In this document: positions 1 to 44,011 of the stretch, one piece after another
Layout: the number at the start of each line of letters is the position of its first letter
How positions within the stretch are numbered: the stretch's first letter is position 1
Source: Phormidesmis sp. RL_2_1
Lineage (GTDB): Bacteria; Cyanobacteriota; Cyanobacteriia; Phormidesmidales; Phormidesmidaceae
Reading direction: 5' to 3'
NCBI GenBank assembly: GCA_012033015.1
Contig: JAAUPS010000012.1
Coordinates: 1 to 44,011, forward strand
Length of the DNA: 44,011 nucleotides
The notes under the pieces: model-generated
Databases searched by the model: none
What the model saw: only the letters and a program-made list of their open reading frames with translations
What the model was told of the DNA's origin: nothing
Made by a program: the position numbers and the translations under genes

Positions 1-439
1 GGCCGCTGGCCGCTTGGCGGAGCAGGTGCTGCGGCTGCAAATTTTGATGGACGACGCCTTGGGCATGGATAGCGATGAGCCCTGTGAGCACATCTTGTAA
101 AAGCTTCGTCACGTAGCCTTCGCTGAGGGCCTTGCCGCGAGTGATTTCTTGGCTGAGGGGGTGACCGATGATTTTCTCTTGTACCCAGTAAAAGGTATTG
201 TCGCTGTGAAAATAGGCCAGGACGGTCGGCACCTGCGGATGATGGCCCAGTTGCTCTAAAACCTGGACTTCGCGTTCTAGATGATGGCGTATCTGGCGCT
301 GGTGATAGGAAATGGCGGTGACCAAACATTGGGGCCGATGTTGGTAGCGGCGATCGCACGCTAGATATACCGTGCCAAAGTCAGTGTGGCTCAGCGGTTT
401 TTCAAGTTCAAATCGGTCTTCAAGGATTTGAGTACTCAT
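1..439 (-). CDS. Serine/threonine kinase-like protein, probable pseudokinase (partial, 5' part)
   Basis: The gene reads leftwards from an ATG at 439 and runs off the window, leaving about 146 residues. The start (MSTQILEDRFELEKPLS) and the following FGTVYLACDRRY segment match the glycine-rich-loop region of cyanobacterial Ser/Thr kinases. However, the beta-3 segment that should hold the ATP-binding lysine reads CLVTAISYH and has no lysine. The catalytic-loop segment reads VVHQNLQPQHLL where active kinases have HRDLKPxN, so the catalytic Asp, Lys and Asn are all replaced. What I see is a kinase fold without catalytic residues; a regulatory or scaffold role is inference. The rest of the protein, including any C-terminal sensor domain, lies outside the window. 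Confidence 0.8.
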   Translation of the reverse strand, partial: MSTQILEDRFELEKPLSHTDFGTVYLACDRRYQHRPQCLVTAISYHQRQIRHHLEREVQVLEQLGHHPQVPTVLAYFHSDNTFYWVQEKIIGHPLSQEITRGKALSEGYVTKLLQDVLTGLIAIHAQGVVHQNLQPQHLLRQAASG

Positions 440-752
440 TTGCAGGGGCGCGCAAAATTAGCAAATTTGAAGGTTCTAGAGCGGATGTGCTGTACTTTGA
501 TGGGCACTTGACTGGCACTTAATGGGCACTTAATGGGCCTTTGATGGGCATGTCAGCGATAACATGCTGCAGTCATATAGCTATATGCATCCATATATCC
601 ACATGCATCCAAGATATATCTGCATCCATATATCCACATGCATCCAAGATATATCTGCATCCAAGATATATCCACAATAGATAACTTCAGGGGTGCATGG
701 GTGTATTCCTGGCTAATTTTTAAGCTTGCTGATTCAGCTTGCTGACAGGCCG
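440..752. other. Repeat-rich intergenic region
   Basis: This stretch separates two minus-strand genes. It should hold the promoter of the kinase-like gene and the 3' end of the aminopeptidase transcript. It contains short direct repeats around 503-550 (CACTTAATGGG and variants) and a 35-bp tandem repeat at 586-673. I see no open reading frame or RNA gene. Confidence 0.6.
586..673. repeat. 35-bp tandem repeat, two exact copies plus a partial third
   Basis: Positions 586-620 and 621-655 are identical 35-bp units, and 656-673 begins a shortened third copy. Each unit contains two TGCATCC/GCATCC cores followed by ATATATCC or AAGATATATC, so it is itself a diverged double of a smaller unit. It is AT-rich and lies between two minus-strand genes. 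Confidence 0.9.
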
Positions 753-3362
753 CTATTTTTTGGCCTTGGCTTCCAAGCTTTCCAATCGACTTTTGAGTTC
801 CTTGTTGGTTTTTTTGACTTCATCGAGTTGCTCTCGCAAATCAGCGATCGCCTCATTCGCGCCAATTTTCTTTTGTACGCGTTGGGCCGCTTCATCAGCA
901 CGTCGTTTGACCCGGCCATCGGGACTGTGATCGGCTAGTCCCCGCAAAATCGAAATTGCACCGCCGACTTCCATTTGGGCCAAGGCTCCGACAGTGGCGA
1001 CTTGAGTGAGGAAAAAGTCTTCTCTTGATAGGGCTTCGAGCCGATCGAGAATGCGTTCGATCACCAGCTTTTCTTGGCCCTTAGAAATGGTGCCGAGGGC
1101 GCGAATAGCTGCTAGGCGGAGGGCTTGGGGCACGCCAAGTTCGGTGTAGGGCAGCAGTAAATCGAGGGCGGCTGCGGATGATTTGAATTGGCTCAGTCCA
1201 GCGATTGCCCCGCTGCGTACGACTTCATTCCATCCGGCTCGCTCTTTGAGGACGGTATCAAGTACCTTCAGCGTTTTCTTTTCCTTGTCCTTGCCATCTA
1301 TTTTCGCGGTGCCGATTTTGCCCAGCGCCCTGACCGCTGCTGCTTCCACGTAATAGCTCTGGTCACCGCTGTCCACCACCTCTTTGAGTGCTTTATAGCT
1401 CTGGGCTGTTTTGACACCGCCTAGGGCTTCTATCACTGCTCGACGAACGTTCGCGTGCTTGTCTTTAAGGCCCACCAATAATGCCGCTTCCGCTTGAGCA
1501 AGCTGCACAGCGCCGAGTTGTTCGGCTACTTCTGCGCGGACTGCCCAAAAAGGATCGCTTCGCAGGGCCTGTTCTAAGCTGGTAACGGCTTCTAAGCTGC
1601 CTTTTTTCGCCAGTGCTTCGGCTGCGAACAGTCGCGAAATCGGATCGGGGTCATGGGCGAGCTGGGCCTTGAGCTCAGCGACTGGATAGGTCAGCTCCAC
1701 TGTTTTGAGCAGATGATTGCCGACATCAAAACTGATAAAGTCGGGCTTATTTTCTAAGGGGAAATACAGTGCCTGCTCCCGCTCGTGAATGCGCACTTTA
1801 AAGGTTTTCACCGTCGGTGTGCCAGTTTTATCAGCCTGATTTAAGTAGCCAAATCCGATTGGTACTTTCAGATCAAATAATCCTTCTTGTACCTGGGATT
1901 TACCGTCTTCTACCTGAGTTTGCGTAATGGTCAATTTGGCCATATTGCTATCGCCATCCCAGCTATAGCCCACCTTGTAGTCAGGGTGTCCGCCGCGATA
2001 CACGTATTGATCAAATAAGAACCGGAGATTGCGGCCCGTGGCCTTGTCAATGGCTCGCAATAGATCAATGGTTTCAACGGTGCTGTGAGCATGATCGGTG
2101 AGCAGGGTGCTGAGCGATCGCGTAAACAGCTCATCGCCTAAGGCTGTGCGAATCATGTGATAGATACAAGAGCCCTTTTCATAAATATGCCGGTCGTATA
2201 GCTCAATGGCTTCGCGATAAACATGCGTGACCAAAGGCCGACGATAGCGGCTTTTATCTTCACTTAAATAGGCTCTGGCATGGTTGAGGTGATAGTACAG
2301 CGCTTCTTCTTTACCCAAGGTCTCTTCTATCCAAAGCACCTCCGAATACGTCGCTGCGCCTTCTTTGACCCAAGCCTGAGACCAGTGATTAATCACAATC
2401 AAATCGCCAAACCATTGGTGGGCAAGCTCATGGGCAACCAAGGTTTCGGCGCGTTGATTGTCCAAGGCGGCCCGTTTGTCGATCATGCACCGATCGGTGA
2501 GCAGGGTGGTGGTGGTGTTCTCCATGCCGCCAAAAATAAAGTCGCTGACACAGACTTGGTCATAGTTGGAAAAGGGATAATCGTAGCCAAACCATCGGCT
2601 CAGCATGTCCATCATCTGGGGTGTTTTGCCCATGGTGAGCTTGGCTTCTGCCTTGCGACCTTTTTCGAAGTAGTAGCTGACAGGTCGCCCTTTCCATTCA
2701 TCTTTGATTTCGTCAAAATCGCCAATCGCTAGCGTCATCAAATAGCTAGGATGCACTTTCTCTAGCTGCCAATGGTAGGTGGTGTCGTTGCCCTCTGTGG
2801 TGGTGGCGATCAGTTCGCCGTTGGAAATCGCTTTATATTTTTTCGGGACTCGCACCCGGATTTCTGAAGTGGCGAGCTGACCTGGATAGTCAAAGCAGGG
2901 AAACCAAAAGCGGGAGTCTTCATCTTCACCTTGAGTCCATACCTGGACGGGCTTGTCGGGATAATGCTCGTCGGGGCCAACAAAGTAAATCCCGCGCTGA
3001 GGATTGTTAACGGCATATTCTATCGTGAGGGTGAATGTTTTGCCGAACTGGGTGGGTGTTTTGAGGGTAACGCGGAGCTGTTCACCATCGTAGTCAAAGG
3101 TTTGTTTGGTATTAGCGACTTTGACTGATTTAATTTGTAAATCAACAGCATCTAAAGTCAGACTGCTAATGCCATCAACCACTGGGGCAATGCGGATTTT
3201 GCAGGTGCCGCTGTAGGCTTTATGAGGAATGTCAAAAGCCAGATCGAGGGCAATATGTTCTACTTGCCCAGGGCGATCAGGATTGTAGTGAGGGTAAGCG
3301 CCGGGGAGTTCAAAAGGTTTCCGACTCGCTTGATCGACTAGAAAGGTGTAGACGTTAGCCAT
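753..3362 (-). CDS. M1 family zinc aminopeptidase with HEAT-repeat C-terminal half
   Basis: An 869-residue gluzincin aminopeptidase, predicted to remove N-terminal amino acids from peptides in the cytoplasm; no signal peptide is visible. The exopeptidase motif GGMEN is near residue 279. The zinc site HELAH is near 311-315, with the third ligand Glu near 334 in WVKEG, the M1 spacing. Residues about 560-830 are alpha-helical repeats of HEAT type (for example DPISRLFAAEALAKKGS and ANVRRAVIEALGGV), replacing the usual ERAP-type C-terminal domain. The last 30 residues are a charged heptad-like segment, probably a coiled coil. Often annotated pepN in cyanobacteria, but it is not a full-length E. 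coli PepN orthologue. It starts at ATG 3362. Confidence 0.92.
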   Translation of the reverse strand: MANVYTFLVDQASRKPFELPGAYPHYNPDRPGQVEHIALDLAFDIPHKAYSGTCKIRIAPVVDGISSLTLDAVDLQIKSVKVANTKQTFDYDGEQLRVTLKTPTQFGKTFTLTIEYAVNNPQRGIYFVGPDEHYPDKPVQVWTQGEDEDSRFWFPCFDYPGQLATSEIRVRVPKKYKAISNGELIATTTEGNDTTYHWQLEKVHPSYLMTLAIGDFDEIKDEWKGRPVSYYFEKGRKAEAKLTMGKTPQMMDMLSRWFGYDYPFSNYDQVCVSDFIFGGMENTTTTLLTDRCMIDKRAALDNQRAETLVAHELAHQWFGDLIVINHWSQAWVKEGAATYSEVLWIEETLGKEEALYYHLNHARAYLSEDKSRYRRPLVTHVYREAIELYDRHIYEKGSCIYHMIRTALGDELFTRSLSTLLTDHAHSTVETIDLLRAIDKATGRNLRFLFDQYVYRGGHPDYKVGYSWDGDSNMAKLTITQTQVEDGKSQVQEGLFDLKVPIGFGYLNQADKTGTPTVKTFKVRIHEREQALYFPLENKPDFISFDVGNHLLKTVELTYPVAELKAQLAHDPDPISRLFAAEALAKKGSLEAVTSLEQALRSDPFWAVRAEVAEQLGAVQLAQAEAALLVGLKDKHANVRRAVIEALGGVKTAQSYKALKEVVDSGDQSYYVEAAAVRALGKIGTAKIDGKDKEKKTLKVLDTVLKERAGWNEVVRSGAIAGLSQFKSSAAALDLLLPYTELGVPQALRLAAIRALGTISKGQEKLVIERILDRLEALSREDFFLTQVATVGALAQMEVGGAISILRGLADHSPDGRVKRRADEAAQRVQKKIGANEAIADLREQLDEVKKTNKELKSRLESLEAKAKK

Positions 3363-3437
3363 AGGAGTTAAAAATAAAATGAGGGCAATGAACGGTAGCT
3401 CAAGGCTTTAAGTTTAGAGTATAGGCAAGCCGCTATA

Positions 3438-3562
3438 TAGCGGTACCCGGATGCATACTCTGCGAGAAGGCAGCGCCTACGGGTACCGCGACTCGCTTGG
3501 CCCGTTGTCACGTCATGGTTTCAGCCAACATGCTGTACCTCAGCCAAGTGAGAAACGCTATA
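3438..3562. repeat. Dispersed intergenic repeat, copy A
   Basis: About 125 bp that aligns end to end with 25585-25712, with many substitutions and small indels. Shared blocks include ACCC(G/A)GATGCATA, CGCTTGGCC(C/T)GTTGTC, and CAGCCA...TGCTGTACCTCAGCCAAG. A shorter relative lies at 17738-17796. It sits in the leader of ycf20 and is open in one frame, which artificially lengthens that ORF upstream. Confidence 0.75.
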
Positions 3563-3606
3563 AATATCAGCCACAACTTATCGTTTACTTATCCCAGGCG
3601 ACAGCG

Positions 3607-4089
3607 ATGCAAAGAACAAGGCTTAATACGCTGGTCAATCAAATGACGCTGCGATTTAGGCAGTGGGTGTTTAACCCGTGGCGGCGAATATCGGTTATTG
3701 TGATGAGCCTGTTGTTTGGTAATTTTTTTGCGGTTGCGATTTCGGCGACGGCAGGGCAAACTGCCAAGCTAGATGTGGCGATATCGGCTTTTTTGGTGAT
3801 TGGTGCAGAGCTGATTAGCTGGTTGTACTACCGCTTTACGCCTCGACGACGGCAGGCTCAACTGACCAATCAACAGGCGGTTATCCTACTGGAGCCCGAT
3901 GGACTGATGCCAGTAGGTACTGGCTTAGAGACGGGGCTAGGAACTGGGATGGGGCCAGAGATGAGGCCAGAGATGGGGCCAGAGATGGGGCCAGTCAGAA
4001 CGCGCTCAACGCTGACAGAATCCTTGAACGCTTTCAAATTGGGGATGATTTACGGTCTCTTTGTGGAAGCCTTCAAGCTGGGTAGCTGA
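3607..4089 (+). CDS. ycf20: Ycf20-like protein (DUF565)
   Basis: About 160 residues from ATG 3607. The same frame is open back to 3451, but that part lies in a dispersed repeat and does not resemble the family, so MQRTRLNTLV is taken as the start. The family landmarks are present: NPWRRISVIVMSLLFGNFF (membrane segment), SATAGQ, a second membrane segment AFLVIGAELISWLYYRF, and the C-terminal LGMIYGLFVEAFKLGS. Plant and algal Ycf20 relatives are linked to photoprotection; its role here is unproven. Between the second membrane segment and the C-terminus is an inserted linker, GMGPEMRPEMGPEMGP, encoded by an in-frame 15-bp tandem repeat (about 3946-3992). Confidence 0.85.
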   Translation: MQRTRLNTLVNQMTLRFRQWVFNPWRRISVIVMSLLFGNFFAVAISATAGQTAKLDVAISAFLVIGAELISWLYYRFTPRRRQAQLTNQQAVILLEPDGLMPVGTGLETGLGTGMGPEMRPEMGPEMGPVRTRSTLTESLNAFKLGMIYGLFVEAFKLGS

Positions 4090-4103
4090 AGATGTTGCAG
4101 GTA

Positions 4104-4799
4104 CTACTGCTTGGCAAGCAGTGTCAATAAATAGCGCGATCGCCCTTCAATCGCAGCCCAATCTCCTCGGTCTACTTCAGCTTTGGGAAATAGCGCCGCT
4201 TGCAGTCCTACGGCTACTGCTCCGGCTGCGATCAATGCTGGCGCGCTGGTCAAGGTGACACCACCGGTAGGTACTAGGGGAAGCGGCCCTAGTGGCCCCA
4301 ATATACTCCGAATGTAGTCGCCATTGCCCAACGCCGAAATCGGGAAGACTTTGACACTGGCTGCGCCTGCGCGCCAAGCGGTGAGAATTTCGGTGGGTGT
4401 CATTGCCCCGGCAATCATGGGTAGGTGATGCGCTGTGGCGATCGCAATCAGCTCGCTATCGGTATGGGGGGTAAAGCAAAATTGGGCGTTGGCTGCGATC
4501 GCAACGTGTAGATCCGCCTGACTGAGCACCGTGCCTACCCCGACGATACAATTGGGCAGCGCCTGACGAATTGTTTTGAGCATTTCCGCAGGCTGCGCAT
4601 TGTTATTCCAAGCGACCTCAAGCAAACGCAAGCCACCTGCAGCTACCGCTTGAGCCATCGATAGGCCCGTGGGAACGTCTGGCGCTCGAATGATGGCGAT
4701 CGCTCTGTGGCGCTCTAGTAGGGTAAGCCATTGAGATCTTAGCGTGGGCCATTGAGATCTCTGGGGACTTTCAAAGTGACCGGCGGCAGCCATCGCCAA
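4104..4799 (-). CDS. eda: KDPG/KHG aldolase (2-dehydro-3-deoxy-phosphogluconate aldolase)
   Basis: A 231-residue class I aldolase of the Entner-Doudoroff pathway that splits KDPG into pyruvate and glyceraldehyde 3-phosphate. The TIM-barrel landmarks are in order: RAIAIIRA, catalytic-type Glu61 in LLEVAWNN, GVGTVL, FTPH (usually PG), and Schiff-base Lys150 in SVKVFPIS, followed by the phosphate-binding VPTGGV. The start codon lies 2 bp after the ycf37 stop, so the two are probably co-transcribed. The N-terminus holds a duplicated heptapeptide (RSQWPTL RSQWLTL), another in-frame tandem duplication, which makes this protein slightly longer than the usual 205-215 residues. Confidence 0.93.
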   Translation of the reverse strand: MAMAAAGHFESPQRSQWPTLRSQWLTLLERHRAIAIIRAPDVPTGLSMAQAVAAGGLRLLEVAWNNNAQPAEMLKTIRQALPNCIVGVGTVLSQADLHVAIAANAQFCFTPHTDSELIAIATAHHLPMIAGAMTPTEILTAWRAGAASVKVFPISALGNGDYIRSILGPLGPLPLVPTGGVTLTSAPALIAAGAVAVGLQAALFPKAEVDRGDWAAIEGRSRYLLTLLAKQ

Positions 4800-4801
4800 C
4801 C

Positions 4802-5326
4802 CTAAGCTAGTCGCTTGCGCAAAGACGCTGCTCGACGCTGGGCTGTTTGATTATTCGGCTCAGTTGCCAGTGACTTTTCATAGGTTTCTAGTGCCTGGGG
4901 CATCAACTGCTTACGCTCGTAGGCATGGGCCAAGTTGTTTAGTGCTGTCACATAGCCAGGGCTAATTTTGAGCGCCTCATTGTATTGACGAATGGCCAGA
5001 TCAAACTGATCTTGAGCAAAATAGGCATAACCTAAGGCATTGTGCACCAGCACAGCATTTTCTTGCTCGTCTGCTGAGAGTTCTTTGAGGGCTTTTTTTA
5101 AATACACACTGGCTTGGGCAAAGAGCTTTTTATCGAGCAAAATGCTGCCTAGCTCGTAGTACTCTACGGCGCTACCTTTTTGGTTTGTCAGCCTTGCCTG
5201 TAGATCGGCTAGGGTTGTTTCTACCCGGCGGGTCACCCAAACCTGCCTCATGACAAAAAAGGTGACGACGCTCAGAAGCGTCAGTAAAATTCCTAAATAA
5301 ACAACCAGATAGTTGCCATTTTCCAT
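4802..5326 (-). CDS. ycf37: Ycf37-like TPR protein, photosystem I assembly/stability
   Basis: 174 residues, close to the length of Synechocystis Ycf37. One N-terminal membrane anchor (about residues 7-27, LVVYLGILLTLLSVVTFFVM) is followed by a short charged segment and three tetratricopeptide repeats: AVEYYELGSILLDKKLF, AVLVHNALGYAYFAQDQF and VTALNNLAHAYERKQLM, each with the TPR-type A/G/Y pattern. Ycf37 and its plant relative Pyg7 support photosystem I accumulation at the thylakoid membrane. The assignment rests on length, anchor plus three TPRs, and cyanobacterial context. It is followed almost immediately by eda. Confidence 0.8.
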   Translation of the reverse strand: MENGNYLVVYLGILLTLLSVVTFFVMRQVWVTRRVETTLADLQARLTNQKGSAVEYYELGSILLDKKLFAQASVYLKKALKELSADEQENAVLVHNALGYAYFAQDQFDLAIRQYNEALKISPGYVTALNNLAHAYERKQLMPQALETYEKSLATEPNNQTAQRRAASLRKRLA

Positions 5327-5443
5327 AGGTCAGCGGCTAAGTGTCTTATTTTTCTATGATGGCCTTATTTTATAGCAGCAGAGCGGTTGCTTGACTGGCC
5401 GCTCACAAAACGCAGCATCGGTATTGAGGACTCACTTGAGGAC

Positions 5444-6349
5444 TCATGGCGCACAGATGCGAGATTGCGCCAGTGCACATGAGGCCGGTGATTCAGACGC
5501 TAGATTCACAAATTGCGATGATTCTGCGGGCAAGCCCCAATAGGCGGCTCTCTCTTGTAGCCAACCTTCTTCATACCAACGCTGCAGCGCTTGGTTGATG
5601 GCCATATTCAATTCCCTATACTGCAAGCCTTTGGGCATAGCTACAGATAAGGGCTCTGCTGAAATAAAACTGGGCAAAAGGGTGTAAGGGGTGTCGTTAG
5701 GCGATAACCATCCGGCGAGCACGGAAAGATCTCCTGCAAAGGCATCTACTTCGCCATGGATCAACAGCCTTTGCCCTTCGCGGTAGCTGCTCACCCCTAC
5801 TAACTGAGCACCGGGCAAAATGTAGCGTACATGGGGCACGGTGCTAGAGCGATCCAGCATCGCGATGGTGCTGAGGCGCAGATCTGATAATGCCTGGATA
5901 GTCGGTTGAGTCGCTTGGGGCGGTTGATAGGTAATGAAGCCAACCCCATCTAGGTAGTAAGGGTGGCTGAAGCTGACGATGCGGCGGCGAGCGGCGGTGA
6001 TGGTGATAGCCGCGATCGCAATATCAACTTGATCGTCTAACACGGCCCTGAGGCGATCCTGATTGCGCACCGGAACTAGCCTCAGGGCCGAGGCATCGCC
6101 GAGTAGTTCTGCTGCCAAGCGCCGTGCTATGTCTATTTCGTAGCCCGTCAGATGGCCCTGGTCATCAATAAAGCCCAAGGGGGCGCGATTGTTTTTGACG
6201 GCAATGGTGATGTAGCCGCGATCGCGAATTTCTGCCAGCTCAGCCGCTACCGCCCGAGGAGAAGTCACGCGATTGCCCAAAACAAATATTGGAGGCAACA
6301 GCAACTGCGCCCCCAATATGAAACTTAAGCTCGTAAATAGATGACGCAC
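5444..6349 (-). CDS. Periplasmic solute-binding protein, family 3 (amino-acid type)
   Basis: A 301-residue substrate-binding protein. Residues 1-25 form a hydrophobic signal-peptide-like segment with a possible cleavage near AVAAEL. The mature part begins ELAEIRDRGYITIAVKNNRAPLGFIDDQGHLTGYEIDIARRLA, the typical SBP_bac_3 N-lobe; later come VDIAIAAITITAARRRIVSFSHPYY and the second lobe. The family feeds polar amino acid ABC importers, but no permease or ATPase lies beside it, so the partner transporter is encoded elsewhere or the protein acts alone. The ligand cannot be read from sequence. Its C-terminus (SPASCALAQSRICAP) has two cysteines that could form a disulfide. Confidence 0.85.
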   Translation of the reverse strand: MRHLFTSLSFILGAQLLLPPIFVLGNRVTSPRAVAAELAEIRDRGYITIAVKNNRAPLGFIDDQGHLTGYEIDIARRLAAELLGDASALRLVPVRNQDRLRAVLDDQVDIAIAAITITAARRRIVSFSHPYYLDGVGFITYQPPQATQPTIQALSDLRLSTIAMLDRSSTVPHVRYILPGAQLVGVSSYREGQRLLIHGEVDAFAGDLSVLAGWLSPNDTPYTLLPSFISAEPLSVAMPKGLQYRELNMAINQALQRWYEEGWLQERAAYWGLPAESSQFVNLASESPASCALAQSRICAP

Positions 6350-6430
6350 TTAAGATGCCGTCCTTCAAAGCAGCCCATTGACGACAGCGTTGAGCGCTTA
6401 GCTGGTGATGAGTACCTACTGACTGCTAGC

Positions 6431-6781
6431 CTACTGCCCGCTAGCCTTTTCGACCACTTTGGTAAAGCTATCAGGATTAAGCACCGCTAGCTGGGCGAGC
6501 ATTTTGCGGTTAATTTCAATATTCGCTTTCTTCAAATCTCCCATCAAGCGGCTATAAGTGGTGCCGTTGAGGCGAGCTGCAGCATTGATGCGAGCAATCC
6601 ATAAGCGGCGGAAATCGCGCTTACGCCGCCGTCGGTCGCGGTAGGCATTGCGCAATGCCTTCATCACCTGCTGATTAGCTGTGCGGAATAGCTTAGAGTG
6701 CGAACCCCGGAAGCCTTTAGCCAGTTTAAGAACTTTCTTGCGGCGTTTGCGAGCTACATTACCGCGCTTAACACGTGCCAT
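6431..6781 (-). CDS. rplT: 50S ribosomal protein L20
   Basis: 116 residues, normal L20 length. It starts [26 protein letters not shown] and contains the family block [18 protein letters not shown]20 binds 23S rRNA early in large-subunit assembly. It lies 155 bp downstream of rpmI on the same strand, the usual rpmI-rplT order, without infC. The spacer contains short direct repeats (CTTATGGCTTA, about 6833-6857). In other bacteria L20 represses this operon by binding the leader mRNA; no clear binding structure can be proved here. Confidence 0.98.
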
Positions 6782-6936
6782 GGTCTAGTTTTCCTAATAT
6801 TTTTCCTAATCTATTGGGATGCTGCTTGAGAGCTTATGGCTTAGCTTATGGCTTAACTTATTGTCTGACTGATGTCTTACTCTGAATCAGCGCAAAATTA
6901 TAAGCAAAGGCTTGATAAGCCAAGGATCTAAAAGAT

Positions 6937-7134
6937 CTACAAGTAAGGCATCATCAGTTCTACGTTGCGAGTATCGGTTTCATGGACAGTTGCCATTTTT
7001 GAAAGCTTACTCTTGCGATCTTGATCTTTACGCTCCAAGAGATGGTTCTTGTAAGCTTTGCGGCGCATGATTTTGCCACTTCCGCTGCGGCGAAACCGCT
7101 TAGCAGCAGCGCGACGTGTTTTGAGCTTAGGCAT
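6937..7134 (-). CDS. rpmI: 50S ribosomal protein L35
   Basis: 65 residues, normal L35 length, starting [20 protein letters not shown] and containing [17 protein letters not shown]. It is a small, very basic large-subunit protein. It is the first gene of the rpmI-rplT pair; the promoter should lie in the 285-bp gap to the small-protein cassette upstream. Confidence 0.98.
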
Positions 7135-7419
7135 AGTAATTGAATGACTGAAAGTGAATGACTGAAATTCAGCAGGTCTTTAAAAACTTGATTGTTTCGC
7201 AGTCTTTGATGATACTACGGCTCAGATAGGGTGACAAGGGGCACAGGTTCTGAGGGTTCGGGTTCTTGAAGAATCCAGGGAAAACGGATTGGCTCAAACC
7301 CTCAGCAAAGTACGAATTGAAGTCATAAAATTGAAGTCATAAAACTGGAGCCATGAAGGGCGCGGTGATTGACTGCTGCATCAGTTTTATCGCTCTATCT
7401 TGATCGCTCTATCGCTGCT

Positions 7420-7608
7420 TTATCGCCCTATCGTTTCCCTGATGCGTTCGAGCAGTTCCCAAAATTGTGAACCACGTTGCTGGCTTTTAAATACGCAGGT
7501 GGGTTTCCCTTCGGCATCTTTGTTGTCCTCCACATGCTGATTTTTTGCTTCATTGTCTGTTGCGGGAAATGTTTCGTTGTGAACCGTGCATACCCAGCGC
7601 CTAGCCAT
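7420..7608 (-). CDS. Small hypothetical protein, third gene of the holin-like cassette
   Basis: A 62-residue hydrophilic protein starting MARRWVCTVHNETFPATDN, with two cysteines, a charged middle and an amphipathic C-terminal helix (SQFWELLERIRETIG). I do not recognise the family. Its ATG overlaps the stop of the upstream membrane protein (TAATG on the minus strand), so the two are very probably translationally coupled, which argues that this small frame is real. Soluble and cytoplasmic by appearance; function unknown. Confidence 0.6.
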   Translation of the reverse strand: MARRWVCTVHNETFPATDNEAKNQHVEDNKDAEGKPTCVFKSQQRGSQFWELLERIRETIGR

Positions 7609-7919
7609 TACTTTAAGATCTCCTTACCGATGCGTCCATAAATTTTTTGCAGGTAGATAAAAGCCTCTTCGGAAAAACAACCGCTTAAAAAAGCTAAGGC
7701 AGTGATAGCCCAAGCCCGATAACTACCACTTTCGATTAAAACTTCTCGCACACCAGACATACAGAGGATGATGGTCGGGCCCATAAAAAAACCGAGAAAC
7801 ATCCAGTTAGACAATTTTTGGGTTGGCTGAGTTACCGAGTAAAAAACTTCTCTGAGAAATCCCCCACCGGCCCCACAGGCTGCGGCAAGAAGTCCGATGG
7901 CTTGCCAATAGTCCAACAC
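7608..7919 (-). CDS. Holin-like small membrane protein
   Basis: 103 residues starting at GTG 7919. There are three hydrophobic segments, about residues 4-26 (glycine-rich, LAAACGAGGGFLREVF), 38-58 (WMFLGFFMGPTIILCMSGV) and 69-87 (WAITALAFLSGCFSEEAF), and a basic C-terminal tail (LQKIYGRIGKEILK). The layout, with an N-terminal GGxxR turn, a third helix with FLSG, and a charged tail, resembles phage holins of the LydA/family-3 type; this is pattern similarity, not a proven match. It lies between two 62-residue genes on the same strand and is coupled to the downstream one. It could instead be an unrelated small membrane protein. Confidence 0.6.
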   Translation of the reverse strand: MLDYWQAIGLLAAACGAGGGFLREVFYSVTQPTQKLSNWMFLGFFMGPTIILCMSGVREVLIESGSYRAWAITALAFLSGCFSEEAFIYLQKIYGRIGKEILK

Positions 7920-7957
7920 GATTGCCCAAGGATACAGCTTTCTAATATTGGCTTCCT

Positions 7958-8146
7958 CTATGGCAATGTTGACATCTTTTCACTGTCGTAGGGAATGCCG
8001 TTAAATTCAATCGGCGGCATGGGTGGCCCACTCTCAGATGGAACCTCCCAGAGGTTGAGCCATTGCCACTGAGCATAAGCGCCACTAGCGATGTAGAGAA
8101 GCAGCGCAAAAATGATTAATTTGAAAAGCAGTGAGCGACGAGACAT
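7958..8146 (-). CDS. Small secreted or membrane-anchored protein, first gene of the cassette
   Basis: 62 residues with a basic start (MSRRSLLFK), one hydrophobic stretch (about 8-25, LIIFALLLYIASGAYA) and a short proline-rich exported tail (SESGPPMPPIEFNG). AYA followed by QW could be a signal-peptidase site; otherwise it is a single-pass anchor. I do not recognise the family. It lies 38 bp upstream of the holin-like gene on the same strand, so the three small genes probably form one transcript. Confidence 0.5.
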   Translation of the reverse strand: MSRRSLLFKLIIFALLLYIASGAYAQWQWLNLWEVPSESGPPMPPIEFNGIPYDSEKMSTLP

Positions 8147-8518
8147 TGTTAAAAACCCTATTGGGTTAAAAACTCTACTGGAAGCGACTCTAGGGTGAGT
8201 GCGCTACACGGTCATCAACATGACTATCTTGACTGTGTATTGCCTATGTATTGGCTATGTATTGCCTATGTATTGACTATATTTCGATATGAGGCGTATA
8301 GCGCTGTTGAGCACTCCAATAGCCTAGTAATTGTTTCAAATCGACATTTTGTGCAATATTCTGACTGGATATCGACTGGCGATGCTATTCGGGGATGATG
8401 CTATTCGGAGTAGGTTTAGGGGTTTCGCTTTGATTTTGCTTCTTGAAGCAATTTTTACCCTCGGCAAATCTCTGGCAAAATAAGGCTGGAAAGCTCACCT
8501 TCTTAACCCAGGATCTCG
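8147..8518. other. Divergent intergenic region
   Basis: It separates the minus-strand small-gene cassette from ycf23 on the plus strand and should hold both promoters. The main visible structure is an 11-bp direct repeat (CTATGTATTGC/G, about 8234-8280, four to five copies). No convincing gene; the 67-codon frame at 8195 has no family resemblance and no ribosome-binding site. Confidence 0.5.
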
Positions 8519-9280
8519 ATGACTATTTCTAACCAAACAGCAGCCTTTCAGTACGCCCTCTCGAACCGTTCTGCTTTAAAAATTATCAGCGGCCTAACGA
8601 ATTTAGATCAGCGCAATGTCTCTGATGTGGTTAAAGCTGCTCAGCAAGGCGGTGCGACCTTTGTTGATATTGCTGCCGATGCTGACTTGGTAAGGCTTGT
8701 GCGCGCTTTGATTGATTTGCCTATTTGCGTTTCGGCGGTGGAGCCAGAGCAGTTTGTAGGGGCTGTAGAGGCTGGCGCGGATTTGATCGAAATTGGTAAT
8801 TTTGATGCTTTTTATGCCCAAGGGAGACGATTTGAAGCCCCAGAAGTCTTGGCACTAACCCAGCGCACCCGCGCTTTGTTGCCCCATATTACCCTGTCGG
8901 TGACCGTTCCCCATATCCTGGCGCTAGATGCGCAAGTGCAGCTCGCTGAGGCGTTGGTTGAAGCGGGTGCAGATATCATTCAAACCGAGGGGGGGACTAG
9001 TAGTGCCCCTACCCATAGCGGTATTTTGGGCCTGATTGAGAAGGCTGCTCCGACGCTGGCTGCAGCTCATGCGATCGCCCATGCGGTCTCTGTGCCCGTT
9101 CTCTGTGCTTCTGGCATTTCTGATGTCACTGCGCCGATGGCCTTGGCCGCCGGGGCCGCCGGGGTTGGGGTTGGCTCAGCGGTTAACAAGCTCAATGACC
9201 CCTTGGCGATGGTGGCGGTGGTGCGTCGCTTGGTAGAAGCCATGGAGGGTGTCAGCAGCACTGCCCAAGTTGTTGTGTAA
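8519..9280 (+). CDS. ycf23: Ycf23-like protein (DUF561), TIM-barrel fold
   Basis: 253 residues from ATG 8519, preceded by AGGAT. The sequence has the repeating beta-alpha pattern of a TIM barrel: LKIISGLTNLD, GATFVDIAADADLVRL, LPICVSAVEPEQF, GADLIEIGNFDAFY, then GADIIQTEGGTSS and the C-terminal phosphate-site-like VPVLCASGIS and AAGAAGVGVGSAVN. This is the DUF561/Ycf23 family conserved in cyanobacteria and red-algal plastids; its biochemical function is not established. The ThiG/HisA-like phosphate-binding loops suggest a phosphorylated ligand (inference). Confidence 0.88.
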   Translation: MTISNQTAAFQYALSNRSALKIISGLTNLDQRNVSDVVKAAQQGGATFVDIAADADLVRLVRALIDLPICVSAVEPEQFVGAVEAGADLIEIGNFDAFYAQGRRFEAPEVLALTQRTRALLPHITLSVTVPHILALDAQVQLAEALVEAGADIIQTEGGTSSAPTHSGILGLIEKAAPTLAAAHAIAHAVSVPVLCASGISDVTAPMALAAGAAGVGVGSAVNKLNDPLAMVAVVRRLVEAMEGVSSTAQVVV

Positions 9281-9323
9281 TGTGAGCGTATGTCATGTGA
9301 GCGTTCAATCGCTCTGAGCACAA

Positions 9324-9355
9324 AGCCCATCTGCTCTGATGAGGTCAGATGGGCT
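9324..9355. terminator. Inverted repeat between convergent ycf23 and pstB
   Basis: Perfect 10-bp arms AGCCCATCTG (9324-9333) and CAGATGGGCT (9346-9355) around a 12-nt loop, placed between the converging 3' ends of ycf23 and pstB. There is no U-tract on either strand, which is common for cyanobacterial terminators. It may act in both directions. Confidence 0.7.
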
Positions 9356-9367
9356 AGGATGCGGTGA

Positions 9368-9413
9368 GTCTCTGTTGTCGGTCTCTGGTGTCGGTCTCTG
9401 GTGTCGGTCTCTA
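9368..9413. repeat. 13-bp tandem repeat downstream of pstB
   Basis: Three full units and a partial fourth of GTCTCT(G/T)TGTCG-type 13-mers at 9368-9380, 9381-9393, 9394-9406 and 9407-9413, just outside the stop codon of pstB. Confidence 0.85.
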
Positions 9414-9423
9414 AATTTGGCCT

Positions 9424-10242
9424 TTAGCCGAAACGGCCGGAAACATAATCGCGGGTGTACTCTTCTTTGGGATTGCTGAAAATATTTTGGGTTTTGTCGT
9501 ATTCCACCAGGTAACCCATTTTGCCGCCTTGATCAGTGGCAACGGCGTTAAAGAAGGCGGTGCGATCGCTCACACGCGACGCCTGCTGCATGTTGTGCGT
9601 CACAATGACGATGGTGTACTTGGTCTTCAGCTCATGCATCAGCTCTTCTACTTTGAGGGTTGAAATCGGATCGAGGGCAGAGCAGGGCTCGTCCATCAAA
9701 ATCACCTCGGGTTCAATCGCGATCGCCCGAGCAATACATAATCGCTGCTGCTGTCCGCCGGATAGCCCTAATCCACTTTCTTGAATTTTGTCTTTGACTT
9801 CGTCCCACAGCGCTGCGCCGCGCAACGACTTCTCGACCAGCTCGTCCATATTGCCCTGATAGCCATTAATCTTGGCACCGAAAGCAATGTTGTCATAAAT
9901 AGACTTAGGGAAAGGGTTAGGCTTTTGAAACACCATGCCAACCCGGCGGCGTAGCTCTACAGGGTCTACCTTTTTGCCTTGAATATCTTCACCGTCAAAA
10001 ACGATGCTGCCTTCAACGCGAGCGCTAGGAATCAGATCGTTCATCCGGTTAAAACAACGTAAGATGGTGCTTTTGCCGCAGCCAGATGGGCCGATAAACG
10101 CCACGACCTGTTTTTCAGGAATGTCGAGGTAGACATCTTTAACCGCCAGATTGCTGCCATAGTAAACTGAAACTTTTTCAGCTTTAATCGCAACTGCTGA
10201 AGTGACATCTGTAACCGTAGAAGAGGGTATGGGACTTGCCAT
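9424..10242 (-). CDS. pstB: Phosphate ABC transporter ATPase
   Basis: 272 residues. It hydrolyses ATP to drive phosphate import through PstC/PstA at the inner face of the plasma membrane. Walker [10 protein letters not shown] is at about 51-59, the PstB-typical Q-loop region is [10 protein letters not shown], the signature is LSGGQQQR at about 160-167, Walker B is VILMDEP at about 180-186, and the switch His is in VIVTHNMQQ. It is the last gene of pstS-pstC-pstA-pstB; no phoU follows. The 117-bp spacer to pstA contains direct repeats of GAATAGGCTTT (about 10287-10333). Confidence 0.97.
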
Positions 10243-10359
10243 AGTACTAAACCTAAGGAAATGACGGGGAAATGGTGAGAAAGTGAAGCAGACGAATAGG
10301 CTTTTGACGAATAGGCTTTGAGTAAATAGGCTTCAAATGATAGGTTTCCAATGAGCCGA

Positions 10360-11286
10360 CTACTTCTCTTGTTGGAACCTATTGCGCAGGTAAATCGCGA
10401 TTCCATTCATTGACAGCAAAACTGTCATCAGCACAATAATGCCGGAAGCTGCAATATGGTGAAACTCTTCTTGAGGGCGACCCACCCAGTTATAAATTTG
10501 AATGGGCATGGCCGTGAACTGACTTTGTAAGTTTTCAGGCAAAAACGAAATGTAAACGGCTGCGCCTACCGCAATTAAAGATGCTGTTTCACCAATGGCG
10601 CGAGATAATGCCAAAATCACTCCGGTTAAAATACCGGGCATTGCCGCTGGCAAAACGTGACTCCACACCACCTGCCAGCGGTTAGCCCCCAGAGCAAAGC
10701 CTGCCAGTCTCATACTGTTAGGGACTGCCCGCAGCGCTTCTCTGGTCGCCACAATAATTACCGGTAAAATTAAAAGAGAGATCGTCAGTGCTCCAGAGAG
10801 TACGCTGCGTCCCCCCGTGATCGGCTCCATAACTCGGACGAAAGCAGCTAGTCCCAACAAACCGTAGATAATAGAGGGCACACCTGCTAAGTTGCCGATG
10901 TTGATTTCGACTAGGCGAGTAAACCAGTTATCGCCAGCAAATTCTTCTAGATAAATGCCAGAGCCAACCCCTATAGGGCAAGCGATTAACGCCACCATGC
11001 CCATCAACCACAGCGTCCCAACCAGAGCGGCAATGATGCCAGCTTTTTCCGCCTTACGTGAGGGTAAGCTCGTGAGAAAGTTCCAATTGAGGGTGCCTAA
11101 ACCGTCAATCAAAATGGTGAGTAACAGCCAAGCGAGCACGGCTACTGCAGCAGCCGTTGCTACCCAAGTGGCAATTTCAAACGCGCGATCTAACTGATAG
11201 CGCCCTCCCATGTTGGGGTTAAAAGGAGAGAGCGATTTGCCCGTATCGGTAGGGGGTAATGGCCGAGAAGAAACCTTTGAATCCAT
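10360..11286 (-). CDS. pstA: Phosphate ABC transporter permease PstA
   Basis: 308 residues with six predicted membrane helices. It forms the membrane channel together with PstC. The family segments are WLLLTILIDGLGTLNWNFL near the N-terminus, GIYLEEFA, NLAGVPSIIYGLLGLAAFV, and the cytoplasmic coupling-helix (EAA-like) segment ALRAVPNSMRLAGFALGANRWQ followed by LSRAIGETASL. The cytoplasmic N-terminus is about 35 residues long. It is 104 bp downstream of pstC. Confidence 0.96.
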   Translation of the reverse strand: MDSKVSSRPLPPTDTGKSLSPFNPNMGGRYQLDRAFEIATWVATAAAVAVLAWLLLTILIDGLGTLNWNFLTSLPSRKAEKAGIIAALVGTLWLMGMVALIACPIGVGSGIYLEEFAGDNWFTRLVEINIGNLAGVPSIIYGLLGLAAFVRVMEPITGGRSVLSGALTISLLILPVIIVATREALRAVPNSMRLAGFALGANRWQVVWSHVLPAAMPGILTGVILALSRAIGETASLIAVGAAVYISFLPENLQSQFTAMPIQIYNWVGRPQEEFHHIAASGIIVLMTVLLSMNGIAIYLRNRFQQEK

Positions 11287-11390
11287 AATGACAAAACCTA
11301 TGTGCTGCGTTTATCTGTGCGGCGTTTTTTTCGCTGATAGCTGCTACGGCTGCAAATACTGCTGCAAATACTGCTGTAGTTGTACTTGCT

Positions 11391-12326
11391 TTAGTCGTAC
11401 TTTTCACGGAAGCGACGGACGAACCAAAAGCTAAATATATTGAGCGAAAATGTGAGCAAGAACAAAGTAGTGCCGACTGCGAAAATAGTTTTGTACTCAA
11501 TCGTGCCGTAGGGAGCATCTCCAGACGTCACCTGAACAATGTAGGCCGTCAGCGTCATCACCGGCACAAAAGGATTAAATCCTAAAGTAGGATTAGCGCC
11601 CGCTGCTAACGTTACGATCATCGTTTCACCAACGGCGCGCGAGATCGCCAAAATCAGCGAAGCCACAATCCCTGACAGCGCTGCTGGCAAAATTACCGAT
11701 GTGACCGTCTCTCGCTTAGTCGCACCCAATGCATAGGCACCATCTTTGAGACTACGCGGCACGGAGTAAAGCGCATCTTCGCTAAGGGATGCAACCAAAG
11801 GCGTGATCATAATGCCTAAAACGATGCCAGCACTGAGCGAATTAAAGCCCTGCAGACCAGGAATAAAGCTTTGTAAGAAGGGCGTTACCGTCAGCAGTGC
11901 GAAGTAGCCGTACACCACAGTAGGCACACCTGCCAAAATTTCAAGGATGGGTTTAAGCACCCGGCGCAGGTTGGGAGAAGCATATTCGCTCAAGCAAACA
12001 GCAGCCAATAACCCTAGGGGTAAAGCAACCAAGATAGAAAGGAAGGCAATCATAACAGTGGCGCTGACTAGCACCATGATGCCGAACTGTTTGCTGGCGA
12101 ATAAGGGTGTCCAGCGAGTGTCGGTTAAAAACTGAGAAAGGGGCACTTCCTGCAAGAATTCATAGGCTTCAAATATAAGGGTGGCCAGAATTCCTACAGT
12201 GGTGATAATCGAGATCGCTGCGAAAGCACCCGTAATCAGCTTGACGACGCTTTGAATGATTTTGGCGCGATTACGCTTGGGCTGCCAGCTACCAGTCGCA
12301 ATATCGATAGGGGCATTAGCTGTCAT
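11391..12326 (-). CDS. pstC: Phosphate ABC transporter permease PstC
   Basis: 311 residues with six predicted membrane helices. Key family segments are FLTDTRWTPLF, LAALPLGL-type helices, ILAGVPTVVYGYFALLTVTP, and the coupling-helix region DALYSVPRSLKDGAYALGATKRE followed by ISRAVGETMIVTLAAG. It pairs with PstA. It starts 238 bp after pstS; that spacer carries a stable hairpin and a seven-copy tandem repeat that probably lower its expression relative to pstS (inference). Confidence 0.96.
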   Translation of the reverse strand: MTANAPIDIATGSWQPKRNRAKIIQSVVKLITGAFAAISIITTVGILATLIFEAYEFLQEVPLSQFLTDTRWTPLFASKQFGIMVLVSATVMIAFLSILVALPLGLLAAVCLSEYASPNLRRVLKPILEILAGVPTVVYGYFALLTVTPFLQSFIPGLQGFNSLSAGIVLGIMITPLVASLSEDALYSVPRSLKDGAYALGATKRETVTSVILPAALSGIVASLILAISRAVGETMIVTLAAGANPTLGFNPFVPVMTLTAYIVQVTSGDAPYGTIEYKTIFAVGTTLFLLTFSLNIFSFWFVRRFREKYD

Positions 12327-12410
12327 TGGAGAAAACCTTATAAAGACAAAACGTGGTGTTAGTGCGCTCTAGTGCACCTTCAAACCGTATGCACCTTCAA
12401 ACCGTACTTT

Positions 12411-12508
12411 TCAAATCTTGATGGTCAAATCTTGATGGTCAAATCTTGATGGTCAAATCTTGATGGTCAAATCTTGATGGTCAAATCTTGATGGTCAAAT
12501 CTTGATGG
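12411..12508. repeat. 14-bp tandem repeat, seven exact copies, between pstS and pstC
   Basis: Seven identical copies of TCAAATCTTGATGG fill 12411-12508. On the transcribed (minus) strand the unit reads CCATCAAGATTTGA. The array lies in the pstS-pstC intercistronic spacer, after the hairpin at 12520-12544. A second small duplication (CACCTTCAAACCGTA, about 12376-12405) follows it. Confidence 0.97.
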
Positions 12509-12519
12509 TCCAACTACTT

Positions 12520-12544
12520 ACAGGGCTGATGAGTTCAGCCCTGT
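12520..12544 (-). terminator. Intercistronic hairpin after pstS
   Basis: Perfect 10-bp arms ACAGGGCTGA (12520-12529) and TCAGCCCTGT (12535-12544) around a 5-nt loop, starting about 20 nt after the pstS stop codon. It has no U-tract. The position suits a partial terminator or a 3'-stabilising stem that lets pstS mRNA accumulate above pstCAB mRNA. Confidence 0.75.
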
Positions 12545-12563
12545 TCAGGTCATCCAAGACGAG

Positions 12564-13595
12564 TTAAGACTTACCCGTTACGCCGCCTTCAACCTTGGAT
12601 CTAGACTCCGCGAGATCGGCTTCAGGCAAGGAAATGTAGCCAACTTCTCGAACCAGTTCGCTGTTTTCATCAGCCAGTTGGAAGTCAACAAAAGCCTTGA
12701 CTTGAGGCTTAGAGTCGTAGGCTTCTTTCTTTACGTAGATAAACATCGGGCGCGATAGCGGATTGTAAGAACCATCAGCAATCGTTTCAGTGGAAGCTGC
12801 TACACATTCACCCGCTTCATTTTCTATTTCTAAGGATTTGAGCTGATCTTTGTTCTCTTCATAGTAGGCATAACCGAAATAGCCTAAAGAACCATCAGAA
12901 GATTCCACACCCGTGACGATGACGTTATCGTCTTCACTCGCAGTGTAGTCGCCTCGACTAGCGCCCTCTTCTCCGTTGACTTCTTCGGTGAAGTAGTCGA
13001 AGGTGCCGGAGTCAGTGCCAGGGCCAAATAGGGCTAGCTCCTTATCGGGGAAGGAAGGATCCACTTGATTCCAGTTAGTGATAGAGCCTTCAGAATCAGG
13101 CGACCAGAGGGTATTGAGCTGCTCAATTGTGAGGCACTGAGCGAAGTCGTTGGCAGGATTCGTCACCAGCGTGATGCCGTCATAGGCGATAGGCACTTCG
13201 ATAAATTCGATACCGGCTGCTTCACAAGCGGCGACTTCTTCATCTTTGATGGCACGAGAAGCGTTAGAAATATCAGTTTGGCCAGCGCAGAACTTTTCAA
13301 AGCCGCCGCCCGTACCGGAAACGCCTACCGTTACGTTGGTACCAGGGTTAGCTGCTTGAAACTCTTCTGCGACTGCCTCAGAAATCGGAAATACAGTACT
13401 AGAGCCGTCAATTTGAATGTCACCGGACACACCTGCACCCGCATCGGCGGTGTCAGTTGCAGCACTATCACCACCCTCGGCAGTCGTCGTATCTGCTCCA
13501 CCGCCGCAGGCCGCAAGGCTAAAGGTCAACGCTAAAATAGAGGCAGAATAAGCCAAACGAGCGGAACGCTTTAAAAATTGCTCAGACAATTGCAT
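12564..13595 (-). CDS. pstS: Phosphate-binding lipoprotein PstS
   Basis: 343 residues from ATG 13595. An in-frame GTG 12 bp upstream is open too, but AAGGAG lies 11 nt before the ATG and would overlap the GTG. A lipoprotein signal ends SLAAC, lipid-attached Cys30. The mature protein begins with a low-complexity T/A/D/G linker, then IQIDGSSTVFPISEAVAEEF, TVGVSGTGGGFEKFCAGQTDISNASR (phosphate-binding Ser/Thr/Arg loops), ITLVTNPAND and GPGTDSGTFDYF. It captures phosphate in the periplasm for PstCAB. First gene of pstSCAB; a Pho-box-like sequence lies about 100 bp upstream. Confidence 0.96.
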   Translation of the reverse strand: MQLSEQFLKRSARLAYSASILALTFSLAACGGGADTTTAEGGDSAATDTADAGAGVSGDIQIDGSSTVFPISEAVAEEFQAANPGTNVTVGVSGTGGGFEKFCAGQTDISNASRAIKDEEVAACEAAGIEFIEVPIAYDGITLVTNPANDFAQCLTIEQLNTLWSPDSEGSITNWNQVDPSFPDKELALFGPGTDSGTFDYFTEEVNGEEGASRGDYTASEDDNVIVTGVESSDGSLGYFGYAYYEENKDQLKSLEIENEAGECVAASTETIADGSYNPLSRPMFIYVKKEAYDSKPQVKAFVDFQLADENSELVREVGYISLPEADLAESRSKVEGGVTGKS

Positions 13596-13693
13596 GGAAC
13601 CTATCACTCCTTAAAAATACCAGTTGAGAAAAGACCAGATGAGAAAAAATACTGAGATACACAGTCGCATTCTGCCTGAAACCTACCGCCGAT

Positions 13694-13721
13694 AAGTAAA
13701 GGCTAGGTTAAGGAATAAAAG
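13694..13721 (-). promoter_or_regulatory. Pho-box-like direct repeats upstream of pstS
   Basis: On the minus strand CTTAACCT (13712-13705) is followed after 3 bp by CTTTACTT (13701-13694), an 11-bp repeat period. A third, less well spaced CTTTTATT lies at 13721-13714. Cyanobacterial SphR/PhoB-type regulators bind tandem CTTAACCT-like 8-mers spaced by 3 bp, so phosphate-starvation induction of pstSCAB is likely. No regulator gene is in the window. Confidence 0.65.
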
Positions 13722-13833
13722 TTTCGTAAGCACGGTTCGCATTTTTTAGATGTAGGATAGGCGACATCATTCTTGTATCTATAATCACATTTTTGAAGCG
13801 GTGTAAACGCACTTTACTTTTGCCAAAAAGCCT

Positions 13834-14271
13834 ATGTATACAGTGATTTATGACGGCAACTGCAACCTCTGTGTCACCTTGGTGCAGCTCTTGGAAAAGC
13901 TTGATCACGGTGGGACGTTTAGCTATGCACCTATGCAAGATGCAGATGTGTTAAGCCGCTTTAGCGTGAGTTCGGCGGACTGTGAGCGAGGAATGCTATT
14001 AATTAATACCGAAAACCCTGAACAACGCTGGCAGGGGAGTGATGCTGCTGAAGAAATCGGCCATTTGCTGCCGATGGGGGCCGTCTTTGTCCGGGCTTAT
14101 CGGGCGTTGCCAGGGGTGAAGACAACGGGCGATCGCGCTTATGAATTCATCCGCGATAACCGCTACCAGCTCTTTGGTAAGCGTGATCAAACTTACCAGT
14201 CTGAGTGGCCTACTCACGCACCCTCTGAGGAGCCTCTTTGCCCGGATGATCGGTGTGCAAAGTCATGGTGA
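13834..14271 (+). CDS. DCC-family (DUF393) putative thiol-disulfide oxidoreductase
   Basis: 145 residues with the family start TVIYDGNCNLC (Cys10 and Cys13, a CxxC thioredoxin-like pair after the DxxC motif). Further family features are FSYAPMQD, the strongly hydrophobic GAVFVRAYRALPG segment and the C-terminal FIRDNRYQLFGKRD. DCC proteins are predicted redox proteins; the substrate is unknown. It is divergent from pstS and shares its 238-bp upstream region. Two more Cys are near the C-terminus (LCPDDRC), a possible second redox or metal site. Confidence 0.88.
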   Translation: MYTVIYDGNCNLCVTLVQLLEKLDHGGTFSYAPMQDADVLSRFSVSSADCERGMLLINTENPEQRWQGSDAAEEIGHLLPMGAVFVRAYRALPGVKTTGDRAYEFIRDNRYQLFGKRDQTYQSEWPTHAPSEEPLCPDDRCAKSW

Positions 14272-14388
14272 TTTGGCTGAATGGTGCTGCTGAATTACAA
14301 AATTGTCATCAACTATAGCTTTGGTCGCTTGGCCTGCAAAGATAATCGCCCTGCGCGGACTATGGTCAAGACTATGGCCCTGCAAAGA

Positions 14389-14646
14389 CTATGGCCCTGC
14401 AAAGATTGCCTTTTCAAGATCGATGCGGCTGAGGGAGTACTTAAAACTGCGTTGAATGTCTTTGCCGCTGCTGACGTAGCGCACCACGATGGCGTCAATA
14501 TCTAAATAGAGGTGGGCCGACCAGTCTGGTTGTGAAAACGTCCAATGGCTGAGATTGTCGTCACTGCGCTGGCAACCGAGATTGCTGAGCCAAGTCTCAA
14601 TGTCGGGCAGGGGATGATTATAAAGGGGGGTATTCGCAGGAGGCAT
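14389..14646 (-). CDS. DUF3143 domain protein
   Basis: 85 residues starting MPPANTPLYNHPLPDIETWL, with the family pattern of a short N-terminal helix (IETWLSNLGCQR), a tryptophan-rich strand pair (SHWTFSQPDWSAHLYLDID) and a C-terminal YSLSRIDLEKAIFAGP. This small domain is conserved in cyanobacteria and commonly found next to a J-domain gene, as here, where it starts 4 bp after the J-protein stop. Function unknown; a link to the J-protein is inferred from position. Repeats of CTATGGCCCTGCAAAGA flank its 3' end (about 14371-14405). Confidence 0.85.
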   Translation of the reverse strand: MPPANTPLYNHPLPDIETWLSNLGCQRSDDNLSHWTFSQPDWSAHLYLDIDAIVVRYVSSGKDIQRSFKYSLSRIDLEKAIFAGP

Positions 14647-14650
14647 GACG

Positions 14651-15334
14651 TTAATGCTGCTCAGTCAGCGGGCTGGCGATAGGGTATTGTAAGGCGTTTT
14701 TGGAGAGTACATCCGCTCGGCTGACTGGCGGTGTCTTTTGGGGTATGAGCCAAGGCTGTTGGGGTAAATCGGGTGTGTCAGGTTGAGAGATGATCTGTTC
14801 ATGACGGGCAGCCGATGGCATCAGCGGCATTTGCTTGAGTTCTATGGCTGCGATATCCGCTTTGGTGAGGCTCAAGGTGACTACCAGCAGCAGACAGCCG
14901 ACAAAGGTAATTCCCAAAATAAAGAGTGCGAAGAGTTCTCCTGCTGAGAGGGGGCGATCGGTCGGATCTAGGTAAGCGTTGGCGGGATAGTTTTTACCTA
15001 GGTTTTTAGTATTATGGGTGGCGGCTCCGGCCTGACCTGCTGGAAAAGAGTCCCCTACCGCCATGACCGACAGCCGCGAGTAACCCATTTTGAGGTCGTA
15101 GGTGAGGCGTTTTTCAGGGCTGCTAAGGGTGGCGTATGCCTCGTTGAGGGCCTGAAATTTTACCGTGGCGATCGCACTTTCGAGCTGGGTCGTGTCGGGA
15201 TGATAGAGCTTACTCAAGTCCCGGTACGCTCGTCGGATATCCTGGACGGAGGCGTTGGGCTTGAGCCCTAAGAGTTCGTAGTAGTTAGGGCCGTTAAGCT
15301 GCCCATTAAATCCATTCAAGGGCATCTCAGGCAT
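14651..15334 (-). CDS. J-domain protein with one membrane segment
   Basis: 227 residues. The J domain occupies residues 17-82 (NYYELLGLKPNASVQDIRRAYR...HPD...LNEAYATLSSPEKRLTYD), with the HPD motif at 45-47, which stimulates Hsp70/DnaK ATPase. There is no G/F or zinc-finger region, so it is a type III J-protein. A single membrane helix lies at about 132-156 (LFALFILGITFVGCLLLVVTLSL), which would tether it to a membrane. Its ATG overlaps the end of the YaaW-like gene by 8 bp, and DUF3143 follows, so the three form one operon. Confidence 0.9.
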   Translation of the reverse strand: MPEMPLNGFNGQLNGPNYYELLGLKPNASVQDIRRAYRDLSKLYHPDTTQLESAIATVKFQALNEAYATLSSPEKRLTYDLKMGYSRLSVMAVGDSFPAGQAGAATHNTKNLGKNYPANAYLDPTDRPLSAGELFALFILGITFVGCLLLVVTLSLTKADIAAIELKQMPLMPSAARHEQIISQPDTPDLPQQPWLIPQKTPPVSRADVLSKNALQYPIASPLTEQH

Positions 15335-16211
15335 GGGCCTCTATCCACCCGGCGTCGCTGCGAGTCAAACGAATCTGCGCTAGGGCAAAGACCACGGGAA
15401 TCACTCGACCATAGTTGGTGGCTACGGTGCGCCAGCCCAAATCCGCTAAAAACCATGTCCAAAGGGCAGGGCCTAGGCAGGCGAGCACCCCCCGCACTGC
15501 GCCGTAACGGGCTGACGAAGCTAACATCGATTGGGCGGCGACTTTAGCTGCTGCACGCGATCGCACTTGGGCCGCTACACTCAGCCCGCCTTGGAGCAAG
15601 GTTTGTTTTGCCACTTGGTAGCGCGCGAGGTGTAAGGCAAACTGGGCGGCAATTTGTTGCAACAGCCAAGGTCGAATGAGGGCGCTCAGGGCCAAAGCGC
15701 TACCGCCTTTGGCCAATAGGGATAACGGCCGCTCTTGCAACACAGCGGGCAGCTTGGCAAATTCTGCGGTGTGAGCGATCGCCTCGCGGGTTCGACGATC
15801 GAGCAAATGCTGCTCCTGCTGGGGCAACTGATTCCAGGTTTTTTCGAGCAATACTAAAAAAACCTCGGCTTCTAGCTCAGCCGTAGGCATTTCCTGGTAA
15901 TGGCGCATTTTTAGATAGCGGCACACCCGCAGCAGCGTAGAACGATAGCTCACCTGCTGGGTGCGATTTTGCAAGACGGTGAAGCCATCGGCAGCCAGAT
16001 AGCGAAAACGCTGCTCTAGCAGGGCAATTTGCTGATGGCGATCGTGCTTGCTCACATCCACTGGCTGCGGCGCGTATAGATAATCCAGCGGATTGAACTT
16101 GGGCTGAAAGAGGAGCTGAGTCATCATATGCAGCTCGTCATCCGTGGCCAGCGCCAAACCACTTGTTAACTCATCCACTCGCTTTAGCTTGCCTCGTCTT
16201 GCAGTCTGCAT
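15327..16211 (-). CDS. YaaW family protein
   Basis: 294 residues, first gene of the YaaW / J-protein / DUF3143 operon. The N-terminus has DELTSGLALATDDELHMMTQLLF, the middle is helical and hydrophilic, and the C-terminal part has alanine-rich hydrophobic helices followed by the family block GPALWTWFLADLGWRTVATNYGR and VIPVVFALAQIRLTR. The match is to the YaaW/ubiquinol-cytochrome-chaperone-like proteins annotated in E. coli and cyanobacteria; the molecular function is unknown. Membrane association is likely. Coupling to a J-protein suggests a membrane protein quality-control or assembly role (inference). Confidence 0.78.
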   Translation of the reverse strand: MQTARRGKLKRVDELTSGLALATDDELHMMTQLLFQPKFNPLDYLYAPQPVDVSKHDRHQQIALLEQRFRYLAADGFTVLQNRTQQVSYRSTLLRVCRYLKMRHYQEMPTAELEAEVFLVLLEKTWNQLPQQEQHLLDRRTREAIAHTAEFAKLPAVLQERPLSLLAKGGSALALSALIRPWLLQQIAAQFALHLARYQVAKQTLLQGGLSVAAQVRSRAAAKVAAQSMLASSARYGAVRGVLACLGPALWTWFLADLGWRTVATNYGRVIPVVFALAQIRLTRSDAGWIEAHA

Positions 16212-16306
16212 CTGTACTTAAAATCTGCACTGAACTTGAAATCTGCACTGAACCTTTTACCGATACCTGTTATCGATGCGTTTGAAGATCGATTTCATTG
16301 ACGGTA

Positions 16307-16348
16307 ATGTGACCAGTGAAATGTGACCAGTGAAATGTGACCAGTGAA
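16307..16348. repeat. 14-bp tandem repeat, three exact copies
   Basis: ATGTGACCAGTGAA repeated at 16307-16320, 16321-16334 and 16335-16348, in the divergent region between the YaaW-like gene and the renalase-like pseudogene. A neighbouring duplication (AATCTGCACTGAAC) lies at about 16219-16252. Confidence 0.95.
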
Positions 16349-16416
16349 CAGCTAAGTCCTGTTAGGGTACTTACTCTATATCATCTTAACTATATTTAAG
16401 AGTAGGTAAGTTGATT

Positions 16417-17549
16417 ATGTGGGACGTCGCCATTATCGGTGCAGGCTTAGCAGGTATTACTTGCGCTAGAGCATTAACAGCGGCAGGCTACACAGTTTGC
16501 CTGCTAGATAAGTCCAGAGGTCTGGGCGGGCGAATCGCTACCCGGCGGATTAATCCTCATTTGCGAGTGGATCACGGATTGCGCTACTGGCAGCCAGCCA
16601 GTGAGGCTCTCCAAGCGACAACGCGTGAACTGCTCGCAGCAGGGGTGCTGAAGCCTTGGTCAGTCAGGGCTTATGAGATGCTGCGGCGAGAAGTGATCAC
16701 CCCGGTAGTGTCGCCTGCTGATGCCATGTCTGAATCGACATCAGGGCCGATATATGTGGCCCCGGCCGGGATGAGTGCGATCGCCAAATACCTCACCCGT
16801 GACTTTACCCCAGATGAAAATTTGTTCACCAGCTATCGGGCGGTGGCGATTAGCCGTCAGCCGGAGCAGCAGCAGTGGCGAATCGAATTTGACGATGGCG
16901 AAGCCATTAAGGCCAAACAATGTGCGATCGCTATTCCGGCTCCCCAAGCAGCAGAACTCCTCGATACCTACGCTGAAGATCAGCGCACCCCATCCCACGA
17001 AGCAGCGCTAGCCCAGCTCAAGGCGATTACCTACTGGCCTTGCCTCAGTGTTTTGGCCGGGTATGACCGTAAATACCGCGATCAAATGGGTGAACTCAGC
17101 GCCAACGGCGGCCCCGAAGGCTGGATGGTCACCGATAAATCGGCGCATCTACCCATTGGGTTGCCCTCGACAGCAGTAAGCGAGAACCCGCCAAGCAGCA
17201 AGCCCCCGACGATGGCCCGGTCATCGTCATTCACAGCAAACCTGCCTTTGCTGAGCAGTACATCAATGCCGGTGACCTACAGCCTGCGGCCTCAGTGCTT
17301 CTGCGCGCCAGTGCGCGTAAGTTTTGCAGTTGGATGGCCCAGCCCGAATGGTTTCAGATTCACCGCTGGCCCTATGCCCATGTCAATTGCGCCTATCCTG
17401 AAGCGGCCTTAGAGATTAATGCAGATCTCGTCTGTGGCGGTGATTGGTGCGTGCCCGACCCTGAGGCAAAATCGACGCTGCAAAATATTGACTACGCTTA
17501 CGCCTCAGGCGTAGAGATGGCGAAGCGGCTGCAGGCTAGCGCCTCATAG
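16417..17549 (+). pseudogene. Renalase-like FAD/NAD(P)-dependent oxidoreductase, frameshifted
   Basis: From ATG 16417 (preceded by AGGTAAG) the frame encodes WDVAIIGAGLAGITCARAL, a Rossmann FAD-binding start, then DKSRGLGGRIATRRI typical of renalase-like flavoproteins, and continues to HLPIG near 17158. There the family sequence jumps to the -1 frame: WVALDSSKREP begins at 17157 and runs through KFCSWMAQPEWFQIHRWPYA, the flavin-site CGGDWCVP and the end at 17549. The break implies a net loss of one base (or four) near 17155-17160. As sequenced, translation ends at 17412 with a nonsense tail. It is either a recent pseudogene or a sequence error. Confidence 0.85.
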
Positions 17550-17737
17550 CTGAACGGTGGCGATCGCTGGCTGATGTGCCGATGGGGCAGTCAGTTCCAT
17601 CGATAGAAGCGGTATGATGGGCAATCATCAGGATATCTAGCAAAAAAAGCTGGTTTAGTTCCTGATCTGCAGAACATCGCTGGGCAATCTAAGCGCAATC
17701 TTCTTAATATTTCCGTTGTTGCATCAGGGTTACATCG

Positions 17738-17796
17738 GGTCACATCAGGTTTTCAGCCGGTGTGCTGCCTCTCACCCAAGTGACCAACGCGAATAG
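17738..17796. repeat. Dispersed intergenic repeat, partial copy C
   Basis: About 60 bp related to the 3' half of the copies at 3438 and 25585. It contains GGGTCACATCAGGTTTTCAGCC, then GTGCTG, CTC and CCAAGTGACCAACGCGA-like blocks in the same order. It lies upstream of the GHL10 gene. Confidence 0.55.
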
Positions 17797-17841
17797 TTCT
17801 ACACAACACTGCTGGTTTTAAGCAACGGCTGCTCAGACTTC

Positions 17842-19203
17842 ATGCGATCGCTTCTCTCTTCACTTCAGCGCTTCGTGCTCCATGGGCTGCATGTTATGGA
17901 GAGTGCCATACGCTACATCCGGGCTCGCCGCAACTGGGCTAGTCCCCAAAACCTATGGCTTTCGCTGGTGGCGCTGCTGCTGCTTTTTCTCATCAGCGGC
18001 TGGGGCCTGTTCAACCCCTTGTGGCAATCACCTAGGTCAGCAGATCACCCGACTGGCGAGCAGGCGCGCCAACATCCGGCTGAGATTCGAGGGGTGTGGA
18101 TCACCAACGTGGCCAGCAGCATTTTGTTTGCCCCTTGGGGCATTCCTCGTGCCCTGCACCAGCTTGCTGACATGCATTTCAATACGGTCTATCCAGTTGT
18201 CTGGAACCGGGGCACTACCTTTTATCGCAGCGCCGCCCTGCAGCACATCACCGGTCAGACCATGGAGCCGCTGATGGCCTTGACCCATCCTTGGGAAGAT
18301 CCCCTACGGGAGATGGTGCGCATCGGCCATCAGCACAAATTGCGGGTGATGCCTTGGTTTGAATATGGCTTTATGGTGCCGATGAAATCGCCATTGGCCC
18401 AGCAGCATCCCAACTGGTTAACCACGAGGCAAAATGGGTCGCAATGGCTAAAAGAAGGCGCATTTGAAGGCAACGAACCGCCACAAGGGCTGCTAGCAGG
18501 GCTGCTCAGAAGCGGCGCGCCTAGTCGGCTCGGCTGGCTAAATCCGCTCCATCCGGGGGTGCAAGGACTGCTGCTGGGGCTGATTGAAGAGGTGGTCAGT
18601 GAGTATGATGTGGATGGTATTCAGCTTGATGATCACTTTAGCTGGCCGGTGGAGTTTGGCTACGATCCCTATACGATATCGCTGTATCAGGCTGAGCATC
18701 AGGGGCAATCCCCCCCGAATAATCCAGCCGATCCAGACTGGATTCGATGGCGAGCAGCAAAGCTCAGTCAGTTCGTCAATGTGGTGCACGCTAGAGTGAA
18801 GGCCAAGTGCCCTACTTGCACGATTTCGATATCGCCCAATCCGGCTAAGTTTGCCTATCGATTTCACTTGCAAGATTGGCTCACTTGGGTGAATCAGGGC
18901 TGGGTCGATGAGCTTGTTGTGCAGATTTACCGCGATCAACTCGAGATGTTTGATCGGGAGCTGAGCAAGGGGGCACTGCAGAAGGCAATGGCGCGTATTC
19001 CGGTGAGTATTGGTATTTTGACCGGCACCTGGCGACGCCCGATTCCCTTTGCCCAGATCCAAGCGCAGGTGGAAAGAAGTCGCGATCGCCGTTTTTCGGG
19101 TGTCTCATTTTTTTATTGGGATACGCTATGGAGCTATTTCACGCCGGAATCGCCAGAAAAACGGCGGCAAAACTTTCGTGATTTACTGCCTGAGGTTTTC
19201 TGA
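17842..19203 (+). CDS. GHL10-type glycoside hydrolase (DUF187 family)
   Basis: 453 residues. A membrane segment at about 36-58 (LWLSLVALLLLFLISGWGLF) makes it a likely exported, membrane-anchored protein. The domain begins AEIRGVWITNVASSILF and continues with MHFNTVYPVVWNRGTTFY, LRVMPWFEYGFM, the barrel strand with acidic residues VDGIQLDDHF, CTISISPNPAKFAY, VDELVVQIYRD and SGVSFFYWDTLW, the (beta/alpha)8 family 10-like hydrolase pattern. Relatives act on cell-wall or extracellular polysaccharides; the substrate here is not known. The 292-bp upstream region holds dispersed repeat copy C. A later in-frame ATG at 17896 is possible. Confidence 0.88.
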   Translation: MRSLLSSLQRFVLHGLHVMESAIRYIRARRNWASPQNLWLSLVALLLLFLISGWGLFNPLWQSPRSADHPTGEQARQHPAEIRGVWITNVASSILFAPWGIPRALHQLADMHFNTVYPVVWNRGTTFYRSAALQHITGQTMEPLMALTHPWEDPLREMVRIGHQHKLRVMPWFEYGFMVPMKSPLAQQHPNWLTTRQNGSQWLKEGAFEGNEPPQGLLAGLLRSGAPSRLGWLNPLHPGVQGLLLGLIEEVVSEYDVDGIQLDDHFSWPVEFGYDPYTISLYQAEHQGQSPPNNPADPDWIRWRAAKLSQFVNVVHARVKAKCPTCTISISPNPAKFAYRFHLQDWLTWVNQGWVDELVVQIYRDQLEMFDRELSKGALQKAMARIPVSIGILTGTWRRPIPFAQIQAQVERSRDRRFSGVSFFYWDTLWSYFTPESPEKRRQNFRDLLPEVF

Positions 19204-19244
19204 GGTGTTGTGTCTTTGAGCTGTATTCCTGAGTGGTGGTGAGG

Positions 19245-20030
19245 ATGTCTTTTTCCACTTTTTCTGAGATCGTCTTCGAGCGGCTGAGCTGTCGCCTAAC
19301 GCTGCTTGCCCAGCGGTGGGGAGTCAAACCTGTGTCATTGATTGCAGGGCTAAAGCTCTGGCTGGGCTGGGCTGGGCTGACATGGCTGGCGTTTTTAGCG
19401 AGTTTGCTCTGGGTGGAAGTCGGTGAAAGGCATGAGGTGTCTTGGGCGGATGGGCTACTGGGTGGGGCGCTCATTGGCCTAGCCCAATGGCAAATGCTGC
19501 GGCCTTATTTGTCCCCTGCTTACCCATGGATCATGGCCACTACATTGGGCTGGGGTGCGTTAGCGCTATTGAACATTGGTGCTATTGGTTGGATGGCTCC
19601 GGGGACGCCGAATCTGTGGTTTAGAGGCGTGTTTGGAATTTTTTATGGTGGTTATGTGGGGTTGGCCTTGGGGGCAATTCAGTGGCTGGTGATACGGCAT
19701 CAGGTGAAGCAGGCTTGGCGGTGGATGCCATGGAATGCCGGGGCTTGGGCCGTGGCGATCGCACTGGGTTGGTTGATTGGGGGGAGCTTACGGGCGCTGA
19801 GTCATTTGTTTGTCAGTGAGGTGGTGGGTTTGGGAGTTGCTTGGGGTGTGATTGCTGCACTGTCGGGCCTTGGCATAGTCGGCTTACTGTTCCAACAGCC
19901 CTCCCAGCCCTTGTGGACACCTTTTGTCAGCCGTTCCTCTCGTCAATCGCCCTCTGCCAAGTCCTCCGCTAGCCAGTCGCCTGCTAATCCAGCGCAATCT
20001 CATCCAGCGCCCTCAGAGCCTTCCACCTAG
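19245..20030 (+). CDS. Polytopic membrane protein, cyanobacterial, unknown function
   Basis: About 261 residues from ATG 19245 (in-frame GTGs at 19233 and 19236 are possible; none has a strong ribosome-binding site). Six or so hydrophobic segments are visible, with two internally similar blocks: GALIGLAQWQMLRPYL...WIMATTLGWGALAL and LALGAIQWLVIRHQ...WMPWNAGAWAVAIALGW, suggesting an internal duplication. The C-terminal 40 residues are hydrophilic, Ser/Pro/Gln-rich and repetitive. The GxxQWxxLR motif occurs in many uncharacterised cyanobacterial membrane proteins. Function unknown. Confidence 0.75.
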   Translation: MSFSTFSEIVFERLSCRLTLLAQRWGVKPVSLIAGLKLWLGWAGLTWLAFLASLLWVEVGERHEVSWADGLLGGALIGLAQWQMLRPYLSPAYPWIMATTLGWGALALLNIGAIGWMAPGTPNLWFRGVFGIFYGGYVGLALGAIQWLVIRHQVKQAWRWMPWNAGAWAVAIALGWLIGGSLRALSHLFVSEVVGLGVAWGVIAALSGLGIVGLLFQQPSQPLWTPFVSRSSRQSPSAKSSASQSPANPAQSHPAPSEPST

Positions 20031-20056
20031 TCGGCGATACTAGCTCATCAGCGATG

Positions 20057-20620
20057 CTAGCTGGTGATAGCCAACCGAGCATTGGCCTTAGCCAAATCAA
20101 ACTGGCTCGGATCAAACCCACCGTATTGCTCCAGCAAATCCAAATATTGCGGGTCTTCAGGATCTTCTAAACGCATCAGTAATTCGTCATATCCCCATAC
20201 GCCGCCTGTCCCTTCCGGTGGACAAGCGGCTGCACCTTCTAGGCAAATCGCCATATGGATAACCGGATTGAGCGTTAGGCCATCACTGACCCCCATAGTG
20301 GTGACTATCCGCTCAATGCGATGTAGCCAACCGCTCTCAAAATCATAGGTATAGTAAATCGGCTTATTGCCGACGATAGCCAGCGCATCGGCTAAGTATT
20401 TCTGCTGATCGCACGGCGCTTGGCCGATCCCTAAGCGAAAGGCGTAGTCGTGCTGGTTTTCCCAGCCCATGGCCCGTTGGACAATGTCATGCAGCGCTGC
20501 TAGGGTGACATCTGCAGGTATCAAAATCCGCCGCCATACTTCAGGCTCACTATCGACTAACGTCACTTTAAGCTGATATGCCTTAGGCAATATGGTTTTA
20601 ACTAACGTTTGCATCTTCAT
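20057..20620 (-). CDS. pRiA4b ORF-3-like protein (PF07929 type)
   Basis: About 187 residues from the tandem ATGs at 20620/20614 (MKMQTLVK); the frame is open to a GTG at 20683 but that extension looks non-coding. The family pattern is clear: AYQLKVTLVDSEPEVWRRILIPADVTLAALHDIVQRAMGW, then HDYAFRLG, an acidic strand IYYTYDFESGWLHRI, and the terminal CLEGAAACPPEGTGGVWGYDELL with PEDPQYLDLLEQYGGFDPSQFD. These proteins occur on plasmids, beside IS1096-type elements and as lone chromosomal genes; function unknown. No transposase is nearby. Confidence 0.9.
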   Translation of the reverse strand: MKMQTLVKTILPKAYQLKVTLVDSEPEVWRRILIPADVTLAALHDIVQRAMGWENQHDYAFRLGIGQAPCDQQKYLADALAIVGNKPIYYTYDFESGWLHRIERIVTTMGVSDGLTLNPVIHMAICLEGAAACPPEGTGGVWGYDELLMRLEDPEDPQYLDLLEQYGGFDPSQFDLAKANARLAITS

Positions 20621-20715
20621 TTTTAGGTCACGTCGTCTCAGCCTGCTGTCTGCTCCCTGTTGCCCAGAACTATTGCCTAGCACTCTTTATTTTTTTGAGA
20701 ATGCTTGAGAATGAG

Positions 20716-22155
20716 CTAGAGTGCTGAGCCATGCTCATCGAGCCAGTCTTGTCCGAGCTGAATGGTGATATCCGATTCTAAGCTGCCCGTACTCTCTACT
20801 CGCACTTCGCCTACGCCCAAAAAATCCCGAATGGCTTCGGCGCTTTTAATATCGCCGCGCTGGGCCACAATGCGGGTCTCGACTAGGGGATCGTGCCAAC
20901 TGCCATCAACAAACACATTGAAATAGCCCGTGTCGTAGAGGCTATTGATTAAAGACTGTACCGCGACATTGTCATCAGTGCTGTCTTGAATGGCCACACG
21001 TAAAGATGACGGATCGGCCTGCTCAGAAATGCTGTAGGTATTGGCGTGCCCAAAATACTGCTCAGCCAGCAGGTCAATTTCTGAATAGTTGGGTAGCCAA
21101 TAGCTCAGCTCGTAGTCCTCGTAGCTGCTAAAGCTGCCAGGGAGCATCAGCATTTGCACATCAGAGCGCTTAGCTTGAGCCCCATAACCCACTAGTGCTA
21201 CTAGTTCCTCGACTGAAAGATTGGTGTCTACGTTAGATTGGATCACTGACAAAATTTTCGGCAGTCGAGCAATGGTTGCCGGATTGAGCGCTTGTTCGAC
21301 CAATGCTCGCATCAGTATTTGCTGCCGCTGGACTCGGCCAATATCGCCATTTTCGTCGTAGCGAAAGCGCAAAAACTGCATGGCCTGATCGCCGTTCAAG
21401 CGCTGTTCACCTGCTTTTAGGTTGATGTACAGATGCTGACTATCGTCCTGATATTTCATATCTTTGGGCACATTCACTTCAACGCCACCAATCGCGTCAA
21501 TTAGCTTTTCTACCCCTTGAACGTTGATGCGCACGTAGCGATCTACGGCTACGCCATTCATCAGTTCACTGACTGCTTGGGCCGTTAGCGCTGGGCCACC
21601 TTCGCGATTGGCCTCGTTAATTTTGGTCACTACGCCATTGACATTGGTGCGGGTGTCGCGCGGAATGGACATCACGGCAATGCGCTCGCTGCGGGGGGCA
21701 AACCGCATCATCAGCATGGTGTCGGAAAGGCCCTCAAAGGAGTTGACTAGGGCGTCGTAACCTTCTCTATCAATGGTTTCGTAGTCCTCCACGTCTGAGC
21801 TGAGGACCTTGACGCCGAGCAGCAGCACATTTACAGGTCGAGTCAGGCGGGGCAACTGCAAACTGTTGGCGGTAGCAATTTCATCTTGGCTGAAAACAGC
21901 CGCGTCTTCTGGAGAAAGCTCGCTTTGCAAGAGGGGCGTACTGCCCAACGATACGGCTAAGAATGCCCCTGCTACAGCCGATACGCTGGCAACGCCAGCG
22001 AGTAAAATACTCACGCCGACCCATCTGGGCAATCGAGGCTTTTTTTGATAAGTCATAGGAGACAAAGGCGATTTGGGCGGCTTTTTTTCTTGCAGGGGCT
22101 GCTTTGGGGGGACAGGTGAGATGCGATTAGCGGTCGTTTTGTGACGTTGATTCAT
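20716..22155 (-). CDS. LCP (LytR-CpsA-Psr) family glycopolymer transferase
   Basis: 479 residues. A basic, proline-rich cytoplasmic start is followed by one signal-anchor helix (about 47-70, VGVSILLAGVASVSAVAGAFLAV). The LCP domain (about 105-290) has LLLGVKV, SDTMLMMRF, VMSIPRDTRT, the polyprenyl-phosphate-site arginines in FLRFRYDENGDIGRVQRQQ, and LIDAIGGVEVNVP. A LytR C-terminal domain (about 375-470, LRVAIQDSTDD...VESTGSLESDITIQLG) follows. LCP enzymes move glycopolymers from lipid carriers to the cell wall at the outer face of the membrane. Confidence 0.93.
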   Translation of the reverse strand: MNQRHKTTANRISPVPPKQPLQEKKPPKSPLSPMTYQKKPRLPRWVGVSILLAGVASVSAVAGAFLAVSLGSTPLLQSELSPEDAAVFSQDEIATANSLQLPRLTRPVNVLLLGVKVLSSDVEDYETIDREGYDALVNSFEGLSDTMLMMRFAPRSERIAVMSIPRDTRTNVNGVVTKINEANREGGPALTAQAVSELMNGVAVDRYVRINVQGVEKLIDAIGGVEVNVPKDMKYQDDSQHLYINLKAGEQRLNGDQAMQFLRFRYDENGDIGRVQRQQILMRALVEQALNPATIARLPKILSVIQSNVDTNLSVEELVALVGYGAQAKRSDVQMLMLPGSFSSYEDYELSYWLPNYSEIDLLAEQYFGHANTYSISEQADPSSLRVAIQDSTDDNVAVQSLINSLYDTGYFNVFVDGSWHDPLVETRIVAQRGDIKSAEAIRDFLGVGEVRVESTGSLESDITIQLGQDWLDEHGSAL

Positions 22156-22258
22156 CTTGTTTTAGCAGATGTTGGGCGCATTCTTGATAAAGAGTGTGTC
22201 AGCTTGTCTGGTCTGTAGGGGCTGGATCACCGTGAGCCCAACAGATTGGGTGGCAGAA

Positions 22259-22696
22259 CTAGGGCAACCGGCGGCTGAGTGAGCTGACGCCGGGAAGGCG
22301 AATGGATTGACCTTTGGCTACGCGGAACATGAGGATGAGGTTGAGTAGGAAGTAGCCAGAGCCGACGAAACTACTGGTGAGTAAAAAGCGTAAACTGCCT
22401 GCTGGTGAGGCTTGAGTGCTGGCACCGGCTTCTAGTAGCGCGATCGCACTCAGACAACTCAAGCCGATCAGCACCGATAGCCGACTGGCGGCTTGAATTT
22501 GAGCTGCTTCGTTGAGGTCTTGTCCTACCGTTGCTTGTCTAGCAACCTTTAGTTCTACAGGGTCTGTCACTGCCTTTCCGGTTGGGAGCCTTTGATGGGG
22601 CCTTTCTCCGTACAGCGTCCAAAGCGATGGCACGATACCAAACACCGGCACTAAATGGAGATATAGGCGCATCCTCTTTAAATCAGGTGAGGACAT
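22259..22696 (-). CDS. Small membrane protein, unknown function
   Basis: 145 residues. The N-terminus (MSSPDLKRMRLYLHLVPVFGIVPSLWTLY) is one membrane segment. A basic loop with KVARQATVGQDL follows, then two more hydrophobic segments (SVLIGLSCLSAIALLEAG and FLLTSSFVGSGYFLLNLILMFRV). I recognise it only as a cyanobacterial-looking hypothetical. It lies 103 bp after the LCP gene's start on the same strand, so it is transcribed upstream of LCP and could share its function in the envelope (inference). Confidence 0.7.
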   Translation of the reverse strand: MSSPDLKRMRLYLHLVPVFGIVPSLWTLYGERPHQRLPTGKAVTDPVELKVARQATVGQDLNEAAQIQAASRLSVLIGLSCLSAIALLEAGASTQASPAGSLRFLLTSSFVGSGYFLLNLILMFRVAKGQSIRLPGVSSLSRRLP

Positions 22697-22944
22697 ATCA
22701 AAAATTGTCGTTATTTTCAGAGGATGGGCTAAGAGAACCCAAAAGGGTAGGCAGAATTAACACTGCTCCGTAACTTTGATTCTCTTAACGTTTGGTTGGC
22801 ATCTATACCGGCAAAATCCGTAAATTCGGTAGACTGGGTAACTGAAGATCTGTAAAACAATTTTCTGTAAAGCAATTTTTATTTCATCCAGATAACGTCC
22901 AGATAATATATTCCACTGTCTAGAGTAGTGAGTGAGTGTCCCTA

Positions 22945-25542
22945 ATGCTTGAGTCTTATCGCAAACATGTCGAAGAACGCGCTGCTTTGAATGTGCCGCC
23001 TCTGCCACTAGATGCAGAGCAAACGGCAGCGCTTTGTGATTTGCTCAAAAGCCCACCTGCCGAAGAAGCAGAATTTTTGTTGACTTTACTGTGCGATCGC
23101 ATTCCCCCCGGCGTTGATCCGGCCTCCTATGTCAAAGCTTCTTTCCTCACGGCTATCGCCCAAGGTGAAGCGACCAGCCCGCTGCTATCGCCCAAAAAAG
23201 CCGTCGAACTCCTCGGCACCATGATGGGCGGCTACAACGTCGCAGCTTTAATTGCTCTGCTAAAAGACAACCGCACTGAAATTGCCCAGCTCGCCGCAGA
23301 TGCCCTCAAAAAAACACTGCTGGTTTACGACGCTTTTAACGACGTCATGGCGCTTTCTCAAACCAACCCCTACGCCCAGCAAGTCATCGAAGCTTGGGCC
23401 GCTGCAGAATGGTTTACAAGCAAGCCAGACGTTCCTAAAGCCATCACTGTGACGGTTTTCAAGGTTCCCGGTGAAACCAATACTGACGATCTCTCCCCTG
23501 CGCCCCACGCCACGACCCGCCCCGACATCCCCCTCCACGCCCAGGTGATGTTGGAATCCACCATGGAAAAACCGCTGGAGACCCTCGCTCAGCTCAAAGA
23601 AAAAGGCCATCCTATTGCCTATGTCGGAGATGTGGTCGGCACCGGCTCCTCCCGCAAATCCGCCATGAACTCTGTGATTTGGCACATCGGTTCAGATATT
23701 CCCTTTGTCCCCAATAAACGCACGGGCGGCGTCATCCTTGGCGGTAAGATTGCGCCTATTTTCTTCAATACTGCTGAAGACTCTGGTGCACTGCCCATAG
23801 AATGCGATGTGACCCAGATGCACACAGGCGATGTGATCACCATTTATCCCTACAAAGGAGAGATTGCCAACGCAGCAGGCGAAGTCATCTCCACCTTTGC
23901 GCTGACCCCCGAAACCATCCTGGACGAAGTCCGCGCAGGCGGTCGCATTCCCCTGATTATTGGTCGCTCCCTCACCGATAAGACTCGCCTTGCCTTGGGC
24001 CTTGACCCTGCAGATATTTTTGTTCGTCCTAGCGTCCCTGCTGATACGGGCAAAGGTTATACCCTCGCCCAAAAAATGGTTGGCAAAGCCTGCGGCCTCC
24101 CTGGCGTGCGCCCAGGGACCTCCTGCGAACCACTAATGACCACCGTGGGCTCCCAAGATACGACTGGCCCCATGACCCGCGATGAAATGAAAGAACTCGC
24201 CTGTCTGGGTTTTAGTGCGGGCCTAGTGCTCCAAACCTTCTGCCACACCGCCGCTTACCCCAAACCCGTAGACGTGGTTACCCATGCCACCCTGCCCGAT
24301 TTCTTTGCCTCCCGCGGTGGCGTCGCCCTCAAACCTGGTGATGGCATCATCCACTCTTGGCTCAACCGGATGCTATTGCCCGATACCGTTGGCACAGGCG
24401 GTGACTCCCACACTCGATTCCCCTTAGGGATTTCTTTCCCTGCTGGCTCCGGGCTGGTCGCCTTTGCCGCTGCCATTGGAGCCATGCCCTTAGACATGCC
24501 TGAATCTGTTCTAGTGCGCTTTAAAGGCGAACTCCAACCGGGTATCACCCTTCGAGATGTGGTGAATGCCATTCCTTATGTCGCCATTCAAAAAGGTCTG
24601 CTCACTGTCGCCAAAGAGAACAAAAAGAATGTTTTCTCAGGCCGCATTTTAGAAATGGAAGGCTTGCCTGATCTCAAACTAGAACAAGCTTTTGAACTCA
24701 CCGATGCTTCTGCCGAGCGCTCCTGCGCGGGCTGCACCATCAAGCTCAGTGAAGCGACGATGGCTGAATATTTGCGCTCCAATGTCTCTTTACTCAAAAA
24801 CATGATCGCTCGGGGCTATCACGACGAGCGTACCCTGGCGCGACGCATTGCCGAGATGGAAGCTTGGCTGGCTAATCCTGTGTTGATGAGCGCCGATGCC
24901 GACGCCGAATACGCTGAAATCATTGACATTGATCTCAATGAACTCACCGAACCGATTGTTGCTGCTCCCAATGATCCTGATAATGTCAAAACGCTTTCAG
25001 AAGTTGTTGGCGACAAAATTGATGAAGTCTTTATTGGCTCTTGTATGACCAACATTGGCCACTACCGTGCCGCTGCTAAGGTGCTGGAAAACGAAGGGGT
25101 TGTCAAAGGCCGCCTGTGGATTTGTCCGCCTACTCGTATGGATGAACAACAGCTTCGCGCCGAAGGCTACTACGGCACCTTTGCTGCGGCTGGTGCGCGT
25201 ACCGAAATGCCCGGTTGTTCACTTTGTATGGGCAACCAAGCCCGCGTCGAAGATGGTGTCACCGTCTTCTCGACATCTACACGCAACTTCAACAACCGCA
25301 TGGGCAAGGGCGCTCAGGTGTACTTGGGCTCGGCTGAACTTGCTGCTGCTTGCGCTTTGCTGGGCCGCATTCCGTCAATGGAAGAGTACTTGGCGGTGGT
25401 CGCTAGTAAAATCGATCCGTTTGCCGATGAACTGTACCGTTACCTCAATTTCAACGAAATCAAAGGTTTTGAAGATGAAGGCCGGGTGGTTCCTAAAGAT
25501 GCAGAAGAGAAAATTGAAAAGGAGGCTGTAGCGGCTAGTTAG
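22945..25542 (+). CDS. acnB: Aconitate hydratase B / 2-methylisocitrate dehydratase
   Basis: 865 residues from ATG 22945 ([13 protein letters not shown], aligning with the E. coli AcnB start; a GTG nine bases upstream is also open). It interconverts citrate and isocitrate in the TCA cycle. The AcnB order is clear: N-terminal HEAT-like domain, swivel domain ([35 protein letters not shown]), then the Fe-S domains with [46 protein letters not shown] and [10 protein letters not shown]; the last two supply the three cysteine ligands of the [4Fe-4S] cluster. It is monocistronic, with a dispersed repeat downstream. Confidence 0.98.
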
Positions 25543-25584
25543 GCGATCTGGCTGGTTGCCAATGGTGTCGGTCTGCGCTGAGTA

Positions 25585-25714
25585 TAGCGTTACCCAGATG
25601 CATAACGCCGACGGCAAGGCTTACGCCAACGGGCACAAGCGCGTCGCTTGGCCTGTTGTCCCGTAGAGGCTTCAGCCAGCGTGCTGTACCTCAGCCAAGC
25701 GACCAAAGCGATAG
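25585..25714. repeat. Dispersed intergenic repeat, copy B
   Basis: About 130 bp between convergent acnB and the ribokinase gene, aligning over its full length with 3438-3562. It includes GCTTACGCCAACGGGC and CGTCGCTTGGCC, blocks of a kind common in cyanobacterial interspersed repeats, and the conserved TGCTGTACCTCAGCCAAG. It is not coding. Confidence 0.75.
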
Positions 25715-25750
25715 AGTCTCGCTAAGCCGTTTGTTTGCTGTAACGGCCTT

Positions 25751-26851
25751 TTAAGATCGTTGAGGGGTTGCCCAAGTGTCATGGCCACGATCGCGTAAAA
25801 ATGCGGCTACTTGCTCGGCCTTGGGCATGGCTGCCTGGGCACCGGATTGGGTGACTGCTAGGGCCGCGACAGCATTGGCGTAGCGAATGGCAGGTTCGAG
25901 TACAGCCCGATGATTGAGCTTTTGGCTGAGCTTTTGGCTGAGCTGTGGGTTGAGCTTTGGGTTGAGTCGCGTTTGGGGTAAAGCTGTATCTGATGGTTTA
26001 CTTGCTGATGGCCCGAGCGCTGATGGCCCGAGCGCTGATTGACACAGCGCTGCTGCTAACCCGCCATTAAATGCATCACCAGCCGCGACGGTATCTATGG
26101 CCTGTACCGGAAAGGCTGGAACGGCAAAGCTATCGGTTGCGGTGGCACACACGATGCCGCGATCGCCTAACTTAACAATGACTACTTCGATACCTTGGCG
26201 TTGCAGCCTTTCTGCAGTAGCGATCGCACTTTTTTCATCCACTATTGCCATGCCGGTTAACCTTTCGGCCTCCGTCTGATTTGGCGTCAGGATCGAAATA
26301 TATTCACAAAAATCTGGCGCTAATGCCTGTTCGGGCAAACTGGGTACGGGGGCCGGATCGACGATGACGATGAGTCCGGCCTGATGGGCGATCGCAGCCG
26401 CCTTCTCCACGAGGGGCAAGGGAATTTCAAACTGGAGCAGCAGCACCTTGGCCTTGGCAAAGTAAGGCGTTAGCCGTGCCAAATCGTCTTCATCTACCGC
26501 GCCATTGGCCCCTGGAATGACGATAATTTGATTATTCATGGGAGACACTGCGATCAGCGCTGTGCCGGAAGGGTGTTGGGCGCTCCGATGCAGCGCGCTG
26601 ACATCAATCTGCTCGCTCATGAGCTGGGTGCGTAGGGCACTGCCAAAAGCATCTTGGCCGATGCGACCAGCGATCGCACAGCTTACGCCTAACCGCGCCG
26701 CCGCGACCGCCTGATTTGCCCCTTTCCCCCCCGGCACTGTTGCAAAGCTTCTGCCAGTTAAGGTTTCACCGGGCTGGGGTAAGCGATCGACTTGGGCCAC
26801 CAGATCCATATTGAGACTGCCCAACACTACGACATCTGCTGGTTTAACCAT
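25751..26851 (-). CDS. rbsK: Ribokinase (PfkB family) with a repeat-derived insertion
   Basis: 366 residues, about 50 more than usual. It phosphorylates ribose at O5 using ATP. Family motifs: VVVLGSLNMDLVAQVDRLPQPGETLTG, VPGGKGANQAVAAARLG (PfkB signature 1), ILTPNQTEAERL, and signature 2 DTVAAGDAFNGGLAAAL with the catalytic Asp. Between that helix and the last helices (RYANAVAALAVTQSGAQAAMP) sits a linker of about 45 residues (SALGPSALGPSAS...NPKLNPQLSQKLSQKLNH) encoded by 15-bp tandem repeats at about 25914-25965 and 26008-26040. The active site seems intact. No ribose transporter is adjacent. Confidence 0.9.
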   Translation of the reverse strand: MVKPADVVVLGSLNMDLVAQVDRLPQPGETLTGRSFATVPGGKGANQAVAAARLGVSCAIAGRIGQDAFGSALRTQLMSEQIDVSALHRSAQHPSGTALIAVSPMNNQIIVIPGANGAVDEDDLARLTPYFAKAKVLLLQFEIPLPLVEKAAAIAHQAGLIVIVDPAPVPSLPEQALAPDFCEYISILTPNQTEAERLTGMAIVDEKSAIATAERLQRQGIEVVIVKLGDRGIVCATATDSFAVPAFPVQAIDTVAAGDAFNGGLAAALCQSALGPSALGPSASKPSDTALPQTRLNPKLNPQLSQKLSQKLNHRAVLEPAIRYANAVAALAVTQSGAQAAMPKAEQVAAFLRDRGHDTWATPQRS

Positions 26852-27022
26852 TGCTTATCCTTTAATTTTTGCCTGCCGCTGCTGTTGAATGCAGACCACA
26901 TGTGCCAACCGCATGGCCTGACCGACTGCTCCGAGCGAATGTCTCGACCGACTGACCAGCCTTAAGTTTGAGCCCTAAGTTTATTTTGGATCCTATTATT
27001 TTGAACCCTATTATTTTGGACC

Positions 27023-27295
27023 CTAATTTTCAGGTAGCTTTTTCTGCTCATCTGACTTTTTACTCAAGTCTAGCGGTGGCCGATCCGAACTCCAGCCCCA
27101 CCACACCTGATTGCACTCACATTGATAAAATTCTTGCCACTTCCGCTTGCGGTTTTCCGTAAACACAGGTGCACGGCGATTGAGCCACACCTGTTTGGCT
27201 TCGCGGCTACCTTCTCCGCAGGCCGGACAGCAAAAAGGCTGTGCATGTACGGCATCTTTTGTCCAGGTTGGGGGAAACGGTGCGAATGCATCCAT
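27023..27295 (-). CDS. Zinc-ribbon-like small protein, cyanobacterial
   Basis: About 90 residues from ATG 27295, with GGAG 12 nt upstream; the frame also extends to a TTG at 27313. It has a CxxC pair in FCCPACGEGS and a second Cys pair in YQCECNQVWWGWSSD, a probable zinc-binding knuckle, with a conserved-looking core VWLNRRAPVFTENRKRKWQEFYQC. The C-terminus is charged. It resembles a short cyanobacterial family of unknown function; nucleic-acid binding is a guess. Confidence 0.72.
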   Translation of the reverse strand: MDAFAPFPPTWTKDAVHAQPFCCPACGEGSREAKQVWLNRRAPVFTENRKRKWQEFYQCECNQVWWGWSSDRPPLDLSKKSDEQKKLPEN

Positions 27296-27607
27296 AGAAA
27301 CGGATGGCTCCAAAGCGTCGTGACGTTGCCTTCATTATGACGCTTCGGTTGATATTTGATAGACATCGGTTGCATCTGTCGAGTTGCTGAGGACAGTCTG
27401 ATTGGCTTAAGCCGTTATCGGACAACAGGCAGCTCGATATGCAAAGTCAGAATACATCCTTACTTTGCTATAGCAATGGCTGGCAGCAGAGTTGATTCAG
27501 CAGAGTTGATTCAGCAGAGTTGATTCAGCAGAGTTGATCCATTTGGTTTCACCGCCGCTAAGAATCTATAGTGATGAGACAGAAAACATTACAGATGGTA
27601 TCTTCCT
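27296..27607. other. Divergent intergenic region upstream of dxr
   Basis: It separates the minus-strand zinc-ribbon gene from dxr. It holds a 14-bp tandem repeat (CAGCAGAGTTGATT, about 27484-27538, nearly four copies) and the dxr promoter and leader. Some small frames overlap it, but none looks coding. Confidence 0.5.
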
Positions 27608-28783
27608 GTGAAAGCCATAACTTTGCTCGGCTCGACCGGCTCTATCGGTACCCAAACGCTAGATATTGTCGAGCACCATCCCGATAAGTTCCGGTTGGTG
27701 GGGATTGCGGCTGGGCGTAATGTGACCCTGCTCGCTCAGCAGGTGATGCAGTTTAAGCCAGAGATTGTGGCGATTTGCGATCGCAGCAAGATCAATGCGT
27801 TAAAAGCTGCGATCGCCACCCTTGACCCCCAGCCAATCGTCTTAGCCGGAGAAGAAGGGGTTGTCGAAGTGGCTCGCTATGGCGATGCAGAAGCGGTGGT
27901 CACAGGGATTGTGGGCTGTGCGGGACTGTTGCCAACCTTAGCCGCAATTGAAGCGGGTAAAGATATTGCCCTAGCCAATAAAGAAACCTTGATTGCAGGT
28001 GGGCCGGTGGTTTTGCCCCTCGCCAAAAAACACGGCGTCAAGCTATTGCCCGCTGACTCTGAGCATTCTGCTATTTTTCAGTGCTTGCAAGGGGTGCCAG
28101 AAAATGGGCTCAGAAGAATTTTGCTCACCGCTTCGGGCGGTGCTTTTCGTGACTGGCCGGTGGCAGATTTACCGCAGGTGACAATGGCTGATGCGATTAA
28201 GCATCCTAACTGGTCAATGGGGCGCAAAATCACGGTAGATTCGGCCACGCTGATGAACAAAGGGCTAGAGGTGATTGAAGCATCATTATCTCTTTGGTGT
28301 GGACTACGACCAGATTGATATCGTGATTCATCCCCAGAGCATTATTCACTCGCTGATTGAACTGCAAGATACGTCCATGCTGGCGCAGTTAGGCTGGCCG
28401 GATATGCGGCTGCCGCTGCTCTACGCGCTCTCTTGGCCAGAGCGCATCTATACCGATTGGCAGCCGTTGGATTTGGTGAAATCGGGTGATCTGACGTTTC
28501 GTCAGCCGGATCATGACAAGTACCCCTGTATGGATTTGGCCTATGCGGCGGGCCGCGCTGGGGGCACGATGACGGCGGTGCTCAATGCGGCCAATGAGCA
28601 GGCCGTAGCGCTGTTTTTAGAAGAGAAAATTCATTATTTAGAGATCTCCCAGATGATTGAAAAGGTGTGCGATCGCACCGCAGCGATTTCAACGCTACCC
28701 CGAATCTAGAAGACATTTTGGCGGTCGATCGCTGGGCCCGAACGGCGATTACTGAGCAGCGCCTTGGCATAATCCGCAACTAA
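27608..28783 (+). pseudogene. dxr: 1-deoxy-D-xylulose 5-phosphate reductoisomerase, two compensating frameshifts
   Basis: Starts with GTG 27608 ([25 protein letters not shown] site) and encodes the MEP-pathway enzyme making MEP from DXP. It shows [25 protein letters not shown], the catalytic loop [41 protein letters not shown]. One extra base near 28283 then shifts the frame: [23 protein letters not shown] continues in the +1 frame. One base missing near 28677-28681 returns the original frame, giving [26 protein letters not shown] and the stop at 28783. As sequenced, translation ends at 28318. Cyanobacteria rely on this pathway, so sequence error is more likely than true loss unless a second copy exists. 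Confidence 0.93.
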
Positions 28784-28806
28784 CCAGCACGCTACGGATG
28801 TAAATT

Positions 28807-29022
28807 ATGGAACTCGCATTGACCATTGGCGCGATCGCGATCGCCGCCCTTGTATTTTTCTGGCTGCTCAACGTCGTCAAAACCACCCTCAAAACCGCCT
28901 TCCTCGTTGCGCTTTTCCTGATCGGGCTCTGGCTCGCCTTTGGCATTGGCCCCACCCAAGTATGGGAAACCCTTCGCAACTGGCTCCCTGACTTTTTCAC
29001 CGGCACCCAACAGCGCACCTAA
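28807..29022 (+). CDS. Small membrane protein, unknown function
   Basis: 71 residues starting MELALTIGAIAIAALVFFWLL, with two hydrophobic segments (about 4-23 and 31-50, AFLVALFLIGLWLAFGIG) separated by a short basic turn (NVVKTTLKT), and a short tail PTQVWETLRNWLPDFFTG. Similar small proteins occur in cyanobacteria without known function. It starts 23 bp after the dxr stop on the same strand and may be co-transcribed. The last codons and the stop lie in the first copy of a 12-bp tandem repeat. Confidence 0.7.
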   Translation: MELALTIGAIAIAALVFFWLLNVVKTTLKTAFLVALFLIGLWLAFGIGPTQVWETLRNWLPDFFTGTQQRT

Positions 29023-29046
29023 CAGCGCACCTAACAGCGCACCTAA
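29011..29046. repeat. 12-bp tandem repeat, three copies, at convergent gene ends
   Basis: CAGCGCACCTAA at 29011-29022, 29023-29034 and 29035-29046. The first copy contains the TAA stop of the small membrane protein gene and the last overlaps the final bases of the NlpC/P60 gene on the other strand. Confidence 0.95.
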
Positions 29047-29759
29047 CAACGTCCGGTTGGCTGATAGCTTTCCACGACTCGGCCAAAGCAGCGCAGCAGT
29101 GCATGGTAGCTCGCACTCACCGGCTCACTGAGATCATCAATAGAATCTATGCCAATGCCGTTGCGGCCTGTGTCCTGACCCGAACTGTGGATATAGTTGC
29201 CCTTCCCGATATACAGCGCTACATGGGTGGTGCGCTCTGGGGTGCCAAAAAAAATCAAATCTCCCGGCTGCAGCTCTGCGCGGGTAATGCGTTGGGTAAA
29301 ATCTTCCTGCTGGTAGGAGTCGCGCGGCAACTGAATGCCTGCTGACATAAAGGCTGACTGCACTAAGCCGGAGCAGTCATAATTGGGCGCTGTTGTCCCC
29401 CCCCAAAGGTATGTATTGGGAACGGCCATCGCCGCTTGGGCAAACGCAATGACCTGGGGCAGTCGCGACTGAATCTCTGCGGCGCTCAGGGTAGGCGCTT
29501 GATAAGCGCTATCAGCCAAGGTCAAATCGTGAATGCGCTCCGCTGCAATCCAGCCTAAGTAATCGTCTTTGCAAATGCGTACCCGAATGGCGCTTTGATT
29601 TTTGGCAATTTCGAGGACGTGCAGCGAGTGGCCAATGTCAGCTTGGGTCACTAGCCCCTGACAAGCGGGTGTTTTGTATAGCTCAATGGAGCGATCGCAC
29701 ACATACGACTGATTCACCCCCCGATAGATATCATCTTGCAGTGCTTCTAACGTAACCAT
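29043..29759 (-). CDS. NlpC/P60 (C40) cysteine peptidase with SH3-like N-terminal domain
   Basis: 238 residues. Residues 13-85 form an SH3b-type domain (YVCDRSIELYKTPACQG...IRVRICKDDYLGWI). The C-terminal NlpC/P60 domain has catalytic Cys129 in NYDCSGLVQ, His179 in TTHVALYIG and a third polar residue near His191 in NYIHSSG; LQPGDLIFF is the usual strand before the His. The layout matches the Nostoc/Anabaena gamma-D-glutamyl-L-diamino acid endopeptidases that cleave peptidoglycan stem peptides, probably in recycling since no signal peptide is visible. No neighbouring recycling genes. Confidence 0.93.
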   Translation of the reverse strand: MVTLEALQDDIYRGVNQSYVCDRSIELYKTPACQGLVTQADIGHSLHVLEIAKNQSAIRVRICKDDYLGWIAAERIHDLTLADSAYQAPTLSAAEIQSRLPQVIAFAQAAMAVPNTYLWGGTTAPNYDCSGLVQSAFMSAGIQLPRDSYQQEDFTQRITRAELQPGDLIFFGTPERTTHVALYIGKGNYIHSSGQDTGRNGIGIDSIDDLSEPVSASYHALLRCFGRVVESYQPTGRC

Positions 29760-29986
29760 ACGCCTATGGTAGGCCCCAATCCTAAATGACGATAAATCAC
29801 CTTACCCTAAGAACGACTTACCCCCAAGTATGCCGTGACGCCATTTGCCCACGAGTGATTGCCAGCGACCCTGTACCCCTATGAAGGCAACCTCTAAAAC
29901 GGTAGGCTGTTATACGAAAGCCAACTTAGCCAAGGCCATTCGTAACGTTTTGTATATCCATTCTGCATAAATAGAGTCTGCGTTCT

Positions 29987-31156
29987 ATGACTACTACCCT
30001 TTCTGTCAACTCCCCGGCCATTGACAATAGCCACCTCAAGGCGCTCAACCAGCTAGATATTCCTGCTCGGCTTCTGCTCGGCCCCGGCCCTTCCAATGCT
30101 GATCCAGCCGTACTCGCAGCGATGGATCGTCAGCCCATCGGCCACCTCGACAAAGCCTATCTGGCGCTGATGGATGAAGTCCAAGAACTAATGCGCTACG
30201 CATGGCAAACTGACAATCACCTGACGCTGCCGGTGAGTGGTACGGGGTCGGCGGCGATGGAAGCGACTTTGGCAAACACCATAGAGCCCAACGACAAAGT
30301 GCTGGTGTGCGTCAATGGCTATTTTGGCCATCGTTTGGTGGATATGGCCACTCGCTATGGCGCTGAGGTGAGCACTCTTCATCGGCCTTGGGGCGAGGTG
30401 TTTACCACTGCCGAAATTCGCACCGCCTTAGCCACCCATCGGCCAGCGGTGATGGCAATGGTTCATGCAGAAACCTCTACCGGTGTATGTCAGCCGATGG
30501 CGGGCATTGGCGATCTGTGCCGGGAGTACGACTGCCTGTTGATCTTAGATACGGTGACCAGTTTGGGTGGGGTGCCGCTGTTTTTAGATCAGTGGGGGGT
30601 GGATTTGGCCTATAGCTGTAGCCAAAAGGGGCTGAGCTGTCCGCCAGGAAGTTCGCCATTTACCATGAGCGATCGCGCCCTAGCCAAACTCAACAACCGC
30701 AAAAGCAACGTCGCCAACTGGTATCTGGACATGTCCTTGCTCAGCAATTATTGGGGCAAAGGCCGCACCTACCATCACACCGCGCCAGTGAATATGACCT
30801 ACGCCATCCGCGAGGCGTTGCGACTATTGGCCGAAGAAGGCTTAGCAGCCCGTTGGCAGCGCCATCAAAATGCTGCTGAGCGGCTGTATGCGGGGCTCGA
30901 AGACATGGGCCTAGAATGTCATGTGCCGCGCGAGTACCGCCTGCATACGCTGACCACGGTTCGCATTCCTGACGGCGTCGATGGTAAGGCCGTGACTAAC
31001 CAGCTCATTGATCAGCACAATATGGAGATCGGCGGCGGTTTGGGTGACTTGGCGGGCAAGGTTTGGCGAGTGGGCCTAATGGGTTACAACGCTACCCCCG
31101 AAAATGTGGATAAGTGTTTGGCGGCGTTGAAGCAGGTGCTTGCCGACCTAGGATAG
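29987..31156 (+). CDS. Alanine/serine-glyoxylate aminotransferase (class V, PLP)
   Basis: 389 residues. A fold-type I aminotransferase converting glyoxylate to glycine with alanine or serine as donor, a step of photorespiratory glyoxylate removal. Landmarks: LLLGPGPSNADPAVLAAM, VSGTGSAAMEATLAN, HAETSTGV, Asp188 in LLILDTVTSLGG, and the PLP lysine 214 in YSCSQKGLSCPPG. The C-terminal domain ends with IGGGLGDLAGKVWRVGLMG, which contains the substrate-carboxylate Arg. It cannot be decided from sequence whether alanine or serine is preferred. Monocistronic; the 227-bp upstream region shows no clear operator. Confidence 0.92.
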   Translation: MTTTLSVNSPAIDNSHLKALNQLDIPARLLLGPGPSNADPAVLAAMDRQPIGHLDKAYLALMDEVQELMRYAWQTDNHLTLPVSGTGSAAMEATLANTIEPNDKVLVCVNGYFGHRLVDMATRYGAEVSTLHRPWGEVFTTAEIRTALATHRPAVMAMVHAETSTGVCQPMAGIGDLCREYDCLLILDTVTSLGGVPLFLDQWGVDLAYSCSQKGLSCPPGSSPFTMSDRALAKLNNRKSNVANWYLDMSLLSNYWGKGRTYHHTAPVNMTYAIREALRLLAEEGLAARWQRHQNAAERLYAGLEDMGLECHVPREYRLHTLTTVRIPDGVDGKAVTNQLIDQHNMEIGGGLGDLAGKVWRVGLMGYNATPENVDKCLAALKQVLADLG

Positions 31157-31313
31157 CGGGTTGTGCCTTGGTGAGCATTCCTTGTCTTGGTGAGCATTCC
31201 TGAGGAGAATGACTATTGTCTCCTAACTCACTCGACAGCAGCTATCGTCAAGGCACACGGACGGTTGGCTCCATAGGATATGGAGCCTATCCTATGGAGC
31301 CTATCCTATGGAA

Positions 31314-34300
31314 CTATTGAGAGGGGCGTGCTTGAGGGGGATGCTGCTTCAGCACCTGCTTAAGATACTTGCCGGTATAGGAGCTTGCTACCTCAGCGAC
31401 CGTCTCAGGTGTGCCTTGGGCAATGATTTTACCGCCGCGATCGCCCCCTTCTGGCCCCAAATCAATCACCCAGTCACAGCAGCGAATCATATCCAAATTG
31501 TGCTCGATCATAATCACCGAGTTGCCCCTATCCACGAGGCGCTGCACCACATCCAAAAGCTTGTGCACATCATAAAAAGAGAGCCCGGTGGTCGGTTCAT
31601 CAATCAAGTACAGCGTCTTCCCGGTAGAGCGCCGTGCCAGCTCACTGGCCAGCTTCATCCGCTGCGCCTCTCCCCCCGATAGCGTCGGCGCAGTCTGGCC
31701 CAAGTGCACATAGCCCAAGCCCACATCCACCATGGTCTGTAGTCGGCTTGCCGCCTTCGGAATATTCTCAAAAAACTTCAGCCCTTCTTCTGCGGTGGTT
31801 TGCAGCACATCCGAAATGTTCTTTCCTTTATACTTCACCTGCAGTGTCTCGCGGTTGTAGCGTGCGCCCTTGCACACCTCACACTCCACATACACATCCG
31901 GCAAAAAGTTCATTTCAATCACATTCACCCCTTGTCCGCCGCAGGCTTCACAGCGTCCGCCTTTTACATTGAAGGAAAACTGTCCCCGCTTGTAGCCCCG
32001 CGCTTTTGCCTCAATTGTCTCAGTGTACAAATCGCGCACCACATCAAAAATGCCGGTGTAGGTCGCCGGATTAGAGCGCGGCGTGCGGCCAATCGGTGAT
32101 TGGTCAATCACAATCGCTTTATCCAGTGCTTTGAGCCCTTGGATTGGCTCCATTTCCTTGGGCTCAGGGATTTTGCTGCCAAAAAAGTGACGAATCGCTG
32201 GATAGAGCAAATCGTTGATTAAGGTGGATTTGCCGGAGCCAGAAACGCCGGTAATGCAGACAAACTTGCCCAGGGGAATATCTACGTCAATGTTTTGTAA
32301 GTTGTTGCGGTGGGCATTGCGAATTTGAATACTGCGGTTGTTGCCTGCTCGCCGCTCAGCGGGTGTTTCAATCTTTTGACGACCCGATAAATACGCTCCT
32401 GTCAGCGATGCTTCTGAGGCTAAAATATCGGCTAGCTGCCCTTGGGCAACAATATTGCCGCCGTGAATGCCCGCGCCTGGGCCAATATCGACAATGTAGT
32501 CTGCGGCGCGCATGGTGTCTTCATCGTGCTCGACGACCACTAAGGTGTTGCCCAAGCCTTTGAGCCGCTTGAGGGTTTTGAGCAGGCGATCGTTGTCCCG
32601 TTGGTGCAGGCCAATGCTCGGTTCATCTAGCACATACAGTACGCCGCTCAAGCCTGCGCCGATTTGGGTGGCTAGGCGAATGCGCTGGGCTTCACCACCC
32701 GACAAGGTGCGTGCTGTTCTATCTAAGGTGAGATAATCTAGCCCCACATCGAGTAAAAAGGTGAGGCGCGCTTTAATCTCTTTGAGCACCAGTTCCCCAA
32801 TGGCCATTTGCCGATCGCTGAGTTTAGGTGATTCGCCATTTTCACCGACTAGCTCATAAACGCGATCGCGGCATTCTCGAATCGAAACACTGGTGAACTC
32901 TTTAATGTTGTAAGGCCCAATGCGCACCGCTAAAGATTCTGGCTTCAGCTTTGCCCCCTGGCAAGTCTCACAGGGTTGATCGATTAAATACTTCTCTAAC
33001 TTTTGCTTATAGGCATCTGAAGAAGATTCATTATACTGCCGTTGCAACATCGGCAATACGCCCTCATAGCGGCGGTTATAGCCCTTTTGAGTGCCGTAGC
33101 GAGAATCTGTTTCAATATAAATTTTTTCATTCGAGCCATGCAAAATAATATTCTGTTGTTCTTCACTTAGGCTCTGCCATTGCGACTGCAGCTCAAAGCC
33201 AAAGGCTTGACCAACGCTATACAGCAAAGAGAAATAGTAGGTGTTGTCTTTTTCTGACCAAGGTGCGATCGCCGCATACACCGGCGAAGTCGGATCAGGC
33301 ACCACCAAATCTGCCGAAAACCGCTGCAAGCTGCCCAACCCATGACAGTCCGGGCAAGCCCCGTAGGGCGAATTAAACGAAAATAAACGCGGCGATAGCT
33401 CATCCATCACCGCCCCATGCTCCGGACAAGCAAAATGCTCCGAAAAAATAATCTCATCTGGCGATGCTGCTAGGGCCTGTTCCAAATTGGTGTCTGCATC
33501 TGTTGCAGCCGCTTCCTGTCGCATCGGCAACACATCAATAATGGCAATCCCATCCGAGCGTTTCAGCGCCGTCGAAAGCGAATCGACTAACCGCTCTTGC
33601 AAATCTCCTTTTTTGACCAGACGGTCCACCACCACTTCAATGTCGTGGGTTTTGTTTTTATCTAGCTCAATGTTGTCGCCTAGCTCACGGGCCTCACCAT
33701 TGATTCTTACCCGCACAAATCCTTCAGCCGCTAACCCCGACAGTAGCTTTTGATGCGTTCCCTTTTTTCCTCGAACCACGGGTGCCAAAATCTGAAACCG
33801 CGTTTTATCCGGCAGTTCCATCACCTGATCTACCATTTGATCAATGCTTTGGGGGGCAATAGAGCGATCGCACTGCGGGCAGTGGGGTTGGCCTGCGCGC
33901 CCATACAGCAAACGGAAATAGTCATAAATCTCCGTCACCGTTCCTACCGTAGAACGCGGGTTATGGGAGGTAGACTTTTGATCGATCGAAATCGCCGGAC
34001 TCAAGCCCTCAATGGCATCCACATCAGGTTTATCCACCTGCCCCAAAAACTGACGGGCGTAAGCGCTCAGCGACTCCACATAACGCCGCTGCCCTTCGGC
34101 AAAAATCGTGTCAAACGCCAGCGACGACTTTCCTGAGCCCGATACTCCCGTAAAGACAATCATCTTGTCTCGTGGTAAATCCAGGTTGATATTTTTTAAG
34201 TTGTGCTGTCTAGCACCCCTAATTCGGATCAAATTTTTAGTGTCTGAAAGGTCAACAGGTTGACTCCCATTGCCATTCGCCGCCGCTTTCGCCTGATCTG

Positions 34301-34520
34301 TTTTTTCTGAAGCCGTCTTGTCTGAAGCCGTCTTGTCTGCAACCGTCTTGGCAGAAGTTGTCTGTGTCGAAACCGTCTTTGAGTCCGTTTTAGTCTTTGA
34401 GGCCGCTTTAGTCTTTGAGACCGTTTTATCAGTAGCCTGCTTGGCAGAGTCTGCCGTCTTTTTGGTTTTCTGTTTGTCTGTAGTGTTGTCCTGAGTCGAT
34501 TTCTTTTTGGGTGAAGGCAT
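31314..34520 (-). CDS. uvrA: UvrABC excinuclease subunit A with long basic N-terminal tail
   Basis: 1068 residues. Damage-recognition ATPase of nucleotide excision repair. The conserved protein begins near residue 92 ([20 protein letters not shown]). It shows Walker [14 protein letters not shown], zinc site CPQCDRS, CPEHG...CPDCHGLG, first signature [16 protein letters not shown], second Walker [24 protein letters not shown], and second signature [16 protein letters not shown]. Without the first 90 residues it has the usual ~970-residue length. The extra tail is almost only Lys, Thr, Ala, Ser, Asp, with repeated KT(V/A)(S/A)DKT units, partly encoded by 15-bp repeats at 34306-34350. No other in-frame ATG exists in the tail. 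Confidence 0.97.
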
Positions 34521-34687
34521 GGGGGCAGATTTCAGAAGATCGCTGTGTTGTGAAGATTCAGGCAGGCTCCAACCCTACGCAAAAACCCCCAAAAACATTT
34601 CTTCATAATAGACCACTACGCCAGGTCTCTGCTGAGCCCCCCTGGTCTGGCCCTGTCTGGCCCTGTCTGGCCTGTTCTGGATGCTCA

Positions 34688-35932
34688 CTACCCATGCCAT
34701 GTTATTTGAGGGGGCGTTGTCTCTACTAATATGCGCCCCTGTGAAATCACCGTAGTCACTGTCGCCCGCTGCAAAATGGCTTCATAGGGGTTGTGGGCCG
34801 CCAATACGATGAGATTCGCTGGTTTTCCTACCTCAATACCGTAGTCACTCTCTACATTCAAGGTTCGTGCCCCCCCTTGGGTCACCATCTCAAAGCAGGC
34901 GTCAATTTCTGCTGTGCCTGTCATCTGGCACACATGCACCGCCATATCAGCCACTGCTAGCAAATTGCCCGTACCCAGGCTATACCAAGGATCCTGGATG
35001 CAGTCGTTGCCTAAACTCACATTCAGCCCGTTTTGCCAAAGTTCCTTGACTCGCGTCACCCCCCGCCGTTTTGGATAGGTGTCTGTGCGCCCCTGGAGGG
35101 TGATGTTAATGAGCGGATTGGCGATGAAGTTAAGGCGCGATCGCCGCAATAGCCCCATCAGCTTCAGGGCATAGGCATTGTCATAGGAGGCAAAGGCGGT
35201 CGTATGGCTAGCGGTTACCCGACGTTTCATGCCGCTGCGAATGGCGCAGGCTGCCATCACCTCTAAAAATCTAGACTGCGGATCATCGATTTCATCGCAA
35301 TGCACATCTATCAGTCGGTCATACTGCTGGGCCAGCTCAAATATCCGATGTACCGAGCGCACCCCATCCTCCCGCGTCATCTCATAGTGGGGAATCCCAC
35401 CGACTACATCAGCGCCTAGCTTCAGCGCCTCCTCCATGAGCGCCTCGTTGTTTTTGCGGCCATACAGTCCATCTTGCGGAAAGGCCACCACCTGTAGCGT
35501 CAGCCAGTCTTTGACCGCCTCTCGTACCTCTAGCAGTCCCTTTAAAGCGCTGAGCTTGGCCTCACTGACATCCGCATGGCTGCGCACAAACAACACCCCC
35601 TGACTCGCCTGCTGTTTTAGCGCCTGAATGGCCCGTTGCTTGACATCTTCAACGGTGAGACTAGCTTTGCGATCGCGCCAAATCTCAATACCTTCAAACA
35701 ACGTCCCGCTCTGATTCCACCGGGGCTCTCCCGCCGTCAGCGCCGAGTCTAAATGAATGTGCGATTCGACAAAAGGGGCACTCACCAATCGCCCGTCAAT
35801 CGCCAACTCAGTCGTCGCCGTCACTGGCAAGTTGGGCGCGATCGCCACAATGCGATGATCCGCGATCGCAATATCCACCAACCCCTCACCATTCACCAAC
35901 TGACAGCGACGCAGCAGTAAAGTAGCATCCAT
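34688..35932 (-). CDS. Cytosine-deaminase-like amidohydrolase (CodA family), altered active site
   Basis: 414 residues from ATG 35932 (a TTG at 35974 is also open). It follows E. coli CodA closely: metal ligands H58/H60 in ESHIHLD, WNQSGTLFEGIE, AFPQDG (substrate Gln), DVHCDEIDDPQSRF (metal His and catalytic Glu), ASHTTA, NPLINITLQGRTDTYPKRRG. At the metal-Asp strand E. coli has GHDDVFDPWY; here it is GNDCIQDPWY. The metal Asp and Trp remain, but the next Asp (E. coli D314, which helps set substrate specificity) is Cys and the Phe is Gln. Deamination of cytosine or a related ring is likely; the exact substrate is uncertain. No transporter nearby. Confidence 0.85.
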   Translation of the reverse strand: MDATLLLRRCQLVNGEGLVDIAIADHRIVAIAPNLPVTATTELAIDGRLVSAPFVESHIHLDSALTAGEPRWNQSGTLFEGIEIWRDRKASLTVEDVKQRAIQALKQQASQGVLFVRSHADVSEAKLSALKGLLEVREAVKDWLTLQVVAFPQDGLYGRKNNEALMEEALKLGADVVGGIPHYEMTREDGVRSVHRIFELAQQYDRLIDVHCDEIDDPQSRFLEVMAACAIRSGMKRRVTASHTTAFASYDNAYALKLMGLLRRSRLNFIANPLINITLQGRTDTYPKRRGVTRVKELWQNGLNVSLGNDCIQDPWYSLGTGNLLAVADMAVHVCQMTGTAEIDACFEMVTQGGARTLNVESDYGIEVGKPANLIVLAAHNPYEAILQRATVTTVISQGRILVETTPPQITWHG

Positions 35933-36121
35933 AGTATCTAAATTTTTAAGAGGCTCCTTACCCCTGCCAATCAATCCTTAAGTTTCAAAAAAACTTAGCC
36001 GCACTTCACGAAGTTTGCGCTATATAAAGAAACCTCAATTCTTTTCCCTAAAAAGTATAAGATTCAAACTGAAAGGAGGTATGTTGCCACAGCACCAAAC
36101 GGTGTTTCAAGCTGAAAAACT

Positions 36122-36538
36122 ATGGAAATACAGCAGCGCATCAACTATCAGCGCGTGAAACACATCATTGATAGCTATAGCCTCATGGGCGATGACATCG
36201 ATGCCGATGCCGATGCCGATGCCTTCAGCGCCTACGTTAACGAGCTTTTAAGTCAATATCCCCACGGATTGATCGAGCTAGCCCTAGTCGAAACCCTAGC
36301 CAAAAATTGGCTGACCATTCCCATGCAAAAGGGCATAACCTTTTTGCGCGCTGCCCACAGTCGCCTCAAAAAGTGGCAAGCAGCGGTCGATACCTCAGAC
36401 GGTGAACCCTCCGTATCCCTGCTTTACCAAATTAGCCTGACCCCCCGTCAATTTTCGCAAATCACGGGCCTAGATGCTCAAGTGACCTTTGCTGCCCTCG
36501 AACAGCCTATTTTTCCGACCCAATCGGCTGTTGAATAA
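36122..36538 (+). CDS. Conserved hypothetical protein, cyanobacterial
   Basis: 138 residues, soluble and mostly helical: YQRVKHIIDSYSLMGDD, YVNELLSQYPHGLIELALVETLAKNWLTIPMQKGITFLRAAHSRLKKWQ, and LYQISLTPRQFSQITGLDAQVTF. I cannot name a function. The helix-turn-helix-like C-terminal segment could bind DNA or protein (guess). A DADADADA stretch (residues 26-33) comes from a GATGCC repeat. Its last 32 bp overlap the 3' end of comFC on the other strand. Confidence 0.75.
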   Translation: MEIQQRINYQRVKHIIDSYSLMGDDIDADADADAFSAYVNELLSQYPHGLIELALVETLAKNWLTIPMQKGITFLRAAHSRLKKWQAAVDTSDGEPSVSLLYQISLTPRQFSQITGLDAQVTFAALEQPIFPTQSAVE

Positions 36539-37473
36539 ACGCCCTAGCGAGCACCAAGATGCCCACGACGGGTATACCCGCTGCCTGTAAGGTGACCCTC
36601 GCGCTCTGCGCTGTGGTTCCCGTCGTATAGATGTCATCGACTAGAACAACTGCCGGAGCCTGTCGCCCCCTGGCGAGCCTGACGCATTTTGTGACTGAGC
36701 GCTGGGCCGACCTCAAAGGCTTGACTCAGGTTTTGCTGGCGGGCCGCCAAATTCAACTGATGCTGAGGCAAGGTTTGCTGGATTCGATTGAGCCCGTGGG
36801 CCAATAGCGGTAAGCCGCTGATGCGGCAAAAAGCTTGGGCAATCAGTTCAGCTTGATTGTATCCTCGCTGCCGGTAACGACTGTCGTGCAGAGGAATGGG
36901 AACCGCGTACAGCGGTGCTTTGATCGGATGGGCCACGGTCAAAGTTGCGGTGCTCTTGAGCCACTGTTGAGCCAAGGCCATACCCAAAGGCTGAGCCACA
37001 TCCGGGCGATCGCGATACTTGAGTGCTAAAATCGCTCGCTTGAGGGTCCCTTCATACAGGCCCGATGCCCCGACTGCTAAAGGCTTAGCGTTTAAGGTCT
37101 GACATTCTAAAGTTTCACCGCGAGGTTCTGCCCATGAACGCTTGATAGGCGCAGGGTCTATCACTGCATGGCCGGTAGATAAATGGCCGGTAGATAAATG
37201 GCCGGTAGATAAATGGCCGGTAGATAAATGGTCTGCAGATAAATGGCCTGCAGATAAAGCTGTTGCTGCTGAGGGCTGCCAGTCGTCAGCTAATAAGCGA
37301 TCGGTACATGAGGGCAGTTGGCGCTGACAGTCTTGGCAAAATGTCTGGGATGTTGGGCGATCGCACACTGCACAGCCCTGTGATAAAAATACCCCCGTCA
37401 GATGCCCAATGCCGACTTTACCGATGTTTTGAAGGCGTCGAGCTGTACCTGTCGGCATCTTAAAGATATTCAT
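36507..37473 (-). pseudogene. comFC: ComF-family phosphoribosyltransferase-like protein, frameshifted
   Basis: The N-terminus has a four-Cys zinc knuckle (GCAVCDRP...FCQDC), then YEGTLKRAILALKYRDRPD, VPIPLHDSRYRQRGYNQAELIAQAF and LPQHQLNLAARQQNL, all ComFC-typical. At the run of five G (plus-strand C at 36666-36670) the family sequence passes to the next frame: RQAPAVVLVDDIYTTGTTAQSA, the PRPP-binding loop, ending at 36507. Four G would restore the frame. As sequenced, the product loses its PRPP loop. Between zinc knuckle and core lies LS(T/A)(G/D)H repeated six times, from a 15-bp tandem repeat. ComFC is needed for DNA uptake in naturally competent bacteria. Confidence 0.9.
37170..37259. repeat. 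15-bp tandem repeat inside comFC, six copies
   Basis: Four identical units of GGCCGGTAGATAAAT at 37170-37229 followed by two diverged units (37230-37244, 37245-37259). The unit is a multiple of three and adds six copies of the pentapeptide LS(T/A)(G/D)H to the comFC product. Confidence 0.95.
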
Positions 37474-37548
37474 TGAAGATGTTCATATTTGTCACAAGCC
37501 TTGTAGCAGAGCACTCCTCAGCAAAGTGACAGATGTTGTCGTGATGTT

Positions 37549-37734
37549 TTAAGCGTGATTCGGCTGGGGAATTACAGTGGTGATACTGCCATCCGGATAG
37601 ACAAGACACATAACATTGCGATCCGGTGCGCTGGTCTGGCTGTTGGGAGTACCCGATTGCAACACAACATTTTTCGGCTTGTCAGGCTGAGGATTGGTGA
37701 TGAATGTAGAGGTCTCTGTCGAATATAAGCGCAT
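37549..37734 (-). CDS. Possible small hypothetical protein
   Basis: 61 residues, MRLYSTETSTFITNPQPDKPKNV...NVMCLVYPDGSITTVIPQPNHA, hydrophilic, with no membrane segment. The composition and the well-formed ATG look coding, and nothing else occupies the region, but there is no clear ribosome-binding site. Another frame overlaps it. Unrecognised; moderate to low certainty that it is a gene. Confidence 0.4.
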   Translation of the reverse strand: MRLYSTETSTFITNPQPDKPKNVVLQSGTPNSQTSAPDRNVMCLVYPDGSITTVIPQPNHA

Positions 37735-38136
37735 GGTAGAGAGCGACTAATAGCTACTGATAACGTGAACAAAAATCAGGAAGTTGACTCTATTGTTCCG
37801 GATGAATCCAAAATCTTGTGAGCGTAGAAGTAGCCAATTTTTCAGGTATTGCTAATTACATCTAAAGAAGAGTTTAAGAAAATTCTCAACACATCTTATA
37901 TCAAGGTATACAACCACTTTTTGACCGGGTTGAGCCCAATGTCTTACAGAGACCCTTCAAATATGCTTTATAGAGCCTCGATTGGCTTCACATGAAATTC
38001 ACAATTGACCAAAATCACCGCGTGAATTTACTTAGGCTCCCAAGGTTCTTCTAACAATTACGTACAAACGCCTCTACGAACCCATACTATTAAGACAACC
38101 TAAAAATTAGTAAAGATATTTTTCTCGGCAAAACCC
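37735..38136. other. Long leader/promoter region upstream of ccmP
   Basis: About 400 bp of AT-rich sequence without a convincing reading frame or strong repeat. It should contain the ccmP promoter and that of the small gene at 37734. I see no well-supported operator. Confidence 0.4.
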
Positions 38137-38775
38137 TTGGGTGTAGAACTTCGCAGCTACGTTTATTTAGACAATCTTCAACCTCAGCACGCGGCCTATA
38201 TTGGCACGGTGTCTATTGGCTTTTTGCCCCTTCCTGGAGATGCCTCTCTTTGGATTGAAGTTTCCCCCGGTATCGAAATCAACCGTATTACCGACGTCGC
38301 CATCAAATCAGCCGTTGTTCGACCGGGCGTGCAAGTGGTAGAGCGACTGTACGGTGTGCTAGAGATCCATGGCAGCCAGGGCGAAGTGAAAGCGGCTGGT
38401 CGAGCCATTTTAGGCTATTTGGGGATGAGCGTCCGTGATTCACTGAAGCCAGAGCTGATGTCTAGTCAGGTGATTCGCAATCTTGATCCCCATCATGTGC
38501 AGCTCATCAACCGCACTCGCCGGGGCCAAATGATTCTGGCCGGACAAACGCTCTATGTGATGGAGTGTCAGCCTGCCGCCTACGCCGCCTATGCTGCTAA
38601 CGAAGCCGAAAAGTCAGCGTTTATTAATATTTTGCAGATCTCAGCAATCGGGAGTTTTGGTCGGCTTTATCTCGGTGGCGCTGAACGCGATATCTTAGCA
38701 GCGGCGCGGGCAGTTGAAGAAACGATGCTCTCCCTTCCCGGTCGCGTAGATGATGATGACGATCCCGATGAATAG
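38137..38775 (+). CDS. ccmP: Carboxysome shell protein CcmP (tandem BMC domains)
   Basis: 212 residues starting at TTG 38137; [26 protein letters not shown] matches the family N-terminus, and no ATG/GTG fits, so the TTG start is probable. Two BMC domains of the trimeric CcmP type: the first contains [28 protein letters not shown] and [13 protein letters not shown], the second [29 protein letters not shown] and [18 protein letters not shown]. Trimers form a gated double-layer pore in the carboxysome shell, thought to pass larger metabolites such as 3-PGA or RuBP. It is a satellite locus away from the main ccm operon. The C-terminus is Asp-rich. Confidence 0.95.
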
Positions 38776-38807
38776 ACTGAAACCAGATGAACAGGGCATC
38801 AAAATAG

Positions 38808-38862
38808 GCACCTCACGATACGCACATTTAGCGTTGTTGCAACAGATTACGCCGTGAGGTGC
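38808..38862 (+). terminator. Stem-loop after ccmP, possible terminator or structured RNA
   Basis: Perfect arms GCACCTCACG (38808-38817) and CGTGAGGTGC (38853-38862) enclose a 35-nt loop that contains its own short pairing (GCGT/ACGC, with TGTTGCAACA between). It lies 33 nt after the ccmP stop. No U-tract follows. Confidence 0.5.
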
Positions 38863-38929
38863 ACCAATCCTAGTGGCCAACAGAACAAATTTACTGAAAT
38901 AGCGCAAGATAGGCTCTACAATAGCTGTG

Positions 38930-39032
38930 CGTCACTTGCATGAACGTCACTTGCATGAACGTCACTTGCATGAACGTCACTTGCATAGACGTCACTTGCA
39001 TAGGCGTTACTTAATGGACGTCACTTAATGGG
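38930..39032. repeat. 15-bp tandem repeat upstream of dnaG
   Basis: CGTCACTTGCATGAA in three exact copies (38930-38974), two variants ending in AGA or AGG (38975-39004), and two 14-bp diverged units with CTTAATGG (39005-39032). Confidence 0.93.
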
Positions 39033-39068
39033 CATGAGATCTGTGCATCATTATGGCGCATTAATTTT

Positions 39069-39101
39069 GTGCATCATGATAGCGCATTAATCATGATGCA
39101 C
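39069..39101. promoter_or_regulatory. Perfect 12-bp inverted repeat before dnaG
   Basis: GTGCATCATGAT (39069-39080), 9-bp spacer, ATCATGATGCAC (39090-39101), ending 38 bp before the dnaG ATG. The left arm and spacer also form a 26-bp direct repeat with 39043-39068. It could be an operator for dnaG, a leader hairpin, or a terminator of upstream transcription. Confidence 0.55.
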
Positions 39102-39139
39102 TTGTTTTAGTTGGTTCATTGTCGCTGTTAGAGATTGCC

Positions 39140-41095
39140 ATGGGCAGCCCTCGTATTCACCCTGACACTATTGATGATGTCCGTCAGCGGGCCGATATTG
39201 TTGATATTGTCTCCGAACAGGTTGTGCTTAAAAAGCAGGGCAAGGACTTTGTCGGCCTTTGTCCGTTTCACGATGACAAGTCTCCTAGCTTTAGTGTTAG
39301 TCCTGCCAAACAGTTTTACTACTGCTTTAGCTGTGGGGCCGGTGGCAATGCCTTCAAGTTTTTGATGGAGCTGAATCAGCGCTCCTTTGCCGATGTCGTT
39401 TTAGATCTTGCACGGCGCTATCAAGTGCCTGTCAAAACCACTGAGCCTGAACAGCAGCAGGCCCTCCAACGCAAGCTGACCCTGCGTGAGCAGCTCTACG
39501 AAATTGTTGCTGTCGCTGCCAAATTTTATCAACACGCGCTCTATCAGCCCGATGGGGCGCAGGCGCTGACCTACCTCCTCGATCAGCGTCAGCTTACCCG
39601 CGACACCATTGAGCATTTTATGTTGGGCTATGCGCCTGAAGGTTGGCAAACCCTCTACGGCTATTTGGTCGAGCAAAAGCATTACCCGGTCAAGCTCGTG
39701 GAGCAGGCGGGGCTGATTGTGCCGCGTAAAGAGGGAACGGGCTATTATGATCGATTTCGCGATCGCCTGATGGTGCCTATCTACGATGCTCAAAACCGAC
39801 TGATTGGCTTTGGTGGCCGGGGGCTGGCCGCCGATGCTAAACCTAAATATCTCAACTCTCCGGAAACTGAGCTATTCGATAAGGGTAAAACGCTGTATGG
39901 ACTAGACAAAGCAAAAGCTGCGATCGCCAAAGCAGATCGTGCCATTGTCGTTGAAGGCTACTTCGACGTGATTGCTCTCCATGCTGCAGGTATCACTAAC
40001 GCCGTTGCTTCATTGGGCACGGCCCTGAATGCTGGCCAGGTCAAACAGCTCTTGCGCTATACCGACTCCAAGCAAATTATTTTCAACTTTGATGCCGATG
40101 CTGCGGGCATCCAAGCGGCCGAACGCGGTATTGGGGAAGTCGCGGATATGGCCTATCGAGGTGATGTTCAGCTCCGCATTCTCAACATGCCTGACGGCAA
40201 AGATCCTGACGACTATTTGCGGTTGCATACCGCCGAAGAGTATATCGCGCTGGCTGATTCAGCGCCCCTTTGGCTCGACTGGCAAATTAGCAAGCTGGTG
40301 TGCGATCGCGATCTCAAGCAGGCCGATCAGTTCCAGCAAGCTTCTCAGTTTGTCGTAGATCTGCTCAGCGACATTGCCAACGCCGACACCCGCACCCACT
40401 ATATCCGCCACTGCGCCGAAATCTTTAGCCAAGGCGATGGCCGCATTGTGCCGTTACTCGCTGAGAATCTTCTCGCCCAAGTACGCCGCAAACGTCGCAC
40501 CCCCGGTGACAAATCTCATCAGACCAAATCTAACGAGGTTCAGATACTTAACCGCAGCTTTTTAGAAGAAGCGGAAGCCGCCCTGCTGCGAATTTATATC
40601 CATAGCCCAGAACACCGCGAGACGATCATCACTGGCCTCGAAACTCGCGATCTGGGCTTTAGCTTCTCCCATCATCGGGCTGTCTGGCGCATGGTGACCG
40701 AGCTAACCCAAGCCGATCGCCCCGATGCTGTTGCCTCTGCTGATGCCCAGGGGCCAAGCCTGCTCGAAACCCTGCGAAATTTTGCCGCTGAATCGACTGG
40801 CCCCCTTTCCTTAGTGCATCATCTACTGTATCTGGAAGAAAAAACTCGTCTGGATGTTTTGAGAGCGCCCTTGGTGATTCGAGCTGCGATCGCCTGTCTC
40901 GAAAAAAACATGTGTGAAAAGCGCTATCGTTTACTGCTTAATCTTTGGTCGGATAGCGACTTCGACGCCTCCCCCGAAAAACACAGCCAATACCAAAAGC
41001 AAATCATGGCTGAAAAGACCCGCATCGCCCAGCTCGAAAAAGAACGCAGCATCGACTTTGCCGATCTCGCCAGTATTCCTTGGGTACAGCCCTAA
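39140..41095 (+). CDS. dnaG: DNA primase
   Basis: 651 residues from ATG 39140 (MGSPRIHPDTIDDVRQRADIV, matching cyanobacterial DnaG starts; the frame is open to a TTG at 39119). It makes RNA primers for replication. The N-terminal zinc site uses C41, H44, C62 and C65 (CPFHDDKSPSF...YYCFSCGAGG). The catalytic domain has FGGRGL, the TOPRIM glutamate in AIVVEGYFDVIALH and the acidic NFDADAAG motif with DGKDPDDYLR. The C-terminal 200 residues are the DnaB-helicase-binding region. The stop overlaps the yraN start (TAATG). Confidence 0.97.
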   Translation: MGSPRIHPDTIDDVRQRADIVDIVSEQVVLKKQGKDFVGLCPFHDDKSPSFSVSPAKQFYYCFSCGAGGNAFKFLMELNQRSFADVVLDLARRYQVPVKTTEPEQQQALQRKLTLREQLYEIVAVAAKFYQHALYQPDGAQALTYLLDQRQLTRDTIEHFMLGYAPEGWQTLYGYLVEQKHYPVKLVEQAGLIVPRKEGTGYYDRFRDRLMVPIYDAQNRLIGFGGRGLAADAKPKYLNSPETELFDKGKTLYGLDKAKAAIAKADRAIVVEGYFDVIALHAAGITNAVASLGTALNAGQVKQLLRYTDSKQIIFNFDADAAGIQAAERGIGEVADMAYRGDVQLRILNMPDGKDPDDYLRLHTAEEYIALADSAPLWLDWQISKLVCDRDLKQADQFQQASQFVVDLLSDIANADTRTHYIRHCAEIFSQGDGRIVPLLAENLLAQVRRKRRTPGDKSHQTKSNEVQILNRSFLEEAEAALLRIYIHSPEHRETIITGLETRDLGFSFSHHRAVWRMVTELTQADRPDAVASADAQGPSLLETLRNFAAESTGPLSLVHHLLYLEEKTRLDVLRAPLVIRAAIACLEKNMCEKRYRLLLNLWSDSDFDASPEKHSQYQKQIMAEKTRIAQLEKERSIDFADLASIPWVQP

Positions 41096-41532
41096 TGGCC
41101 AAGCCGCACAGTCAAGATTTGGGCGAATATGGCGAACAGTTGGTATTTCAGTGGCTGATCCAAAAAAAATGCCAAGTGATCGAGCGCCGTTGGCACAGCC
41201 GCTTCGGTGAGATTGACCTGATCGCCAGAGGCCAAAGCGGTCAAGACTCACTCAGATGCGACATGCTCGCCTTTATCGAAGTTAAAACCCGGAGTGACGG
41301 CAACTGGGATGGTGACGGGTTGCTCGCAGTGACCCGCGCCAAACAGCAAAAACTACGTACAACTGCCCATTATTTTTTAGTGCGTCATCCGCATTTATCT
41401 GAACTTCCTTGCCGTTTTGACATTGCTTTAGTTGCCTGTGTGCCAACCCCACCCACGAACCAACTCCACCTGCAAATTCCGCACACCCAAAAGTATTTGA
41501 CCCTGCAGCGCTACCTGCGCGATGCCTTTTGA
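41095..41532 (+). CDS. yraN: YraN family endonuclease-like protein (UPF0102)
   Basis: 145 residues from ATG 41095, whose A is the last base of the dnaG stop, so translation is coupled. The family pattern is complete: GEYGEQLVFQWLIQKKCQVIERRWHSRFGEIDLIA, then LAFIEVKTRS, and KQQKLRTTAHYFL, LPCRFDIALV. It has the PD-(D/E)xK fold with GEIDLI and EVK; relatives are predicted or shown to act on branched DNA. Its place directly after primase supports a role at replication or recombination forks (inference). Confidence 0.93.
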   Translation: MAKPHSQDLGEYGEQLVFQWLIQKKCQVIERRWHSRFGEIDLIARGQSGQDSLRCDMLAFIEVKTRSDGNWDGDGLLAVTRAKQQKLRTTAHYFLVRHPHLSELPCRFDIALVACVPTPPTNQLHLQIPHTQKYLTLQRYLRDAF

Positions 41533-41543
41533 GGGGTTTTCTG

Positions 41544-41933
41544 CTATGCCAATGTTTCTGGGCAATATCCGAGTCCTGTTACAAACTGTTGACGAAACTC
41601 CTCAATTTCCCGTCGATCTGGTTTGCCGTGGGATACGACTGCGATTTGATAGCGCCGCATGACATCCACCGCCGACTGCCCCATTTCTAGTCCCCACAAT
41701 GCCATGCGCACCCGAATTCCTGGGGTGTAGGCACTGCCGACTTCATTGAGAAAGGCTGAAAAATTTTGTTGTGCCTGTCTGCTGACACTGTCGTGTAGCT
41801 TTACCTTTACAATCCAGCCATTGATTTGGTGAATGACCGTGATGAACTCAAGCGGTAACTGTGTCGCGCACAGTAGACGTTCAACCACACGTAACGTCAG
41901 GCTCGCATTCGTTAGGTAATAGATGTATTCCAT
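41544..41933 (-). CDS. Conserved hypothetical protein
   Basis: 129 residues: MEYIYYLTNASLTLRVVERLLCATQLPLEFITVIHQINGWIVKVKL, then RQAQQNFSAFLNEVGSAYTPGIRVRMALWGLEMG and EEFRQQFVTGLGYCPETLA. It looks like a small alpha/beta soluble protein. I do not recognise the family. It converges on yraN with only 11 bp between the stops. No clear ribosome-binding site; the long consistent frame supports it as a gene. Confidence 0.7.
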   Translation of the reverse strand: MEYIYYLTNASLTLRVVERLLCATQLPLEFITVIHQINGWIVKVKLHDSVSRQAQQNFSAFLNEVGSAYTPGIRVRMALWGLEMGQSAVDVMRRYQIAVVSHGKPDRREIEEFRQQFVTGLGYCPETLA

Positions 41934-42285
41934 CGTCCGGCTTTAGGTGAGTGCTACAGTCTAATAAGTTTTAGCTAATAAGTTTTGGCTAATAAGTTTT
42001 GGCGCTTACTTATGTTGATGCTTGATGTGGATGCTTGATGTGGATGCTTGCTTATAAGGGGTTGATAACTTGCAGGGGCTGATAACTGATGACAATAGCC
42101 CGCGTTTGCACAACTTATATTCTTATTATGACGCAGTGTTCGCCCTAATCTTCACACTCAGTGTCAAATCATGGGCCATACTAAATCTCTATTGCTTTTC
42201 TGTTATGGCCTGATCACGGCCCAATTACGGCCCTATGACTTGATCACTTAGGGTCTTATCCGTCTCAATTGCCAGCTCATTCGCC
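41934..42285. other. Divergent intergenic region upstream of queA
   Basis: About 350 bp with two short arrays: TAATAAGTTTTGGC (about 41961-42003, three copies) and GATGCTTGATGTG (about 42017-42050). No gene or RNA is recognised; it should hold the promoters of queA and the hypothetical gene. Confidence 0.5.
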
Positions 42286-43506
42286 ATGACCTTTGCCATG
42301 ACTACGCAGCCCCCGGATGATCGCGATCGCCAGCTCGCTGCGTATGACTACAAGCTTCCCCAAACCCTGATTGCGCAAACGCCAGTAACGCCCCGAGATA
42401 GTGCCAAACTGCTCGTCGTCGATGGTTTGACAAGCTGCCAGCACCGCCATTTTCGGGATTTGGTGAACTATTTGCAGCCCAACGATCTGCTCATTCTCAA
42501 CAATACGCGAGTGATTCCCGCTCGCCTGTTTGGTTACAAACAAACCAATGATCAGCAGCCTGGTGCTGTGATTGAAGTTTTGTTAATCGAGCCCCGTCCA
42601 GATTATTCGCCACAGGGCTCATCGCCCCATAGTTTATCGAAACCCAATCGTTTATCGAATGCAAAGGCTCAATCAAACGATCGATTGCAATCAAACGATC
42701 GATTAGAAGAGCGATGGCTAGCGCTTGTCAAGCCGGGGCGACGACTGCAGCCAGGCAGTACCTTGGCATTTGGCGAAGATCCTCAAAACCCTGTGATGAC
42801 AGCCTATGTAGAAGCGCGAGATGAACCGACAAAGGGACGGATTTTGACGCTCAGGCCTCAGTGCGATCGCCCCATCAATGATTTGATTCACCAGCTCGGC
42901 CAAGTGCCTTTGCCGCCCTACATTACCAGCACAATTACCGATCTGGAGCAATATCAAACCGTGTTTGCCAGACATCAAGGTGCGATCGCTGCCCCTACGG
43001 CAGGGCTTCACTTTACTCAGCGTCTCCTGCTCCAGCTTGCTGATCAAGGTGTTCAAACTGCAGAAATTACCCTGCATGTTGGCATCGGTACCTTTCGCCC
43101 AGTCGAAGTTGATGATATTGAAACCCACAAAATGCACGAAGAGCGCATTGAAATACCTGAGCAAACCGTTGAAAAGATTCGTCAAACTAAAGCCAATGGC
43201 GGTAGGGTGATTGCGGTAGGTACTACCTCGACAAGGGCTTTAGAAGGTGCCGCTGCTATCCATGGCGAACTGCAGCCCTATCAGGGCAAAACAGAAATAT
43301 TTATCTACCCCGGCTATCAGTGGCAGGTCATCGACGGCCTCATTACCAACTTTCACCTGCCGAGTTCGAGCTTACTCATGATGGTCAGTGCCCTAATTGG
43401 CAGAGAGCGGTTGATGGCACTCTACGAAGAGGCGATCGCCCACCAATACCGCTTCTATTCTTTTGGCGATGCCATGCTGATTTTGCCAGAAGCTACCCTC
43501 TTATAA
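42286..43506 (+). CDS. queA: tRNA preQ1(34) S-adenosylmethionine ribosyltransferase-isomerase
   Basis: 406 residues. It transfers and isomerises the ribose of SAM onto preQ1-tRNA to give epoxyqueuosine. Landmarks: YDYKLPQTLIAQTPVTPRDSAKLLV, LLILNNTRVIPARLFG, LVKPGRRLQPG, LPPYI, YQTVFARHQGAIAAPTAGLHFT, TLHVGIGTFRPVE and NFHLPSSSLLMMVSALIG. Between IEVLLIEPRPD and ERWLALVKPG there is an extra segment of about 36 residues rich in Ser, Asn, Gln, including an 18-bp tandem duplication (42670-42705, encoding QSNDRL twice). The start could also be ATG 42298; neither has a clear ribosome-binding site. Confidence 0.96.
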   Translation: MTFAMTTQPPDDRDRQLAAYDYKLPQTLIAQTPVTPRDSAKLLVVDGLTSCQHRHFRDLVNYLQPNDLLILNNTRVIPARLFGYKQTNDQQPGAVIEVLLIEPRPDYSPQGSSPHSLSKPNRLSNAKAQSNDRLQSNDRLEERWLALVKPGRRLQPGSTLAFGEDPQNPVMTAYVEARDEPTKGRILTLRPQCDRPINDLIHQLGQVPLPPYITSTITDLEQYQTVFARHQGAIAAPTAGLHFTQRLLLQLADQGVQTAEITLHVGIGTFRPVEVDDIETHKMHEERIEIPEQTVEKIRQTKANGGRVIAVGTTSTRALEGAAAIHGELQPYQGKTEIFIYPGYQWQVIDGLITNFHLPSSSLLMMVSALIGRERLMALYEEAIAHQYRFYSFGDAMLILPEATLL

Positions 43507-43894
43507 GGTTTGCCACATAATGTTTGCCCCATAAGGTTTGCCACATAATGTTTGCTACATAGCGCTGCATCAACGGTTTCCAGCGATGACTATTGTCCTA
43601 CCTAACTCGCTAACTCGACTAGCAACGGCAGAATGCATCCTTACATTGCCATCTATCGTTTCTAGCGGGTTGCTGAGGAAGTTTGCCACAAAATCAAAAA
43701 TCCTAAAAAAAATCCCATTAAAAAAGCGCCCTCCGAAGAGAGCGCTTTTGGGGATGAAACCCCTCAGTTAAACCTTGAATTAAACCTCGATTTAAACCTT
43801 AAGCTAAACCTTGTTAAACCCCAGCCAGAACGCTAAGCGTCTAGGCAGAGAATTGTTAGGGTTAGACGGCAGGTGAAAACCCAATAACCGAGAA
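43507..43894. other. Convergent region between queA and psbA
   Basis: It contains repeats of GGTTTGCCACATAATG type right after queA (43506-43560), a stretch sharing 23-bp similarity with 27449-27471, the psbA terminator (43721-43750), and a series of TTAAACC motifs (43767-43822). No reading frame is convincing. Confidence 0.55.
43721..43750 (-). terminator. Rho-independent terminator of psbA
   Basis: On the minus strand AAAAGCGC, one mismatch, CTC, loop TTCG, GAG, GCGCTTTT, followed by a T-rich run. It lies about 150 nt after the psbA stop and is the best intrinsic-terminator match in the window. Confidence 0.85.

Positions 43895-44011
<117 letters not shown>

Follow-up and report, generated by a model that had tools for sequence, protein, structure and literature searches.

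The DNA analyzed here, referred to below as the window, comprises positions 1-44,011 of the forward strand of contig JAAUPS010000012.1 of Phormidesmis sp. RL_2_1 (GCA_012033015.1), a cyanobacterium of the Leptolyngbya group. It contains three small ORFs, which are arranged in tandem on the minus strand in the 5′ to 3′ order A, B, and C and are predicted to code for an exported, a membrane, and a soluble protein, respectively (Table 1). Re-reading of the sequence confirmed the number, the shared strand, and the lengths of the ORFs as first described, as well as the TAATG overlap at the B/C junction. The original prediction of a small chromosomal cassette of probable genes with no phage genes nearby was upheld by the ORFs of the window and the profile matches of the flanks. 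The cassette also proved to be undescribed in the libraries searched, as none of the three proteins had a family match. The neighbors had been called ribosomal, which is correct for one side, where profile matches identified rpmI and rplT (L35 and L20), but not for the other side, which carries the DUF561 gene and pst genes for phosphate transport; all of these are housekeeping genes. An Rfam search gave no match, and nothing specific to such a cassette was found in the literature.

Table 1. Features of the cassette and its surroundings (positions in the window).
Feature	Position	Strand	Description
rpmI (ribosomal protein L35)	6937..7134	-	PF01632; downstream neighbor
Insertion absent from congeners	7244..8462	.	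Outer limits, between rpmI and the DUF561 gene; true ends approximate
Gene C	7420..7608	-	62 aa; predicted soluble; WVCxxH motif and second Cys; ATG overlaps B stop codon
Gene B	7608..7919	-	103 aa; GTG start; three predicted hydrophobic helices, basic C-terminus; orphan
Shine-Dalgarno sequence of C, AAGGAG	7620..7625	-	Within 3′ end of B; sequence GGTAAGGAGATCTTAAAGTAATG
Gene A	7958..8146	-	62 aa; N-terminal hydrophobic segment; motif GAYxQW
DUF561 gene	8519..9280	+	PF04481; divergent upstream neighbor

Hydropathy analysis of A revealed a single hydrophobic segment (residues 5-23), which is preceded by RR and followed by a signal-peptidase-like site between AYA and Q, both read by eye. Judging from this sequence, A is likely to be exported or anchored in the membrane. 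In B, three hydrophobic segments were found at about residues 7-26, 36-62, and 70-90, followed by a basic tail, and the open frame extends upstream past the GTG start codon, back to a TGA at 7982-7980. C has no hydrophobic segment. In four protein-family libraries including PADLOC, nothing scored above the cut-off for A, B, or C; the match of A to phrog_23721 (0.022) was judged to be due to chance, as was a match of C to E2 (0.037).

The six genomes of the same genus that were examined all carry rpmI and the DUF561 gene side by side in divergent orientation, 173-240 bp apart, whereas their spacer in the window has a length of 1384 bp. Both edges of the long spacer still align to the congener spacers (positions 7195-7243 on the rpmI side and 8463-8505 on the DUF561 side), and between them no convincing alignment to the congeners was obtained. 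Since the congener spacers are short and both edges align, the trio is part of an insertion not exceeding about 1.22 kb, which, according to this comparison, is carried by Phormidesmis sp. RL_2_1 and absent from the six congeners. Neither repeats at the ends of the insertion nor a transposase or integrase were seen, and no second copy of the insertion was found in the same genome. In a genome from another genus of the family (G008), the rpmI-DUF561 spacer harbors an adenylate-kinase-like gene (L027, G008:C5, positions 3134-3760), which is unrelated to the cassette and was rejected as a relative. As this spacer carries an unrelated gene, the rpmI-DUF561 site appears to tolerate insertions and to have received more than one.

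Relatives of the three proteins were rare. For B, none was found in 97 near genomes, 390 genomes of the class, 65 of the order, and 358 from the phylum, or in the genome contig collection, IMG/VR, phages (50,697 records), and plasmids; the genome sets overlap, and single-sequence scans of this kind find close relatives only. The IMG/VR scans as a whole yielded no relatives, nor did tblastn searches of phages and plasmids with A, B, and C. Three weak genome matches for B (L024-L026) and three for C (L003, L004, L035) were set aside because of stop codons inside the matched stretch or frame. A Rhodoferax sequence (L051) was rejected as a relative of A because it is a DUF4124-like signal-peptide resemblance (named by eye), and loci in two other genomes (L038 in G002, L039 in G319) were rejected as stop-ridden non-genes.

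A different situation was encountered in Leptolyngbya sp. SIO4C1 (JAAHIA010000387.1). As in the window, an A-like sequence is followed on the same strand by a C-like sequence; in contrast to the window, the two are directly adjacent without B between them, in different frames that run into each other, and have other chromosomal neighbors, namely an FAD-dependent/SLH-type gene and a short signal-peptide ORF (both named by eye). The A-like sequence (L032/L052, positions 1155-1292) has an aligned start and a conserved SGAYxQW motif and reached a local score of 73 compared to at most 52 in 500 shuffles of A; in a search of 65 genomes, this single weak match of A had an E value of 0.045 for that genome. 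The C-like sequence (WVCKIH...KNQ...C) keeps W5, V6, C7, H10, and C38 and had a score of 52. Random 311-bp stretches taken from other loci scored no higher than 42 (20,000 stretches), shuffled sequences no higher than 47 (10,000 shuffles), and five further A-like loci that were inspected reached 20-35. Since the A match by itself is weak, homology rests on the adjacent C match. The C-like frame has no ATG of its own, and the copy looks broken. Based on these alignments, we accepted the SIO4C1 sequence as an apparently degraded A-C pair without B at another chromosomal place. No further convincing copy was detected when 19 relatives of SIO4C1 were searched with the A-C pair, and tblastn with the SIO4C1 sequences gave no relatives in phages. 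Because the relic contains A and C but not B, it is the A-C part that has any conservation. The three-gene order is not conserved, an outcome named beforehand as speaking against the original prediction: the site is empty in all six congeners, B turned up in none of the other genomes searched, and the relic lacks it.

Whether the ORFs are genes at all was assessed by simulation and by coding statistics. A trio of successive same-strand ORFs of these sizes was present in 0.95% of simulated 1.2-kb sequences under a trinucleotide model of the insertion and in 1.6% under a model of the window. With the strand left free, three ORFs of these sizes were obtained in 14% of the simulations, and a single ORF of 103 aa was unremarkable (23%). 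The codon scores of A, B, and C are at the lower end of the range of native genes and close to the upper tail of the spurious ORFs; B and C scored best in their own frame, and for A one other frame scored about equally well. The Shine-Dalgarno sequence of C is a good one and is located 11 nt before the ATG, and no promoter stands out upstream of A. The low codon scores, the lack of relatives of B, and the tandem short repeats that the insertion contains in the genome's own style would all fit chance ORFs that arose in inserted or expanded non-coding DNA. Such an origin is nevertheless unlikely in view of the low frequency of the same-strand trio, the strong ribosome-binding signal of C, and the A-C relic in another genus. 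We consider it probable, with fairly high confidence, that A, B, and C are genes with atypical codon usage.

The original prediction had termed B holin-like. Holins are recognized as short proteins with one to four transmembrane helices, and B has this composition with its three hydrophobic segments in 103 aa. It resembles class I holins (lambda S105 type), which have about 100 aa, three hydrophobic helices, and a basic C-terminus, in all three respects, but differs from them by the absence of a sequence match, an endolysin, and a phage context. In Pfam, PHROG, and NCBIfam, no holin match was obtained up to E 5, an outcome that had been set beforehand as speaking against the designation, and B had no match in PADLOC or PDB either. 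The Phage_holin_3_3 / LydA family (PF16083) also consists of small multi-helix membrane proteins, as is predicted for B, but B did not match it, and no member of the family was detected in 194 cyanobacterial genomes, among them that of Phormidesmis sp. RL_2_1. AlphaFold predicted B alone to be all-helical with low confidence (pLDDT 56), which makes fold searches with this model uninformative: Foldseek gave no match at E ≤ 0.001, and two of the 19 non-significant matches bear holin names (Streptococcus phage C1 and a LydA-like holin, E 1.7 and 5.0). Neither an endolysin gene nor any other phage gene is present in the insertion or among the adjoining L35, L20, DUF561, and pst genes; the sole NlpC/P60 protein identified in the window (29043-29759) is 21 kb away. 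As there is no family match, no phage relative, and no endolysin nearby, filing B as a holin is unjustified, and a holin-like mode of action is, from its sequence, at best conceivable.

These data bear on three proposals for the function of the cassette. In the first, B would be a class-I-like holin, either a phage remnant or a protein domesticated to serve in lysis or export, and A or C would act as its partner or antiholin. Its size, segments, and basic C-terminus and the two holin-named Foldseek matches agree with this, but the failure of all holin profiles, the lack of relatives among phage records and IMG/VR, the surroundings free of lysis genes, and a model too poor for fold inference make it improbable. 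Even more remote is the assignment of B as half of a small transporter of the TRIC/UPF0126 type (PF03458, Gly_transporter). It is suggested by a Pfam match of residues 8-40 (E 0.081) and by a common short GGGxxR[DE] stretch in a helix, around which hhalign pairs 18 residues. The Pfam score of 13.2 bits is, however, below the gathering cut-off of 23.5 bits, the hhalign probability for these 18 columns is 12%, and the genuine family members of relatives have two tandem three-helix domains (about 200 aa) and open frames of 206-219 aa, whereas B lacks a second such domain. We judged this match to be due to chance. A membrane-acting toxin-antitoxin or bacteriocin-immunity unit, in which B or the exported A would be toxic and C or B would neutralize it, would account for the small co-oriented genes with overlapping B and C and for the sporadic distribution at different loci in two genera. 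It has a slightly better standing than the holin proposal but is still rather improbable, as PADLOC and the toxin and antitoxin families were unmatched and the relic, which keeps A and C without B, is a poor fit to a B-C toxin-antitoxin pair.

The explanation that we favor, with moderate confidence, is that the cassette represents an accessory small-protein operon of very narrow taxonomic range, which occupies an insertion no longer than about 1.2 kb; A and C would be its older core, and the proteins would act jointly at the membrane. A would be either exported or a protein anchored to the cytoplasmic membrane, B would be a three-helix membrane protein according to its deduced topology, and C would be soluble, with its translation coupled to that of B. 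All three are probably expressed and would act together at the cytoplasmic membrane. A and C are proposed as the older core because another genus has a broken A-C pair that lacks B, and B would then be an additional or faster-changing membrane component. The cassette was probably brought in by mobile or phage-like DNA; an origin in place is less likely, given the different locus of the relic. The operon interpretation is moderately favored by the empty site in the congeners, the trio frequency, the Shine-Dalgarno sequence of C, the B/C overlap, and the A-C relic. We counted against it the missing homologs of B, the low-edge codon scores, the inconspicuous promoter region, the weak A match, the broken state of the relic, and the lack of insertion-end repeats, a transposase, or an integrase.

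A far-reaching version of this operon, which we consider speculative, would be a mobile three-component system composed of an exported peptide, a three-helix membrane protein, and a Cys/His-containing cytosolic partner. In Leptolyngbya-type cyanobacteria, this system would shift from one chromosomal locus to another and control either the permeability of the membrane or an interaction based on contact or peptides. If A, B, and C indeed form a membrane-acting unit, this would add a new small system to those of cyanobacteria. On present evidence, the cassette is undescribed in the libraries searched, yet it is a neat but otherwise ordinary insertion restricted to one lineage. Orphan operons of small proteins are frequent, but to our knowledge few of them come with a clear empty-site comparison together with a relic in a second genus; as both are present here, it can be tested directly how old the A-C core is and how far it has spread.

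Several other features of the window were observed. Tandem Repeats Finder reported about 50 short tandem arrays (53 rows) with periods of mostly 10-18 nt, located in many intergenic stretches as well as inside ORFs (e.g., 12411-12510, 27484-27538, 37168-37258, and 38930-39026); one array consists of 7.1 copies of a 14-nt unit with 100% identity. In-frame arrays are present within conserved genes named by eye (36634-37473, 25751-26851, and 34306-34428): a ComF-like ORF has a 15-nt unit giving (STGHL)n, a ribokinase-like ORF has 12/15-nt units, and a UvrA-like ORF has 15/18-nt units at its N-terminus. The dxr gene (DXP reductoisomerase, named by eye; 27608-28709) is divided into two overlapping ORFs (27608-28318 and 28275-28709) as if by a frameshift, which reflects either a mistake in the assembly or a genuine lesion of an essential gene. 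In an FAD-dependent oxidoreductase ORF (16411-17412), the frame is seemingly lost near the C-terminus.
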